A stretch of 64,000 nucleotides of DNA, from the NCBI RefSeq assembly GCF_963666525.1, contig NZ_OY762905.1:4605001-4669000 (forward strand), given 5' to 3'. The DNA comes from an uncultured Cohaesibacter sp. GTDB taxonomy: Bacteria > Pseudomonadota > Alphaproteobacteria > Rhizobiales > Cohaesibacteraceae. Shown one piece after another: positions 1-64,000 of the stretch (within the stretch, counting starts at the first letter, position 1; every line of letters starts with the position of its first letter). The notes beneath the pieces were generated by a model, which was given only the letters and a program-made list of their open reading frames with translations, was not told where the DNA came from and did not search any database. The position numbers were made by a program, and so were the translations under genes.

Positions 1-213
1 TGCGGCCATTTGCCCACGAGGCATCGGTAGACGCGCGGCAGATTGTTGTGCCGGCGCGCTCGCTGATGTCGGCAAATGCCAGTTGCCAATTCAGCGTTCA
101 CATATTGACAGGCCCCTGATGGACCTTGCCGCCCTTTTCGGTTTCGGAGCTTTCCGGGCCGCAGCGGGAATGTGCCGCTTATCTTAACCACGGTTGCAAT
201 AGGGAGTAGAAAC
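1..213. other. Left-edge region upstream of rpiB
   Basis: No gene can be identified here. A plus-strand frame is open from the window edge (base 3) to a TGA at 117-119 and could be the last 38 codons of a truncated upstream gene, but the residues match no family I recognise. Another frame is open up to about base 187. The only clear signal is an AGGGAG ribosome binding site at 201-206, which belongs to the isomerase gene starting at 214. Confidence 0.3.
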
Positions 214-675
214 ATGAAAATTGCAGTAGCTGGTGACAGTGCAGGCGAAGGCCTGGCTCACATTTTGGCTGAATACCTTGCCGGCAAGGGAAACATGGAG
301 GTCCATGAAGTTTCCCGGGTGGAAGGCAAGGCCGATGACTTCTATGCCAACATGGCCGAACGCGTCGCCACGGGCGTCGTAAAGGGTGACTATGATCGCG
401 CGATCCTGTGCTGCGGCACCGGCATCGGCGTTGCCATGTCCGCCAACAAGGTTCACGGCATCCGGGCAGCTCAGTGCCACGACACCTATTCTGCCGAACG
501 CGCAGCGCTTTCCAACAACGCGCAGATCATCACCATGGGTGCGCGCGTCATTGGCACCGAACTAGCAAAGGCAATCGCCGACACCTTTTTTGCCAACACC
601 GAGAATTTTGACGAAAACGGCCGCTCTGCAGGTAACGTCAAGGCAATCGACGACCTCGACGCCCGCAACAGCTAG
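214..675 (+). CDS. rpiB: RpiB/LacAB-family sugar-phosphate isomerase
   Basis: A 153-residue cytoplasmic aldose-ketose isomerase of the RpiB/LacA/LacB family. It has the family motif CGTGIG near residues 67-72, followed by NKVHGIRAA and HDTYSAERA. The start at 214 is chosen because AGGGAG lies eight bases upstream; longer GTG starts lack such a site. Where ribose-5-phosphate isomerase B usually has an HN pair after the second motif, this protein reads LSNNAQ, as in the tetrose-phosphate isomerases (DerI type) of erythritol catabolism. A separate RpiA is encoded at 55652-56350, so this enzyme may act on D-erythrulose 4-phosphate rather than ribose 5-phosphate. Family assignment is firm; the substrate is inference. 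Confidence 0.85.
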
Positions 676-740
676 GCTGTAGCTTCATTTCGAAGGCGAG
701 GGCTGCGGCTGTCGTCCACCAGAATTTCACAACCCGAAAG

Positions 741-774
741 AGGCCCGTTCCACCTTGTGGTACGGGCCTTTTTT
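741..774 (+). terminator. Rho-independent terminator after rpiB
   Basis: A 13-bp GC-rich stem with one mismatch (arms 741-753 and 757-769), a three-base loop and a T-rich tail at 769-774. It lies 66 bases after the rpiB stop and separates it from the B12 riboswitch. Confidence 0.85.
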
Positions 775-844
775 GCCAGCCGGCAGTTTGAAATCATTTT
801 GAACAAGATTGACAACGTCCGGCCAATCACGCAAAACACACAAC

Positions 845-1035
845 GGATGGTTCTTTCCACGATCGTATCTGGAAAGATGAAAAGGGAACATGGTGCGGAC
901 GACCCAACTCGGGGCCAATGCCATGGCTGCCCCCGCAACTGTAAGCGGATTGCCTTGTTTGTGAACCACTGAACCAACGGGTTTGGGAAGGGAACAGGGT
1001 GAAACACCGTGAGCCAGGAGACCTGCCAGCCGCAC
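845..1035 (+). promoter_or_regulatory. Cobalamin (AdoCbl-class) riboswitch 1
   Basis: The conserved elements occur in the right order: GGGAACATGGTG (near 883), GCTGCCCCCGCAACTGTAAG (near 926), CCACTG (near 966), GGGAAGG (near 986) and the B12 box AGCCAGGAGACCTGCC (1013-1028). It sits upstream of DUF1636-cobW-cobN-cobO. The expression platform is not obvious. A nine-pair hairpin at 1071-1091 follows the aptamer but has no T-tract, which would fit translational or Rho-dependent control. Binding of adenosylcobalamin should repress the operon. Confidence 0.95.
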
Positions 1036-1154
1036 TGAATCTCACGAACCGGTCGGGGTGTATCGGAGATGAGGCAAATCTGATTTGCTTCCCTGCCTGT
1101 TTCTCCCTGCTATCGGCGTTTTGACGAATGCGACCCCTTGGGCGTAGCTAGGAA

Positions 1155-1577
1155 ATGGCGTTGAAAAACAAGGCGATCTTGCAGATCTGCAGCACCTGCA
1201 ACAGTGCTGCTGTCAAGAAAAATCCCGAAAGACTGGCAACCGAAAGACCCGAAGGCGAGCAGCTTCTGAAGGCCGTCGAAGCCCTTGTGGTCGCTGACGA
1301 AGCCCTTTGCGGCAAACTGTCCGTTCAGCCCGCCCGCTGCATGAGCGGCTGTACGCGCAGCTGCGTGGCCGCCCTGATGGATGCCAGCAAGTATCAGTTC
1401 GTCATCGGCGAACTCGACAGCAGCGCCGAGCGGGTGGACGATCTTGTCGCCTTTGCCAGAAGCTATGTCGAGGCCGAGGACGGTCTGCCTGAATGGCGCC
1501 TGCGGCCGCAGCATATCCGCAAGAACACCTTGGCGCGTCTGCATCCGGTTCCCTCCATCCCTTCAACTGAAAGCTAG
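1155..1577 (+). CDS. DUF1636 cysteine-rich metal-binding protein
   Basis: A 140-residue protein of the DUF1636 family, which has a ferredoxin-like or metal-binding character but no proven function. Six cysteines stand out: a CSTC pair at residues 12 and 15, Cys52, and Cys62, Cys66 and Cys70 in a CMSGCTRSC segment. This fits a thioredoxin-like Fe-S or metal site. It is the first gene after B12 riboswitch 1 and ends nine bases before cobW. DUF1636 genes are commonly found beside cobW in alphaproteobacterial cobalamin loci, so a role in cobalt handling or corrin synthesis is likely. That role is inferred from context. Confidence 0.75.
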   Translation: MALKNKAILQICSTCNSAAVKKNPERLATERPEGEQLLKAVEALVVADEALCGKLSVQPARCMSGCTRSCVAALMDASKYQFVIGELDSSAERVDDLVAFARSYVEAEDGLPEWRLRPQHIRKNTLARLHPVPSIPSTES

Positions 1578-1586
1578 AGGCACATC

Positions 1587-2696
1587 ATGTCTTTTCAGCC
1601 CCCCGTGATGACGAAAAAAATTCCCGCCACTGTCGTGACCGGCTTTCTCGGCTCGGGAAAAACCACCCTTATCCGTCACCTGATCGAAGGGGCAGGGGAC
1701 AGGAAGATCGCGCTCATCGTCAATGAGTTTGGCGATATGGGGTTTGATGGCGAACTGCTTGCCAGTTGCGGCAATCCCAACTGCACCGAAGACGATGTGG
1801 TCGAACTCAAGAATGGCTGCATCTGCTGCACGGTGGCGGACGAATTCCTGCCGACAATGGAGATGCTGCTGAAGCGCGAGCCTCGCCCGGATCACATCGT
1901 CATCGAAACCTCGGGCCTTGCCTTGCCGCAGCCTCTGGTCCAGGCCTTCCAGTGGCCAAGCGTTCGCGCGTCCGTCACTGTGGATGGAGTGATCACCATT
2001 GCTGACGCCGCCGCCCTCAGCGAAGGTCATTATAGCGCCGATGAGGAGGCCATTGCCCGCCAGCGCCAGATGGACGAGACCATCGACCATGACAGCCCGA
2101 TTGACGAGCTGTTCACCGATCAGCTCAAATGCGCCGACATGATCGTGATTTCCAAGGCCGATCTGGTCGATGACGAGGCGATGGCGCACGTCGAGACCCT
2201 CATTGCCGAGCATATGCGTGAGGGGGTCAAGATCATCCATTCCGCCAACGGCAATGTCTCTGCAGCCGTTCTGCTGGGTCTTGAGGCCGGGGCGGAGGAC
2301 AATCTCGATGGTCGGGAAGCCGCCCATGGCCATCACCACCACCACGATGATGATGACGACCATGACCACGATGATGATCACGATGATGACCATGATGACG
2401 GGCATCACGACCATCATCATGACCATGATGACTTCCATTCTGCGGTCGTCCTTCCGCGCACCTTTGCATCGGTCGAGGCTTTGAAGGGCGCAGTCGCCGA
2501 TGTTTTGGCGCAGCCCGGCGTGTTGCGCGTGAAGGGTTATGCCACCGTCGAGGGCAAGAAGGCACGTGTCGTCGTGCAAGCTGTGGGTCGTCGCGTGGAA
2601 AGCTGGTTCGATACCGGAGCCGATGTCAAGACCGGTCTGGTCGTCATTGGCCTCAAGGACTTCGATCTGGCAAGCGCCAACGAGAAACTGGCCTGA
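1587..2696 (+). CDS. cobW: CobW, GTP-dependent cobalt chaperone
   Basis: A 369-residue COG0523 G3E-family GTPase. Walker A is GFLGSGKTT (residues 19-27), the metal-binding CICC motif is at 78-81 and the guanine-specificity motif reads SKAD (189-192). A long His/Asp-rich stretch (about 248-284) separates the GTPase domain from the C-terminal CobW domain. Family members load a metal onto client enzymes. In a B12-regulated operon just before cobN, the metal is expected to be cobalt and the client a cobalt-inserting enzyme. The His/Asp tract probably stores or buffers metal. An RBS-like stretch precedes the ATG. Confidence 0.93.
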   Translation: MSFQPPVMTKKIPATVVTGFLGSGKTTLIRHLIEGAGDRKIALIVNEFGDMGFDGELLASCGNPNCTEDDVVELKNGCICCTVADEFLPTMEMLLKREPRPDHIVIETSGLALPQPLVQAFQWPSVRASVTVDGVITIADAAALSEGHYSADEEAIARQRQMDETIDHDSPIDELFTDQLKCADMIVISKADLVDDEAMAHVETLIAEHMREGVKIIHSANGNVSAAVLLGLEAGAEDNLDGREAAHGHHHHHDDDDDHDHDDDHDDDHDDGHHDHHHDHDDFHSAVVLPRTFASVEALKGAVADVLAQPGVLRVKGYATVEGKKARVVVQAVGRRVESWFDTGADVKTGLVVIGLKDFDLASANEKLA

Positions 2697-2730
2697 GGCC
2701 GCCCAACAGACGAACGGGGATAGGGACGAC

Positions 2731-5700
2731 ATGCATATTCTGGCGCCCGATGCGGGGCGGATCGATGATGGACAGGAGGCTGTGGATCTGGGACAGAGCG
2801 CCGGAGACATCCTCATCCTGTCGTCCGCCGACAGCGAGCTGTCCGCCTTTGCCCTGTCGGCCCGATCCCGCTCCGACGACGCTCCCTCGCTGCGCCTTGC
2901 CAATCTCATGGCGCTTGGTCATCCCTATTCGGTCGATCTCTATGTCGACCAGACCGCCAGCCACGCACGCCTCATCATCCTGAGGCTGTTGGGGGGCGTG
3001 GAGTATTGGCGATACGGGCTTGAGCAACTCAGAAAGCTGTCCCGTGGTTATGGCGTCAAACTGCTGGTCATGCCGGGAGACGACAAGTGGGATGAAAGCC
3101 TTGCTGGCTGGTCCAGTGAACCGGTTGCCATCGTCCGTCAGTTCTGGCGCTATTGCGTCGAGGGTGGTGCCGAGAACATGTCACTGGCCTTGCGCTTTGC
3201 CGATGCCTTGTTGTCGGGGGATGGCGCCTCAGTGCCCCATCCTCTGCCATTGCCCCGCGTCGGTATTCTGAAGGGCTGCGAAAGCTTCAGTGGAGCGGAT
3301 GGGCTTGAAAGATATCTTGCCTCCATTGCCAATGAAACGACCCAAAAGGTAGTGCCGATCCTTTTCTATCGCTCCTACGTGCAGAGCGCCATGACGGGGC
3401 CAGTCGAGGCATTGGCAGAGGCTCTGGCAGCAAAGGGGCTTCATGCCCTGCCGATTTTTGTGCCCAGTCTCAAGGACCTGGAGGCGCAGGAATTCCTTGC
3501 CGCGGCGCTGACGGCGCTTCCGCCGTCGGTCATTCTCAACTGCACTGCCTTTGCCCTTTCGAAGGCCGGGCAGGCCCATGAGCCGACCATCCTTGACCGC
3601 TATGACTGCCCGGTGTTGCAGGTGATCCTGTCCGGGTCCAGCCGCAAGGCATGGGAAGACAGCCCGCGCGGACTGTCGGCCCGGGATCTGGCGATGCATG
3701 TGGTGTTGCCGGAACTCGATGGTCGAATACTGAGCCGCGCCGTCGCCTTCAAGGAAGAGGGCGCGCTCGACGAGCGGACGCAATACCGGCCTGTGGAACT
3801 CGTGCCACATGCGGACCGGATTGCCTTTGTTGCCGATCTGGCAAACGGTTGGGCCATGCTGCGCCACACAGAGGCCAGTGACCGCAAGGTCGCTGTCATT
3901 CTTGCCAACTACCCCAACAAGGATAGCCGTATCGCCAATGGCGTCGGTCTTGACAGCCCTCGGTCCGTCATCGGCCTGATGCAGGCGATGCAGGCAGAAG
4001 GATACTGTGTCGAGGGTATTCCCGCCGACTCGGACGCCCTGATGCAGCAGATCCTTTCCGGCCCGACCAATGCGCAGGGCGCCGCTATCAGGCAAAGCGA
4101 CCACCGGTTGGACCTGAGCCTCTACAAGCAGATGTTCGCAACGCTGCCAGAGGCAGTTCGGGCGGGTGTCAAGGCCCGCTGGGGTGCACCGGAAGCGGAT
4201 CCGATGGTCCGGGAGGATGCCTTCCAGCTCGCCATCCTCGGTTTCGGCAACCTAGTGGTCGGCGTACAGCCAGCCCGCGGCTACAATATCGCCCCCAAGG
4301 ATACCTACCACGATCCGGATCTGGTGCCGCCGCATAACTATTTCGCCTTCTATTTCTGGCTCCGGCATGTCCATGGCGTGCATGCCGTCATTCATGCGGG
4401 CAAGCATGGCAATCTGGAATGGTTGCCGGGCAAGGCGCTGGCGCTGAGCGAGACCTGTTATCCCGAGGCCGTGCTTGGCCCTGTACCCCATCTCTATCCG
4501 TTCATTGTCAATGATCCGGGCGAGGGATGTCAGGCCAAACGCCGCACAGGTGCCGTGATCATTGATCACCTCACCCCGCCATTGACTCGAGCCGAGAGCC
4601 ACGGAGCAGGGGAAGAGCTTGAGGCGCTGGTGGATGAATTCTACACCGCGCAAGGGGTCGACCCGCGCCGCTCGGACAAGTTGATGGAGGAAATCCGCTT
4701 TCTGGCCAGCCGGACCGGCCTCGACAAGGACGCTGGCGTCAGCATTGACGTCGACAACCGGACGGCTCTCCAGCAGCTCGACGCGCATCTGTGTGACATC
4801 AAGGAGCTACAGATCCGCGATGGCCTGCATGTGCTTGGCGCTTCGCCGCTCGGTGGCTATCGGACTGATCTGCTTGTGGCCATTGCCCGTGTGCCACGAG
4901 GCTCTTTGCCCGCCCAGCAGTCACTGCACCGGGCCATCAGTCAGGATCTTGGTCTGACTGTGGCTGGTGAGGTATTTGACCCGCTCGATTGCTTCTTTGC
5001 GCAGGCGTGGGATGGTGCGCGGCCAGTCCTGCTTGCCAAACAGTCGGAGGCTCTCTGGCGGCATTGTGGCGATACCGTCGAACGGATTGAGCTGTTGGCC
5101 AAGGCATTGGTGGCAGGAGACTTGGATTGTCCATCCAGCATGGAGGCGACCCGGGCCGTGCTGGACTGGATCGGTTCCGATCTGGCTGCGGCAATCGATG
5201 CCTGCGGGCCGCAGGAAATGCACCATCTTCTTGCCGGACTTGCAGGGCGCTTCGTGCCGCCCGGTCCGTCGGGAGCGCCGACCAGAGGGCGTCCCGATGT
5301 TCTGCCCACCGGACGCAACTTCTTCGCCGTCGATGTGCGCTCCGTGCCGTCAAAGACGGCCTGGGCCATCGGTGAACTGTCTGCCCAGCGGCTTATGGAG
5401 CGCCACTTTCAGGATGAGGGCGAATGGCTTCAGGCCATCGTGCTGACCTGTTGGGGCACCTCCAACATGCGCACCGGTGGCGACGATATCGCTCAGGCAC
5501 TGGCGTTGCTTGGCGCGCGTCCCGTTTGGGAGGCCGCGTCGGGGCGTGTGACGGGGGTTGAAATCCTGCGCCTTGAAGAGCTGCGCCGCCCGCGAGTGGA
5601 TGTGACGCTGCGCATTTCTGGCTTCTTCCGCGATGCCTTCCCCCATCAGATCGACCTGTTTGACAGCGCTGTCAAACAGGTGTCCGAGCTTGATGAGGAC

Positions 5701-6519
5701 GAAGAAGCCAATCCATTGGCCGCGCGTGTGCGCCGCGAACGGGCCGAGGCCGAGGCCAAAGGGATTGATGCCGAGCTTGCAAGACGGCAATCCACCTTTC
5801 GTATCTTCGGCTCCATGCCGGGCGCCTACGGAGCCGGCTTACAGGCGCTGATCGATGAAAAGATCTGGGACAGGCGTTCCGATTTCGCCGAGGCCTTCGT
5901 TGCATGGGGCGGCTTCGCCTATGGCGCTGGTGATTATGGCGACCGCGCAGCAGACAGCCTCAAGCGCAGGCTTTCGCAGGTGGATGCCGTGATCCAGAAC
6001 CAGGACAACCGCGAACATGATCTGCTGGACTCCGACGACTATTACCAGTTCGAGGGTGGTCTGGCGGCCAGCGTCGAGACCTTCCGGGGAAGCGCCCCCA
6101 AGGTCTATCACAACGATCATTCCCGTGCCGAGCGCCCCGTCATTCGCACACTCGACGAAGAGATTGCCCGCGTCGTGCGAGGTCGGGCGGCGAATCCCAA
6201 GTGGATTGCCGGCGTCATGCGCCACGGCTACAAGGGGGCGTTTGAAATGGCGGCAACGCTCGACTATCTGTTTGCCTTTGCGGCAACGACCAATGCGGTT
6301 GGTGATCACCATTTCGATCAGCTCTATGAAGCCTATATCGAGGATCAAACGGTGGCGGACTTCCTCAAGGACAAGAACCGTCCCGCCTATGACGACATGA
6401 TCGACAGGTTTCTCGAAGCGCTGGATCGAGGGCTCTGGACGCCCCGGTCAAACAGCGCCCGTTTCAATCTTTTAGACAACAAGACCAAGGCCACTCACAA
6501 GGAAGGGGAGTTCCTATGA
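2731..6519 (+). CDS. cobN: CobN, large subunit of cobaltochelatase
   Basis: A 1262-residue protein, close to the usual CobN length. Family motifs include HAGKHGNLEWLPGKA near residue 554 and QAKRRTG near 600. It is the magnesium-chelatase H-like subunit that binds hydrogenobyrinic acid a,c-diamide and, with the CobS and CobT AAA+ partners, inserts Co2+ using ATP. The start at 2731 is supported by TAGGGA just upstream; the frame is open further upstream only through cobW. It overlaps cobO by ATGA. The chelatase CobS/CobT partners are not in this window. Their absence, together with cbiX downstream, makes its exact role uncertain. Confidence 0.95.
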   Translation: MHILAPDAGRIDDGQEAVDLGQSAGDILILSSADSELSAFALSARSRSDDAPSLRLANLMALGHPYSVDLYVDQTASHARLIILRLLGGVEYWRYGLEQLRKLSRGYGVKLLVMPGDDKWDESLAGWSSEPVAIVRQFWRYCVEGGAENMSLALRFADALLSGDGASVPHPLPLPRVGILKGCESFSGADGLERYLASIANETTQKVVPILFYRSYVQSAMTGPVEALAEALAAKGLHALPIFVPSLKDLEAQEFLAAALTALPPSVILNCTAFALSKAGQAHEPTILDRYDCPVLQVILSGSSRKAWEDSPRGLSARDLAMHVVLPELDGRILSRAVAFKEEGALDERTQYRPVELVPHADRIAFVADLANGWAMLRHTEASDRKVAVILANYPNKDSRIANGVGLDSPRSVIGLMQAMQAEGYCVEGIPADSDALMQQILSGPTNAQGAAIRQSDHRLDLSLYKQMFATLPEAVRAGVKARWGAPEADPMVREDAFQLAILGFGNLVVGVQPARGYNIAPKDTYHDPDLVPPHNYFAFYFWLRHVHGVHAVIHAGKHGNLEWLPGKALALSETCYPEAVLGPVPHLYPFIVNDPGEGCQAKRRTGAVIIDHLTPPLTRAESHGAGEELEALVDEFYTAQGVDPRRSDKLMEEIRFLASRTGLDKDAGVSIDVDNRTALQQLDAHLCDIKELQIRDGLHVLGASPLGGYRTDLLVAIARVPRGSLPAQQSLHRAISQDLGLTVAGEVFDPLDCFFAQAWDGARPVLLAKQSEALWRHCGDTVERIELLAKALVAGDLDCPSSMEATRAVLDWIGSDLAAAIDACGPQEMHHLLAGLAGRFVPPGPSGAPTRGRPDVLPTGRNFFAVDVRSVPSKTAWAIGELSAQRLMERHFQDEGEWLQAIVLTCWGTSNMRTGGDDIAQALALLGARPVWEAASGRVTGVEILRLEELRRPRVDVTLRISGFFRDAFPHQIDLFDSAVKQVSELDEDEEANPLAARVRRERAEAEAKGIDAELARRQSTFRIFGSMPGAYGAGLQALIDEKIWDRRSDFAEAFVAWGGFAYGAGDYGDRAADSLKRRLSQVDAVIQNQDNREHDLLDSDDYYQFEGGLAASVETFRGSAPKVYHNDHSRAERPVIRTLDEEIARVVRGRAANPKWIAGVMRHGYKGAFEMAATLDYLFAFAATTNAVGDHHFDQLYEAYIEDQTVADFLKDKNRPAYDDMIDRFLEALDRGLWTPRSNSARFNLLDNKTKATHKEGEFL

Positions 6520-7145
6520 AGAAGACCGAAGGCATGACAGAAGAAGAGCAGAATGCCTACCACGCCGAGAAGATGAAGAAGAAGAAGGCGGCGCGCGACA
6601 AGATTCTGGCGACCAAGACCGAAGAGAAGGGGTTGATCATCGTTCATACCGGCAAGGGCAAGGGCAAATCCACCGCCGCCTTTGGCATGGCCTTCCGCTC
6701 CATCGGTCATGGTCACAGGATCGCCGTCATCCAGTTCGTCAAGGGCGCATGGGATTCGGGCGAGAAGCGCATGCTGGAGAAATTCCCCGAGCTGGTGACC
6801 ATCAAGGCGATGGGCGAGGGCTTCACATGGGAAACCCAGGACCGCAACAAGGACATCGCCAATGCCCGTGCGGCATGGGAGGCGGCCAAGGAAGCCATCC
6901 TTGATCCGGAGATCCGGCTCGTTCTGCTCGATGAACTCAACATCGTTCTGCGCTATGACTATCTGCCCATCGACGAGGTGGTTGCCTTCCTGAGGGATCA
7001 GAAGCCGGACCAGACACATGTTGTCATCACCGGTCGCAATGCCAAGGACGAACTCATCGAGATTGCCGATCTGGTCACCGAGATGACACTCGTCAAGCAT
7101 CCGTTCCGGTCTGGTGTCAAGGCTCAGGAAGGTATTGAATATTAG
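6516..7145 (+). CDS. cobO: Cob(I)yrinic acid a,c-diamide adenosyltransferase
   Basis: A 209-residue CobO/CobP/BtuR-type corrinoid adenosyltransferase, which transfers the adenosyl group of ATP to the reduced cobalt of corrinoids. The P-loop GKGKGKST lies at residues 46-53, and the segments FVKGAW and LDELN are typical. The N-terminal 30 residues are Lys/Glu-rich, as usual for this family. The ATG overlaps the cobN stop (ATGA), so the two are translationally coupled. It is the last gene before B12 riboswitch 2. Confidence 0.95.
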   Translation: MKKTEGMTEEEQNAYHAEKMKKKKAARDKILATKTEEKGLIIVHTGKGKGKSTAAFGMAFRSIGHGHRIAVIQFVKGAWDSGEKRMLEKFPELVTIKAMGEGFTWETQDRNKDIANARAAWEAAKEAILDPEIRLVLLDELNIVLRYDYLPIDEVVAFLRDQKPDQTHVVITGRNAKDELIEIADLVTEMTLVKHPFRSGVKAQEGIEY

Positions 7146-7244
7146 AAGAAATGCGGAGGTACAGTCGCTTTTCTGTGCCCAAGGGTCGATGGGTCTTTGA
7201 GCCGAGTTGACATGGCATCAAGACACCCATAGACAGAATATGTT

Positions 7245-7450
7245 CGATGGTTTTTCTCGTCCTGACGTGACGCGAAAATGAAAAAGGGAACATGGTGAGG
7301 TCGACCAAACAGGGACCAAAACCATGGCTGCCCCCGCAACTGTGAGCGGTGAGCTTCCACCCGAAATATGCCACTGGCGCGATGCGCTGGGAAGGTTCGG
7401 ATGGACAGCCAAGACCCGCAAGCCAGGAGACCTGCCATCAGACAGGCGCG
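7245..7450 (+). promoter_or_regulatory. Cobalamin (AdoCbl-class) riboswitch 2
   Basis: Conserved elements are AGGGAACATGGTG (near 7285), GGCTGCCCCCGCAACTGTGA (7326-7345), CCACTGG (near 7371), GGGAAGG (near 7389) and the B12 box AAGCCAGGAGACCTGCC (7420-7436). It lies in the 455-base gap between cobO and the cobalt-transport genes. It is close in sequence to riboswitch 1, especially in the core. The 160 bases between the aptamer and the next ATG hold the expression platform, but no T-tailed terminator was found there. Confidence 0.95.
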
Positions 7451-7600
7451 TGCTGAATTTGTCAGCCGTCGCTGCTCTTAACAAGACGCCGGGGTGTGCG
7501 TTTGGTGGAGATGGTCTGGTGGTTTCTTCATGCCCCAGCAAATCCCTTGCCTCCATTCCCAAAGCGTCTCCAACCAGGCTATGCCTGAGGGAGATGATTT

Positions 7601-8392
7601 ATGAAACAATTTCTGTCTGGAGCTGTTCTGGCCGCAGCGCTCGTGGCATCAACTGCCGCCAGCGCCCACTTTCAACTGGTCTATACGCCCGAGGTAAACC
7701 TCACAAAGGCAGGCGATGTTCCTTTCAAGCTGATTTTCTGGCACCCGTTCGAAAACGGTCATGTCATGGACATGGGCTCGCCTGCTGAATTCTATGCGCT
7801 CTACAAGGGTGAGAAGATCGACCTGATGGACAGCCTCAAGCCTATCCGCTTCAAGGGTGCCAGCAACGAGGCCGACGCTTTTGAAGGTGCGCTGAAAATC
7901 AAGCGTAATGGCGACTATACGGTGGTGCTCGAGCCTGCGCCCTATTACGAGGGCAGCGAGGATATCTATATCCAGCAGATAACCAAAAGCTACATCAACA
8001 AGGGCATGGTGCCGACAGACTGGAACGAACCGGCGGGCCTCAAAACCGAAATCGTGCCGCTCAACAAGCCGACAAACATTTTAACCGGCTCCACCTTCAC
8101 CGGGCGGGTGCTGTCCGAGGGCAAGCCTGTTGCCGGTGCCGAGCTGGAAATCGAATATATGTCCGCCGAGCCCAACATGGCAGCCAATGCCGCCGGTGCA
8201 GTGACAGCAAAACCGGCCGAAGGCGGCACTCTCTCGGCCATTGCCGACGACAATGGCGTCTTCACCTTCGGCATTCCAAAGGCCGGGTTCTGGGGCTTTG
8301 CCGCCCTCGGTTCCGGGCCGGACACCGAGTATGAAGGCAAGGACCTCTCGCAGGATGCAGTGATCTGGATCCGGGCCTACGACCTCAGGTAA
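7601..8392 (+). CDS. DUF4198 periplasmic component of cobalt uptake (NikK-like)
   Basis: A 263-residue exported protein of the DUF4198 family. A signal peptide (residues 1-22, ending ASA) would leave a mature protein that begins with histidine. An N-terminal beta domain is followed by a carboxypeptidase-regulatory-like beta domain (about 150-262). Family members accompany NikMNQO/CbiMNQO ECF transporters and are thought to bring Ni2+ or Co2+ to the membrane component. The B12 riboswitch and neighbouring cbiM, cbiQ and cbiO point to cobalt. AGGGAGA precedes the ATG. The precise transport step is inferred. Confidence 0.8.
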   Translation: MKQFLSGAVLAAALVASTAASAHFQLVYTPEVNLTKAGDVPFKLIFWHPFENGHVMDMGSPAEFYALYKGEKIDLMDSLKPIRFKGASNEADAFEGALKIKRNGDYTVVLEPAPYYEGSEDIYIQQITKSYINKGMVPTDWNEPAGLKTEIVPLNKPTNILTGSTFTGRVLSEGKPVAGAELEIEYMSAEPNMAANAAGAVTAKPAEGGTLSAIADDNGVFTFGIPKAGFWGFAALGSGPDTEYEGKDLSQDAVIWIRAYDLR

Positions 8393-8418
8393 CCCCTTGA
8401 AGGTCGGGAGGACCTAAC

Positions 8419-9051
8419 ATGCATATTGTCGATGGAGCATTGTCCAGTGAGGTCGTGATAGCGGGGGCTGCGCTCAGCGCCTGCGGCCTTGTCATGGGCT
8501 TGCGCAAGCTGGAAATGGAGCTGATCCCTGCTGCGGGCGTGCTCAGCGCGACTTTCTTTGTCGCGTCTCTCATTCATGTGCCGTTGGGCTTTTCCAGCGT
8601 GCATCTCATTCTCAATGGCCTGGCCGGGATCATTCTCGGCTGGGCTGCCTTTCCCGCTCTGTTGGTCGGGTTGCTGCTGCAGGCGGTCTTCTTCGCCTTT
8701 GGCGGCATCTCGGTGCTGGGCGTCAATACCTTCAACATCGCGGCACCAGCGGTGCTGGTTGGTTTGATGGTCCATCCCTTCATCGTAAAGGCCTCCAGCG
8801 CGCGCGCGGCGGCCCTTGCTGGCGGTGTCGCGGGAGCCATGGCCATTGCCCTGACAACGCTTTGTGTGGCGCTGTCGCTGGCCTTGTCGGGCTACAATTT
8901 CGTTGCTCAGGCCAAGCTGGTATTTCTGGCGCATATCCCGGTCATGATCATCGAGGGGCTGCTGTCGGCAGCCGCGATCTATCTGATTTTCAAGGTTAAG
9001 CCCGAATTGCTCCATGTCATGAGCCAGAAGAGCAGGGAAAGGAAAGCGTAA
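8419..9051 (+). CDS. cbiM: CbiM, substrate-binding membrane subunit of cobalt ECF transporter
   Basis: A 210-residue integral membrane protein with about six hydrophobic segments. It begins MHI, and His2 is the conserved metal ligand of the CbiM/NikM S-component whose N terminus threads into the membrane domain. The motif FSSVHLILNG (about residues 55-64) carries a second conserved histidine. It is the cobalt-specific subunit of an energy-coupling-factor transporter. Its TAA stop overlaps the ATG of the next gene (TAATG). Confidence 0.93.
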   Translation: MHIVDGALSSEVVIAGAALSACGLVMGLRKLEMELIPAAGVLSATFFVASLIHVPLGFSSVHLILNGLAGIILGWAAFPALLVGLLLQAVFFAFGGISVLGVNTFNIAAPAVLVGLMVHPFIVKASSARAAALAGGVAGAMAIALTTLCVALSLALSGYNFVAQAKLVFLAHIPVMIIEGLLSAAAIYLIFKVKPELLHVMSQKSRERKA

Positions 9052-9761
9052 TGAGACAGTTCGGAAAAATTCTGGCAGGCTTGATGGTCGTGGTTGCCTG
9101 CGCCTTTGCCGCTCCGGCATCGGCCCACAAGGTGATCGTATCCGCCTATGCCGACGGGGTTGATATCGAAGGCGAGATCGGCTTCTCCAACGGCGATATG
9201 GCCGTCCAGACCGACGTCGACATTCTCGACGATGACGGCAACATTCTCGCTTCGACCAAAACCGACGACGATGGCATCTTCCGTTACACGCCGACCAAAA
9301 GGATCCCGCTGACATTTCGGGCCAATCTTGGGGCAGGGCACGTTGCCACCTATCACATGGGATTGGATGAACTGCCCGAAGGCATTGGTGGCGATAAAAA
9401 AAGCGCTGCGGCGGCTGATGCCGTCAATGACGTGGTGGCGCAAATGGCTGCCACCACTATTGGCGCGTCGGAAGGATCGGCCTCGTCTGTGGCAATGGGG
9501 CTTGACCCGGCGATGTTGCAGAAATTGATCGCAGCCGAGGTGGGTCAGCAGCTTGAAGCCTTCAAGCCGGAAATCGCAACTCAAATGCGCAACGAGATCA
9601 AGCCTCTGCGCAAGGTCATCTCCGAATATATGGAGAAGAATGACCTGCAGGCAATTCTCGGTGGTATCGGCTATATTTGTGGTCTGTTCGGCATCGGCTT
9701 CTATGTCGCGGCGATGAGGGATCGCAAGAAACACGCGGGCCTGAAAAAGGAAGCTGCATGA
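9051..9761 (+). CDS. CbiL/NikL-like accessory protein of cobalt transporter
   Basis: A 236-residue protein with a signal peptide (about residues 1-25, ending ASA before HK), a periplasmic beta-rich domain and one C-terminal membrane segment (about 202-221) followed by a Lys/Arg-rich tail. This architecture is that of CbiL/NikL, which replaces the small CbiN subunit in many proteobacterial Co/Ni ECF transporters; it is not the methyltransferase of the same name. The predicted mature N terminus is again His. It overlaps cbiM upstream and cbiQ downstream by four bases each, so translation is coupled. Confidence 0.85.
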   Translation: MRQFGKILAGLMVVVACAFAAPASAHKVIVSAYADGVDIEGEIGFSNGDMAVQTDVDILDDDGNILASTKTDDDGIFRYTPTKRIPLTFRANLGAGHVATYHMGLDELPEGIGGDKKSAAAADAVNDVVAQMAATTIGASEGSASSVAMGLDPAMLQKLIAAEVGQQLEAFKPEIATQMRNEIKPLRKVISEYMEKNDLQAILGGIGYICGLFGIGFYVAAMRDRKKHAGLKKEAA

Positions 9762-10579
9762 GTGATCTGCTCGAAGAGGCAGGCAGGGCCCGGGCTCTGA
9801 CCTCGGATGTTGAACAGTCGGAAACTGTGCTGTTTTCGCGGCGCATGTGGATCCGCGAGCTGGATCCCCGTGTCCGCATTGTCACGGTGCTGGTCTTCTC
9901 GGTCTGTGTCGTCCAGCTGGACCAACTGCCTCTTCTGGCCGCCTCTCTTTGTGCTTCGCTGTTCCTGTTGCTGCAGGCACAGCTTCCCTTTCTGCCGACG
10001 ATCAGGCGCGTGATGACAGTCGACAGCTTCATCATCCTGCTGCTCGTCATGCTGCCTTTCACGACGTCTGGCACCGAACTCTTCAGTCTGTTCGGGTGGC
10101 CTGCCAGCTATGAAGGGCTGTTGCAGGCAGTTGTCATCCTGCTAAGGGCCAACGCCATTGTCATGGCGACCCTGCCGCTCATCGCGACCATCGATGCGGT
10201 CACCTTCGGCCATGCTCTTGCCAGCCTCCGGGTGCCCGAGCGTCTGGTTCATCTGTTGCTGTTCACCGTGCGCTATATCGAAGTGCTGCACACCGAATAC
10301 AAGCGCCTGCGGACCGCCATGAAATGCCGCGCCTTTGCGCCAAGCAACAGCCTGCACACCTACAAGAGTGTCGGCTATCTGGTGGGCATGCTGCTCATAC
10401 GCTCCTTCGAGCGCTCCGAGCGCATCCTGATGGCAATGAAATGCCGGGGTTTCAACGGCCAGTTCCATCTGCTGAAAGAGTTTTCGCTGACGCGGAAGGA
10501 TTGTGCTTTCGCGCTGTTGTCCTTCCTGTTCATCCTGTCTCTCATGGCACTGGAGGTCATGCATGTCGGTGCTGCTTGA
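9758..10579 (+). CDS. cbiQ: CbiQ, transmembrane coupling subunit of cobalt ECF transporter
   Basis: A 273-residue EcfT-type membrane protein with several hydrophobic helices. Near the C terminus it carries two coupling-helix motifs, AMKCRAF and AMKCRGF, which correspond to the Ala-Arg-Gly-type motifs that dock on the CbiO ATPases. The ATG at 9758 overlaps the preceding TGA (ATGA). The reading frame is open further upstream, but only through the previous gene. Confidence 0.92.
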   Translation: MSDLLEEAGRARALTSDVEQSETVLFSRRMWIRELDPRVRIVTVLVFSVCVVQLDQLPLLAASLCASLFLLLQAQLPFLPTIRRVMTVDSFIILLLVMLPFTTSGTELFSLFGWPASYEGLLQAVVILLRANAIVMATLPLIATIDAVTFGHALASLRVPERLVHLLLFTVRYIEVLHTEYKRLRTAMKCRAFAPSNSLHTYKSVGYLVGMLLIRSFERSERILMAMKCRGFNGQFHLLKEFSLTRKDCAFALLSFLFILSLMALEVMHVGAA

Positions 10580-11210
10580 GACAAACGAACTGGGATATGC
10601 CTATCTTGGCCGGGAGCGCTGCCTTGATGGCGTCTCGATGACCCTGAAGGCTGGTGAACGGCTGGGGCTGGTGGGAGCGAACGGTGCAGGCAAGAGCACA
10701 CTGCTGCACCTGCTCGTCGGTCTCTACAAGGCCGAGGCCGGAACCATTTCCGCCTTCGGGCGCAGCTTCGAGACCGAAGAGGATTTTCGCCTGTTGCGGC
10801 GACGGGTGGGGTTGGTGTTTCAGGATCCTGATGATCAGCTGTTCTGCCCGACGGTGGAGGAAGATGTTGCCTTCGGTCCGCTCAACCTGGGCTACAGTCG
10901 GGCTGATGCGCGCACCATCGTCGAGGAAACGCTGGCATTACTCAATCTTACGGCGCTCAAGGACAGCATTACCCATCGTCTGTCCGGCGGCCAGAAAAGG
11001 CTGGTGGCGCTGGCCACGGTGATGGCCATGAAGCCGGATATCCTGTTGCTCGACGAGCCGACCAATGATCTCGATGAAGACACGAGGAACCGCCTCGTGA
11101 CGATTTTGCAGTCCCTGCCGCAGGCCATGATCATTGTCAGCCATGACAGGGCCTTCCGTGAGCAGGTCGTGACAAGGACCGTAACCATGGAGAGTGGCCG
11201 GATCAGCTGA
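10563..11210 (+). CDS. cbiO: CbiO, ATPase of cobalt ECF transporter
   Basis: A 215-residue ABC ATPase. Walker A is GANGAGKST (residues 38-46), the Q-loop FQDPDDQ (86-92), the signature LSGGQ (140-144), Walker B LLLDEP (161-166) and the switch histidine His194. It is shorter than the common 270-residue CbiO because it lacks the C-terminal extension. The start at 10563 lies inside the end of cbiQ and is preceded by GGAG; longer in-frame starts would only extend into cbiQ. It energises cobalt import with CbiM and CbiQ. Confidence 0.93.
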   Translation: MSVLLETNELGYAYLGRERCLDGVSMTLKAGERLGLVGANGAGKSTLLHLLVGLYKAEAGTISAFGRSFETEEDFRLLRRRVGLVFQDPDDQLFCPTVEEDVAFGPLNLGYSRADARTIVEETLALLNLTALKDSITHRLSGGQKRLVALATVMAMKPDILLLDEPTNDLDEDTRNRLVTILQSLPQAMIIVSHDRAFREQVVTRTVTMESGRIS

Positions 11211-11444
11211 CCGACCGTTCCCGACCCCGGTGGCTTTGGTGCTGCCGGACAAGACAGACGACGCAGTGCTTCCCCATGACGGAAGCTGAGAACCACGTCA
11301 GTGCGGCAGATCCAAACCGGATGCCAAGACTGACCTGCAGGACGTAAAGAGACTTCCGGCCTCTATGGCCATGGTCTTTTGCCCTGCTGATGATCAACCA
11401 GCGAGCCCGAGCGGCTCCAGATGAAACAACCACAGGGGACCAGA
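11211..11444. other. Intergenic gap before cbiX
   Basis: A 234-base gap within an otherwise tightly packed operon. No T-tailed terminator is apparent. Around 11321-11340 a GCCAAGACTGACCTGC string loosely resembles a B12 box, but the other conserved aptamer elements are missing. It may hold an internal promoter or be a decayed leader. Confidence 0.35.
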
Positions 11445-12650
11445 ATGACCAGTTCCGACAAGCAAGAAAAACTAGGCCTGATGATTTGCGGCCATGGCAG
11501 CCGCAACAAGGAAGCCGTGGACCAGTTCGCAAAGCTGGCTGAACGGCTGCGCCCACGGTTCCCCGATTGGCCTGTCGATTATGGCTATCTCGAGTTCGCC
11601 AATCCGGTACTGTCCAAGGGGCTCGACAACCTCGTGGCCCAGGGCTGCACCCGCATTCTGGCCGTGCCGGGCATGCTGTTTGCAGCCGGTCATGCCAAAA
11701 ATGACATTCCCTCCGTTCTGAACGCCTATCAGGCCAAGACGCCGGGCGTGACCATCGAATATGGCCGCGAGCTCGGCCTCGACCTCAAGATGATCAAGGC
11801 CGCCGGTGCCCGCATAAGGGAAGCAATGGATGCTGCCGACGCCGAGCACGGCGCGGTTGCCATCACCGACACGCTGCTGATGGTCGTTGGCCGTGGCGCC
11901 TCCGATCCGGATGCCAACTCCAACGTCAACAAGCTGATGCGGATGCTCTGGGAAGGCATGGGCTTTGGCTGGGGTGAAGTCTGCTATTCTGGCGTCACTT
12001 TCCCTCTGGTCGAGCCGGGCCTCGAACATGCCGCCAAGCTTGGCTACAAGCGCATCATCGTGTTCCCGTATTTCCTTTTCACCGGCATTCTTGTGCGCCG
12101 CATCTACAATTTCACCGATGAGGTTGCCGCACGCCATCCTGACATCCAGTTCGTCAAGGCCGGCTACCTCAACGATCAGGACTATGTCATTGATACTTTT
12201 GAGGATCGCGTCGCCGAAATCCTTGAAGGAACCAACAACATGAACTGCCAGATGTGCAAATACCGTGCACAGGTTCTGGGGTTCGAGGCCGAGGTCGGCC
12301 TCAAGCAGGAGAGCCACCACCATCACGTGGAAGGGGTGGACACCAAGGACTGCGAATATTGCGAAGATAACAAATGCACCAACGAATGTCTCAAGCATCA
12401 CCCTTCGTCGGAGCATTCCCACCATGATCATGGCCACGACCAGGTTCACTCCCATGGTCACGGCCATGATCATGGACACTCTCACGATCATGACCACGAT
12501 CACCACCATCATAATCACGTTCATGAGCACGACCATCATCACGGTCACGACCATGGTCACTCTCATGGTGATGGACACGATCATCATCACCATCCATACC
12601 CGCAGGCCGATCATCCGCTTGGTCCCAAGAGCATGTACAAAAAGGACTGA
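11445..12650 (+). CDS. cbiX: CbiX, sirohydrochlorin cobaltochelatase with His-rich tail
   Basis: A 401-residue long-form CbiX with two tandem chelatase domains in the first 265 residues; the catalytic histidine is in CGHGSR (His17). It inserts Co2+ into sirohydrochlorin, the first step of the cobalt-early corrin route. The C-terminal part has an MNCQMC motif (Cys268, Cys271), a second cysteine cluster (about 303-315) and a very long His/Asp-rich tail (about 325-385). The MxCxxC motif and His tract are known from Bacillus megaterium CbiX, where they go with a 4Fe-4S centre. AGGGGA lies five bases before 11445; an ATG at 11421 is an alternative start. Confidence 0.92.
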   Translation: MTSSDKQEKLGLMICGHGSRNKEAVDQFAKLAERLRPRFPDWPVDYGYLEFANPVLSKGLDNLVAQGCTRILAVPGMLFAAGHAKNDIPSVLNAYQAKTPGVTIEYGRELGLDLKMIKAAGARIREAMDAADAEHGAVAITDTLLMVVGRGASDPDANSNVNKLMRMLWEGMGFGWGEVCYSGVTFPLVEPGLEHAAKLGYKRIIVFPYFLFTGILVRRIYNFTDEVAARHPDIQFVKAGYLNDQDYVIDTFEDRVAEILEGTNNMNCQMCKYRAQVLGFEAEVGLKQESHHHHVEGVDTKDCEYCEDNKCTNECLKHHPSSEHSHHDHGHDQVHSHGHGHDHGHSHDHDHDHHHHNHVHEHDHHHGHDHGHSHGDGHDHHHHPYPQADHPLGPKSMYKKD

Positions 12651-12710
12651 TTCTTCTGCGCGCCGGGACCCCGGTCCTTGGCGCGCCCGGATCAGGGTGG
12701 ATGGAAACAG

Positions 12711-13391
12711 ATGACCTTCTATCACTATGAGAAGGATCCGGCGGCGATCTATGCCGGTTCCTTCAATATCATCCGGCAGGAGGCTGGCGACGCGCTGGCC
12801 ACCTTGCCAGCCGCTTTGGAACCCGTCGCGGTCCGTCTCATGCACTCTGTCGGCATGACCGATCTCGTCGCCGACATGCGCTTTTCGCCCGATGCGGCCG
12901 ATGCGGGCATTGCTGCGCTGAGGCGGGGAACGACCATTCTTGCGGATACGAGAATGGTTGCCGGTGGCATTTCGCAGCGCTTCTTTGCCGAAGGGGCAGC
13001 CCTCGCTGCCAACCGGGTTCTGGTGACCCTCAACGATCCTGAAGTCGCCCTCATCGCCGAGAAGATGGAGACGACGCGCTCAGCCGCAGCAATGGAACTC
13101 TGGCGGCCGCACCTTGAAGGCGCAATCGTTGCCATTGGCAATGCGCCCACGGCGTTATTCCGTCTTTTGGAGATGGTGCGGGATGGTGCGGGCCTTCCTG
13201 CACTGGTGTTGGGTTTCCCGGTCGGTTTTGTCGGAGCCGCTGAATCGAAACAGGCGCTCGTCGACGAGGCGGCCGACTTGGGCCTTAACTATATCGCCAT
13301 GCTGGGCCGACGGGGCGGAACGCCGATGGCCAGCGCTGCGGTCAACGCATTGGCCATTGCCGCGCTCGGCCAGAGCGACAGACCGATGTAG
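12711..13391 (+). CDS. cobH: Precorrin-8X methylmutase
   Basis: A 226-residue CobH/CbiC enzyme that moves the methyl group from C11 to C12 to form (cobalt-)hydrogenobyrinic or cobyrinic acid. The catalytic histidine is in RLMHSVGMTDL (His45). The motifs ADTRMVAGG and GNAPTALFRLLE are also typical. The start at 12711 is placed after a GGATGGA ribosome binding site. It follows cbiX by 60 bases and leads into cobL after 16 bases. Confidence 0.94.
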   Translation: MTFYHYEKDPAAIYAGSFNIIRQEAGDALATLPAALEPVAVRLMHSVGMTDLVADMRFSPDAADAGIAALRRGTTILADTRMVAGGISQRFFAEGAALAANRVLVTLNDPEVALIAEKMETTRSAAAMELWRPHLEGAIVAIGNAPTALFRLLEMVRDGAGLPALVLGFPVGFVGAAESKQALVDEAADLGLNYIAMLGRRGGTPMASAAVNALAIAALGQSDRPM

Positions 13392-13407
13392 TCGGGAGGA
13401 AGGACAC

Positions 13408-14673
13408 ATGAACACAGAACAGACCAGCCCCTGGCTCAGCGTGATTGGCATTGGTGCCAACGGGGTTGATGACCTTGGCGAACTGGCGTGGCAACTCATT
13501 GCCGAAGCTGATGTGATCTATGGTGGTCGGCGTCATCTGGCGATGTTGCCCGATGATCTGACGGCCAATGCGCTCCGCAAGGGCTGGCCGACGCCCTTTG
13601 CCCATGCCTTTGACGAACTGGAAGCCTTGCGCGGTCAGAATGTCGTTGTGCTAGCCAGTGGCGATCCGATGTATTTCGGTATTGGCGGCACACTGTCGCG
13701 ACACTTCTCCCGTGCAGACATGCGCATCCTGCCTTATCCGGGAACGTTCAGCTTTGCCGCCAGTCGGCTGGGTTGGCCCCTCGACAAGACGGCCAAGCTG
13801 ACCATTCATGGCCGCAGCATCCAGACGCTGATGCCCCACTATCTGCCCGGAGCACGCCTCTTGGTGCTCTCCCGCGATGGTGCTTCCCCAAGGGAGGCGG
13901 CAGAGCATCTATGCGCCCGTGGTATCCATGACGCGGAGCTGACTGTGCTTGAGCGTCTGGGCAGTGACAGGGAACGCATCGTGACCCTGAACGCGCAGAC
14001 ATTGGCGATCGGCAGCGAAGACCATTATTTTGCCGATCTCAACGTGCTGGCGATTGCGCTGCCAGACCATCTGGATCGCTGGTTCTCGCAGCAGCCCGGC
14101 CTGCCTGACGATGCTTTCGAGCATGACGGCAAGATGACCAAACAGGACATCCGCGCCAGTGCCCTGGCCAAGCTGATGCCCCATCCCGGTGCGCTCTTGT
14201 GGGATGTCGGCACTGGTTGCGGCTCTGTCGCCATCGAATGGCTGCGCTGCCATCGCTCCTGTCGTGCCATTGGCATTGAGCCGCAGGAAAAGCGTCGGGC
14301 GCTCGCCAAACACAATGCCACCTTCCTTGGCGTTCCGTCCCTCAAGCTCATCGCCGCCACGGCACCGGAAGGGCTCCAGGGCGAGGAGGCCCCGGATGCC
14401 GTTTTCATCGGTGGCGGCCTGTCCCCGAAGGTTGTCGACTTTTGCCTTGAGCGCCTCAAACCCGGCGGCCGTCTGGTTGCCCATGCCGTCACCCTTGGTT
14501 CCGAACGCCTGCTGATGGAGTGTTTCGAGACCCATGGTGGCGAACTGACCAGACTGGCAATTTCCAAGGCCACGCCTGTAGGACCCTATTTCGGTTGGAA
14601 ATCTTCCATGCCGGTTACGCAATGGGCTTTCACCAAAGCCGCCAAAGACAAGAACGAGACCAAGTGCCAATGA
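13408..14673 (+). CDS. cobL: Precorrin-6Y C5,15-methyltransferase (decarboxylating), CbiE-CbiT fusion
   Basis: A 421-residue two-domain enzyme that methylates C5 and C15 and decarboxylates the C12 acetate. The N-terminal CbiE domain (about 1-210) has VIGIGANG and the SGDPMYFG motif. The C-terminal CbiT domain (about 245-415) has the SAM-binding DVGTGCG motif near residues 267-273. GGGAGGA lies upstream of the 13408 ATG; the frame is open further upstream only as a shadow of cobH. It overlaps cobI by four bases. Confidence 0.94.
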   Translation: MNTEQTSPWLSVIGIGANGVDDLGELAWQLIAEADVIYGGRRHLAMLPDDLTANALRKGWPTPFAHAFDELEALRGQNVVVLASGDPMYFGIGGTLSRHFSRADMRILPYPGTFSFAASRLGWPLDKTAKLTIHGRSIQTLMPHYLPGARLLVLSRDGASPREAAEHLCARGIHDAELTVLERLGSDRERIVTLNAQTLAIGSEDHYFADLNVLAIALPDHLDRWFSQQPGLPDDAFEHDGKMTKQDIRASALAKLMPHPGALLWDVGTGCGSVAIEWLRCHRSCRAIGIEPQEKRRALAKHNATFLGVPSLKLIAATAPEGLQGEEAPDAVFIGGGLSPKVVDFCLERLKPGGRLVAHAVTLGSERLLMECFETHGGELTRLAISKATPVGPYFGWKSSMPVTQWAFTKAAKDKNETKCQ

Positions 14674-15401
14674 AAGAGCCAATGAACAAGACGACAAAAG
14701 GCACCCTTTACGGGGTCGGTGTCGGCCCCGGCGATCCGGAGCTGCTGACCCTGAAGGCCGCCCGACTGATCCGCAATGCTGCCATCATCGCCTATCCGGC
14801 TCCGGAAGGTGGCGACAGCTTTGCCCGCGACATTGCCCGTGAGCATATCGCCGAAGGCACCAAGGAAATCTCCATTGCCGTTCCCATGCGCCCCGAGCGC
14901 AAGGCTGCGCAGGACGCCTATGATGCTGGCGCTGTGGACGTCCGCGCCGAGCTGGAGGCGGGCCACGACGTGGTGTTCCTCTGCGAGGGCGACCCTTTCT
15001 TCTATGGCACTTTCATGTATCTCTATGACCGGCTGGCAGGTGAGTTTGCAACGGAGATCATCCCCGGGGTTACCTCCATTGTTGCCTGTGCCTGCCGTCT
15101 CAAGCAACCACTCGTCAGCCGCAATGACGTGTTGACGGTGCTGGCCGGGCCGATGTCTGACGAAGAACTGGAAGCGCGTTTGTCACTTGGCGGTTCCTTC
15201 GCCATCATGAAGGTCGGGCGTCATTTGCCGCGCCTGCGGGCTCTCATCGATAGGCTCGGGCTGATGACACGTGCAGGCTATGTCGAGCGGGCAACCCTTG
15301 ACAATGAAAAGGCTCTGCCGCTGGCCGAACTGGATGAAGCCACCGCCCCCTATTTCTCGATGATCCTGATCTATGACGGAGATGAAGCATGGAAAAACTG
15401 A
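14670..15401 (+). CDS. cobI: Precorrin-2 C20-methyltransferase
   Basis: A 243-residue SAM-dependent tetrapyrrole methyltransferase of the CobI/CbiL group. It has VGVGPGDPELLTLKA near the N terminus and CEGDPFFYGTF in the middle, both diagnostic of C20 methyltransferases. The ATG at 14670 overlaps the cobL stop (ATGA); a second ATG at 14682 is an equally possible start. It overlaps the next gene by 13 bases. Whether its substrate is precorrin-2 or cobalt-precorrin-2 depends on which cobalt-insertion step the cell uses. Confidence 0.94.
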   Translation: MKEPMNKTTKGTLYGVGVGPGDPELLTLKAARLIRNAAIIAYPAPEGGDSFARDIAREHIAEGTKEISIAVPMRPERKAAQDAYDAGAVDVRAELEAGHDVVFLCEGDPFFYGTFMYLYDRLAGEFATEIIPGVTSIVACACRLKQPLVSRNDVLTVLAGPMSDEELEARLSLGGSFAIMKVGRHLPRLRALIDRLGLMTRAGYVERATLDNEKALPLAELDEATAPYFSMILIYDGDEAWKN

Positions 15402-17251
15402 TCCCCGTTACGGTTGTCTGCCCGAGCGCAGCCGCCAGCGGGCTGGCTGTCTCCATCAGGGACGCTCTCAAACGCGCCGGTCACCCTGTGGAGCTGCACG
15501 GCAAGGGCGAAATCGAGGGTTTTGATGTCGCGTTCGCCGACAGTCTTGCCCATCTCAAGGGGCTGTTCGCCGAGCGGCGGGCAATTGTTGCGCTCTACGC
15601 CAGCGGCATCATCATTCGTGCTCTGGCTCCGCTGCTCGACAGCAAGTTCGACGAACCGCCGGTGCTGGTCGTTGCCCGCGATGGCACCTCCGTTGTGCCG
15701 CTTTTGGGCGGTCATCACGGCGCCAATGATCTGGCTCGGCTGCTGGCCGAAGCCCTCAAGGCGCATGCGGCCGTGACCACTGCCGGGGATTGCCGCTATC
15801 ATCTGGCGCTCGACAATCCGCCCAAGGGCTGGAAGCTGCAACATGCCAGAAAGGCCGCCACCGTCATGGCGCGGGTCGTGGACGGGGAGGCGGTGTCCGT
15901 TTCCTCCGATCTGGACTGGCTCGATGGCAGTGATCTGGCCCGCGCCGATCAGGCGCCCATCAGCCTTCAGGCAAGCTTTGCTCCTGTGCCAGAGGAAAGC
16001 GCCGCAACAAGCCTTACCTACAGTCCGCAAAAACTGGTGGTCGGCGTCGGTTGTGAACGTGGCGTCGCGGCGGCTGATCTCATCGGCCATATAGAGATGG
16101 TTCTTGCCAACAACAGCCTTGCCCCGGAAGCGATCGGTCTTCTGGCATCCATTGACGTAAAGATGGACGAAGCTGCCATTCACGCCGCGGCGGCCCACTT
16201 CGGGGTTCCTGCCCGGTTCTTTACGGCAGAAGAGCTTGAAGCCCAGAAAGACCGTTTGAAGACACCGTCCGAGGTGGTCTTTGCCGAGGTCGGCTGCCAC
16301 GGCGTGGCCGAAGGGGCAGCTCTTGCTGCGGTGGGCGCTGAAGGGGCGCTGCTGGTGACCAAGGTCAAATCCGGCAAGGCCACCTGCGCCATTGGGCTTT
16401 CCCCACGCCCGTTCACAGCTCAGCTGCCGGGCAAGAAACGCGGCTCGCTGGCTGTCATCGGCATTGGTCCCGGTACGCCTTATTGGCGTACGCCGCAGGC
16501 CACGAGCCTCATCGCGCAGGCTGAAAAGCTGGTCGGCTATAAATTCTATCTCGATCTGCTCGGCCCGATGGCCGACGATGAACGCCGGTGCGATTTCCCC
16601 ATGGGCAGCGAGAAGGATCGTTGCCGCTATGCGCTGGAAGAAGCTGGCAAGGGCCATGACGTGGCGCTGATCTGCTCGGGCGATGGTGGCATCTATGCCA
16701 TGGGCGCGCTGGTCATGGAATTGCTCGACCGCGATGCCGACAATGGTGGCGTGTCCGATGATGCCAAGCGGGTGGCGCTCATCCATGTACCGGGCATCTC
16801 GGCGTTGCAGGCCGCTTCCGCCCGGTTCGGAGCCTTGCTGGGCCACGATTTCTGCACCATCTCGCTTTCGGATCTGCTAACGCCGTGGGAAACCATCGAA
16901 CAGCGGGTGCGGGCGGCAACAGACGGAGACTTCGTCATCGCCTTCTATAACCCGGTATCGATGAAACGCCGGACCCAATTGCTGAGGGCAAAGGAAATCC
17001 TGCTTACTCAGCGCCCGGGCTCGACGCCGGTCCTGCTGGCTTCCAACCTTGGCCGCCCTGATGAAGAATTGAAGATACGGACCCTCGAAACGCTCGACAT
17101 CGAGGAAGTCGACATGCTGACAGTGGTGCTGGTCGGGTCTTCCCAGTCCCGGGCCTTGCGGTCGGGTGATCGCTCGGTTGGCGACAACGGCTGGATGGCC
17201 TACACCCCGCGCGGATATGCAAAGAGAATTGACGGAGAGAACAGGGAATGA
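15389..17251 (+). CDS. Fusion of CbiG (cobalt-precorrin-5A hydrolase) and CobJ/CbiH (C17-methyltransferase)
   Basis: A 620-residue fusion. Residues 1 to about 335 are CbiG: an N-terminal domain with GIIIRALAPLL and GGHHGAND, a middle region, and a CobE-like C-terminal domain starting near KLVVGVGCERG (about 214). Residues about 350-610 are a CobJ/CbiH methyltransferase, with VIGIGPGT at its start and ICSGDGGIYAMG in the middle. CbiG opens the delta-lactone and removes C20 in the cobalt-early pathway, so fusing it to the C17-methyltransferase that makes its substrate's precursor is logical. It starts inside cobI and overlaps cobM (ATGA). Confidence 0.93.
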   Translation: MEKLIPVTVVCPSAAASGLAVSIRDALKRAGHPVELHGKGEIEGFDVAFADSLAHLKGLFAERRAIVALYASGIIIRALAPLLDSKFDEPPVLVVARDGTSVVPLLGGHHGANDLARLLAEALKAHAAVTTAGDCRYHLALDNPPKGWKLQHARKAATVMARVVDGEAVSVSSDLDWLDGSDLARADQAPISLQASFAPVPEESAATSLTYSPQKLVVGVGCERGVAAADLIGHIEMVLANNSLAPEAIGLLASIDVKMDEAAIHAAAAHFGVPARFFTAEELEAQKDRLKTPSEVVFAEVGCHGVAEGAALAAVGAEGALLVTKVKSGKATCAIGLSPRPFTAQLPGKKRGSLAVIGIGPGTPYWRTPQATSLIAQAEKLVGYKFYLDLLGPMADDERRCDFPMGSEKDRCRYALEEAGKGHDVALICSGDGGIYAMGALVMELLDRDADNGGVSDDAKRVALIHVPGISALQAASARFGALLGHDFCTISLSDLLTPWETIEQRVRAATDGDFVIAFYNPVSMKRRTQLLRAKEILLTQRPGSTPVLLASNLGRPDEELKIRTLETLDIEEVDMLTVVLVGSSQSRALRSGDRSVGDNGWMAYTPRGYAKRIDGENRE

Positions 17252-18024
17252 CTGTCTATTTCATCGGAGCCGGTCCCGGAGCGCCGGACCTTATCACAGT
17301 GCGCGGATTGAAACTCATCCAGCGCTGCCCGGTCTGTCTTTATGCGGGTTCTCTCGTGCCCGAGGCAACGGTTGCCGAAGCCCCCGAAGGCGCACTGGTC
17401 AAGGATACCGCCGCAATGAACCTTGATGAAATTATGGAGGACATCAAACTGGCCCATGCCGAAGGCAAGGACGTGGCCCGGGTGCATTCGGGCGACCCGT
17501 CGATCTATGGCGCGATTGCCGAACAGATGCGGCGGCTCAATGCGCTGGCCATCCCCTATGAGGTCGTGCCCGGCGTTCCGGCCTTTGCGGCGGCAGCGGC
17601 AGCGCTTGGCACCGAGTTGACCATCCCCGGCATTGCACAGAGCATCATCCTCACCCGCACTGCCATGAAGTCTTCGTCGATGCCGGAACGGGAAAGCCTG
17701 GATATCCTCGGTCAGTCCGGCGCGACCATGGCAATCCACCTTTCGGTCCGCAATGCTGCCCATATCGAGCGGGAACTGATCCCGCATTATGGCGAGGACT
17801 GCCCCGCCATCATCGCCTACCGGGTCGGTTGGCCGGACCAGATGTTCATCCGGGCAACACTCGGCACGCTCAAGGAGAAGATCCGCGCGTCCAAGCTGAC
17901 CCGTACCGCGCTCATTCTGGTGGGACTGGCGCTCGGGGCTCAGGACTTTGAGGAGTCAAAGCTCTATGACGCGGACTTTGAACATATCCTGCGTCTGCCG
18001 AAAAAGGCAAACAAGAAGGGCTGA
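17248..18024 (+). CDS. cobM: Precorrin-4 C11-methyltransferase
   Basis: A 258-residue CobM/CbiF enzyme that methylates C11. It has YFIGAGPGAPDLITVRG at the N terminus, the VHSGDPSIYG motif and the GVPAFAAAAA segment characteristic of this branch. It is the last gene of the long plus-strand run that starts after riboswitch 2 and overlaps the preceding fusion gene by four bases. It converges on cobB with only 19 bases between the stops. Confidence 0.95.
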   Translation: MTVYFIGAGPGAPDLITVRGLKLIQRCPVCLYAGSLVPEATVAEAPEGALVKDTAAMNLDEIMEDIKLAHAEGKDVARVHSGDPSIYGAIAEQMRRLNALAIPYEVVPGVPAFAAAAAALGTELTIPGIAQSIILTRTAMKSSSMPERESLDILGQSGATMAIHLSVRNAAHIERELIPHYGEDCPAIIAYRVGWPDQMFIRATLGTLKEKIRASKLTRTALILVGLALGAQDFEESKLYDADFEHILRLPKKANKKG

Positions 18025-18040
18025 GAGGCAAGCGCCTCTC
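18023..18040. terminator. Hairpin between convergent cobM and cobB
   Basis: A perfect seven-pair stem (18023-18029 with 18034-18040) and a four-base loop overlap the cobM stop codon and lie just past the cobB stop. There is no T-tract on the plus side, so its strength as a terminator is doubtful. Confidence 0.4.
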
Positions 18041-18043
18041 TGC

Positions 18044-19375
18044 TCAATACGTGGTTTTCAATGGGGCGATGATATGGGCAAAGGAGCCGTGAACGGATCC
18101 GACCCGTTGCCCCATTGATGGTAGCTCCCTGTCAGCGGCGGTCCGGGCTGCAAACAGTGGCGCGGCCTCGTCCATCGCCAGGATGGTTGCATAGTGGAAC
18201 TCATGGGCGGCAAGCTCAGCCCCCCATGGCAAAGCCGATCGGTGCGAGAGCTTGCGATAGCCAAGCGACAGCTTGGTATCGGCAAAGCTGGTGGTGATCG
18301 GCAACAGGCCAAGCATCGGCACTTCGACCCCATCAGCGGAAATGATCGAGCGCCCAAGGGTCATATAGCCACCGCATTCCCCGAAAATCAGCGCGCTTTT
18401 TGCGGCAGCCGTTTGCATGGCGTCCCGGAAGGCATTGGCAGTGGCAAGCCGCTCGAGATGCAATTCCGGATAACCGCCCGGAAGATAGATGGCATTGATA
18501 TCTTCTGCGGGAGCCTCATCCGCAAGGGGAGAGAAGAACGACAGTTCGGCCCCCTGATCCTGCCAGTCGTTGAGGAGATGGGGATAGATGAAACTGAAGG
18601 CCTCGTCGCGAGCAATGGCAATACGCTGTCCAAGGGGAGCCAGACGCTGGAGTGGGGCAGCTCCTTCTTGCTTGGCTGTGACCTCTGACGCAATGCCGAG
18701 AATGCGATCAAGATCCACATCCGGAGCCATATGATCAGCGATCCGGTCGATCATGTCGTCAAGCGCATCGTGTTCGCCCGCCTGGACAAGCCCGAGATGG
18801 CGGGAAGGCAGCTGCAACTGTTCGGATCCGCGCACGGCGCCGACTATCGGCAGATCAACGGAAGCAAATGCCTCTCGCAGCAGATGTTCGTGCGCCGCTG
18901 AGCCGACACGGTTGAGCAGAACACCGCCAATCGTGACATTCGGGTCGTAGGAACTGATACCCTTGGCAATGGCCGCTGCGGTTTGGGCCTGCCCCTTGAC
19001 GTCAAGGACAAGGATAACCGGTAGCCCGAGAGCCTGAGCGAGCGTTGCAGTGGAACCCTGCCCATTGACTGCGCCATCGAACAACCCCATCACGCCTTCG
19101 ACAAACAGCAGGTCCGCCGTTTGCGCTTGGGTGGCTGCCCGCGCGGTGAGGTCTTCGGTGGTCATGGCCCATGGGTCCAGATTGATCGAGGCGCGACCGG
19201 ACGCCACTGCATGAAAAGCCGGGTCGATATAATCCGGGCCGCATTTTGCCGGAGCAATGGCAAGCCCGCACCGCACGAGGAGACGTTGTAGACCCAGAGA
19301 AAGGGTGGTCTTGCCCGCATTGGAGCTGCTGGCCGCAAGAATCAGGCCTCTGGGCTGGTCGGTGGCACTGCACAT
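18044..19375 (-). CDS. cobB: Cobyrinic/hydrogenobyrinic acid a,c-diamide synthase
   Basis: A 443-residue CobB/CbiA glutamine-dependent, ATP-using amidotransferase. The N-terminal dethiobiotin-synthetase-like ATPase domain has P-loop SSNAGKTT (17-24) and KCGPDYIDPAFH. The C-terminal class I glutaminase-like domain has its nucleophile in FGECGGYM (Cys334). It amidates the a and c acetate side chains. It is downstream of cobA on the minus strand with a 13-base gap, so the two form an operon opposite in direction to the surrounding cobalamin genes. Confidence 0.95.
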   Translation of the reverse strand: MCSATDQPRGLILAASSSNAGKTTLSLGLQRLLVRCGLAIAPAKCGPDYIDPAFHAVASGRASINLDPWAMTTEDLTARAATQAQTADLLFVEGVMGLFDGAVNGQGSTATLAQALGLPVILVLDVKGQAQTAAAIAKGISSYDPNVTIGGVLLNRVGSAAHEHLLREAFASVDLPIVGAVRGSEQLQLPSRHLGLVQAGEHDALDDMIDRIADHMAPDVDLDRILGIASEVTAKQEGAAPLQRLAPLGQRIAIARDEAFSFIYPHLLNDWQDQGAELSFFSPLADEAPAEDINAIYLPGGYPELHLERLATANAFRDAMQTAAAKSALIFGECGGYMTLGRSIISADGVEVPMLGLLPITTSFADTKLSLGYRKLSHRSALPWGAELAAHEFHYATILAMDEAAPLFAARTAADRELPSMGQRVGSVHGSFAHIIAPLKTTY

Positions 19376-19388
19376 CAGGCGTCACGCA

Positions 19389-20246
19389 TCAGGATTTGCT
19401 GTGAAGAGGATCGGAGACAAGATGCTTGCCCTCGGAGGCAAAGCCGAGCCAGTCCAGACCATCGCGCAACTTGACCACATTGCCGATCACGATAATCGCC
19501 GGAGGATTCATGCTCGAGTTGAGTGCATCGTCCGCAATATGGGCAAGCGTCGAGGTCAGCACTTCCTGTTGCGGAGTGGTCGCATTGCAGATGACCGCTG
19601 CGCCTTCTTCCGGGTCGCGTCCTGCGTCCAACAGTTTCTTGGTAATGCCGTGCAGATGCTTCATGGCCATATACATGACAATCACCTGCGAGCCCTTGGC
19701 GATGCCATCCCAGTTGAGGGCGGTTGGCATTTCGCCGGTATGATCATGGCCGGTAAGGAAGGTGACAGACTGGTTGATGTCTCGGTGGGTGGCCGGAATG
19801 CCGGCATAGCACAGACCGCCGATCCCTGCAGTGATGCCGGGAACCACACGGAAAGGGACACCGGCCTCGACCAGTTGCAGGGCTTCCTCGCCGCCGCGCC
19901 CGAAAATGAACGGATCGCCACCCTTGAAACGCAGCACCCGTTTGCCTTCCTTTGCCAGCTCGATCAGGCGCAGATTGATATCCTTCTGCTTGGAGGAGGG
20001 GCGACCGCCGCGCTTGCCCGCAAACTCGACAATCACGTCGGGACGGGCAAAGGACAACAGCGCCTCATCGACCAGAGCGTCATAGACAATCGCATCGGCC
20101 TGTCGCAAGGCATTGACCGCGTGAAGGGTGAGAAGACCGCGATCTCCTGGCCCGCCACCAACCAGCCAGACCCAGCCAGGTTCGAACTCGGGCAGTCCAT
20201 CAAAGAGGATTTGGCTGTAGGGATCCGGGGGCGTGGAATTCTGCAT
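19389..20246 (-). CDS. cobA: Uroporphyrinogen-III C-methyltransferase (SUMT)
   Basis: A 285-residue single-domain SUMT that makes precorrin-2, the branch point to corrins and siroheme. It has VWLVGGGPGD near residue 27, the RFKGGDPFIFGRGGEE motif and the GITAGIGG segment. About 20 N-terminal residues precede the conserved core. No siroheme synthase domain is fused to it, so the precorrin-2 dehydrogenase needed to supply CbiX with sirohydrochlorin must be encoded elsewhere. It heads the cobA-cobB operon and is divergent from cbiD, 64 bases away. Confidence 0.95.
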   Translation of the reverse strand: MQNSTPPDPYSQILFDGLPEFEPGWVWLVGGGPGDRGLLTLHAVNALRQADAIVYDALVDEALLSFARPDVIVEFAGKRGGRPSSKQKDINLRLIELAKEGKRVLRFKGGDPFIFGRGGEEALQLVEAGVPFRVVPGITAGIGGLCYAGIPATHRDINQSVTFLTGHDHTGEMPTALNWDGIAKGSQVIVMYMAMKHLHGITKKLLDAGRDPEEGAAVICNATTPQQEVLTSTLAHIADDALNSSMNPPAIIVIGNVVKLRDGLDWLGFASEGKHLVSDPLHSKS

Positions 20247-20310
20247 TTAACTGAAGTCTCTGGCTCTTTTGATGTGGCGTCGGGATGTGCTCCACTATAT
20301 ACCTAAGTAC
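20247..20310. promoter_or_regulatory. Short divergent promoter region between cobA and cbiD
   Basis: Only 64 bases separate the two start codons. On the plus strand TTGATG (20269-20274) and TATATA (20296-20301) could be -35 and -10 elements, with a rather long 21-base spacer. This would place transcription start within a few bases of the cbiD ATG. No clear ribosome binding site precedes that ATG. No riboswitch fits in the space. Confidence 0.35.
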
Positions 20311-21444
20311 ATGACAGATTACACTGAAAAAGCACCGGATGAGGGAAATTTGAGGCGCGGCTGGACAACTGGAGCCTGTGCAACGGCCGCAACGAAAGCG
20401 GCGTTGAACGCTCTGGTTACATCGCACTTCCCGGACCCTGTTTCGATTGTTTTGCCCAAGGGTCAGGAGCCATCATTCGTGCTCGATTGCGAGACGCTGG
20501 AGGAAGATTATGCGGAGGCCGGAATCATCAAGGATGCCGGTGACGATCCAGATGTGACACACGGTGCGCTCATTCTGTCCAAGGTTCGTTTTGGTCCGGA
20601 AGGGGCTGGCGTACGCTTCTTTGCCGGTGAGGGCGTGGGTATGGTGACCCGGCCCGGACTGCCCATCGCGGTTGGCGAACCGGCCATCAACCCCGTGCCG
20701 CGCCAATTGATGTGCGAAGTGGTGCAGGCGTTGGCCGCCGAACACGACTTTGCACCCGATGTCGACATAACGATCTCCGTGCGCAATGGCGAGAAGCTGG
20801 CCAAACACACATGGAACCCGCGGCTCGGGATCGTCGGCGGCCTGTCCATACTGGGGACCACGGGGATTGTCGTGCCCTTTTCCTGCTCGGCCTGGATCCA
20901 TTCGATTCAGCGCGGCATAGATGTAGCCCGCGCCGAAGGGCAGGGGCATGTGGCGGGTTGTACTGGTTCCACGTCGGAAAAGACCGTGCGCGGCCTCTTC
21001 GATCTGCCAGACTATGCCATGATCGACATGGGCGATTTCGTCGGTGGCATGCTGAAATATCTGCGCCGCAATCCGGTGGCGCGTGTGACCATCGGCGGCG
21101 GTTTTGCCAAGCTGACGAAACTGGCGCAAGGTCACATGGATCTGCACTCAGGCCGCAGTCAGGTCGACTTCGATTGGCTGGCCGACAGGATTGCCTCGCT
21201 CGGTGGCGACGCGGAGCTGGTGGCACAGACAAGACAGGCCAATACGGCTCTCGCCGTTCTGCAACTATGCGATGTCGCCGGGGTCAGTATCGTTCCCCTT
21301 GTGGCATCCGAAGCACAACGCGCCGCTTTCAGAATTCTCGGGCCTTGCGCCATTGCTCTCGATATTGTCGTAATTGCGAGGGATGGTACACTGCTCGGGC
21401 AGTCCGAGATTCTCACCTACGACCAACTGGAGCCTGCTCCATGA
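20311..21444 (+). CDS. cbiD: CbiD, cobalt-precorrin-5B C1-methyltransferase
   Basis: A 377-residue CbiD that methylates C1 in the cobalt-early route, doing the job CobF does in the aerobic route. The N-terminal GWTTGACATAA motif (residues 17-27) and the later CTGSTSEKTVRGL and DMGDFVGGML segments are typical. The start at 20311 matches the usual family N terminus; upstream in-frame ATGs would add 14 unlikely residues. The mRNA may be nearly leaderless. It overlaps cobK by four bases. Confidence 0.94.
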   Translation: MTDYTEKAPDEGNLRRGWTTGACATAATKAALNALVTSHFPDPVSIVLPKGQEPSFVLDCETLEEDYAEAGIIKDAGDDPDVTHGALILSKVRFGPEGAGVRFFAGEGVGMVTRPGLPIAVGEPAINPVPRQLMCEVVQALAAEHDFAPDVDITISVRNGEKLAKHTWNPRLGIVGGLSILGTTGIVVPFSCSAWIHSIQRGIDVARAEGQGHVAGCTGSTSEKTVRGLFDLPDYAMIDMGDFVGGMLKYLRRNPVARVTIGGGFAKLTKLAQGHMDLHSGRSQVDFDWLADRIASLGGDAELVAQTRQANTALAVLQLCDVAGVSIVPLVASEAQRAAFRILGPCAIALDIVVIARDGTLLGQSEILTYDQLEPAP

Positions 21445-22226
21445 CGAAACCGCGCCATATTCTCCTTCTGGGTGGCACAGCCGAAGCCAGAGAGTTGCTG
21501 GAAACCCTGATCAAGTCGACGGAGCATGACGTCACCTATTCGCTGGCCGGCGTGCTCGGCAGCAAGGCCGAGGAAGTGCTGCGCAGTCGCATGGGGTTTG
21601 ACAGCGACCATTTCCAGTTTCGCATGGGGGGCTTTGGTGGCCCCGAGGGGTTGCGGCACTATATGGAAGAACATGACATCGATTTGCTGATCGATGCGAC
21701 CCACCCCTATGCAACAGTCATTTCACGCAATGCCATCGAAGCGTCGAAAGCGGGTGCCGTTCCGCTGGCTCGCTATGTGCGCCATGAATGGACCGAAACT
21801 CCCGATGACAGCTGGACGGTCGTCGACCGGCTTTCCGAGGCCGCCGCTGCGTTGCCTTCGGGCGTGACCGCCTTCCTGTCCGTCGGCCGCCAATCCATTG
21901 CGCCTTTTGCGAGCCGTAAGGATTGCAGATTCGTGATCCGCTCCATTGCCGAGGCCGAAGAGCATCTGTTCCATTCCGCAACCTTCATTCAGGGCATGCC
22001 CGGACGGTCGATGGAAGAAGAAATGACCCTGTTCCAGGAGTATGGCATCGACTATCTGGTGACCAAGAATTCCGGCTCCGGCAAGGCATCCTACAAGATC
22101 CTTGCTGCACGGGAGCTGCACATACCCGTCATCATGGTCAAGCGACCGCCGCTTCCCGATTGTCCCGAATTCAGCGAGCTGGAAGCCGTTCTGACCTGGA
22201 TCGATCACGCACCGGAAGCACACTGA
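21441..22226 (+). CDS. cobK: Precorrin-6A/cobalt-precorrin-6A reductase
   Basis: A 261-residue CobK/CbiJ reductase that reduces the C18-C19 bond of the macrocycle with NAD(P)H. It has HILLLGGTAEARELL at the N terminus, IDATHPYATVISRNA near residue 80, and the C-terminal TKNSGSGKASYKILAA segment. The ATG at 21441 overlaps the cbiD stop (ATGA). A longer open frame running back through cbiD is a shadow. Confidence 0.95.
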   Translation: MTKPRHILLLGGTAEARELLETLIKSTEHDVTYSLAGVLGSKAEEVLRSRMGFDSDHFQFRMGGFGGPEGLRHYMEEHDIDLLIDATHPYATVISRNAIEASKAGAVPLARYVRHEWTETPDDSWTVVDRLSEAAAALPSGVTAFLSVGRQSIAPFASRKDCRFVIRSIAEAEEHLFHSATFIQGMPGRSMEEEMTLFQEYGIDYLVTKNSGSGKASYKILAARELHIPVIMVKRPPLPDCPEFSELEAVLTWIDHAPEAH

Positions 22227-22264
22227 CCCGCCGCCCGCCCAAATACTCTTTCAGGAAGACCCCA

Positions 22265-23734
22265 ATGCCAGCCATCATGTTTCAGGGAACCGGGTCCAAC
22301 GTCGGCAAATCGATGTTGGTCGCAGGCTTCTGTCGCTATCTCAAACGGCAGGGCTACAAAGTTGCCCCGTTCAAACCGCAGAACATGTCAAACAATGCGG
22401 CTGTGACGGCGGAAGGCGGCGAGATTGGCCGGGCACAGGCTTTGCAAGCTCTGGCCTGTGGGCTGGAACCGAGTGTACACATGAACCCGGTGCTGCTCAA
22501 ACCACAGAGCAATGTTGGCAGTCAGGTGGTGGTGCAGGGCAAGGTGGTCGGCCAGATGCAGGCCCGCAACTACAGCCAGAGCAAGCATTCCTTGTTGCAA
22601 TCAGTCATGGAATCCTATCGAATCCTCTGCGATAGCGCCGATTTCGTGGTTGTGGAGGGCGCGGGCAGCGCCTCCGAGGTCAATCTGCGCAAGGGCGACA
22701 TTGCCAACATGGGGTTCGCCGAAGCGGCAAGGCTGCCGGTGATCCTGATTGGCGACATCGACCGGGGCGGCGTCATCGCTTCCCTCGTTGGCACCCAGCA
22801 GATGCTTTCAGCCTCCGACAATGCACTCATCAAGGGCTATGTGATCAACAAGTTCCGCGGCGACGCCTCGCTTTTCACCTCGGGCCTCGACATCATTACG
22901 AAGCAGACCGGCTGGCCGGATTTCGGCATTCTTCCGTGGTTTGACAATGCTGTGCGCCTGCCTGCCGAGGATAGCGAGGATCTGGGTCGCGAAGGGCCTG
23001 CCAATCGGTCGGACAAGGCTTTGAAAATCGCAGTGCCCGTCTTGCCGCGCATCGCCAATTTCGACGATCTCGATGCTCTCAAATCCGAACCCGGCATTGC
23101 GCTCACCATGGTCAAGCGCGGCGAAACAATCCCGCTCGACAGCGATCTGGTCATCTTGCCCGGATCGAAGTCGACCATTGGTGATCTGCTTGCCATGAAG
23201 AGCGAAGGCTGGGACATAGACATCAAGGCCATCGCAAGGCGTGGCGGCTCTGTGCTCGGGCTATGTGGTGGCTATCAGATGCTGGGCAAGCGCATCATGG
23301 ACCCCGAAGGGGTCGAGACCGAAAAGGGCGCAGTTTGCGAAGGGCTGGGGCTACTCGATATCGAAACCGTCATGGCGGGCGAAAAACGGACGGTTCAGGT
23401 TTCCGGTGCGCATATCGCAAGCGGTGCGCCGATGCATGGCTATGAGATCCATGTCGGACGCAGCGATGGCCCCGACCGGACCCGGCCGATCTTCATGATC
23501 GACGGCAAGGAGGAGGGGGCGGCCTCTCCGGATGGCCGGATCATGGGCAGCTATATCCATGGTCTGTTCAACGACGACGGATTCCGTGCGGCCTTCCTTG
23601 GCTCTCTCGGCCACAAGGCTTCCGGCCATAGCTACCAGCAGGGAGTCGAAATGACCCTTGACGCACTGGCGGATCATTTCACCGAGCACATGGACGTCGA
23701 AGGACTGATCCGGGTGGCAAGCAACGGTGTCTGA
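22265..23734 (+). CDS. cobQ: Cobyric acid synthase
   Basis: A 489-residue CobQ/CbiP glutamine-dependent amidotransferase that amidates side chains b, d, e and g of adenosylcobyrinic acid a,c-diamide. The N-terminal ATPase domain has GTGSNVGKSML, and the KPQNMSNNA motif is diagnostic. The C-terminal glutaminase domain has its nucleophile in LCGGYQMLG (about Cys334). AGGAAG lies upstream of the 22265 ATG. It follows cobK by 38 bases and ends the cbiD-cobK-cobQ operon. Confidence 0.96.
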   Translation: MPAIMFQGTGSNVGKSMLVAGFCRYLKRQGYKVAPFKPQNMSNNAAVTAEGGEIGRAQALQALACGLEPSVHMNPVLLKPQSNVGSQVVVQGKVVGQMQARNYSQSKHSLLQSVMESYRILCDSADFVVVEGAGSASEVNLRKGDIANMGFAEAARLPVILIGDIDRGGVIASLVGTQQMLSASDNALIKGYVINKFRGDASLFTSGLDIITKQTGWPDFGILPWFDNAVRLPAEDSEDLGREGPANRSDKALKIAVPVLPRIANFDDLDALKSEPGIALTMVKRGETIPLDSDLVILPGSKSTIGDLLAMKSEGWDIDIKAIARRGGSVLGLCGGYQMLGKRIMDPEGVETEKGAVCEGLGLLDIETVMAGEKRTVQVSGAHIASGAPMHGYEIHVGRSDGPDRTRPIFMIDGKEEGAASPDGRIMGSYIHGLFNDDGFRAAFLGSLGHKASGHSYQQGVEMTLDALADHFTEHMDVEGLIRVASNGV

Positions 23735-23793
23735 CGACCGCCTGCGCCAGCAGGGCACAAGCGGCGATACGGCATCGGGGACCGCGGCCTGCG

Positions 23794-23828
23794 GCAACAA
23801 TGGTGATTGTTGCAGTAGACTTTTTTTC
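23794..23828 (+). terminator. Probable terminator after cobQ
   Basis: A perfect eight-pair stem (23794-23801 with 23806-23813) and a GGTG loop are followed by seven bases and then a run of seven T's from 23821. The gap before the T-tract makes it imperfect but plausible. Confidence 0.6.
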
Positions 23829-23968
23829 TTTGGCCCTTTAAGACCGTCTGCAAATTGAACATTGGAAATTCGGCAGCTCTATCGCTGGACAACAGATTCG
23901 TTGCCAATGAAACAGAAATTTCCTCTATCCGTACGCATAAGGAAAGGCACGGCAAGTCATTGGAAAAT

Positions 23969-24946
23969 ATGAAAGAACAATATAAATCAATGACCAAGGT
24001 GTTCTCTGTTGCGCCCATGATGGAGTGGACGGATCGGCATTGCCGGTACTTTCATCGGCTGCTCTCGCAGAAGGCGTTGCTCTATACGGAGATGGTGACG
24101 GCGCAGGCGGTCATTCATGGCGATCGGGATCATCTGCTTGGGTTCAATGCCGAGGAGCATCCGGTTGCACAGCAGTTGGGCGGATCTGACCCGGATGATC
24201 TTGCGGAGGCGACGCGCATCTGCGCCGATTATGGCTATGATGAGATCAATCTCAATGTCGGCTGTCCGTCAGACCGGGTGCAGTCCGGCCGCTTCGGGGC
24301 TTGCCTCATGGCGGAACCGGATCTTGTTGCCCGCTGTGTCGAGGCGATGAAAAACGTGACCGACGTGCCAATCACGGTCAAATGCCGGATCGGCATAGAT
24401 GAGCAGAATGAAGAGGAAGCGCTCGACCTTTTGGTCGATCAGGTTCTGGCTGCGGGATGCGACGGGCTCACCGTTCACGCACGCAAGGCTTGGCTGCAGG
24501 GGTTGAGCCCGAAGGAAAACAGGGACATTCCGCCGCTCAACTATGACCGTGTCTATCGTCTGAAACAGCGCTTGCCCAATGTCCACATCGCCATCAATGG
24601 CGGTATCAAGACCATTGAGGAGAGCCTCGTCCATCTGCAGCATGTCGATGGGGTGATGCTGGGCCGCGCGGCCTATCAGACCCCGGCCTTGCTTGCCGAT
24701 GTCGACTCACAGGTCTTCGGGCTTGGAGAGCCAGTTGATCCGTTTGCTGCCGCCGAGGCTATGATCCCGTATATCGATGCCCATGTGGTGCGGGGAGGGC
24801 GCGTCAGTCAGGTGACACGGCATATGATTGGCCTGTTTCAGGGGCGCCCGGGGGCCAAGCGCTGGCGTCAGATCCTGACTGTGGAAGCTGTCAAGCCGGG
24901 AGCGAGCTCGGCTCTGGTGCATGAAGCCCTTGCCGTCTTGCGGTGA
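23969..24946 (+). CDS. dusA: tRNA-dihydrouridine(20/20a) synthase DusA
   Basis: A 325-residue FMN-dependent enzyme that reduces uridine 20/20a in the tRNA D-loop. The segments APMMEWTDRHCRYF, NVGCPSDRVQSGRFGAC and HARKAWLQGLSPKENR are characteristic of the DusA branch rather than DusB or DusC. The start at 23969 follows a weak GGAAAAT; an ATG at 23990 would begin right at the conserved core, and an upstream start at 23855 would add an unconserved extension. It is unrelated to its cobalamin neighbours. Confidence 0.93.
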   Translation: MKEQYKSMTKVFSVAPMMEWTDRHCRYFHRLLSQKALLYTEMVTAQAVIHGDRDHLLGFNAEEHPVAQQLGGSDPDDLAEATRICADYGYDEINLNVGCPSDRVQSGRFGACLMAEPDLVARCVEAMKNVTDVPITVKCRIGIDEQNEEEALDLLVDQVLAAGCDGLTVHARKAWLQGLSPKENRDIPPLNYDRVYRLKQRLPNVHIAINGGIKTIEESLVHLQHVDGVMLGRAAYQTPALLADVDSQVFGLGEPVDPFAAAEAMIPYIDAHVVRGGRVSQVTRHMIGLFQGRPGAKRWRQILTVEAVKPGASSALVHEALAVLR

Positions 24947-25001
24947 GGTGTCTGGGTTGATTTTGCCTTTGTGGCACCGCAGTGCAGTCAGGTTGCCTGG
25001 T

Positions 25002-25688
25002 TCACGGCGTCAGCGTCAGGCGATCTCCTGCCACGGACCAACTGCCAAGCCGGTTCAGATAGGTCATGCCCAGAAGGCTCTCCCTCAGAGCGCCTTCCTG
25101 TGCCACCATGGCGCTGACATTGCGGGCCTCGATTCCACCAACCGAAATACGAGAGAGAGTGATGGGGGCTGTAAACGCCTGTCCATTGGCCGTGTTCACC
25201 GGCGACAGATAGGCCAGGTTTGAGGTGTCGATGCCTATGGCTTCCGCATCGGAACGGGTCAGGACCACCGCGCTCGCGCCGCTGTCTAGCAACATGGGCA
25301 CCGTGGTGCCGTCAATGTCAGCCCTAACCTGAAAATGCCCGTCTGCTGCTCGCCGGAAGAAGACTTCGCCGCTGTTGGTGACAACCGCCGCACCCGGAAC
25401 AAGCTCGCCGGCCACCCGTTCGAACAGCATCCGCCCGGTATCCTTGAAGCTGTAGCCAAGCACGATGACGAAGCCGATGCCTGCCCAGACAAGGAAGTAT
25501 TTGAGTGACTGCAAGGGGGCAGATCGGCGTCCGCCGCCGCGTTGGGAGAGCAGAAACAGCAGCAACGTGGAAAGCAGCGCTATGCTGCCAACAGCTTCTA
25601 TCGGATAGCCAAACAGTTCACCAGACTGATGGTTGACCATCAGCACGGCAACCGAAGTGACGACAATTCCTAGCAAGACATAGAGCAT
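25002..25688 (-). CDS. Membrane-anchored retropepsin-like aspartic protease (TIGR02281 type)
   Basis: A 228-residue protein with three hydrophobic segments in the first 80 residues (about 2-18, 32-48 and 63-80) and a C-terminal single-lobe aspartic protease fold. The active-site motif is DSGAS at residues 135-139. Such clan AA proteases act as dimers and are widespread in alphaproteobacteria; their substrates are mostly unknown. It is convergent with dusA (55 bases between stops). The gene lies downstream of cobS on the same strand with a 156-base gap. Confidence 0.82.
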   Translation of the reverse strand: MLYVLLGIVVTSVAVLMVNHQSGELFGYPIEAVGSIALLSTLLLFLLSQRGGGRRSAPLQSLKYFLVWAGIGFVIVLGYSFKDTGRMLFERVAGELVPGAAVVTNSGEVFFRRAADGHFQVRADIDGTTVPMLLDSGASAVVLTRSDAEAIGIDTSNLAYLSPVNTANGQAFTAPITLSRISVGGIEARNVSAMVAQEGALRESLLGMTYLNRLGSWSVAGDRLTLTP

Positions 25689-25844
25689 GGCACCTCTCCT
25701 GTTTGATCAGGGTGCCTTTCATATAGGGCACACATTATGTCAAATCCATGGATGACAAAATTGACATGAATCGAGCAGGTTCGGGAAGGGTCAACAGGCG
25801 CAGGTAGAGAGGATATGTCGCTATTGGCTATGCCGGGCTCCCCC

Positions 25845-26708
25845 TTATCCGACAGAGGCAAACAGAAGCAGCCCGATGCCGAAAAAGATCTCCCCGACCT
25901 GTTGCGACGCACCAAGCACATCACCGGTCTGGCCCTTGATGTGATGATCGGCCAGCCTGGTCATCATCAGGCAGGCCAGAATGATCATCACGAAAGAAGA
26001 AACCCCGGCGGCCAGCCCGAATACGGGAACGACCATCAGCGCGGTTGCAAGGCCGCCCAACGCAATGGCGATTGTGTAGGAGGTGGTTGACGGCCGTCCG
26101 AGGCTGGCGGAAAGCCCGTTAAGGCGTGCCGCTGGCAGGGTGTGCCAGACATGCATAAGCGGAACGCGCGAGACAACCCCGGCAGCCAGATAGGCGATCC
26201 CGCCTTTGGTGACGCCATAATTCTCGAACAGGTAATAAACGATGCTGATCCGCATCAGCAGTGACATGCAAAGTGCGGTTGCGCCATAGCTGCCAAGGCG
26301 GCTGTCTTTCATGATTTCCAGCTTGCGGGTGATGGTGTGCCCACCCCAGAAGCCATCTGCGACATCGGCAAGGCCATCTTCGTGCAGCCCGCCGGTAACA
26401 ATCGACATGGTGACGATGGTCATGCACGCCAGCAGGAAAGATGGCAACGGCGACGTCCAGGCAAGGGCGTCAAACAGGGTTGCCGGAATAAGGGCCAGAA
26501 ACGCGAGAATCAGACCGATGATCGGCATCGCCCGAGAGGTGCGCCGCATTTTGGGCAGATCCTGACTGGCCTTGCCAAGAAAGGTCGGAACCGGCAGACG
26601 CGTGAAGAAAGCCAGCGAATCCAGTATGTCCTGCCGCCACAACATCAGAAATCTGATAACCTGCTTGATCGGAGACGGCTTTCCATTTGGCGTGGACATT
26701 TCGGACAT
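25845..26708 (-). CDS. cobS: Cobalamin synthase (adenosylcobinamide-GDP ribazoletransferase)
   Basis: A 287-residue integral membrane enzyme (CobS of Salmonella nomenclature, CobV of Pseudomonas) that joins adenosylcobinamide-GDP to alpha-ribazole (phosphate). The hallmark is GGLHEDGLADVADG at about residues 106-119, within a strongly hydrophobic protein. The start at 26708 is preceded on the minus strand by a strong AGGGGGA; a longer in-frame start would add 36 unlikely residues. It is divergent from cobT, whose product supplies its alpha-ribazole phosphate substrate. Confidence 0.94.
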   Translation of the reverse strand: MSEMSTPNGKPSPIKQVIRFLMLWRQDILDSLAFFTRLPVPTFLGKASQDLPKMRRTSRAMPIIGLILAFLALIPATLFDALAWTSPLPSFLLACMTIVTMSIVTGGLHEDGLADVADGFWGGHTITRKLEIMKDSRLGSYGATALCMSLLMRISIVYYLFENYGVTKGGIAYLAAGVVSRVPLMHVWHTLPAARLNGLSASLGRPSTTSYTIAIALGGLATALMVVPVFGLAAGVSSFVMIILACLMMTRLADHHIKGQTGDVLGASQQVGEIFFGIGLLLFASVG

Positions 26709-26967
26709 TTGATCCCCCTGGGGAGCTTTGGTGGCAATTGCGTATTGCTCAGCGTCGGGACGCTCATTATACCTCGTTGCGAGATTGATCTGAAATGAGC
26801 AAATTCGGCAAGGCAAGGCAAGTGCTTTTCACGGCTGTGTGCCATTCAGCTGAGTCCGCTGTGCACTTCATCACTGCAGCGGCTGTGAATTCGGATTGGC
26901 AAGATTTCTGCAGCGTTGCCAAAGCTGGGCGGCTGCAGTCCAGACAGAGAAATGAAGGTAGTCCAAA
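26709..26967. promoter_or_regulatory. Divergent region between cobS and cobT
   Basis: A 259-base region that must carry promoters for both genes. I searched it for B12 aptamer elements (B12 box, GCAACTG core) and found none, so these nucleotide-loop genes appear not to be under direct riboswitch control here. Confidence 0.5.
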
Positions 26968-27981
26968 ATGATTTCCACTTCTTCCGCCCTTCCTTTTGAC
27001 GATATCCTTGCGCTGCTGGACAAGATGCCGGCCGCAGATGAGGAATTGCGCGCCAAGGTGCGTGCTCGCGACGCTCAGCTGACCAAACCTGCCGGTTCTC
27101 TCGGAAAGCTTGAAGATCTGGCCGAATGGGTTGCTGTCTGGCAGCACAATGAAAAGCCTCAGATCCTGCGCCCGCTGGTAGCTGTCTTTGCCTGCCAGCA
27201 TGGCATTGCAAAGCACGGTGTCTCGGCGTTCCCCAATGAACTGAACCAGATCATGGTCGATAACTTCTCTCAGGGTGGAGCCGCCATCAACCAGCTCTGC
27301 ACGGCCTTCGATCTGGGCCTGAAGGTTTTCGATCTGGCAATCGAACATCCAACCGGAGACATCACGGTTGAGCCAGCCATGTCCGAGAAGGACTGTGTTG
27401 CAACCATGGCCTACGGCATGGAAGCGATCGCGGGTGGCACCGACCTGCTCTGCCTTGGTGAAATGGGCATCGGCAACACGACGATTTCCGCTGCCATTTT
27501 CTGCGCCCTGTTTGGGGGGACGGCTGCTGACTGGTGTGGTCGCGGTTCAGGGGTTGACGACAAGGGTCTGCAGCTCAAGATCGACCTCGTCAACAAGGCA
27601 CTCGATACCCACAAGGACTATCTGGACAAGCCGCTGGAAGTTCTGGCTCGTCTCGGTGGTCGTGAATTCGCAGCCATGTGTGGCGCGGTCATTGCCGCTC
27701 GCCTCAACAACGTTCCGGTGATCGTTGACGGTTTCAACACCACCGCCGCGGTTGCTGTACTGCACAAGCTTGATCCGCGTACCCTTGACCACTGCATCTT
27801 CTCTCATTGCTCTGCTGAGGGCGCTCACCGTCGTGCACTCGATGCAATGGGCAAGACTGCGATTGTTGATCTTGGCTTCCGTCTCGGCGAGGGCACAGGT
27901 GCCGCCGTTGTGGCTGGCCTTGCCAAAGCTGCCTGCCAGATGCACAACGGCATGGCAACCTTCGCCGACGTCGGGCTCTAG
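26968..27981 (+). CDS. cobT: Nicotinate-nucleotide--dimethylbenzimidazole phosphoribosyltransferase
   Basis: A 337-residue CobT (CobU in Pseudomonas nomenclature) that makes alpha-ribazole 5'-phosphate, the lower ligand of cobalamin. It has TKPAGSLGKLE at residues 36-46, CLGEMGIGNTT in the middle, and the C-terminal GEGTGAAVV segment that carries the catalytic glutamate. A GAAGG element precedes the ATG. It should not be confused with the aerobic chelatase subunit of the same letter, which is absent from the window. Confidence 0.95.
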   Translation: MISTSSALPFDDILALLDKMPAADEELRAKVRARDAQLTKPAGSLGKLEDLAEWVAVWQHNEKPQILRPLVAVFACQHGIAKHGVSAFPNELNQIMVDNFSQGGAAINQLCTAFDLGLKVFDLAIEHPTGDITVEPAMSEKDCVATMAYGMEAIAGGTDLLCLGEMGIGNTTISAAIFCALFGGTAADWCGRGSGVDDKGLQLKIDLVNKALDTHKDYLDKPLEVLARLGGREFAAMCGAVIAARLNNVPVIVDGFNTTAAVAVLHKLDPRTLDHCIFSHCSAEGAHRRALDAMGKTAIVDLGFRLGEGTGAAVVAGLAKAACQMHNGMATFADVGL

Positions 27982-28022
27982 GTCCATCGGTCGGTTATCG
28001 CCACCAGATAGGCAAATCAATC

Positions 28023-28048
28023 AAAAGCCGGCTTCATGCCGGCTTTTT
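28023..28048 (+). terminator. Rho-independent terminator after cobT
   Basis: A perfect nine-pair stem (28024-28032 with 28038-28046, including AT pairs) and a TTCAT loop lead into a T-run at 28044-28048. It closes the cobalamin region. Confidence 0.88.
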
Positions 28049-28130
28049 CTTTTGGGTCATCCTGTGCATTTCATGGTGAGCCGATATTTACAGGGCCGAG
28101 GCAGGCTGATAGCGTTCAATGGCTTATCCA

Positions 28131-28232
28131 TGTTCAGCTAGGGTTCCGCTGCTTGTGCAGGTCTGGACCGAGCGCTGCTATGAGCCCGAGTGGGCAGACA
28201 CCTGAAAGACGAAAAATCTAGGGGGGATGGAC
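28131..28232 (+). promoter_or_regulatory. ykkC-class riboswitch candidate
   Basis: The leader of the EamA gene carries the core strings of ykkC RNAs in order: CTAGGGTTCCG (28138-28148), a small stem-loop (28149-28160), TCTGGACCGAG (28162-28172), a second stem (28183-28186 with 28192-28195), then an ACACC segment, an A-rich loop (28211-28216) and a G-run (28221-28226). A hairpin at 28228-28255 overlaps the 3' end and could be the expression platform. ykkC RNAs sense guanidine, ppGpp, PRPP or other nucleotides according to subtype. The subtype cannot be decided by eye. Confidence 0.75.
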
Positions 28233-28278
28233 AAGGCACGTAACTCGTGTGTCCAAACCAATCGTTTAAAGGTATTCC

Positions 28279-29133
28279 ATGTCACTTCTCGGATTTATGC
28301 TCGTGTTGGCCGCTGCTGTCTGTCACGCCACCTGGAACTTCTTCGTCAAACGCATCAATGCCGGACCGGAACTGGTCTGGCTGTTTTCCGTTATCACCGT
28401 AGTCATCTACAGCCCGTTGGCGGTTTACTTCGCCTTGACGATGGAGACGATCGATCGCGTCGGAATCAGCTTCATTGTCGGCAGTTGCATCATTCACCTG
28501 GGTTATTTCCTTCTGTTGCAAAAGGGCTATCGCACCGGTGATCTCTCTGTGGTCTATCCGACCGCTCGGGCGACGGGCCCCATGCTGTCGACCATCTTTG
28601 CCATTGTTCTGCTCGGTGAGCAGGCCACGATTCAGGGTGGTCTCGGCGCTCTGGTCATCATCTTTGGTGTTCTGATGCTGGCAGGCGGGCTCAAGGTGCG
28701 CTCGGCCGAACAGGTCACGTCGCTGTTGTTCGGTGTCGGGGCTGGAACCCTGATCGGCAGCTATACGGTCTGGGATGCCTACGCAGTCTCGGTACTGGCT
28801 CTGCCACCGCTGCTGCTCGACTACAGTTCATCGTTCGGTCGGATGCTGTTGCTGGCTCCCGTCGCTGCGAGGCGAAAGGGGTCTGTTGCCGAGATCTGGC
28901 GCAAGCACAAGCCGGGGCTTTTCGTCATCGCCATCTTCAACCCGCTTGCCTACATTCTGGCACTGGTGGCCATGACCTTCACGCCGGTGACCTATATCGC
29001 CCCCATCCGCGAAGTCAGCGTCGTGCTGACGGTGCTGCTGGGGAGCCTTGTGCTGGGAGAGGGGAACCTCAGGAGCAGGCTAACCTGGTCTTGCGTCATT
29101 CTGGCCGGGGTCTCCATTCTGGCTTCGGCCTGA
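28279..29133 (+). CDS. EamA/DMT-superfamily transporter
   Basis: A 284-residue membrane protein with about ten hydrophobic helices in two EamA repeats. The first repeat has the CHATWNFFVKR segment and the second begins near residue 145. Members of the drug/metabolite transporter superfamily export small metabolites, amino acids or cations; the substrate cannot be read from the sequence. AAAGG lies six bases before the ATG. The ykkC-class leader directly upstream suggests the cargo is the riboswitch ligand or a related compound, for example guanidinium if it is the guanidine subtype. Confidence 0.85.
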   Translation: MSLLGFMLVLAAAVCHATWNFFVKRINAGPELVWLFSVITVVIYSPLAVYFALTMETIDRVGISFIVGSCIIHLGYFLLLQKGYRTGDLSVVYPTARATGPMLSTIFAIVLLGEQATIQGGLGALVIIFGVLMLAGGLKVRSAEQVTSLLFGVGAGTLIGSYTVWDAYAVSVLALPPLLLDYSSSFGRMLLLAPVAARRKGSVAEIWRKHKPGLFVIAIFNPLAYILALVAMTFTPVTYIAPIREVSVVLTVLLGSLVLGEGNLRSRLTWSCVILAGVSILASA

Positions 29134-29214
29134 GACTTGCCCACTGCATGAAAAGGCTGGTCGCGGATAGTCGTGACCGGCCATATGGGATTGTGTGATG
29201 CGCGGGAAGGGTTG

Positions 29215-30744
29215 CTATCCGGCTCTCTTGAGCAGGATGCGCGGTTTTTTGGGCTGGATGACATCCATGACGCGAGTCGGCGGGAATTTGGCGGTGACCG
29301 TCGTGCCCTTGCGCAACTCCGATTTGAGGTCGAATGAGCCGTCGTGCATGGCGACCAGCGCCTGCACGATGGAGAGACCAAGCCCGGAGCCTTCCTCTGC
29401 GCTCTGAATGGCCGCAGACCCCTGACCAAAGGCGCTGAGAACCGTTGCGATTTCACGCTCGGGAATGCCGATTCCGGTGTCCTTTACGGCAATCATCTGG
29501 CCACCGTCCTCGGTGGATTTGACCGTAAGCGTGATCACGCCGCCATTGGGCGTGAATTTGACGGCGTTGGTCAGCAGATTGAGAATGACCTGCCGCACGG
29601 CGCGTTCATCGGCCCAAAGTTTCGGCAAGGTCTGATCGGCGTCCAGTACGATGGAGATATCCTTGGCCTTGGCCCTGATCCGCAACAGATTTTCGCAGTC
29701 CTCAGCGACAAGCGCCAAGGTTACGGCTTCTTCATTGAGCTTGTAACGACCAGCCTCGATGCGGGACAGGTCGAGAATCTCGTTGATGAGATTGAGCAAA
29801 TGCGACCCGGAAGCGTGGATGTCGTTCGAGTATTCCTTGTATTTCTCGTTCGGCATCGGCCCAAACACTTCGCTTTTCATCATTTCCGAAAAGCCGAGAA
29901 TGGCGTTGAGTGGCGTGCGCAACTCGTGGCTCATGGTCGCCAGAAAGCGGCTCTTGGCCGTGTTGGCTTCCTCTGCCTGCCGTCGCGATTCATCCGAGAT
30001 CGCCTTGGCCTGTTCCAGTTCGGTGATCAGATAGTCCTTTTCAAGCCGGAAATTGAGCATGGCGACGGTAGAGCTGTAGAGCCGCTTCGAGAGCAGGATG
30101 AAAAAGACGATAGCACCTATCGACATTAGCGACAGGGTCGTGTCGATCTGACGCGAATGAATGAGAATGGAATGGTTGATCACCAGCGCGATGGGCAGGG
30201 AACCCGCCCACACCGCCGCCGGTATGGGGAAACTCAGCATGGTCGTGATCGCAATGACGACCAGCATCACGGCAAATTGGTATTCCTCCAGATAGCCAAC
30301 GTCCTTTGCGGTCGGCAGCAACAGAATGGCTGCCCAGACAATGCCGTCAACGGCTTCCAGAAACAGAAAGCGCCGTTGCCATACATTGAGTGCTATGTCA
30401 TTGCCGGAATAGCGCACGAAGCTTTTGGCAAAGATGGTCTTCGCCGAATGGGTGAAGATGGCCGCGATTAGCCAAAAAAGCGAATAGATGGGGGTTGTCC
30501 AGAGCGTGGAAATCGCCGCGGAAATGAGAAACAGTACCGGTATGGCAAATGCCGCAGAGATCCGGTTCTCCGCATACATCATCATCAGTTCATGGCGAAA
30601 GGATGGGCGGTAGCCATTTTTGTTGTTGAGCTGTTCGCGCACGTCATGAACAGTGCGCAACACCGCGCGCCTTTTTGCGGCGCGAGCGCTGTTCACTTCC
30701 CGCGTATCCCCATTTGACCGATCAGTGTTGAAGACACCGGTCAT
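29215..30744 (-). CDS. Membrane sensor histidine kinase, PdhS/PleC-like
   Basis: A 509-residue kinase. Residues about 60-220 hold five or six hydrophobic segments that form the membrane sensor region. A linker coiled coil (about 232-262) follows. The HisKA H-box MSHELRTPLN has the phosphorylated His273. The ATPase domain has an N-box at LTNAVKF (391-397), DTGIGI (422-427) and GSGLGLSI. The HisKA sequence resembles the PleC/PdhS/DivJ group of alphaproteobacterial kinases. No response regulator gene is adjacent, so it is an orphan in this window and its signal is unknown. Confidence 0.88.
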   Translation of the reverse strand: MTGVFNTDRSNGDTREVNSARAAKRRAVLRTVHDVREQLNNKNGYRPSFRHELMMMYAENRISAAFAIPVLFLISAAISTLWTTPIYSLFWLIAAIFTHSAKTIFAKSFVRYSGNDIALNVWQRRFLFLEAVDGIVWAAILLLPTAKDVGYLEEYQFAVMLVVIAITTMLSFPIPAAVWAGSLPIALVINHSILIHSRQIDTTLSLMSIGAIVFFILLSKRLYSSTVAMLNFRLEKDYLITELEQAKAISDESRRQAEEANTAKSRFLATMSHELRTPLNAILGFSEMMKSEVFGPMPNEKYKEYSNDIHASGSHLLNLINEILDLSRIEAGRYKLNEEAVTLALVAEDCENLLRIRAKAKDISIVLDADQTLPKLWADERAVRQVILNLLTNAVKFTPNGGVITLTVKSTEDGGQMIAVKDTGIGIPEREIATVLSAFGQGSAAIQSAEEGSGLGLSIVQALVAMHDGSFDLKSELRKGTTVTAKFPPTRVMDVIQPKKPRILLKRAG

Positions 30745-30909
30745 GCCTGACGCCCTTTTTGATTTTTATACAAATTGCTCCAAACGGCATCATTTCCCAT
30801 TTGTATTAAGATCACGCTGAAAAAGTTGGTAAATGAATGGTAAATTGTAAAATGTCTTCTGAGCGGATAGTTTTAAGTCGTTGAACCCGTTGAAGGAGAT
30901 TGAACAGCT

Positions 30910-31590
30910 TTGGAATCGGATAGCGGCTTGGAGCCGAAACGGCAACAGCATCCGACCGCCGAATTTCGAGCCTCTTTGGTGGCGCTCGAGGAGGAGGTTG
31001 TGCGCTGTCTCGCCTGCGTCATCGAGCCCATTGGTTCCCCATTGCCACATCAGCCAAGGCCGGTGGTCCGCCTGTCGTCTACCGCGCGTGTCTGCATCGC
31101 CGGACAGGCGCCAGGCATGCGTGTTCACCAGACCGGCATTCCCTTCAACGATCCTTCCGGGGACCGGTTGAGGGACTGGATGGGGATCGATCGGGAAACC
31201 TTTTATGACCAGAGCCGGATCGCCATCGTACCGATGGGATTCTGCTTTCCCGGATATGACGCCAAGGGCGGCGATCTTCCGCCGCGCAAGGAATGCGTCG
31301 GCCTCTGGCATGACCAGATCTTCGCCGCCATGCCACAGATCGAGCTGGTCCTTGCCATCGGGCAATATGCCCAGCGATACCATCTTGGGTCCCTGCGTAA
31401 AAAGTCGCTGACCGACACAGTGAAGGCCGCACGGGACTTCTGGGACAGGGAGGAAAGACCACGCGTGTTGCCCTTGCCCCATCCGTCCTGGCGGAACACC
31501 GCCTGGCTCAAGAAAAACCCATGGTTCGAGCGCGAAATCCTGCCGTTGCTCAAGAAAGAGATCCAAAGGCACACCGCTGCCGCAGTCTGA
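30910..31590 (+). CDS. Uracil-DNA glycosylase-family protein
   Basis: A 226-residue protein of the uracil-DNA glycosylase superfamily. It has GQAPGMRVHQTGIPFNDPSG near residue 65 and LPHPSWRN near the C terminus, corresponding to the water-activating and minor-groove motifs of the fold. It lacks the cysteine spacing of the Fe-S family 4 enzymes. The start is a TTG at 30910, supported by AAGGAG at 30893-30898; no suitable ATG is available. Base-excision repair is likely, but the preferred lesion is unknown. Confidence 0.75.
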   Translation: MESDSGLEPKRQQHPTAEFRASLVALEEEVVRCLACVIEPIGSPLPHQPRPVVRLSSTARVCIAGQAPGMRVHQTGIPFNDPSGDRLRDWMGIDRETFYDQSRIAIVPMGFCFPGYDAKGGDLPPRKECVGLWHDQIFAAMPQIELVLAIGQYAQRYHLGSLRKKSLTDTVKAARDFWDREERPRVLPLPHPSWRNTAWLKKNPWFEREILPLLKKEIQRHTAAAV

Positions 31591-31759
31591 AATGGTTTTG
31601 CTCAGTCTGGAAGAGAGCCAAAAGAATGAGGTGTTTGGTGATATTTCTCCCATTGATTTGAGAATATTCTTTCGGTAGCATGTTTCTTATGACTGATTTG
31701 GGGTAATTTTTTGTCTTGCCCAAAAGGGAGGTCGTTCAGGAGAGGGATCGGAGAGAACC

Positions 31760-32239
31760 ATGCTCGATCGTTTGGATCGGCGCATCCTGCAAATTCTGCA
31801 GGAAGATGCCACAATGCCCGTAGCAGAAATCGGACGCAGGGTTGGATTGTCAACCACGCCGTGCTGGCGCCGCATTCAGAAAATGGAAGAGGAAGGCGTG
31901 ATCACCGGTCGCGTTGTTCTGCTTGACCCCGAAAAGGTGAACACCAAGGTGACGGCCTTTGTCGCCGTGACCACCAATGAGCACTCCTCCGACTGGCTCA
32001 AACGCTTTGCTGACGTGATCAGGGACTTCCCGGAAGTGGTGGAATTCTATCGCATGGCCGGGCAGGTGGACTACCTGCTGCGGGTCGTTGTTCCAGATAT
32101 CGATGCCTATGATACTTTCTACAAGAAACTCATCTCGCGCATCGAGGTTGGCGATATTTCAACGACCTTCGCGATGGAGCAGATCAAATACACCACAGCT
32201 CTGCCGCTCAACTATCTGCCAGACAAGGAAGCGCGGTGA
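31760..32239 (+). CDS. Lrp/AsnC-family transcriptional regulator
   Basis: A 159-residue regulator with an N-terminal winged helix (about 4-55, recognition region GLSTTPCWRRIQKME) and a C-terminal RAM ligand-sensing domain (about 70-150). Such proteins form octamers and respond to amino acids. GGAGAGA precedes the ATG at 31760. The hydroxyacid dehydrogenase gene beyond the repeat region is transcribed towards it, and no divergent target gene is evident. Confidence 0.9.
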   Translation: MLDRLDRRILQILQEDATMPVAEIGRRVGLSTTPCWRRIQKMEEEGVITGRVVLLDPEKVNTKVTAFVAVTTNEHSSDWLKRFADVIRDFPEVVEFYRMAGQVDYLLRVVVPDIDAYDTFYKKLISRIEVGDISTTFAMEQIKYTTALPLNYLPDKEAR

Positions 32240-32270
32240 CGGTGGCAGAACCCAAACTGAGATTATGAGA

Positions 32271-32310
32271 ACAGATAAGCCCGCAGCCATAATGGCGCGG
32301 GCTTATCTGT
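32271..32310 (+). terminator. Stem-loop after the Lrp gene
   Basis: A perfect 14-pair stem (32271-32284 with 32297-32310) contains a nested four-pair stem in its loop. It starts 32 bases after the Lrp stop. The trailing sequence is only weakly T-rich. Confidence 0.7.
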
Positions 32311-32333
32311 ATCTGCTTGCTTTGGTCTACCAG

Positions 32334-32594
32334 CTATTTCCGGTCAAGCAGAGCGATGAGGGAAGATGTATCCCAACGATTGCCGCCCACCAGATGCGCC
32401 TTTGCGAAGCAAAGCCGAGCGCATTGCCAGAGATAGCATGGGCGGCAGCCGAGTTTTATGAGAACTATTTCCGGTCAAGCAGAGCGATGAGGGAAGATGT
32501 ATCCCAACGATTGCCGCCCACCAGATGCGCCTTTGCGGAGCAAAGCCAAGCGCATCGCCAGAGATAGATGGGCAGCAGCCGAGTTTTATAAGAA
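32334..32594 (-). repeat. Two tandem 131/130-bp repeats copying the 3' end of the adjacent dehydrogenase gene
   Basis: Units are 32334-32464 and 32465-32594. The first 57 bases of each unit match the last 18 codons plus stop of the dehydrogenase gene, whose stop begins at 32595. In the minus-strand frame they encode GGNRWDTSSLIALLDRK and a stop. They differ from the real gene at five positions, all synonymous, plus a Met-to-Val change at the junction. The other 73 bases of each unit carry a hairpin (32395-32423 in unit 1) and have no match in the gene. The two units are identical in the coding-like part but differ at six positions in the spacer. Confidence 0.92.
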
Positions 32595-33467
32595 CTATTT
32601 CCTGTCGAGCAGGGCGATGAGGGAAGACGTATCCCAGCGATTGCCGCCCATAGCCTGAACCTGGCTATAGAACTGGTCGACTGTGGCGGTTACCGGCAGA
32701 TGGGCGCCATTGCTGCGGGCCTCGTCAAGCACGATGGACAGATCCTTGCGCATCCAGTCAACGGCAAAGCCGAACTCGAATTCGCCCTTGGCCATGGTCG
32801 CTGCGCGGTTTTCCATCTGCCACGATCCGGCTGCTCCCTTGGAGATCACATCGATCACTGCGGCAACGTCTAGCCCGGCTTCCTTGGCGAAGTGAACGCC
32901 CTCAGACAGCGCCTGAACGAGGCCTGCGATGCAGATCTGGTTGACCATCTTGGTGAGCTGGCCTGAACCGGAAGGGCCCATCAGGCCGACCATACGGGCA
33001 AACGCTTCGATGACCGGCTTGGCCTTGCCGAAAACATCCTGATCGCCACCGCACATCACGGTGAGCACGCCGTTTTCCGCGCCAGCCTGACCGCCGGAAA
33101 CAGGAGCATCGATGAAACCGACGTCCTGAGCCTTGGCCACTTCATAAAGCTCGCGGGCAACCTTGGCGCTGGCCGTCGTGTTGTCGATGAAAATGGCGCC
33201 TTCCTTCATGGTGGTAAGGGCTCCGTCTTCGCCGATGGTCACTTCGCGCAAATCATCGTCGTTGCCGACGCAGCAAAACACAAAATCGGCACCGTCTGCC
33301 GCGGCTGCTGGCGTCAGGGCCATGGCGCCACCATGCTCGGCGACCCACTTTTCCGCCTTGGCAGCAGTACGGTTATAGACAGTGACCTCGTGTCCTCCCT
33401 TGTGCATCAGGTGAGCGGCCATTGGGTAGCCCATGACACCGAGACCGAGAAATGTAACTTTGGCCAT
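32595..33467 (-). CDS. NAD(P)-dependent beta-hydroxyacid dehydrogenase (MmsB/GarR-like)
   Basis: A 290-residue enzyme of the 3-hydroxyisobutyrate dehydrogenase family. The dinucleotide-binding GLGVMG is at residues 8-13, the substrate-binding DAPVSGG at 120-126 and the catalytic lysine in GQLTKMVNQ (Lys173). It oxidises a short 3-hydroxyacid such as 3-hydroxyisobutyrate, or reduces tartronate semialdehyde; the sequence alone does not decide. GAGG lies upstream of the ATG on the minus strand. Its last 18 codons are copied twice just downstream. Confidence 0.88.
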   Translation of the reverse strand: MAKVTFLGLGVMGYPMAAHLMHKGGHEVTVYNRTAAKAEKWVAEHGGAMALTPAAAADGADFVFCCVGNDDDLREVTIGEDGALTTMKEGAIFIDNTTASAKVARELYEVAKAQDVGFIDAPVSGGQAGAENGVLTVMCGGDQDVFGKAKPVIEAFARMVGLMGPSGSGQLTKMVNQICIAGLVQALSEGVHFAKEAGLDVAAVIDVISKGAAGSWQMENRAATMAKGEFEFGFAVDWMRKDLSIVLDEARSNGAHLPVTATVDQFYSQVQAMGGNRWDTSSLIALLDRK

Positions 33468-33514
33468 ATCAAATACCTCATATCGCTAGAGCGGAACGCT
33501 GGGTTCCCGAAAAC

Positions 33515-33541
33515 AAAGAGGGCGGCCCGATAAGCCGCCCT
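33515..33541 (-). terminator. Terminator after glyS
   Basis: A perfect eight-pair GC-rich stem (33519-33526 with 33534-33541). On the minus strand it is followed by a T-rich stretch (CTTTGTTTTC). It lies 19 bases past the glyS stop and before the dehydrogenase gene. Confidence 0.78.
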
Positions 33542-33559
33542 TCATGAATTTGTAAAATC

Positions 33560-35632
33560 TCAGCCGGCGATCTTTGAAAAATCGGCCACTGTCAGGGTGG
33601 TGGCACGGATCTGGTTTAGCATCTTCAGCCGGTTTTCGCGAACATCCGGACGCTCGTCATTGACCAGAACCTTCTCGAAGAAAGCATCCACCGGCGCTCG
33701 CAACGTGGCAAGCGCCGACATGGCGGCTTCAAAATTCTCGGCCGACACAGCTTCCTCGGCGGCCACTCGTGCCGTTTCGATGGCGGCGGCGAGGGCAACT
33801 TCCTCAGGCTCATGCAGATGGGCGCCCTCTACGAGGCCTTCAAAGCTGGCGTCAGACTTTTTCTCTTCGGCGCGCAGGATGTTGGCGGCTCGGCGATAAC
33901 CTGCGAGCAGGTTGGCCCCGTCATCGCTGGCAAGGAACGAACCCAGTGCCTCGACGCGCTTGGAAATCATCACGATATCGTCCTGTCCGCCAAGGGCGAA
34001 CACGGCATCGAGCAGATCGTGGCGGGCGCCCTTGTCCTTGAGATAGACGCTGAGGCGGTCGACGAAGAAGGACAACAGGTCATCGCCCTGGGCAAAATCG
34101 GCGCGGGCCGTCTTGAAGCTGTCGAGCAGCGACAGGCGGATGCCGTTTTCTTCCAGAATGCGGATGACACCAAGAGCAGCACGGCGCAGCGCAAACGGGT
34201 CTTTGGAGCCGGTCGGTTTTTCGTCGATGGCCCAGAAGCCGGTCAGAAGGTCCAGCTTGTCTGCGAGAGCAACGGAAATGGATACCGGTTCTGTCGGAAC
34301 TTCGTCGCTCGGGCCCTGCGGCTTGTAATGCATCTCGATGGCGTCGGCGACCTTGGGGTCCTCGTTCTGTGCCAGAGCATAGTAACGGCCCATCAGGCCC
34401 TGCAGTTCGGTAAATTCGAACACCATGTCGGTGACAAGGTCTGCTTTGGCAAGTTTTGCAGCACGCGCGGCGAGGGCCGCATCGGCACCAACCTTGGGCG
34501 CCAGTGCTTCAGACAGCGCCACCAGGCGGGCAACGCGCTGGCTCTGGGTGCCAAGCTTTTCATGGAACACCATGCTGTCGAGCTTGTAGAGGCGGGTTTC
34601 GAGGCCGGTCTTGAGGTCGGTTTCCCAGAAGAACTTGGCGTCGGACAGGCGGGCGCGCACGACCTTCTGGTTGCCGGCGACGATGGTTTTGCCATCATCG
34701 GGAGCAATCAGGTTGGACACCAGAACAAACTTGTTTGCCAGCTTGCCGGTCTTCGCGTCCTTCAACACGAAACATTTCTGGTTTTCGCGAATGGTGGTCT
34801 GAATCACTTCCTCTGGGATGGCAAGGAAGGCTTCCTCGAAGGACCCCATCAGGGCAACAGGCCATTCGACAAGGCCCGCGACCTCTTCAAGGAGGCCCAT
34901 GTCTTCGATCAGCTCAAGCCCCTGCGCAAAGGCGAGGGTCTTGGCGTCGTTGAGAATGATCTCCTTGCGTTCGTCAAGGTCAAGGATCACCTTGCGAGCG
35001 CGCAGACCTGCTTCATAGTCATCAAAGCGTTTGACGGCAAAGCTTTCCTTGCCGTGGAAGCGATGGCCTTGCGTCTCGTTGCCACTGACGATGCCCTCGA
35101 TAGAGAATGGCACGACTTCGGAGCCTTCGCCTTCCGTGGAAAGGGTGCAGACGATGGAATGCAGCGGACGAACCCAGCGCAGGGCGCCTTCACCGGCAAC
35201 ACCCCACTTCTGGCTTTTCGGCCATGGGAACTTGCGCACGACATCCGGAACGAGGTCTGCAATGATCTCTTCGGCCTTGCGACCCGGCTTGTTGATCACG
35301 GCAACGTAGAAATCGCCCTTTTTGGGGTCGGACTGAATGGTTGCTTCATCGATGGAGGAAAGTCCGGCGCTGCGCAAAAAGCCCTGCAGGGCCTGTTCCG
35401 GCACGCCGACGCGAGGGCCCTTGCGCTCTTCCGAAATATCGGGAGAGGAAGCCAAGAGGCCGGTGATCGAAAGCGTCAGGCGACGCGGGGTGGCAAAGGC
35501 GCGTGCACCCTCGTAGGTCAAACCGGCATCCACCAGACCCCCGGTGATCAGTTTTTTCAAATCTTCAGCGGCCCGGCGCTGCATGCGGGCCGGGATTTCT
35601 TCGGAAAATAGCTCAAGCAGAAGGTCTGGCAT
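33560..35632 (-). CDS. glyS: Glycyl-tRNA synthetase beta subunit
   Basis: A 690-residue GlyS of the bacterial alpha2-beta2 synthetase. It begins with the conserved [15 protein letters not shown] and contains the ATPRRLTL segment. It includes HD-like and C-terminal anticodon-binding regions typical of the beta subunit. The alpha subunit GlyQ is normally encoded immediately upstream in proteobacteria. Here the upstream neighbour on the same strand is an ABC permease gene 237 bases away, so glyQ must lie elsewhere. Confidence 0.96.
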
Positions 35633-35869
35633 GGTCTTCTCGATTTACAACAGAAACAGGAATTGTCTTTGGGTTTTTGAACTAGCAAGCCGAGGCGGCT
35701 TTGTCACTGATAAAATGTCTGTTTGGGCAAAGTCAGCCATAAAGCGCACAAGCCAGTTCGGCTCTTCCTGCCTGAATTTGCCTGTAGCGGGAACGGCAGG
35801 GCAGGACGGAGGCTGCAAGGCCCAAGCGGAGCTGTTCTTCCTTGCCCGAGCCTGCCGTATCGATGTGCG

Positions 35870-36727
35870 TCAGCCGTTGTCGCGCCTCAGGTGTCGCGTC
35901 AGGCGCTGTTCGATGAGATCCCAAAGGCGGCGCAGGATTTCGACGCAGATCAGGTAGAAGATGGCTGCGTAGATATAGGCCTGAAAGTCATAGGTCTGAG
36001 AAAAGGCCCGGCGGGTTTCGCCCATCAGGTCATAGACCGAGATAATCGACACAACGGCGGAACCCTTGATCATCAGGATGAATTCGTTGCCATAGGGGCG
36101 CAGAGCAACAATCAGCGCCTGCGGCAGAATAATCTTGAAAAAGGTGACGAATTTCGGCAGTCCGAGACTTTGAGCCCCTTCAATCTGGCCCTTGGGCACG
36201 TTCATGATGGCTCCTCGCAGGATTTCCGCCTGATAGGCTGCGGTGTTCAGCGTGAAGGACAGCAGTGCAATCGACCAACTGTCGCGGAACAGCCACCACA
36301 TGTTGATGTCCTGCCAGAAGTGGCGGAACTGGCCGAAGCCGTAGTAGAGCAGAAACAGCTGCGCCAGCAGAGGAGTGCCGCGGAAGAAATAGATATAGCC
36401 GAAGGCCATCCTGTTGAAGAGCTTGATCTTCGACATGCGGCCAAAGGCGATCGGCAGAGACAGGATACCCCCGAGCGCAACGGACATGGCCACCAGTTCA
36501 ATGGTCGTCAGAAAGCCATAGAGATACTTCGGCCGGTAGCGGCTCATATAGTCGGGATCGTAGCTGACATAAAGAAACACGGCGATACTGAGGAAGAACA
36601 CGGCCCAGATGGCGAGTAGCACATAGCCAGTGATCTTGCGACCGCTGAGCAGCTTTTCACGCATGCTTTCCGGGCGGGGTCTGGATTCCAGAAGCGTCTT
36701 GGCAACATAGCTTGTCTCAATCGTCAT
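35870..36727 (-). CDS. Polar amino acid ABC transporter permease (ArtM/HisM-like)
   Basis: A 285-residue inner-membrane permease of the His/Glu/Gln/Arg/opine family. It has a cytoplasmic N-terminal extension of about 30 residues, then a hydrophobic segment and the five-helix permease core. The EAA loop that docks on the ATPase is GAQSLGLPKF. The ATG at 36727 overlaps the stop of the upstream permease gene (ATGA), so the two are translationally coupled. It is the last gene of the transporter operon; no ATP-binding subunit follows. Confidence 0.88.
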   Translation of the reverse strand: MTIETSYVAKTLLESRPRPESMREKLLSGRKITGYVLLAIWAVFFLSIAVFLYVSYDPDYMSRYRPKYLYGFLTTIELVAMSVALGGILSLPIAFGRMSKIKLFNRMAFGYIYFFRGTPLLAQLFLLYYGFGQFRHFWQDINMWWLFRDSWSIALLSFTLNTAAYQAEILRGAIMNVPKGQIEGAQSLGLPKFVTFFKIILPQALIVALRPYGNEFILMIKGSAVVSIISVYDLMGETRRAFSQTYDFQAYIYAAIFYLICVEILRRLWDLIEQRLTRHLRRDNG

Positions 36728-37434
36728 CAGCGAACCTCCCCGCGGCGCGCGCGCTTTTCGATGGCTTCCAGCGCCATGGAGGAGACGAAGGTCAGCGCGA
36801 GATAGACCACGCAAGCCAGCGCAAAGAAGAAGAAGGCTTCCTTGGTGTTGCGGGCAGCAAGGCCGGTTGCGAACATTGTGTCGGTCAGTCCGATGATGGA
36901 GACCAGAGACGTGTCCTTGAGCAGAATGAGCCACAGGTTGGAAAGACCGGGCAGGGCGAGCTTGATCAATTGCGGCACGATGACCAGACGCATGGTCTTG
37001 AACCATGGCAGGCCCAGCGCAAAGGCGCCCTCATATTGTCCCTGCGGAATGCCCTTGAAGGCAGACAGAAACACTTCGCTGGCATAGGAAGAAAATACGA
37101 AGGCAAGGGCAATCATCCCGGCGAGGAATGAGTTGACCTCGATTTCCATGCCCAGCACATGCTGAAACAGCAGGTTGAGCAGGATCTGGCCACCGTAATA
37201 GACGATGAACAGGGTCAGGAGTTCGGGCAATCCGCGAAAGATGATGGTGAACAGCTTTGCTGCTCTCTGAATGCTCGGTTCTTTGGAGTTGATGCCAAGG
37301 GCCAGGAAAAAGCCCATGAACAAGCCAACCGGCAGGGTGCATATGGCCAGCGAGACCGTAAAGAGCACACCATGGGCGATCTCGTCGCCCCAGCCTGTGG
37401 CTCCGAAGGAGAGAAGGGTCAGATAATAATCCAT
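36727..37434 (-). CDS. Polar amino acid ABC transporter permease (ArtQ/HisQ-like)
   Basis: A 235-residue membrane protein, the partner of the following permease gene. It has five or so hydrophobic helices and the EAA loop GAFALGLPWFKT. The IFRGLPELLTLF segment is typical of HisQ/ArtQ-type subunits. A GC-rich stem-loop separates it from the binding-protein gene upstream, which would lower its expression relative to the binding protein. Confidence 0.88.
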   Translation of the reverse strand: MDYYLTLLSFGATGWGDEIAHGVLFTVSLAICTLPVGLFMGFFLALGINSKEPSIQRAAKLFTIIFRGLPELLTLFIVYYGGQILLNLLFQHVLGMEIEVNSFLAGMIALAFVFSSYASEVFLSAFKGIPQGQYEGAFALGLPWFKTMRLVIVPQLIKLALPGLSNLWLILLKDTSLVSIIGLTDTMFATGLAARNTKEAFFFFALACVVYLALTFVSSMALEAIEKRARRGEVR

Positions 37435-37458
37435 ATTGAATTGCCAGCTTCACTAAAG

Positions 37459-37483
37459 AGCCCGGCAGGGTCGCTGCCGGGCT
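37459..37483 (-). terminator. Intra-operon stem-loop between binding protein and permease genes
   Basis: A perfect ten-pair GC-rich stem with a five-base loop lies 18 bases past the binding-protein stop. On the minus strand it ends in CTTT only. Such stem-loops commonly act as leaky terminators or mRNA stabilisers that favour the binding protein over the permeases. Confidence 0.7.
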
Positions 37484-37501
37484 TGTTTTCAACCGTATCG
37501 A

Positions 37502-38302
37502 TTATTCGTCGCCACCATATACGTCGAAGTCGAAATACTTGTCGTTGATTTCCTTGTATTTGCCATTGGCACGGATTGCCTTGATGGCAGCGGAGAAGCG
37601 ATCGGCAAGCTCGGTTTCACCCTTGCGGACAGCGATACCTGCGCCCTGACCGTAGATTTCTTCAATGGCAGGGAAGGTGCCCAGGATCTTGCAGCAGGCG
37701 CCAGATTCGGATTTTACCCACTCGTCGAGCACGACAACGTCGTCGGTAACGCCGTCAAGACGGCCTGCTTCGAGGTCGAGCTTGTATTCATCAGAGGTCG
37801 GATAGAGCTTCAGCTCGGTGTCCGGCAGCTTCTGTTCGGCAAAGTTGGAGTGGGTGGTAGAAGACTGTGCACCGATGGTCAGGCCCTTGAGCTCAGCAAC
37901 GGCAGCGGGCAGATCCTTCGGATCGATTGCGGCGAGCTTGGAGTCCTTGGGAACAGCCAGAGCACCCGGCGTGTTGTAATATTTCTTGGAGAAGTCGACC
38001 TTCTTCAGACGATCCGGAGTGATGGACATGGATGCGATGACCGCATCGAACTTGCCAGCCATCAGGGCAGGGATCATGCCGTCCCAATCCTGGACGACGA
38101 ATTCGCATTCGGCCTTCATTTCTTCGCACAGCGCATTTGCCATGTCGATGTCGAAGCCGATCAGTTTGCCGTCAGCGGTCAGTTCGTTGAACGGAGGATA
38201 GGCACCTTCGGTACCGATACGGATTTTATCAGCAGCCTGTGCGCCACCGGCAACCATCATCAAAGCGGTTGCAGCGACTGCAAATTTCGTGAAAAGACGC
38301 AT
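37502..38302 (-). CDS. Periplasmic amino acid-binding protein 1
   Basis: A 266-residue SBP_bac_3 family protein of the Lys/Arg/Orn/His-binding type. A signal peptide (about 1-23, ending AQA) precedes IRIGTEGAYPPFNEL. The segments DWDGMIPALMAGKFD and SMSITPDRLKKVDFS are characteristic of cationic amino acid binders. A cysteine pair (GACCKI) occurs in both this protein and its paralogue at 38776. GAGGGA lies upstream of the ATG on the minus strand. It is expected to deliver substrate to the permease pair downstream. Confidence 0.88.
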   Translation of the reverse strand: MRLFTKFAVAATALMMVAGGAQAADKIRIGTEGAYPPFNELTADGKLIGFDIDMANALCEEMKAECEFVVQDWDGMIPALMAGKFDAVIASMSITPDRLKKVDFSKKYYNTPGALAVPKDSKLAAIDPKDLPAAVAELKGLTIGAQSSTTHSNFAEQKLPDTELKLYPTSDEYKLDLEAGRLDGVTDDVVVLDEWVKSESGACCKILGTFPAIEEIYGQGAGIAVRKGETELADRFSAAIKAIRANGKYKEINDKYFDFDVYGGDE

Positions 38303-38775
38303 AATATTTTCCCTCTTGTATATTGTATAAACATCTCGACCGCGGCATCAGCCAATGGTCATACACAATATAGAGCCCTATTGGGGCTTCTCTGGATTAG
38401 GCGGACCCTAGCCGCTTGGGGGGCATATTCCCATTATTTTGCCGGACTTGACAACAGGCAATCCCATGAAATCCGGTAACACGGCGGATTTTGCCCAAAT
38501 TATAGACGAATGTGAAATAAAAGCATATTTTGAGATGTTGTGGCGAAATGAAATTTGGCGTAGCTGGTGAAAATTTTCAAATTTGGCGTGGGCTCCCGTC
38601 GTGGGTTATCGTCATGGTTGTTAGGGCAGTATAAAAAATGTGCAATATTGACGATTTTTGCGGGTTGGGGCGGTAAGGAACTTCGGTAAATCGGCAAAAA
38701 ACCGAGAGCTTGATAGCAAAATGCCGGACACCAAGGGTATCCGGCATTCCCGTCTGCGTCTGTGGCTAAGCCAAC
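38303..38775. promoter_or_regulatory. Intergenic region between the two binding-protein genes
   Basis: A 473-base, AT-rich region. It holds the probable terminator of the upstream binding-protein gene (38720-38748) and, nearer 38303, the leader and promoter of binding protein 1. No open frame of note and no recognised riboswitch were seen. The size implies that binding protein 1 and the permeases are transcribed independently of binding protein 2. Confidence 0.5.
38720..38748 (-). terminator. Terminator after binding protein 2
   Basis: A perfect nine-pair stem (38720-38728 with 38740-38748) with an 11-base loop lies 27 bases past the stop; the minus-strand arm runs into TTT. Confidence 0.75.
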
Positions 38776-39549
38776 CTAGTCGCCATAAACATCGAAGTCG
38801 AAGTATTTGGCGTTGATTTCCTGATATTTGCCGTTGGCGCGAATGGCTGCAATCGCAGCCGTCAATTTGTCGGCCAGTTCCGTGTTGCCCTTCTTGACGG
38901 CAATACCGGCGCCTTCGCCATTGATCTTTGGATCCGGGGTCAACTGCATCAGGATCTTGCAGCAGGCACCGGCTTCGGACTTGACCCACTCGGAAAGCAC
39001 GACGCCATCATCGATGACGGCATCAACGCGGCCCGATTCCAGTTCCATCTTGTATTCGTCAGCGGTCGGATAGAGCTTCAGATCAATGTCGGGAATTTTC
39101 TGTTCGGCATAGTTGGCGTGGGTCGTGGAGACCTGTGCGCCAATGGTCAGGCCTGCCAGCTCGCTGATGTCAGTGCCTTTGAGGTCGCTGTCCTTGAGAA
39201 CGGCAACAGCCGGAGGGGTGTTGTAGTATTTCTTGGAGAAGTCGACCTTCTTCAGGCGGTCTTCTGTAATCGACATCGAGGCAACGACAGCATCGATCTT
39301 GCCGGCAATCAGCGCAGGGATCATGCCATCCCAATCCTGAATGACAAACTCGCAGTCGGTCTTCATTTCCGCGCACAGGGCGTTGGTGATATCAACGTCA
39401 AAGCCACTCAGTTCACCCGAAGCGGAAAGCTGGTTGAACGGAGGGTAGGCGCCATCGATGCCAACGCGGATTTTTTCCGCGGCGGAAGCCGCGCTGCATG
39501 CCATCAGCGCAGCAGCCGCAGCAAGTGCGATTTTTTTCGTGAGTTTCAT
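38776..39549 (-). CDS. Periplasmic amino acid-binding protein 2
   Basis: A 257-residue paralogue of the protein at 37502-38302, similar over nearly the whole length by eye. It has a signal peptide ending ASA (about residue 23), IRVGIDGAYPPFNQL, DWDGMIPALIAGKID and the same GACCKI cysteine pair. The start at 39549 is chosen because it begins the signal peptide; a longer in-frame start adds 21 residues. It has its own terminator and promoter region, so it is probably expressed separately and may widen the ligand range of the same permeases. Confidence 0.88.
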   Translation of the reverse strand: MKLTKKIALAAAAALMACSAASAAEKIRVGIDGAYPPFNQLSASGELSGFDVDITNALCAEMKTDCEFVIQDWDGMIPALIAGKIDAVVASMSITEDRLKKVDFSKKYYNTPPAVAVLKDSDLKGTDISELAGLTIGAQVSTTHANYAEQKIPDIDLKLYPTADEYKMELESGRVDAVIDDGVVLSEWVKSEAGACCKILMQLTPDPKINGEGAGIAVKKGNTELADKLTAAIAAIRANGKYQEINAKYFDFDVYGD

Positions 39550-39822
39550 GACTCTTGTCCCATTGCGAAGTCGAAATTTCGGCGAGGTCCTCCAGGAACC
39601 ATCTGCAGGCACGGTTGGCCAAGGCCAGACCCGCTACCGGACGGATGGTTTTGATCACCTGTCTCGCGTGAGGCAAGTCTTCGACCATTCCCGGTGTCAT
39701 AACAATAAGAATTTTGCGTATCAGTCAGCAAATTTGGAAGAGAATTGGCAATTTGCCGAAACGGAGCATAATCACCTGTCGTATTGCCGAACTCGCTGCA
39801 AAATGTCGTTTTTGCTACAAAC

Positions 39823-40392
39823 TCAGAGTTTCATGGTGTTGATAACGAATTCAGCCATCGCTTCGACATCGTCGATCTGGAACATAGGCAGGCCATGTCC
39901 TGCGTCCATTTTCTCGGGCTGATCGCTCGCCACGGCGACAATCAGGTGATCCTTCTGGGCAAGGGGCGTGGTGTTGACCGCATCGGCGCGTCTGACTTCG
40001 ATCTTCGGAAAGGCCTCGCTCTTGTAGCCTTCTACGATCACCAGATCACAGGGCGACATGCGCGCCAGAACATCGCTCAACAGCGGTTCGTCTTCATCCC
40101 GGCATTCATGCATGATGGCCCAGCGGGTTCCTGCTGCGACAAGCGCTACCTCGGACGATCCCGCTTCGCGGTGGCGGTAGCTGTCGGTGCCTTCCTTGTC
40201 GATGTCACATTGATGATGGGCGTGCTTGACCGAGGATATGCGATAGCCCTTGTCGCAAAGGCTCTTGATGAGGCGGGTCGCCAAAGTCGTCTTGCCCGAG
40301 TTCTTCCAGCCCGTGACACCAAAGATCTTGTGACCATGGGTCGCGATCTGTGCCAGCTGGGTGGTATCCGTGACGCTAGACTTGTCAGACAT
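39823..40392 (-). CDS. mobB: MobB, GTP-binding molybdopterin-guanine dinucleotide accessory protein
   Basis: A 189-residue P-loop protein with Walker A GWKNSGKTT (residues 28-36) and the SSVKHAHH segment (54-61) typical of MobB. It assists MobA in attaching GMP to molybdopterin, although it is dispensable in E. coli. It starts within the end of mobA (eight-base overlap), so the pair forms an operon. Confidence 0.93.
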   Translation of the reverse strand: MSDKSSVTDTTQLAQIATHGHKIFGVTGWKNSGKTTLATRLIKSLCDKGYRISSVKHAHHQCDIDKEGTDSYRHREAGSSEVALVAAGTRWAIMHECRDEDEPLLSDVLARMSPCDLVIVEGYKSEAFPKIEVRRADAVNTTPLAQKDHLIVAVASDQPEKMDAGHGLPMFQIDDVEAMAEFVINTMKL

Positions 40393-41044
40393 TGCCTTCT
40401 TCCTTCCCGATTTCTGCGAGTAGCCCTTCTGCCAGGGCGAGATCTTCGGCGGTATTGATGTTGAAAAACGGATCTACAGACCTTCCGTGACCGACGAGCG
40501 GTTCGAACGCAACGGACAGTGCTCCCTGCTGCTCGGCCCACAGCAGCATCTTGCGATCACCCGCTGCCAGATAAGCCTCAAGCGAGCCCAAAAGCCCCAC
40601 GGGCCACAGGCCGAATGTCGGATGCAACCGCCCACCCGACATCGCCAGAACCGGCCGCTCCGGGGCAGCTTCGGCGACATCGCACAGACGCTGTGCCAGT
40701 GTGACGGGGAAAAACGGCGTATCGACGGCGACGCTCAGCACATGACTAGAAGCGTGCGTCTGTCGTGCCCATTGCAGGGCTTTCAGAATGCCGGCAAGCG
40801 GCCCGGCATGGTCGTCGTTGTCGTCAGGCAGTAGCGGATGGTCGGCCGGATAGGAAGCGGGATCGCCATTGGCACTGATGACAATCGTTCCGACCTGCGG
40901 TGCCAGCCTTGCAAGGCAATGCTCAAGCAGGGGACGACCATCAAGAGGAACAAAGGCCTTGTCCCTTCCGAGCATGCGACGGGACTGGCCACCCGCCAGC
41001 AAAACGGCCGCGACATCCGTTGCGAGAGTTTGTTGGTTCATCAT
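40385..41044 (-). CDS. mobA: MobA, molybdenum cofactor guanylyltransferase
   Basis: A 219-residue nucleotidyltransferase that transfers GMP from GTP to Mo-molybdopterin, forming the bis-MGD cofactor of DMSO-reductase-family enzymes. The N-terminal signature LLAGGQSRRMLGRDKA is at residues 15-30, and AGPLAGILKALQWA and VAVDTPFFP follow. Two adjacent ATGs (41044 and 41041) are possible starts. It is upstream of mobB and divergent from mrp. Confidence 0.94.
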   Translation of the reverse strand: MMNQQTLATDVAAVLLAGGQSRRMLGRDKAFVPLDGRPLLEHCLARLAPQVGTIVISANGDPASYPADHPLLPDDNDDHAGPLAGILKALQWARQTHASSHVLSVAVDTPFFPVTLAQRLCDVAEAAPERPVLAMSGGRLHPTFGLWPVGLLGSLEAYLAAGDRKMLLWAEQQGALSVAFEPLVGHGRSVDPFFNINTAEDLALAEGLLAEIGKEEGNV

Positions 41045-41249
41045 GTACTCGATTGATTTAGCACACGGGAAAGGAGCCCGCGTTCATTCCTGGATGCTGG
41101 ATGATAAACACGCTGTCAGACGGGGTGCAACGAAATTCCGGATTTAGCCGCGGCTTCAACGGACTGCCCTCGACCTTCTCCCGTGCACGGCGACTTATTT
41201 GCACTTTGTCATCCTTGACCCTTGACGCCGGACCGAAAGCGTTCCAGCT

Positions 41250-42464
41250 ATGAGAACAGAGATCGTAAATCAGGAAAGACGAAGAGTCGTGTTCTGGAAA
41301 AACAAGAGTGAGCAAGCCGTGACTGAAGACAAGATCCTGAAGCTGCTGCGGCAGATAAAGTCTGCCCCGGGGGCGGGCGACATCGTGTCGGAAGGGATGG
41401 TATCCGATATCATCATCCGGGATGGCACCGTCATGTTCTCCATCTCGGTTCCGGCTGAAAAGGCCGAAGCCTGCGAGCCATTGCGCAAACAGGCGGAAGA
41501 CGCTGTTGCGGGGATGGAAGGGGTCAACAAGGCGATGGTCGTGCTGACCGCCGAGCGCGCGCCGTCTGCGCAGCAGTCTTCAAGTCCCGCATCCGCACCT
41601 AGGCCGGCTCCCGGAGCACCATCCGTATCGCAACAGCCCAAAGGCCCCAATCATATCGATATCGCCGGCGTCAAACAGATCATTGCCGTTTCCTCGGCCA
41701 AGGGTGGGGTTGGCAAGTCGACCACGGCGGTCAATCTGGCGCTTGCCCTTCAGGCCAACGGCCTCAAGGTGGGTATTCTGGATGCCGACATCTACGGCCC
41801 GTCGATTCCGCGTCTATTGAAGATCACCGACAAGCCGACAGCTGTCGCCAACTCCCGACGAATGAACCCGATCAAGGCCTATGGCCTCATGGCCATGTCG
41901 ATCGGCCTGCTGGTTGATCCCGATACCCCGATGGTCTGGCGCGGTCCCATGGCCGTCTCGGCACTGACCCAGATGATCCGCGATGTCAACTGGGACGTCG
42001 AGGGCAAACTGGATGTTCTCGTCGTCGATATGCCTCCGGGAACCGGTGACATTCAGCTGACCATGGCCCAGCAGGTGCCGCTGTCCGGATCGGTGATCGT
42101 GTCAACGCCTCAGGATCTGGCGCTGATCGACGCCCGCAAGGGCATAGCCATGTTCCGCAAGGTCAATATTCCCATCCTCGGAATTGTCGAGAACATGAGC
42201 TATTTCTCCTGCCCGACCTGCGGTACGCGTCATGATATCTTCGGACATGGTGGCGCCCATGCCACGGCAACTGAAATCGGCGTGCCGTTCCTTGGCGAAA
42301 TTCCGCTCCATATGGAAATCCGCGAGCGCTCAGATGCCGGCGAGCCGATCATTGTCGCCGAACCGGAAAGCGATCACACCGCGATCTATCTGCAGATTGC
42401 CAATGCCATGATGAAGCAGATTGCTGGCGTTACGAGACCGGCTCCTGCCATCGTCGTAGAATAG
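41250..42464 (+). CDS. Mrp/ApbC/NBP35-family iron-sulfur carrier ATPase
   Basis: A P-loop ATPase that carries or transfers Fe-S clusters. It has 404 residues from the ATG at 41250; a GTG at 41319 would match the usual family N terminus better. An N-terminal FeS-assembly-P-type domain (about 26-100) is followed by a Ser/Pro/Ala-rich linker (about 102-132) and the ATPase domain. The deviant Walker A KGGVGKST is at 151-158, and a CPTC pair near residue 320 binds the bridging cluster. moaA and a DUF971 gene lie about 1-3 kb downstream. Confidence 0.92.
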   Translation: MRTEIVNQERRRVVFWKNKSEQAVTEDKILKLLRQIKSAPGAGDIVSEGMVSDIIIRDGTVMFSISVPAEKAEACEPLRKQAEDAVAGMEGVNKAMVVLTAERAPSAQQSSSPASAPRPAPGAPSVSQQPKGPNHIDIAGVKQIIAVSSAKGGVGKSTTAVNLALALQANGLKVGILDADIYGPSIPRLLKITDKPTAVANSRRMNPIKAYGLMAMSIGLLVDPDTPMVWRGPMAVSALTQMIRDVNWDVEGKLDVLVVDMPPGTGDIQLTMAQQVPLSGSVIVSTPQDLALIDARKGIAMFRKVNIPILGIVENMSYFSCPTCGTRHDIFGHGGAHATATEIGVPFLGEIPLHMEIRERSDAGEPIIVAEPESDHTAIYLQIANAMMKQIAGVTRPAPAIVVE

Positions 42465-42524
42465 CTCACGGAAACGGGCTCCAATGTGCCGCCGATGGGC
42501 ACAAGCTTGGCAATTGAATAACGA

Positions 42525-42559
42525 AAAGGCCCGGGATCCTGTCGGAAGCCCGGGCCTTT
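42525..42559. terminator. Bidirectional terminator between mrp and the EamA gene
   Basis: A perfect 11-pair stem (42525-42535 with 42549-42559) with A-rich and T-rich ends lies between two convergent genes and can serve both strands. Confidence 0.88.
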
Positions 42560-42576
42560 GTTGTAAAGAGGATCGC

Positions 42577-43584
42577 TTATTCAATCCCTGTGTTGGCGGC
42601 ATAGAGATTGTTCGGGTCGCCCTCCCGCTTGCCCTGACGTTGCAACCGTGCCACCTGTCGTTCGCGATATATGGTGTAGATGCCCGATGCCAAAATGAGG
42701 ACGATACCGAACCAGGTCAGGCTATCGGGTACTTCACCCCAGATCAGGTAGCCATAGACCAGAGCAATCGGCATAGAGACATACCGGAAAGAGGATACGA
42801 CCGAGATCTGGCCATTCTTCATTGCGATGGAAACATAGTATTGCCCCAGCGTAAGGAACAATGCGGCCCCCGCGACATAGAGCAGCTTGAGGGTCGTCGG
42901 GTCCTGCCAACCCTGATCACCTTCAACGGTAATCTGGAACAACGCCAGGATGCCACCGCCCAATGCGGACACAATCATGGTCGTCAACGTGACGACCCAG
43001 AGCGAGATATCCGCCTTGATCTGCCGGGTGAAAAGGTCGCGTGAAGAGGCCAGTAGCGCAGCAGATACGGCAAAGAGAGAATAGAAGTTGAAGCCGTCCA
43101 GCCCGGGGCGCACGATTGCCATGACGCCGACAAAGCCGACAAGGATCGCGAGCCAGCGACGAATGCCGACAGCTTCGCGCAAGAAGACAGCGGCAAAGGC
43201 CGTGGTGATCAGCGGGATCGACTGCAACACTGCATAGACGTTGGCCAAAGGCAGATACTTGAGAGCCACCAGACAACTGATTGCGGACAGGGCTTCGCAA
43301 AGGCCTCGTAGCAACAGGATCGGATTGAGACCCTGATAGATATATTTGTGGTGCCGCATGGCAACACACAGGATCAGCACCATGACAGTGGCGAACAGGC
43401 TGCGGAACAAGATCATCTGGCCCGTCGCCAGCCCATCTGCGACAAGCTTGTTGAACACATCATTCGTGCCGAAGAAGAAAACCGAAAACTGCATCATGAT
43501 GATGCCGTGGATGTTTCCTTTGTCCTCGGTTTGGGAGGGCGCATTCACTGCCCCAGCAGCGCTGCCCTTGGGACCAGTTGCCAT
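42577..43584 (-). CDS. EamA/DMT-superfamily transporter
   Basis: A 335-residue membrane protein with about ten hydrophobic helices in two EamA repeats, flanked by polar termini (about 25 residues at the N end, 30 at the C end). The family exports metabolites; the substrate is unknown. The start at 43584 is preferred over a longer in-frame start that would add 14 residues. It is not obviously related to the EamA protein at 28279 beyond the family fold and lacks a riboswitch-like leader. Confidence 0.85.
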   Translation of the reverse strand: MATGPKGSAAGAVNAPSQTEDKGNIHGIIMMQFSVFFFGTNDVFNKLVADGLATGQMILFRSLFATVMVLILCVAMRHHKYIYQGLNPILLLRGLCEALSAISCLVALKYLPLANVYAVLQSIPLITTAFAAVFLREAVGIRRWLAILVGFVGVMAIVRPGLDGFNFYSLFAVSAALLASSRDLFTRQIKADISLWVVTLTTMIVSALGGGILALFQITVEGDQGWQDPTTLKLLYVAGAALFLTLGQYYVSIAMKNGQISVVSSFRYVSMPIALVYGYLIWGEVPDSLTWFGIVLILASGIYTIYRERQVARLQRQGKREGDPNNLYAANTGIE

Positions 43585-43653
43585 GAAATTAGACCTATAT
43601 AATGAGGAGAGCGGGGCCGGGAGCAAAGTGGGTTGCGCTTGGCCTTGTATTGC

Positions 43654-44685
43654 CTAGCCGCCAGTCACAGACATATGTCTGCCAATAGAGGGACGATTGT
43701 TTTTCCTGTCAATGACAAAATCGTGGCCCTTCGGCTTTCTTTCGATGGCCTGTCGAATTGCGTTGATAACGGGCTCATTGCCTTCGGACTGGCGCAGCGG
43801 CTTCCTCAGGTCGGCGGCATCTTCCTGCCCGAGACACATGAACAGGGTGCCTGTACAGGTGATCCTGACCCGGTTGCAGCTTTCGCAGAAATTGTGGCTC
43901 AATGGCGTGATGAAGCCGATCCGGCCACCGGTTTCCGCGACCGTCACATAGCTCGCCGGGCCACCTGTCTTGTGGTGAGAGGGGGATAGTGTCCACGACC
44001 CTTGCAGTGACTTTTTCACGTCAGACAGGGGCAGATACATGTCGGTGCGGTCAAAATCGATTTCACCCATCGGCATTGTCTCGATGAAGGTGATGTCCAT
44101 CCCCCGCTCATGGCAGAAACGGATCATGTCATCATACTCGTCATCATTGACGCCCTTGAGGGCCACCACATTCAACTTGACCTTGATGTCATGGGCAAGC
44201 GCGGTTTCGATGCCGTCAAGCACCTGTGCAAACCGGCCCCAGCGTGTGATTTCTCGGAACCGGTCTTCTCTCAGCGTGTCGAGGGAAACGTTGATCCGTC
44301 GAACACCACAGGCGGAAAGATCGGCAGCAAAGCGGGAGAGCTGGGAGCCGTTCGTCGTCAGCGTCAGCTCGTCAAGAGCGCCGCTTGCAAGGTGGCGGGA
44401 CAGGGAGGAAATCAGTGTCATGATCCCCTTGCGGACAAGCGGTTCGCCACCGGTCAGCCGCAGGCGCCGGACACCATGCTCGATGAAGACCGTGGAAAGC
44501 CGATCCAGCTCTTCCAGCGTCAGGATTTCCGCCTTGGGAAGAAAGTGCATGTTTTCTGCCATGCAATAGACACAACGAAAATCGCAACGATCCGTTACCG
44601 ACAGCCGCAAATAATTGATGTGACGCCCGAAGGGGTCCACCAAAGATGCGGTCTGCGAGGCGCTGGCGTCTTCAAATTGCATCAT
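43654..44685 (-). CDS. moaA: GTP 3',8-cyclase MoaA
   Basis: A 343-residue radical-SAM enzyme, first step of molybdenum cofactor synthesis. The N-terminal cluster motif is CDFRCVYC (Cys34, Cys38, Cys41). [11 protein letters not shown] follows, and the C-terminal cluster is in [11 protein letters not shown] with a further cysteine (FMC). The protein ends in the Gly-Gly pair that MoaA needs. AAGGAAG precedes the ATG at 44685; two upstream ATGs lack such a site. No other moa genes are adjacent. Confidence 0.95.
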
Positions 44686-44914
44686 GTCTTCCTTGAAACA
44701 AATTGTGACTCTGGTCATCATCTTTAAACAGAGGGGGATGGTTGCGCATCTCTCATTGCCAAGTCAATCACAGAATGCTGCAATCGCGGCATTAACCGTG
44801 CAGTCTCACACACATGTGAGCGTTAGTGGCACGGGGGTGGGGTGTCACTTCTGTTGCCGACCGGGACAGCGGGTTGGTGACCCCCTTGATGCAACGACAA
44901 CAAGGATGCCCGAC

Positions 44915-45271
44915 ATGACGGACGCATGGCCGACCGAAATCCGCTTGAAGAAAGACAAGAAGACCCTCAGCATTCGCTTTGACGACGGCAGTGCCTACGA
45001 TTTCCCGGCCGAGTTCCTGCGAGTGACGTCGCCCAGTGCCGAGGTTCAGGGCCACAGTCCGGATCAGAAAAAGACTCTTGGCAACAAGCGCAATGTCGAG
45101 ATCATGAAGGTGGAACCGGTCGGCAACTATGCTGTCCGGCTGCATTTCACGGATCTGCATGATTCCGGCTTTTTCACCTGGGACTATTTCAAGCGTTCAG
45201 GCGAGGCCATGGATGAAATATGGAGCCAGTATCTCAAGGACCTCGAGGCCAAGGGCCTCAGTCGCGGCTGA
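44915..45271 (+). CDS. DUF971 protein
   Basis: A 118-residue protein of the DUF971 (gamma-butyrobetaine hydroxylase N-terminal-like) family, with the typical TEIRLKKDKKTLSIRFDDG start, FPAEFLRV in the middle and GFFTWDYF near the end. Related domains bind zinc or accompany Fe-S proteins; the function of the free-standing form is unknown. AAGGA lies eight bases upstream of the 44915 ATG; a start at 44906 is possible. It is divergent from moaA and lies near mrp, a common arrangement. Confidence 0.85.
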   Translation: MTDAWPTEIRLKKDKKTLSIRFDDGSAYDFPAEFLRVTSPSAEVQGHSPDQKKTLGNKRNVEIMKVEPVGNYAVRLHFTDLHDSGFFTWDYFKRSGEAMDEIWSQYLKDLEAKGLSRG

Positions 45272-45328
45272 CGATCGGGCAGATAAGGGGCATCGTGCTC
45301 GTTTGCGCTTTGGCTTTGATGCAAATGA

Positions 45329-45358
45329 AAAAGCCGATCTCGCTGGAGATCGGCTTTT
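45329..45358. terminator. Bidirectional terminator between DUF971 and L,D-transpeptidase genes
   Basis: A perfect stem of about 13 pairs (45329-45341 with 45346-45358) and a four-base loop, with A and T runs on either side, lies between convergent genes. Confidence 0.9.
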
Positions 45359-45384
45359 GTCAAATCTTATGAGGCGCAGCCAGA

Positions 45385-45987
45385 TTATTTCTGGGTAGCC
45401 TGGATCACATGCACCTGAGCGCCAACCTTGACGCGTTCATACAGGTCGATCACGTCTTCGTTTGCAAGACGGATGCAGCCGGAAGAAACGGCCTGACCAA
45501 TGCTCCATGGCTCATTGGAGCCGTGAATGCGGTAGATGGTGGAACCGATATACATGGCACGTGCACCCAGCGGGTTGTTCGGGCCGCCTTCCATGTAGGA
45601 AGGAAGGTTCGGAACGCGCTTGCGCATTGCAGGAGGAGGAGTCCAGCCTGGCCATTCAGCCTTGCGGCTCACGCGATGGGTGCCGGTCCACTGGAAGCCA
45701 GGACGGCCAACGCCGATGCCATATTTAACGGCCTTGCCATCGCCCATGATGTAATAGAGGCGACGTTCTTGGGTATTGATGACGATGGTACCTTCTGGGG
45801 AATTCGCAAATTTCCCGTCATAGGAAACAGTGGTGCGCTTGATCGGGGATTTGCCCCCGTGAGCGTATCCGCTGACGTCTTTCCAGGTCTGAGATTCCAT
45901 GTCGAAATATTTAGAAGCGTTGGCGTTTGTTACTGCAACGGCCAGGCCGAGCAGCAGACCAGCGCCAAGAGTGATCAGTTTGCGCAT
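45385..45987 (-). CDS. L,D-transpeptidase (YkuD family)
   Basis: A 200-residue exported enzyme. A signal peptide (about 1-24) precedes the YkuD domain (about 66-197), whose catalytic motif has His155 (IHGSNEP) and Cys171 (SSGCIRL). Such enzymes make 3-3 peptidoglycan cross-links or attach outer-membrane proteins to peptidoglycan, the latter being well known in Hyphomicrobiales. The ERRLYYI and GRPGFQWTGTH segments are typical of the alphaproteobacterial group. No operon partner is seen. Confidence 0.9.
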   Translation of the reverse strand: MRKLITLGAGLLLGLAVAVTNANASKYFDMESQTWKDVSGYAHGGKSPIKRTTVSYDGKFANSPEGTIVINTQERRLYYIMGDGKAVKYGIGVGRPGFQWTGTHRVSRKAEWPGWTPPPAMRKRVPNLPSYMEGGPNNPLGARAMYIGSTIYRIHGSNEPWSIGQAVSSGCIRLANEDVIDLYERVKVGAQVHVIQATQK

Positions 45988-46592
45988 TGGTTAGTCCCGA
46001 AATAAAAAATGGTCTGACTTTGCCTGCACAACTCCGAGAGCTGTCCCGGTTGAAGCAAAGCCGGACATCATCATTGCCACACGAGTGTTAACGGTATTTT
46101 CTAAATATGACGTGTTTTCGCAAGAGTTTTTGAAAAAGTTGCGTTCACAATTTTGTTTTTAGGGAAAGAATGCGGATTTGTTGTCATTTTGCAACAAAGC
46201 GAGGCAGGGCAATTGCAGACCCTTGCAAATAGCCCTCTGTAATCACTTCTTACTAGTGTCAAAATTGGCGTTATTCAGGTCAAGACAAATACTGATTGAA
46301 TTTATCTGATTCGAATTTGCTTGGTAATTTTGTCGAGTGCTGGTGAATTGGCACCACCAATTCCGTGGTCGGCAGTCATCAAAAGTGGTTAAATGCAACT
46401 TGGAGACAAACAAAACTGCATGCCATCATTTGCGCACAACGTGAGTTGTGTTATCAAAAATTGTATTGGTGTCTTTTTGTAATTCTTTCCAGCTTCCCGT
46501 TTCCTGTCCGGTTTTTCGACTTGCGGGCTAAGCTTTCGGGTTAATCACTTTGGTTGACGCTCCTCTATGGAATGAAAAGGGGGCGGCATTCG
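45988..46592. other. AT-rich intergenic region, 605 bases
   Basis: No coding frame is supported. The sequence is visibly richer in A and T than its surroundings. It contains a seven-pair hairpin (46345-46351 with 46357-46363) and several A/T tracts. It must hold the promoter of the L,D-transpeptidase on the left and of the autotransporter-like gene on the right. No known RNA family was recognised. Confidence 0.45.
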
Positions 46593-48011
46593 TTGAGTTT
46601 GAACATGCGCTTGCGTCATTTGGCATTTGTTTTTGTCTGTTCTGCCAGTTTGCTGCCGCAACTGGCGCATTCGGCTTCGTCGTCGAATGCGGGTGGCAAC
46701 GGAAACCAGAACAGTTCCGATAACGCCAACTGTCATGCCTCCTGGTTGAACAATTGTGAGGGCGAAGATACCGGCGATGATACGTCAAATAGCGGCGGTG
46801 ATGACGAGGCTTCCGATAATAACACTGGCGACACTGGCGGCACTGGAGACAGTGGTAACGAGACGGAAGCTCCGACCGATTCCGGTGGCGACGATACGGT
46901 CATTGTTGATCAGGATGATCCGACCGACACTGATAGCAAACAGGCAGCCGGCACAACGGTAGCCTCGACAACGACAGCGGCCAACACGGCCATCGGTGGT
47001 CTGGTGGGGCAAATGATGTCCGCCAGCGGCACCAATGGCTTTGGCGGCGGGATGCCCTCAGGGGGCGGATCGGATGCGAAGCCTTCCCATGTTTCCTCCT
47101 ATGTCGTCCGGCTTTCGGAGGAACCCGGCGTGAGTGCCATCACCTCCACATATGGAGACGGGGGGCAGCCGTCACTGGCGCCGCTCGATCGTTATGCCTG
47201 GATCAAGCCAATGGGGGGCTGGTCGCGCAAGGAAGCAACGGCCAACGGGCCAAGCGCAGAAGCTGCCTTTGGCGGCATGATGTCCGGAATGGATATCTAT
47301 TCCGACGCCTTTTATCGGCTCGGTGTGATTGGCGCGCTCGCCCGGGTCAATGTCTCTGCGGACGTCAATGACAGCCACGTGCAGATGACGCTGGCCAAGG
47401 TTGGCTTGACCAACAGTGTCGAGTGGGGACACGCCTATTTCGATAACATGCTGCTTTACGGACCGGAATTTACCCACACCAAGCGTTCTGTCGTCTCTGG
47501 CGGAACACAAAGCCTGATGACGTCCGACTATACGAACCAGCGCGTCACGAATGCTTTTGAAGTCGGGTATCGTACTGTGCTGTCCGGTGTCGTGATCCAG
47601 CCAAGTGCCGGAGTCCAGCTCGACTGGGTCTATCAGGATGAAGCCCGCGAGAAAGGGTTGGCTGGAGCGGCAATCTACACCAAGGCGAGCAGCTACTGGA
47701 ACGGCAATACCAAACTCGGGGTCAATCTTTCTACGGCCTTTTTCCTCGGTGACTATGCACTCGCCCCAAGTCTCGGTGCCTATTGGATTCATCGGTTCGG
47801 ACAGTTGTCCGGAACGTCGATGATGTCATTCGATTCCGGCAGTACCTATCAGGCCATGGGCGAAGCGCCCATTCGTGACGTGACCAAACTGCAGACGGGG
47901 CTAACCCTGACGATGAAAAGCAACGTCAGTCTGTCGGCCAACTATGCCGTTTCCTTTACCGCCAAGGAACAGAACCACGCCGCCAACCTCGGTTTCAGAT
48001 ATCGATTCTAG
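46593..48011 (+). CDS. Small autotransporter-like outer membrane protein
   Basis: A 472-residue protein: signal peptide (ending LAHS), then about 130 residues rich in Asp, Gly, Asn, Ser and Thr, and a C-terminal domain of about 280 residues resembling an autotransporter beta barrel that ends in FRYRF with a terminal aromatic. The TTG at 46593 has AAAGGGGG nine bases upstream; ATGs at 46572 and 46605 are alternatives. Two cysteines (NCHASWLNNC) sit in the short acidic passenger. The barrel class is inferred from the alternating pattern and terminal Phe. Function is unknown, perhaps surface adhesion or Ca2+ binding. Confidence 0.65.
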   Translation: MSLNMRLRHLAFVFVCSASLLPQLAHSASSSNAGGNGNQNSSDNANCHASWLNNCEGEDTGDDTSNSGGDDEASDNNTGDTGGTGDSGNETEAPTDSGGDDTVIVDQDDPTDTDSKQAAGTTVASTTTAANTAIGGLVGQMMSASGTNGFGGGMPSGGGSDAKPSHVSSYVVRLSEEPGVSAITSTYGDGGQPSLAPLDRYAWIKPMGGWSRKEATANGPSAEAAFGGMMSGMDIYSDAFYRLGVIGALARVNVSADVNDSHVQMTLAKVGLTNSVEWGHAYFDNMLLYGPEFTHTKRSVVSGGTQSLMTSDYTNQRVTNAFEVGYRTVLSGVVIQPSAGVQLDWVYQDEAREKGLAGAAIYTKASSYWNGNTKLGVNLSTAFFLGDYALAPSLGAYWIHRFGQLSGTSMMSFDSGSTYQAMGEAPIRDVTKLQTGLTLTMKSNVSLSANYAVSFTAKEQNHAANLGFRYRF

Positions 48012-48171
48012 ATCAACAAGATCGCCTGGTTGGATGACTCAATCTATGAGGAGCGATTGAGTAAGTTTTGGTGGAAATTGCATGACTGCAATCTATTCCA
48101 TCCGTTTTTTAAAGCAAAGCGTGAAGAAGACTCGGATATCGAAGCGCGCAGCCGTGGTTGCCGCCGGGTGT

Positions 48172-48597
48172 TCACAGCAATCCCTTGGCCTTTAGCGTGA
48201 TCCGCGTTGCCTCGTTCAGGTCATAGCTGGCGAGGTCCTCTGGACGGACCCAGGCTACCGACTCGAACTCTTCGTTGAACGCAATCTCCCGATTGGCCGC
48301 ATGGCAGTCAAAGATCAGGTAGATCATGTAGATCTCTTCGGTCGTCCCGTCCGGATAAGCCTTGGTGCGGGTGTCATCGCGGAAGGTCCATGGCGTCACG
48401 CGATCGATGATCAGGTGTTCGCCCAGTTCCTCGCGAATTTCCCGGCGAAGCCCTTCCTCGATGGTTTCGCCTTCCTCCAGACCACCACCCGAAAGAGCCC
48501 ATTGGCCCGGAAAGACACCACGATGCGAAGGCATCTTGCAGAGCAGATAGGCGCCACCATTTTCGATTAGCGGGCAAAGGATCGTTCTCGTGCGCAT
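48172..48597 (-). CDS. nudI: Nucleoside triphosphatase NudI
   Basis: A 141-residue Nudix hydrolase. The Nudix box runs from about residue 39 to 61 and has [11 protein letters not shown] and the spacing of the family. The whole sequence, including [20 protein letters not shown] and [12 protein letters not shown], is very like E. coli NudI, which hydrolyses pyrimidine deoxynucleoside triphosphates such as dUTP and dTTP to the monophosphates. It stands alone between the autotransporter-like gene and the fumarase gene. Confidence 0.9.
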
Positions 48598-48652
48598 GGT
48601 AGGTTTCCTCTCTGGAGCAGGCGATTCAAGCGGGAAAGAAGCTAAATCAAAA

Positions 48653-48680
48653 CAGGCCCGACCTTGTAAGATCGGGCCTG
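48653..48680 (-). terminator. Terminator after class I fumarase gene
   Basis: A perfect nine-pair GC-rich stem (48653-48661 with 48672-48680) followed on the minus strand by TTTTGATTT. It lies 42 bases past the fumarase stop. Confidence 0.85.
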
Positions 48681-48722
48681 CAAGACGCGTAGGAGTTATT
48701 ACGGCTGAATGAAATGCCGAAA

Positions 48723-50339
<1,617 letters not shown>

Positions 50340-50759
50340 TGTCGGTCCTTGTTTGCAGTTCCGATGACGGGGTGCCACCCGTTTCCGTTATATGGTGATC
50401 TGATTGCATCAATGGGGTGATCTGTCTTTGATCGGTATCACCTCTGTGCAAAGGAGAATCCGCAAATCAATGAGTGCAAGGCTTTGTACCCAATTTCAAG
50501 TCCTTCTTATGGTAAAAGCGGTCCCAAATTTTGGGCAGTTTCATCCACATTCTCCCGCAAGTGCGGGGCAGGACTGCACATGTGCCCCGTGTTGGCTGCC
50601 TTTTCTGCGGCAATTCACAATCGAGCGCACTGTGTCAATTTGTTCTCTTGAAATGTTCTAATATAAGAAATAAATAAAATACCAATTTCCATCATGAGCA
50701 ACGGGGCGTTATTTTCCCACCGCTCAAATCCCATTTCATAATTCTGCAAGGACGAAATA
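50340..50759. promoter_or_regulatory. Divergent region between fumA and the DsrE-like gene
   Basis: A 420-base region with no credible gene; an 85-codon frame at 50404 lacks a ribosome binding site and resembles no known protein. It must contain promoters for both neighbours. The part from about 50630 to 50690 is AT-rich, as expected for a plus-strand promoter. Confidence 0.45.
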
Positions 50760-51134
50760 ATGGCCAAACAAACCGATTATGTCAGCACCCTGTTCAGCAA
50801 TGCCGACGATCCCAACAAGGTGACCGTTGCCTATACCATGGGGGTGCAAGCTCTGGCTCAGGGGCATAGTGCCACGATCATGCTGATGGTGGATGCCGTT
50901 CATCTGGCAAAGAAGGGGGCGCTGGAAGGCATTGATATCGGGGCTCCGTTTCAGCCAGCCTTGCCGCTTCAGGAACAGTTCTTCAAGCAGGGTGGACAGA
51001 TTCTGGTCTGCAAGGCCTGCATGATACACAATGGTGTCGCCGAGGATGAAATCGACGAGCGCATGCAGGTAATTTCGGCAGAAGAGGTCATTCCGATGCT
51101 GATGGGTGCCAAAGGCAGTCTTCAGCTGACCTGA
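50760..51134 (+). CDS. DsrE/DsrF-like small protein
   Basis: A 124-residue protein with a DsrE-like alpha/beta pattern. The only two cysteines sit in VCKACM (about 85-90), the position of the conserved cysteine of sulfur-relay DsrE/TusD proteins. Many such proteins of unknown function occur near respiratory or redox genes. AAGGA lies upstream of the ATG. It has its own terminator. A role in sulfur transfer or redox response is plausible but unproven. Confidence 0.6.
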   Translation: MAKQTDYVSTLFSNADDPNKVTVAYTMGVQALAQGHSATIMLMVDAVHLAKKGALEGIDIGAPFQPALPLQEQFFKQGGQILVCKACMIHNGVAEDEIDERMQVISAEEVIPMLMGAKGSLQLT

Positions 51135-51155
51135 GCCGATTGAACGCAGATCGAC

Positions 51156-51183
51156 AAAGCCGCCCGCTCGGGGCGGCTTTTTT
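51156..51183 (+). terminator. Terminator after the DsrE-like gene
   Basis: A perfect ten-pair stem with a short loop (arms 51156-51165 and about 51170-51180) leads into a run of T's. It also lies just past the convergent DoxX gene. Confidence 0.9.
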
Positions 51184-51214
51184 GTTGGTGGCGAAATGCC
51201 GCCAGTCCGGGGCG

Positions 51215-51808
51215 CTAGAAGACCTTTTTCATGAAGTGGTCCACGGACAGGCGCCCGCCGCCAAATGCCGCATAGAGGAAGGCACCACCCGACCAGAACA
51301 GGGAGTTGGTCACGGCTTTTTCCTGCATCATTCGCAGGAAGGATGCGCCCCCGTCCTTGAGCATGCCAAGGCCACCACCAGAGAAGAGATCCGGCGAGCC
51401 GGTCAGGGCCGCGATTCCCGCCTCGGAAAGAAAGGATGGCGGATAGGGATGCGTGACGTGATAATAAAGGGTCACAAGCAGCATCAGGCCATTGGCGAGG
51501 GCCGCCGGGCGTGTGAACAGTCCGATCGCAATCAGCAGACCGCCGACAAAATTGGCAATTGCCATCAGCGGCGACCACAGCCAGCCAGGATAGAAGCCAA
51601 GGCTCTCGACGAATCCAGACATGGCCATGGGTGCCATGATCTTGCTCCATCCCGAATAGGCAAGTGACAATCCGATGGCGACCCGCAAAACCGTCCATGC
51701 GAGCGGTTGGGCGAAGGCTTTGTAAAGAGGGGCGAGGGCTGGAAAGTATAGATCCTCCTCACTGCTCTGGGGAATGGCTTTGCTCGGTGTGGTCTCTGAG
51801 TTTGACAT
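51215..51808 (-). CDS. DoxX-family membrane protein
   Basis: A 197-residue protein with a polar N terminus of about 35 residues and four hydrophobic segments typical of DoxX. The motifs GLSLAYSGWSKI and GLLIAIGLFTRPAAL are characteristic of this family. DoxX proteins take part in quinol or thiol oxidation and oxidative-stress responses in some bacteria; most are uncharacterised. It converges on the DsrE-like gene. Confidence 0.82.
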   Translation of the reverse strand: MSNSETTPSKAIPQSSEEDLYFPALAPLYKAFAQPLAWTVLRVAIGLSLAYSGWSKIMAPMAMSGFVESLGFYPGWLWSPLMAIANFVGGLLIAIGLFTRPAALANGLMLLVTLYYHVTHPYPPSFLSEAGIAALTGSPDLFSGGGLGMLKDGGASFLRMMQEKAVTNSLFWSGGAFLYAAFGGGRLSVDHFMKKVF

Positions 51809-52120
51809 CGCGCTCTCTCTCTGTTGATGTGGGGTGTTGCTGGTTGGTGAAGGATGTCTTTACTTGTTTGAGTTGTTATTTTTGATATTTTCTTTAATAC
51901 TGTAATTTCTGAAAATTCACCCGTGAATGGCTGAAGGAATTCTCAGCAAGTAGGTAAAATAACCTATCACGTTACATTGAGAGAGTCTTTCTGAATTTTC
52001 GAGCCTGAAATTGATCTCGTTACTACCCTTAAATTGCAGCCTCCTTGTCCCCATCTGTTTGATAGGCCTCTCCGACAAAGCTTCGGAAGCAGGCCGTTTA
52101 CCCGAACGATGGAGAAAGTG
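51809..52120. promoter_or_regulatory. Divergent region between DoxX gene and fumC
   Basis: A 312-base AT-rich region with promoters for both genes. It contains a 14-base inverted repeat (51915-51928, arms ATTCAC and GTGAAT) and a second one near 51953-51968 (TAGGT...ACCTA), either of which could be an operator. No gene is supported. Confidence 0.4.
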
Positions 52121-53512
52121 ATGACCGAAATACGCGTGGAAACGGATTCCTTTGGCCCCCTGGAAGTCCCGTCAGACAAATATTACGGAGCCCAGACGGC
52201 GCGATCTCTCATCAATTTCCCGATCGGTGAGGAAACCATGCCGGCGCCGATTATCCGGGCTCTCGGCATTATCAAGCTGTCGGCCGCAAGGGCCAATCTG
52301 GCGCTCGACAATATCGAACCCCGTATCGGTAACGCCATCATCAGCGCTGCAGAAGACGTGGCCGAGGGCAAGCTCAACGATCACTTCCCGCTTTCGGTCT
52401 GGCAGACCGGTTCTGGCACCCAGTCGAACATGAATGCCAACGAGGTGATTTCCAATCGGGCCATTGAGTTGCTGGGCGGTGTTCTGGGGTCGAAGGATCC
52501 CGTTCACCCCAATGATCACTGCAACAAAAGCCAGTCTTCCAATGATACCTTCCCGACGGCAATGCATATCGCTACCGCCGAGCAGATCAGCAATCACCTC
52601 ATTCCGGCGCTCGAAAAGCTGCACGCCGCCTTGGCTGAAAAATCCGAGAGTTTCAAGGATATCATCAAGATTGGCCGCACCCACTTGCAAGATGCCACCC
52701 CTTTGACACTGGGGCAGGAGTTCTCCGGCTATGCAGCCATGGTCGAGAATGGCATTCGCCGTGTTTCCAGCGCTCTGCCTGCTCTCTATGCGCTTGCTCA
52801 GGGCGGGACTGCTGTCGGCACCGGGCTCAACGCCAAGATCGGATTCGCCGAGACTTTCGCCGAGCAAGTGGCCGCCTACACGGGTTTGCCTTTCATCACC
52901 GCGCCCAACAAGTTCGAGGCCCTGGCGACCCATGACGCCATGGTGGAAGCCCATGGCATGCTCAATACGTTGGCCGCAAGCCTGTTCAAGATTGCCAGCG
53001 ACATTCGTCTGCTCGGTTCCGGGCCTCGGTCCGGGCTTGGCGAAATCTCGTTGCCGGAGAACGAGCCGGGGTCGTCGATCATGCCCGGCAAGGTCAATCC
53101 CACTCAATGTGAGGCCATGACCATGGTTTGCACTCAGGTGATGGGCAACAATGCCGCGGTTTCTATGGCCGGGTCGCAGGGGCACTTCGAACTCAACGTG
53201 TTCAAGCCGATCATCGCCTACAACACCATCCAGTCCATCCGGTTGCTGACCGATGCAGCCACCAGCTTTACCGACAAGTGCGTCGTCGGCATCAAGGCCA
53301 ATGAAGAGCAGATAGGCGCCCTTATGCAGCGTTCGCTGATGCTGGTGACCGCCCTTGCACCTCACATCGGTTATGACAACGCCACCAAAATCGCCAAAAC
53401 GGCGCACAAGAACGGCACGACCCTCAAGGAAGAGGCGGTCAAACTGGGGTATGTCTCCGCAGAGGACTATGACCTTTGGGTCCGTCCGGAGAAGATGATC
53501 GCGCCGCAATGA
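52121..53512 (+). CDS. fumC: Class II fumarate hydratase
   Basis: A 463-residue FumC of the aspartase/fumarase superfamily, the iron-free, oxygen-stable enzyme of the citric acid cycle. The signature [11 protein letters not shown] is near residue 318, with [12 protein letters not shown] near 101 and [19 protein letters not shown] near 185. GGAGAAA precedes the ATG at 52121. An ATG at 52109 and longer frames are less likely. It stands alone downstream of an AT-rich region. Confidence 0.96.
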
Positions 53513-53789
53513 CCCCGGCACCCAGCCAATCCCCAATGGCAGATTGACGGCCTGTCTGGCAATCCGGTTGCCGATCTCGAAATGGCCTTTTCAAGGAACG
53601 AGGCAGAGATCGGCGATGCTCTATCGAACTCTGTTGTGCCCGTCTGTATCGATACGTTTTTTCTCGACCCGACCGAATTTTTCATGATAGTTTTTTCTTA
53701 TGAATTCGGTTCGATTTTCAAACGAATCCTGCAGATGAAAACGGCAATCCCCCGCGAAAGAGCCGTATTAAAGACTCGGAACAGGCCAA

Positions 53790-54446
53790 ATGGCTCAAAT
53801 ACAAAGACGAACCACAACCAGCATTGTGGCTGATGAACTGCGCAAGCGCATTCAGAATGGCGCAATCAAGGAAGGCGAACAGATCCGGCAGGAAGCAATT
53901 GCCAGCCAGTTGGGGGTAAGTCGCATTCCTGTGCGCGAAGCTCTGCGGCTTTTGGAAGCAGAGGGTCTGATCACGTTGGTCTCCCACAAGGGAGCGGAGG
54001 TCACCCGGCTGGAGCCATCAGAGATCGAGGAACTGTTCGAGATCCGCACCATGATTGAGGTCTGGCTCTTTGAGCATTCCGTGGCCGCCATAACGGACGA
54101 GGATCTTGCCGAGGCGCAGGAATGCCTCGATGCGATGCGAAAGGCCGACGTCAAGGACTGGGGGCCTCTTAATTGGCAATTCCACGTTGCCCTCTATCGT
54201 GCAGCCAACAAGCCCACCACCATCAAATTGCTGAAACGCGTTCACGATAATGCCGATCGTTATGTGCGGCTGCATCTTACCCTGTCACGCGATGCGCAGG
54301 ATCTTGCTCATCGGCAGCATCAGGCGATGATTGATGCCGCCCACATGAGGGATGCCTATCTGGCGGGGCGGCTGCTGTGCGACCATATCAATCAGGTCAA
54401 GGGGCAGTTGATCGCCTCGGTCGAGAAAAGGCGCAAGAGCGCCTGA
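53790..54446 (+). CDS. GntR-family regulator, FCD (FadR) subfamily
   Basis: A 218-residue regulator. The N-terminal winged helix (about 8-72) has the recognition region QLGVSRIPVREALRLLE. The all-helical FCD domain (about 80-205) has Asp and His residues expected to hold a metal near the ligand pocket. Such proteins respond to small organic acids. It sits 277 bases after fumC; no catabolic operon is adjacent, so its target is unknown. Confidence 0.9.
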   Translation: MAQIQRRTTTSIVADELRKRIQNGAIKEGEQIRQEAIASQLGVSRIPVREALRLLEAEGLITLVSHKGAEVTRLEPSEIEELFEIRTMIEVWLFEHSVAAITDEDLAEAQECLDAMRKADVKDWGPLNWQFHVALYRAANKPTTIKLLKRVHDNADRYVRLHLTLSRDAQDLAHRQHQAMIDAAHMRDAYLAGRLLCDHINQVKGQLIASVEKRRKSA

Positions 54447-54647
54447 TCGCGCCCTTCTCAGTCTAGCCACCCATTTCCAATTCAACGTCGAAAACCGGGT
54501 TGTGCTGCATTCCCGGCCGTTAGGCCTCGCCATACAGGTTGCAACGAGGTCCTGCATTATTCTGGTTCTTGATGAGCAAGGGGAAGGGGCCCCGTGATTG
54601 GACCCTGTTGACTGCGCCCTTTTGATTGGGCCTACAGGACAGGGGTC

Positions 54648-55325
54648 TCAGGCTGGCCACTTGGCAAGGGCGCTCGGGATGTCGGCGAAGCTGTCGAGGA
54701 CAAGGTCTGCACCCAGTTCGCTCGCTGGTGTGGCAGTGTATCCATAGCTCATGACGATCACCGGAATATCGGCAGCTCTGGCTGCCTCGACGTCTGCCTG
54801 ACTGTCGCCGATCATGATTGCCCGCTCGCAAACGCCGCCAGCCCGGCTGATGGCCGTATAAATGTGGTCCGGGTGTGGCTTCTTGTTGGGAACAGTGTCC
54901 GAGCCGCAGATGGTGTCGAAATAGGAGGCCACGCCGATCTGGTCAAGCAGGTCTATGGAGAGATGCTCGGTTTTGTTGGTGCAGACGCCCATCGAAACGC
55001 CATTGGCCTTGAGATCCCTCAGAACCTCCATGACGCCGGGAAAGAGCTGGCTGTCCTTGCAGATATTGTCGCTGTAGTGAGCGAGAAAAAGCGCGTGGGC
55101 GAGATCGAGATCGTCATCGGTGACAGGGTGATCATAATGGGCGAAACTGCGCTCCAGCGTTATCCTTGCTCCAAAACCCACCGTGTTGCGGACCTTCTCG
55201 ACAGTGAAGGGCTCCAGACCATGCTGCGTCAGAACATGGTTGAGTGCGCCCGTCAGGTCTGGTGCGGTATCCACCAAAGTACCGTCGAGATCAAACAGGA
55301 TGCAGGAAAAGGGGCCAGCGGTCAT
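54648..55325 (-). CDS. gph: Phosphoglycolate phosphatase
   Basis: A 225-residue HAD-superfamily hydrolase. Motif I is FDLDGTLVDT (catalytic Asp12 and Asp14), motif II lies in GVCTNKT and the last motif is MIGDSQADVEAARAA. The helical cap between motif I and II is typical of Gph, which removes phosphate from 2-phosphoglycolate formed by DNA repair or photorespiration. Other short phosphate esters cannot be excluded. It is convergent with the GntR gene and divergent from rpiA. Confidence 0.88.
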   Translation of the reverse strand: MTAGPFSCILFDLDGTLVDTAPDLTGALNHVLTQHGLEPFTVEKVRNTVGFGARITLERSFAHYDHPVTDDDLDLAHALFLAHYSDNICKDSQLFPGVMEVLRDLKANGVSMGVCTNKTEHLSIDLLDQIGVASYFDTICGSDTVPNKKPHPDHIYTAISRAGGVCERAIMIGDSQADVEAARAADIPVIVMSYGYTATPASELGADLVLDSFADIPSALAKWPA

Positions 55326-55651
55326 GAATTGGTTTCCGTCAAATTCGAATAAAGCAACACAGTCAGGCCAATAGCCTCCCGATTGAAGAGGCCATCACCG
55401 TCCATCGATGGATGACAATTTGCCAAATCATGGCCAAAAAATCCAGATTATTCGAAAAACGGCACAAGACTTGGCCGCAAGCCCCTTTAGGGCACTTGGC
55501 GTCCTGCCGGTGGCGTGATATGAGCGGAGCAGGGTGGCCGCAGGCAAGTGTGCAGGATTTGTCGCTCAACCGCCCCGGGTGGAGCCAAGCCGCTGTCAGG
55601 GAGATGCATGGCAGCGGGCCCGCAGGACCGAATAGAAAGAAGTTTATAGCC
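55326..55651. promoter_or_regulatory. Divergent region between gph and rpiA
   Basis: A 326-base region. A plus-strand frame open from 55412 runs into rpiA, but the residues before 55652 are unlike any RpiA and rich in Trp, Gly and Pro, so it is taken as leader. It contains a GC-rich portion from 55500 to 55630 that could fold, but no known RNA family was recognised. Confidence 0.4.
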
Positions 55652-56350
55652 ATGAGTGAACAGCTTAAGAGACAGGCCGCCGCAGCCGCACTGGAATTTG
55701 TTGAGGATGGAATGAAGCTCGGTATCGGAACCGGGTCCACGGCTCTTCACTTTGTTGAACTGCTCGGGGAAAAGGTTGCCGCCGGCATGAAGGTGATTGG
55801 CGTGCCGACCTCCGAGAGAACCGCCGAATTGTGCAAGAAGAACGGCGTGCCGCTGACGACGCTCGAAGAAACTCCAGAGCTCGATCTGACCGTTGATGGC
55901 GCCGACGAAATTGATCCGCAGATGCGTTTGATCAAGGGTGGCGGTGGTGCGCTGCTGCGGGAGAAGATCGTTGCTTCCGCTTCAGCCAACATGATTGTCA
56001 TTGCCGACAAAACCAAGATCGTCGATACCCTTGGCGCGTTCCCGCTGCCGATCGAGGTCATGCCGTTCGGGCTGGGGTCGACAACGATCGCGGTCCAGAA
56101 GGTCTGCGACCAATATGGGATGCAGGGCTCGCTGAGCCTGCGCAAGGCCGCCGATGGCTCGAATTTTGTGACAGATGGCAAGCATTATATCATTGATGCC
56201 ACATTTGGCCGTATTTCTGATGTAGAGGGTTTGGACGCGGCTTTGCGGGCGATTCCGGGTGTTGTGGAAACCGGATTGTTCATTGGTATCGCCTCCAAAG
56301 CCGTTGTGGCTGGCGCAGACGGCGTTTCGATTATCGAGCCGGCCAGCTGA
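55652..56350 (+). CDS. rpiA: Ribose-5-phosphate isomerase A
   Basis: A 232-residue RpiA that interconverts ribose 5-phosphate and ribulose 5-phosphate in the pentose phosphate pathway. It has [13 protein letters not shown] near residue 24, [24 protein letters not shown] (split across residues 83-106) and the C-terminal [10 protein letters not shown]. The start at 55652 begins the conserved N terminus; AGAAAGAAG lies upstream. It precedes a DUF2059 gene by 48 bases. Confidence 0.95.
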
Positions 56351-56398
56351 GACATCTAATTTGAGAAAAGTCTAGGATTTTCGCAAAAGGACTGAAAC

Positions 56399-56944
56399 AT
56401 GAAAAAATCTGCCCTTGCTTCCATGCTGTCGGCTGTTGTGCTCTGCGCAGGCATGTCTGCTTCTGCTCTGGCTCAGGACGCCAAAACGAACGCGGACGCC
56501 AATGCTGCCCAGCCGGTAGCGGTTGATACGCATTTGCAGGCGGCCATCGCGGTCGTGAAACAGACAGGCACTCTGCCTGCCTATTCAGATGCGTTGAAAA
56601 ACATCGTGCTGAATTCCAAACGGTGGCTGATCCGCGAAAATCCGTCTGCTGAAAAGGACATCATTGCCACTGTTGACGAAATTGCTCAGCAGTACAAGGA
56701 TGACAACGATCAGATGGCCCAGTCGGTAGCCGTGGCCTGGACCCGCTATCTGAAGGAAGACGAACTCAAGGAAGTTCTGGCCTTCTTCAAGACCCCGACC
56801 GGTCAGAAGTTTGCAAGCTACCAGCCGCGCATCCTCGGCGAATCCGTTCGCGGCATTCAGGAGTTCTCCGCGATCATGACGAACCTCATCGTCAAGGCAG
56901 CCAAGGAACAGCTGAACACCAAAGGCTACAAGTTCTCCGAATAG
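56399..56944 (+). CDS. DUF2059 exported protein
   Basis: A 181-residue periplasmic protein with a signal peptide (about 1-25, ending ALA) and a helical DUF2059 domain (about 105-165) containing EVLAFFKTPTGQKF. Members are common in alphaproteobacteria and have no known function. It follows rpiA closely on the same strand and is followed by a terminator, so the two are probably co-transcribed. Confidence 0.85.
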   Translation: MKKSALASMLSAVVLCAGMSASALAQDAKTNADANAAQPVAVDTHLQAAIAVVKQTGTLPAYSDALKNIVLNSKRWLIRENPSAEKDIIATVDEIAQQYKDDNDQMAQSVAVAWTRYLKEDELKEVLAFFKTPTGQKFASYQPRILGESVRGIQEFSAIMTNLIVKAAKEQLNTKGYKFSE

Positions 56945-56973
56945 GCGAATTGGGGCTGTTTGATGTAATTTGG

Positions 56974-57011
56974 AAAGGCACGGGTCTGGAACGGGCGCCG
57001 TGCCTTTTTCG
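56974..57011 (+). terminator. Terminator after the DUF2059 gene
   Basis: A perfect ten-pair stem (56974-56983 with 56998-57007) with a 14-base GC-rich loop runs into a T tract (57005-57009). Confidence 0.85.
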
Positions 57012-57232
57012 TGCGGTAGAGGCACTGGAAGCAGCGTTTGCCAATCGTCGAGGCTTGGTGAGGCTATGTTTGTGCGTGCGCAAGTTGAGAATTAATTTCC
57101 CGCAGGCTCTTTCATTCCTGCCCAGTCTCATTATGTTCAACCCGGGAGACTGTTGTTGCAGCACATAGAAGAGCATCCGCTCGTCCTTGCGTCAGGATGC
57201 TTTCTGCTGTCGAAAATTGAAGAGGCAAGACT

Positions 57233-58612
57233 ATGAGCGACTATGATTATGATCTGTTTGTGATCGGAGCAGGCTCCGGCGGTGTCCGGGCGGCCCGCAT
57301 GGCAGCAACCTATGGCGCCAGGGTCGCTGTAGCCGAAGAATATCGCGTCGGTGGGACATGCGTGATCCGCGGCTGCGTGCCCAAGAAACTCATGGTCTAT
57401 GCCTCCAAATTCTCCCACGACTTTGCCGACGCTGCCGGGTTCGGATGGACCGTTGGGGAAACTTCGTTTGACTGGTCGACGCTCATCAAGCGCAAGGATG
57501 CCGAGATCGATCGTCTCAATGGTCTTTACGTCAAGAATCTCGAGCGCCACAATGTCGAGATCATCCAGTCTCGTGCCGAAATTCAGGCACCGCACCGGAT
57601 CTGGCTGTCACGCGAGGAGCGTCACGTCACCGCAAAATATATTCTGGTGGCAACCGGTGGGCGTCCAAACATGCCGCAGGATCTGCCCGGCGTGGAACAT
57701 CTCATCACCTCCAACGAAGTCTTCCATCTGGACGAAATGCCCAAGCGTGTTGTCGTCGTTGGCGCTGGCTATATCGCCCTCGAATTTGCGTGCATTTTCA
57801 ACGGGCTGGGTGCGGAAACCACCGTGCTTTACCGGGGTGAGGAAATCCTGCGCGGCTTTGATGATGAAATCCGTGCGACGCTGCACGAGGAAATGGAAGG
57901 GCGCGGCATTACGATCATCACCGAGGACAATCTGGCTTCCGTCGAAAAGCATGACAACGGCCTGACGGTCAAGACGATTGCCGGTCGGTCGCTGGAGGCT
58001 GATCAGGTTCTCTCTGCCATCGGTCGTTCGCCTTATACCAACGGGCTTGGCCTCAACAGGGTCGGGGTGGAACTCGGTCGCAACGGTGCCATCAAGGTCG
58101 ATGAATACAACCGCACCAACGTTGATCACATCTTCGCCGTCGGCGACGTGACGGACCGGGTCAACCTTACTCCTGTCGCGATCCGGGAAGGGGCTGCGCT
58201 CGCAGAAACCCTGTTCAACAACAATCCGACGACGACGGATTACGAGAATATCGCCACAGCCGTCTTCACCCAGCCTGAAATCGGCACGGTCGGCATGACG
58301 GAGGCGCAAGCCAAGGAGGCGTTCGGCAATCTTGACATCTATTCGGCCAAGTTCCGTCCGATGAAAAACACGCTGGCAGGCAACGACGAAAAGATGCTGA
58401 TGAAGATCATCGTCGCAGCCGATAGCGGCAAGGTTGTCGGCTGTCACATTCTTGGCCCTGATGCCGGCGAGATGTCCCAGCTTCTCGGGATCGCCATCAA
58501 GATGGGCGCGACCAAGGCCGACTTTGACGCAACGGTTGCCGTCCATCCAACAGCAGCCGAAGAGCTTGTCACCATGAAGGAACCGTCCCGGCGGGTACGC
58601 AAGGACGGGTGA
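57233..58612 (+). CDS. gor: Glutathione-disulfide reductase
   Basis: A 459-residue flavoprotein disulfide reductase. FAD-binding GAGSGGVRAARMAA is at the N terminus, the redox-active disulfide is in GGTCVIRGCVPKK, the NADP-binding region begins GAGYIALEFA, and the C-terminal catalytic histidine is in VHPTAAEE. The CVIRGC spacing and the short N terminus are those of glutathione reductase rather than dihydrolipoamide dehydrogenase. A GAAGAGG site precedes the ATG. It is followed by a GNAT gene after seven bases. Confidence 0.94.
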   Translation: MSDYDYDLFVIGAGSGGVRAARMAATYGARVAVAEEYRVGGTCVIRGCVPKKLMVYASKFSHDFADAAGFGWTVGETSFDWSTLIKRKDAEIDRLNGLYVKNLERHNVEIIQSRAEIQAPHRIWLSREERHVTAKYILVATGGRPNMPQDLPGVEHLITSNEVFHLDEMPKRVVVVGAGYIALEFACIFNGLGAETTVLYRGEEILRGFDDEIRATLHEEMEGRGITIITEDNLASVEKHDNGLTVKTIAGRSLEADQVLSAIGRSPYTNGLGLNRVGVELGRNGAIKVDEYNRTNVDHIFAVGDVTDRVNLTPVAIREGAALAETLFNNNPTTTDYENIATAVFTQPEIGTVGMTEAQAKEAFGNLDIYSAKFRPMKNTLAGNDEKMLMKIIVAADSGKVVGCHILGPDAGEMSQLLGIAIKMGATKADFDATVAVHPTAAEELVTMKEPSRRVRKDG

Positions 58613-58619
58613 TCCGAGG

Positions 58620-59183
58620 ATGCCATCACCGCGCAGCATCAACGAAGAGGGGCGAGAAACATCCTCGTCTCTCTCCGCAGGAGATTTGACCTTCGATCTG
58701 TTGAGCGGCGCAGATGTCGAAGCGGCGACCCGATGCGGCCTTGACGCATGGTGCGGCGTGATCGGCGGCAATTCCTTTGATTTTTCTGCTAATGACATCA
58801 CGGAGATGGAGGCACAACTCCATGCCTTCATGATGTATTATGCCGCAGGTCAAGCCGATCCGCATGATCTGCTGACCCTTGCCAAGGTTGATGGAGCTGT
58901 TGTCGGCTTTTGTGCGCTGGATTGTTCCGCCGCCTATCTATCGGATCTGTGTGTCGATCCGCTCTGGCAGAGGCACGGGGTCGGAGCGGCTCTGATGGAG
59001 GATGCTCGCGGCAAGCTGCGACAGGCGGGACAAGACCATCTGATGCTGGAAGTTTTTGCGCAAAACACCCGCGCCTGCGGCTTTTATCGCAAGCAGGGGC
59101 TTGAGGTGGTGGAACGCAAGGTGAAATATGATCCCCTGTTGAAACGCAATCTGCTTAAAATGGTTATGCGGCAGCCTTTGTAG
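58620..59183 (+). CDS. GNAT-family N-acetyltransferase
   Basis: A 187-residue protein with an N-terminal stretch of about 20 polar residues and a GNAT fold. The acetyl-CoA-binding motif lies around LCVDPLWQRHGVGAALM (near residue 120), followed by LEVFAQNTRACGFYRKQGLE. The substrate is unknown. Its seven-base distance from gor suggests co-transcription. Confidence 0.82.
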   Translation: MPSPRSINEEGRETSSSLSAGDLTFDLLSGADVEAATRCGLDAWCGVIGGNSFDFSANDITEMEAQLHAFMMYYAAGQADPHDLLTLAKVDGAVVGFCALDCSAAYLSDLCVDPLWQRHGVGAALMEDARGKLRQAGQDHLMLEVFAQNTRACGFYRKQGLEVVERKVKYDPLLKRNLLKMVMRQPL

Positions 59184-59255
59184 CCGGTTCGATGATGACC
59201 CGGCCGGATCGCTGATGCGCGTGCCATTGTCCTCCCTGATACTGGATCGATTATC

Positions 59256-59906
59256 GTGACATTTGAAGATCTTCTGGCTAACCCTTCTGACTGGGTCGCC
59301 TATTTCGGCTATGGTTCTCTGGTCAATGACAAAACAAGAAATGCCGAAAGCTTTGGTGTGGCCGGACGGCTCAAGGGTTATCGTCGCCACTGGTCGATCT
59401 GGGAAGCCAGCCCGGAACGGCGCGCCTTCGGGATGCATGGAGCGGCTGCCCTTTCGGTAACCCCGAAACCCGATGCCTATTGTGACGGGCTGTTGGTCTT
59501 TGACCAGAAGAGCCACCTGCCGCAAGTGGACATCAGGGAAGCGCACTATAGTCGTGTGAAGATCGACCTTGCTGATTTCCAGACCGATCAACCGCTGCCA
59601 GACCAGATCGATTGCTATATCTATGTTGGTCAGCCAGCGCTCACCAGCGAAGCCGACCCGAAATTCCCCATTCTGCAATCGTATATCGATGCGGTCATGC
59701 AGGGGTTTCTGCAAAAGTTCGGCGAAGTCGGCATGATGCGGTTTGTCGAGGAAACCGATGGCTGGCACACTCCGATTCTCAAGGACAGGGACAGGCCTTT
59801 CTACCCGCGCAGTGTCGAATTGTCGCTGGAAGAGGCGCGGCTGGTGGATCTCTATGTTTCAACCACCGGCGCTCCCATGGTAACGCCAGACCAGTTGCTG
59901 CCCTGA
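59256..59906 (+). CDS. Gamma-glutamylcyclotransferase-like protein
   Basis: A 216-residue protein of the GGCT/AIG2-like fold. It has the nucleotide-like loop YFGYGSLVN (about 16-24) and a downstream segment FDQKSHLPQVDIREAHY that carries the acidic residues used for catalysis in family members. It begins with a GTG at 59256. With gor and the GNAT gene just upstream, a part in glutathione or gamma-glutamyl peptide breakdown is possible; this is inferred from context. Confidence 0.75.
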   Translation: MTFEDLLANPSDWVAYFGYGSLVNDKTRNAESFGVAGRLKGYRRHWSIWEASPERRAFGMHGAAALSVTPKPDAYCDGLLVFDQKSHLPQVDIREAHYSRVKIDLADFQTDQPLPDQIDCYIYVGQPALTSEADPKFPILQSYIDAVMQGFLQKFGEVGMMRFVEETDGWHTPILKDRDRPFYPRSVELSLEEARLVDLYVSTTGAPMVTPDQLLP

Positions 59907-60165
59907 TCTCTGCCAGAAACGGTGTGAGCCGAACGGCAGTGGCTGTCTGACCGGACCTGGCAGGTGAAAGGGACGTTGGGGGAGGGCTCTGATCGTCAGG
60001 AACTTGCACAGAATGCTTATGGTGACTTGGCGGGGCCGGAAACTTTCGCTAAAAGCTTTGTTCAAACCGGGTCTGCGTGTGCCGTCGCACCCATGCACTA
60101 TGTTTGCAGCGTGCCTAGCTGCATCTGGGCACGCACCCCCAGCGACCGAAGGAAGGCCGAGCACC

Positions 60166-60867
60166 ATGACGATCATTGATTCCATTCGCAAGAGTGTGGT
60201 TCCCATTCATCCCGAAGGGCACAAGTTCATCGCGATCTTTGCCGTTATTACCGTCATTCTTGGCTGGTTCGTCTCGGCGCTGTTCTGGATCGGTCTGTTC
60301 CTGACGCTTTGGTGCTGCTACTTCTTCCGCGATCCGGCCCGTGTGACCCCGCTGAAGAAAGGTCTTGTCATTTCTCCGGCCGATGGCATCGTTTCCGGCG
60401 TCGGACTGGCAACGCCTCCCAAGGAGCTGGGCCTAAGCGATCAGCCGATGATGCGCGTCTCCGTTTTCATGAATGTCTTCAACGTTCACGTCAATCGCGC
60501 CCCGATCAAGGGCAGGGTGCGCAAGGTGGCTTACAAGCCGGGCAAATTTCTCAACGCCGAACTCGACAAGGCCAGTGAGGACAATGAGCGTAACAGCTTG
60601 ATTCTCGACACAGAATATGGTCCCGTCGGTGTAACCCAGATTGCCGGTCTGATCGCCCGCCGTATCGTCTGCTGGACAGCTGAGGGCGAGGAACTGCCGG
60701 TTGGTGAACGCTTTGGCCTCATCCGCTTTGGCAGCCGAGTTGACGTATATCTGCCGTCCACCATCGTGCCGACGGTTGTTGTCGGCCAGACCATGATCGC
60801 CGGAGAATCCATTCTGGCGAACATGGAAGGCGAACAGGGCGACATTGGCGCTCACAGAGAGCAGTAA
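60166..60867 (+). CDS. psd: Phosphatidylserine decarboxylase (short form)
   Basis: A 233-residue proenzyme of the short alphaproteobacterial/archaeal type. Two hydrophobic segments (about 20-50) anchor it in the membrane. ISPADGIV and [11 protein letters not shown] are conserved, and the self-cleavage site is the Gly-Ser in IRFGSRVD (about residue 188), which yields the pyruvoyl cofactor. It makes phosphatidylethanolamine from phosphatidylserine. GGAAGG precedes the ATG at 60166. The next gene makes its substrate. Confidence 0.95.
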
Positions 60868-60946
60868 TTGCTGACGGGCAGGGGCGGCAGAGCGGATTCT
60901 TCGCAACGCTGGCCCGGCCATAACCAACCGCAGGACCGAGTTCCAA

Positions 60947-61828
60947 ATGGCAGACGATCAAGACCATGGCATCAATAATCCGTTTCAGGCTTTTGATCCG
61001 GATGAAAACCCGAGACGGCGCTTCAAGGCAGTTCCCTTCCGGCTGATCGCACCCAATCTGGTGACGCTGATGGCTTTGTGTGCCGGTCTTACGGGCATCC
61101 GCATGGCGATTGATGGCCGGTTTGAAACGGCGCTGGTTTCCATCGCAGCGGCTGCCTTTCTCGACGGTATCGACGGCCGAGTGGCCCGGATGCTGAAGGG
61201 CACGTCGCGTTTCGGGGCTGAACTCGATTCTCTGACGGACTTCGTCAATTTCGGCGTCGCGCCTGCCCTGATCCTCCATGTCTGGATCCTGCATGCCTTC
61301 CAGTCAATCGGCTGGATCGGCTCGCTGATCTTTGCCATTGCCATGGTGCTGCGTCTGGCGCGGTTCAATGTGGCGCTTGATGATCGGAACCAGCCTGCGT
61401 GGAAGAAGAATTTCTTTGTAGGCGTGCCAGCGCCCGCCGGAGCGTTGGCAGTGCTTGCTCCGATCTATCTGGAGCTGTCGGGCCTGCCTCATACGGATCT
61501 GGCCGCGCCCGTTGTGCTGATCTACACCATCCTCATTGCCATGCTGGTGGTCTCGACCCTACCGACCTATTCGGGCAAGACCATTGGTCTACGCATTCCG
61601 CGGGCCAATGTGCTGCCGCTGATCCTTGGTGTCGTGGCGGCCGTTGCCATCCTCTTTTCCTACCCTTGGATAACCATGACGGTGCTTGTGGTGGTCTATC
61701 TGGCTTCGATCCCCTTTGCGCGCCGCTCCTGGTTCCTGCATGACCGCCAGATGCCAGATGACAATCCGATCACCGATGGCATGGTGGCAGACGCCAAAGA
61801 TTGTGCCGAAGACGACAAGGACGATTAG
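60947..61828 (+). CDS. pssA: CDP-diacylglycerol--serine O-phosphatidyltransferase
   Basis: A 293-residue membrane enzyme of the CDP-alcohol phosphatidyltransferase family. The catalytic motif is DGIDGRVARMLKGTSRFGAELDSLTD-like at about residues 69-94, read here as short pieces DGIDGRVAR, FGAELDSL and TD. About six to eight hydrophobic helices are present. It makes phosphatidylserine, used by the psd product, and the two genes form an operon with a 79-base gap. The C-terminal 30 residues are acidic and not conserved. Confidence 0.94.
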   Translation: MADDQDHGINNPFQAFDPDENPRRRFKAVPFRLIAPNLVTLMALCAGLTGIRMAIDGRFETALVSIAAAAFLDGIDGRVARMLKGTSRFGAELDSLTDFVNFGVAPALILHVWILHAFQSIGWIGSLIFAIAMVLRLARFNVALDDRNQPAWKKNFFVGVPAPAGALAVLAPIYLELSGLPHTDLAAPVVLIYTILIAMLVVSTLPTYSGKTIGLRIPRANVLPLILGVVAAVAILFSYPWITMTVLVVVYLASIPFARRSWFLHDRQMPDDNPITDGMVADAKDCAEDDKDD

Positions 61829-61871
61829 TGGAGTAACCGCATTTTTCTTGTGACATGTCGCCTGATACATC

Positions 61872-61918
61872 AAAGGCCCCTTTTCGCGCCGGGAGTAGCG
61901 AAAAGGGGCCTTTGCTTT
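61872..61918 (+). terminator. Strong terminator after pssA
   Basis: A perfect 16-pair stem (61872-61887 with 61898-61913) with a ten-base loop and T's after it. It lies between pssA and the convergent PadR gene and can work on both strands. Confidence 0.92.
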
Positions 61919-61961
61919 GTCTCCGGTCAGGCTTGCCGGAGTATGGGCCGTATCGGTTTGG

Positions 61962-62789
61962 TTAGAGGTCTTCGGCCAGTTGCAACAGCTTCTGAACGAT
62001 CTTGCTGGAGACCGCAGGGTCCTGCTTGATCCGCTCTGCAGCGGTCTCGCGCAGATTGAGCAGTGCGGTCTCGACGCTGAGCGGCAGGGAGGGAGCTGCC
62101 TGCTGGCTGTTTTCGCTTTCCTGCCTTGCCCGTTCGCCCATCGCCTTGAGAAGATCGAGGATGCGGGTGACCTCTGAGCGCTGTTCTTCCAGTTGGGCAG
62201 CCCCTTCCGGAGTGATGGCATACCGCTTCTTGTTGCCTTCCGTCTCGACATTGCACTGTCCGGCTTCTTCCAGATAGGTCAAGGTCGGATAGATCACACC
62301 CGGGCTGGGAGCGTAGGAGCCATTGGTCAGGGTCTCCACTTCCTTGATGATGTCATAGCCGTGGCGGGGTTCCTGCTCGATAAGGGCAAGGGCCAGAAGA
62401 CGGATGTCACCCTGACCGAGAAACCGTCCACGTCGCTGGCCACGACCGTCGCCGCCATGGCCACCGCGACCGCCGCCAGATCCGCCCCTGTGTCGTCCTC
62501 GCGGGCCACCGCCCATGAACCCGGGATGGAACGGGCCGCCCTCGGGAGTTCCCCATGCCTCGGGGCCTCGTCCTCTTCCCCGACCTGCGTGGCTTTCTTC
62601 GCACCATTCATTACGCCAACCTGGGCCACGACCGCGTCGGATGGCTTCATCCGAGTCATCGGCAGGTCCATGAATTGGGCCATCACCTCGGCGTCCATTG
62701 GCGTTCATGCGTCCATGCGGACCGCGGTTGTCGCAGTTATTGCGCCAACGCCCGCCGCTACGCATCTCTTGAAAATTATGTTCTCTCAT
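61962..62789 (-). CDS. PadR-family regulator with long Gly/Arg-rich N terminus
   Basis: A 275-residue regulator. Residues 1 to about 122 are low complexity, very rich in Gly, Arg, His and Asn with RG/GG repeats. The PadR winged helix follows (about 127-205) with LIEQEPRHGYDIIKEVE and SPGVIYPTLTYLEEAG, then a helical dimerisation tail. GGAG lies ten bases before the ATG at 62789; a TTG at 62801 is a poorer start. Two copies of an AAGATATATCTT palindrome lie just upstream. The next gene upstream on the same strand is an RND pump gene, a typical PadR target. Confidence 0.88.
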   Translation of the reverse strand: MREHNFQEMRSGGRWRNNCDNRGPHGRMNANGRRGDGPIHGPADDSDEAIRRGRGPGWRNEWCEESHAGRGRGRGPEAWGTPEGGPFHPGFMGGGPRGRHRGGSGGGRGGHGGDGRGQRRGRFLGQGDIRLLALALIEQEPRHGYDIIKEVETLTNGSYAPSPGVIYPTLTYLEEAGQCNVETEGNKKRYAITPEGAAQLEEQRSEVTRILDLLKAMGERARQESENSQQAAPSLPLSVETALLNLRETAAERIKQDPAVSSKIVQKLLQLAEDL

Positions 62790-62812
62790 TGGTTTCTCCA
62801 AATAGATATAAC

Positions 62813-62863
62813 TAAGATATATCTTAAATAGCGTGGTTCGTTCAAACTTTCAAGATATATCTT
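62813..62863. promoter_or_regulatory. Twin palindromic operator candidate for the PadR regulator
   Basis: A perfect 14-base palindrome (62813-62826) and a 12-base version of it (62852-62863) share AAGATATATCTT and lie 38 bases centre to centre, 24 bases before the PadR start codon. PadR proteins bind AT-rich dyads and usually repress their own gene, so this is a likely autoregulatory site. Confidence 0.72.
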
Positions 62864-62886
62864 AAATATATTTAGAACAAAAAAGA

Positions 62887-62910
62887 CCCGTCAGTGAATC
62901 CGCTGACGGG
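62887..62910 (-). terminator. Terminator after the RND pump gene
   Basis: A perfect eight-pair stem (62887-62894 with 62903-62910) continues on the minus strand into a TC-T6 run. It lies 38 bases past the RND stop and 23 bases from the second PadR palindrome. Confidence 0.85.
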
Positions 62911-62947
62911 CCTTGTCTTTTTAAACCGCTTGGCTGGAGAAAACCGA

Positions 62948-64000
<1,053 letters not shown>

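Follow-up and report, generated by a model that had tools for sequence, protein, structure and literature searches.

A ykkC-fold leader upstream of an EamA exporter gene in Cohaesibacter that probably senses a molecule other than guanidine

In an uncultured Cohaesibacter sp., a gene for an exporter of the EamA/DMT family is preceded by a structured leader, and the locus raises the question of what this RNA might sense and what the exporter might carry. Knowing the ligand of the RNA would hint at what an uncharacterized exporter family carries, and as a compact single-gene case with a defined 105-nt aptamer and a likely translational readout, the locus makes the ligand question testable. The window analyzed here is a stretch of 64,000 nucleotides (contig NZ_OY762905.1, positions 4,605,001 to 4,669,000), and all positions below are counted within it unless another locus is named. 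We consider it likely that the leader is a cis-acting translational ON riboswitch with a ykkC fold, of a non-guanidine kind (subtype 2, 2d-like), that controls one EamA/DMT exporter gene. The aptamer and the gene are laid out as follows.

28127..28231, + strand: ykkC-fold aptamer domain, P0 to P0', 105 nt (RF00442 match, 33-row alignment, pair changes, RNAalifold)
28127..28131, + strand: P0 5' strand UCCAU, partner AUGGA at 28227-28231 (95.2% of cells paired; both-side changes in 4 of 5 pairs)
28135..28138, + strand: P1 5' strand CAGC, partner GCUG at 28174-28177 (99.2% paired; both-side changes in two pairs)
28138..28148, + strand: core string CTAGGGTTCCG (P1a) (sequence, RF00442 match, 33-row alignment)
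28163..28172, + strand: core string CTGGACCGAG, the P1a 3' side and then the start of the AG-bulge segment (sequence, RF00442 match, alignment)
28173, + strand: subtype marker base, C here and A in guanidine-I (C in 33/33 rows; marker as defined in the accessible text of PMC6031431)
28184..28195, + strand: P2 hairpin GCCC...GGGC (pair changes in the alignment)
28198..28202, + strand: ACACC, pocket strand, with ACACGG as its guanidine-I counterpart (five letters invariant in 33 rows)
28201..28225, + strand: P3, CCU 28201-28203 with GGG 28223-28225 and AG 28207-28208 with CU 28218-28219 (alignment, pair changes, RNAalifold)
28227..28231, + strand: P0 3' strand AUGGA (alignment, pair changes, RNAalifold)
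28279..29133, + strand: EamA/DMT exporter, 284 aa (EamA 5.9e-17; TIGR03340 6e-34)

A first-pass annotation, made from the letters alone, had read a riboswitch of the ykkC class ahead of an EamA exporter, and this reading is borne out by the RF00442 match (E 3.8e-6), the alignment and the EamA gene at 28279. The core strings that it listed, the stem between them, the ACACC at 28198-28202, the A-rich loop, the G-run and a downstream hairpin are all present, and to these we add the outer helix P0, predicted pairing between the Shine-Dalgarno (SD) region and the aptamer, and many relatives. The EamA protein, used as a query, returned 57 loci, 32 of which carry a leader of the same kind (type A, with R1 as its model); these 32 relatives and the window form the 33 rows of the alignment. 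The annotation had staked its reading on the core strings and pairing lasting in related species, and they do: 94.4% of cells are paired over P0, P1, P1a, P1b, P2 and P3, and 11 of the 24 pairs show changes on both sides, while a control in which the structure was slid by 1-3 columns gave 23-45% paired. Both-side changes are found in P0, P1, the P1a/P1b helix, P2 and P3; by this comparison, helices P0 to P3 are backed by compensatory changes. RNAalifold, unaided, recovers P1, P2 and P3 and independently also P0. The features of the ykkC fold are in place, namely P1-P1a-P1b, P2, P3 and the long-range C-G pair, here C28199-G28221, which closes P3 and is C-G in every row. Judged by minimum free energy (MFE), the leader on its own does not fold better than shuffled sequence (z -0.44), and the structural case therefore rests on comparison and not on energy. 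On these comparative grounds the leader is a ykkC-fold aptamer, belonging to the superfamily of the guanidine riboswitch.

The match to RF00442 (Guanidine-I) spans 28127-28226 with 40.9 bits in a 359-base scan, and no other Rfam model of this fold matches the leader. In a scan of the whole 5.2 Mb genome, the leader is the sole RF00442 match at E up to 10 (E 1.2e-5). Its score lies below the RF00442 gathering score of 63, and the Rfam check proposed in the first-pass annotation thus came out split: the model does match, and the outcome that was to tell against the reading, no hit above threshold, is what one finds if it is taken literally. None of 13 type-A relatives tested reaches the RF00442 threshold, and both guanidine-I controls pass it in the same scan. 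For six type-A loci, a scan of 44 kb yielded nothing with RF00442 up to E 0.001, and four RNAs of a second group, type B, scored 41-58 bits there, again below threshold. At gathering threshold Rfam 15 shows only two cobalamin riboswitches in the window and is silent on the EamA-linked RNAs, which automatic annotation is therefore prone to overlook.

How far does the leader depart from guanidine-I? The two share the P1/P1a/P1b/P2/P3 plan, the CTAGGGTTCCG and CTGG.CCGAG core and an A-rich P3 loop, whereas the leader has marker C, ACACC in place of ACACGG and a score below the gathering threshold, and type A has CYAG (31/33) where guanidine-I has CCGG before the G-run. The AG-bulge marker base separates guanidine-I (A) from subtype 2 (pyrimidine) in the accessible text of PMC6031431, and it is C, not the guanidine-I A, in all 33 aligned rows. 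The first-pass annotation was correct that the 3' part is unlike guanidine-I, and the difference concerns the very bases that contact guanidine. In structure 5U3G these are G33, A34, G63, G64 and G81, as given in the accessible text of PMC11661666. Mapped by counting from motifs, the A34 and G63 equivalents are C in 33/33 rows, the G64 equivalent is C in 19 and T in 14, and the G81 equivalent is G in 18, the window among them, and A in 15; G33 is the only contact kept throughout. The change at G64 carries less meaning, since this base contributes backbone atoms. In place of the GG of ACACGG, which forms the pocket floor, the rows thus have C and then C or T. By these letters the leader is not guanidine-I, and because most of the guanidine-binding letters are changed, it probably senses another molecule.

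By its marker base, C, the leader is a ykkC RNA of subtype 2 and not of guanidine-I, and by the published gene-context definition it falls with the orphan subtype 2d. This group is described as standing before EamA (phn_DUF6) or TauE genes (PMC7266159, accessible text), and here the aptamer precedes an EamA gene, whose phn_DUF6 match is itself below cut-off. The subtype that the first-pass annotation left undecided can therefore be narrowed to 2, and by context to 2d, and its suggestion that another ligand is sensed holds as far as the sequence goes. When subtype 2d received its name in 2020, it was presented as an orphan riboswitch expected to lead to new biology once solved (PMC7266159, accessible text), and the literature searched, made up largely of papers outside subscription, names no ligand for it. 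As described in the accessible parts of PMC7266159 and PMC5912903, 2d has in common with our leader a ykkC fold that is not guanidine-I and an EamA transporter gene downstream. The two differ, in a comparison by description only, in that guanidine-I is named as the closest likeness of the 2d consensus (PMC5912903), whereas type A has conserved P0 flanks and ACACC; the accessible text of PMC5912903 mentions extra conserved flanks for 2a-2c only. Four Saccharopolyspora loci (L046, L048, L050, L052) have a different ykkC-like leader before the EamA homologue; it combines marker C with ACAUC, and its 3' end is guanidine-like. These leaders look closer to the 2d description than type A does, and are perhaps the published 2d form.

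Another point of comparison is the PRPP riboswitch (2b), with which the leader shares the P0 helix and much of the core. The PRPP core positions G48, C49, C75, C77, C78 and G96 (accessible text of PMC6031431), when mapped by motif, have the same base in 33/33 rows, these six being the positions compared from a set of contacts that also includes G104 and G105. Directly ahead of the G96 equivalent, 31/33 rows have A; G95 is mentioned for the PRPP aptamer, and ppGpp aptamers are described as without G at position 96 (both in the accessible text of PMC6031431). The PRPP riboswitch is reported from Firmicutes before purine genes (PMC5912903, accessible text), while here an exporter follows and the hosts are mostly alphaproteobacterial. 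For 2a-2c as a whole, the accessible text of PMC7266159 lists purine genes, amino-acid genes and NUDIX/HAD hydrolases; the gene downstream of our leader is EamA and not one of purine biosynthesis, the context that marks PRPP.

The guanidine aptamer is said to lack P0 in the accessible text of PMC6031431, and we first favored this helix as the mark of an anionic-ligand pocket, an idea that weakened as a fair share of alphaproteobacterial guanidine-I leaders proved to be flanked by a helix too. In a number of these leaders (L096, L104, L152, L164 and others), a helix GUGCAG/CUGCAC stands in P0's place. The combination of TGCAG upstream and CTGCA downstream occurs in 14 of 40 usable rows, and in two further guanidine-I leaders (L097, L172) the flanking helix is changed yet still pairs. 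A looser count of guanidine-I flanks with a run of at least 6 pairs gives 27/42, against a shuffled mean of 20.9 and maximum of 29, and is thus not above letter-shuffled flanks. With such a helix present in at least 14 of 40 guanidine-I leaders, P0 alone is no argument for an anionic ligand.

The marker base goes together with the gene downstream. All 55 C-marker RNAs stand before EamA (50 by motif; L039 and the four Saccharopolyspora leaders by the EamA protein search), and all 24 A/G-marker RNAs stand before other, mostly guanidine-type, genes: 18 for an ABC substrate-binding protein, 3 urea-carboxylase-associated, 2 TonB and 1 other. Gene labels in this tally are motif matches made by script; it runs without the type-A loci L005, L037 and L084, and for L010, L019 and L026 (type A), L099 (type B) and L139, L140 and L143 (guanidine-type) the tallied core string is from P2, the marker base being right. 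Part of the 55 were collected via EamA, and the RNA-model searches, over overlapping sets of 385, 297, 248, 10 and 398 genomes, serve as the independent test. In these searches, type-A matches of at least 88 bits occur in 26 genomes (the window genome, G160, G082, 19 more of the order, 3 of one family, and G837), and EamA is the next gene in all. In four genomes an EamA-linked C-marker RNA coexists with an A-marker guanidine-I RNA elsewhere; the former is type A in G446 and G606 and type B in G418 and G632, and the gene after the second RNA of G606 was not recognized.

Close relatives of the aptamer occur in many genera. Among the weaker RNA-model matches, at 23-43 bits, we find type B, guanidine-I RNAs and one apparent false match (L071). 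Type B came to light as five leaders found by R1 at 37-42 bits (L095, L098, L099, L101, L138), and R2, a model built from type-B leaders, added L147 and L149 among 297 genomes; the loci are L095/L144, L098/L146, L099/L145, L101/L148, L138, L147 and the 5'-truncated L149. Five R1 places without an automatic locus (G446, G550, G613, G606, G649) were all read individually, as were three of nine such places for R2. Types A and B have in common marker C, CACCC, a C.CAG string before the G-run, EamA downstream and, except in L149, a P0-like helix; they differ in P0 sequence, which is UCGAC/GUCGA in type B, and in the EamA subfamily. L149 is a natural broken copy that has lost the type-B 5' half, including the CTAGGG core, and still has the EamA gene downstream. 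As for the other 25 loci of the protein search, they comprise the four from Saccharopolyspora, 20 with no R1 match at E up to 1, and L031, from an Albidovulum MAG, where only the 3' half of a type-A aptamer precedes EamA (4854-4967 of that locus, 19.8 bits), possibly as a decaying copy. In L080, from one of the 26 genomes with a strong type-A match and from the window's genus, the EamA frame after the type-A leader looks interrupted near its start, through sequencing error or in reality.

The TIGR03340 (phn_DUF6) score of the exporter, 118 bits, lies below the curated cut-off of 288.15 for that equivalog. Six residues (H16, K24, R97, D166, R244 and E261) do not vary across 42 type-A, 6 type-B and 6 phn_DUF6-like proteins; among the phn_DUF6-like ones, four pass the TIGR03340 cut-off. 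The AlphaFold model (pLDDT 91) has a DMT fold nearest to LicB, 5i20 (which we take to be YddG), SLC35B1, CST and TPT, and this names no cargo; a search by sequence found no solved structure. We considered phn_DUF6 equivalogs as carriers of the RNA and rejected them: the 30 best TIGR03340 loci gave one R1 match, at 12.7 bits, which we take as chance. In 17 of the best TIGR03340 loci ykkC was absent at Rfam gathering thresholds, a weak test, as EamA-linked RNAs score lower. Lower-ranked TIGR03340 matches in G000, G418, G596 and G837 do carry the RNA. Gene neighborhood was likewise set aside as a cargo clue, no partner recurring across genera at riboswitch-bearing loci as called by crude ORF callers, and a search for similar plasmid DNA found none.

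The question of how such an RNA might act on its gene turns on four features around and downstream of the pocket.

28023..28047, + strand: intrinsic-terminator-like hairpin of 10 bp with a T-rich tail, between cobT and the leader (terminator scan)
28200..28212, + strand: putative anti-SD strand, ACCU 28200-28203 and AGACGA 28207-28212, within ACACC/P3 (duplex energies)
28228..28255, + strand: downstream hairpin overlapping the P0 3' strand (MFE fold of the tail)
28262..28273, + strand: SD region, UCGUUU 28262-28267 and AGGU 28270-28273 (duplex energies)

In the window, ACCU can pair with AGGU and AGACGA with UCGUUU, at a moderate -10.1 kcal/mol. Over 45 leaders the SD/anti-SD duplex has a mean of -12.16 kcal/mol versus -10.22 for permuted partners, with 0 of 5000 permutations as low and kinship left in the comparison; the controls give -6.15 (letter-shuffled) and -6.62 kcal/mol (first 20 coding nt). 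The complementarity is seen in many leaders, runs over 13-15 contiguous pairs in L036, L004, L094 and L028, and is poor in some leaders (L136 -4.6, L051 -5.1, L042 -5.2). For this and the P0' test, L093 was left out for its long leader, L039 and L080 were not caught, and nine identical leaders were removed. In type B (L144-L148, L138), GAGAUC just after P0' is, by eye, complementary to GGUCUC at the SD region.

The first-pass annotation had placed a hairpin at 28228-28255, and the MFE fold of the tail gives exactly that span. Its further claim, that the hairpin starts where the aptamer ends, needs correction: the aptamer runs from 28127 to 28231, and the hairpin shares 28228-28231 with the 3' strand of P0. 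A downstream hairpin is predicted, by eye, in each of the 45 folded leaders. Competition between P0' and the hairpin measures 0.574 versus 0.543, with 94 of 3000 permutations as high, and this weakly suggests selection for such competition. We rejected this hairpin as a terminator, a scan of 27900-28330 having reported the cobT-side hairpin and no terminator downstream of the aptamer; the scan gave two sites, one per strand over the same hairpin, and shuffles average 0.7. By its place between cobT and the leader, the terminator-like hairpin points to a separate transcript for EamA.

Comparison brings out the aptamer fold, the altered pocket bases, the gene association and the complementarity between the SD region and P3; ligand binding, the direction of switching and export of the ligand are what we infer beyond it. 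Because the SD region is complementary to ACACC/P3, the pocket and SD sequestration would exclude each other, which argues for a translational ON switch. Without ligand, the SD region would pair with the ACACC/P3 strand of the aptamer and the downstream hairpin would take part of P0', keeping translation off. Ligand binding at the junction would then stabilize P0 and P3 and free the SD region, and the exporter, once made, would remove the ligand or a related compound from the cell. An alternative to any such switch is a structured leader that serves as a protein-binding site or works by attenuation, its ykkC resemblance inherited and no ligand involved. The riboswitch case is built from sequence, which leaves room for this; yet neither the pocket strand nor the long-range pair varies in any of the 33 rows while the stems covary, as expected of a ligand pocket, and we find this alternative scarcely credible.

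Our tentative guess, held with modest confidence, is that the ligand is an anionic, possibly phosphorylated, small metabolite, because of the mapped PRPP-type core bases and the conserved basic residues of the exporter, which stand beside conserved acidic ones. We favor such a ligand over a guanidine-like cation. For 2d, a small, charged, toxic ligand has been proposed (PMC5912903, accessible text), and if the leader belongs to 2d, that proposal argues against an anion; cation transporters occur among DMT proteins, and H16, D166 and E261 are invariant across the three protein sets. However, K24, R97 and R244 are equally invariant, so an anionic cargo fits as well, and with most guanidinium-binding bases replaced, a small toxic cation akin to guanidine seems somewhat unlikely. 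Guanidine itself, sensed by a divergent guanidine-I riboswitch that switches on a guanidine-exporting DMT protein, would be in keeping with RF00442 as the sole Rfam match to the fold, but it is very unlikely given that G33 alone among the contacts is kept and that both kinds of RNA coexist in four genomes. Sensing of a known subtype 2 ligand (PRPP, ppGpp or (d)NDPs) is in keeping with the P0 helix and the six matched PRPP core bases, yet we hold it to be unlikely: none of the purine, amino-acid or NUDIX/HAD contexts is seen here, ppGpp aptamers are without the G96 that all our rows have, and A stands where PRPP has G95. In a more specific form of the anionic reading, types A and B together would make up a separate non-guanidine ykkC specificity, with a core that binds phosphate much as the PRPP aptamer does, and would respond to a phosphorylated or other anionic metabolite by switching on its export. 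This form strikes us as possible but doubtful.

The surroundings of the leader hold further features of their own. The two cobalamin riboswitches of the window lie at 831-1044 and 7231-7453 (+), above the Rfam gathering score. The window also holds cobS at 25845-26816 (-) and cobT at 26968-27981 (+), and in the neighborhood clustering the pair cobT and cobS is common only to the window and the Cohaesibacter loci L001 and L002.
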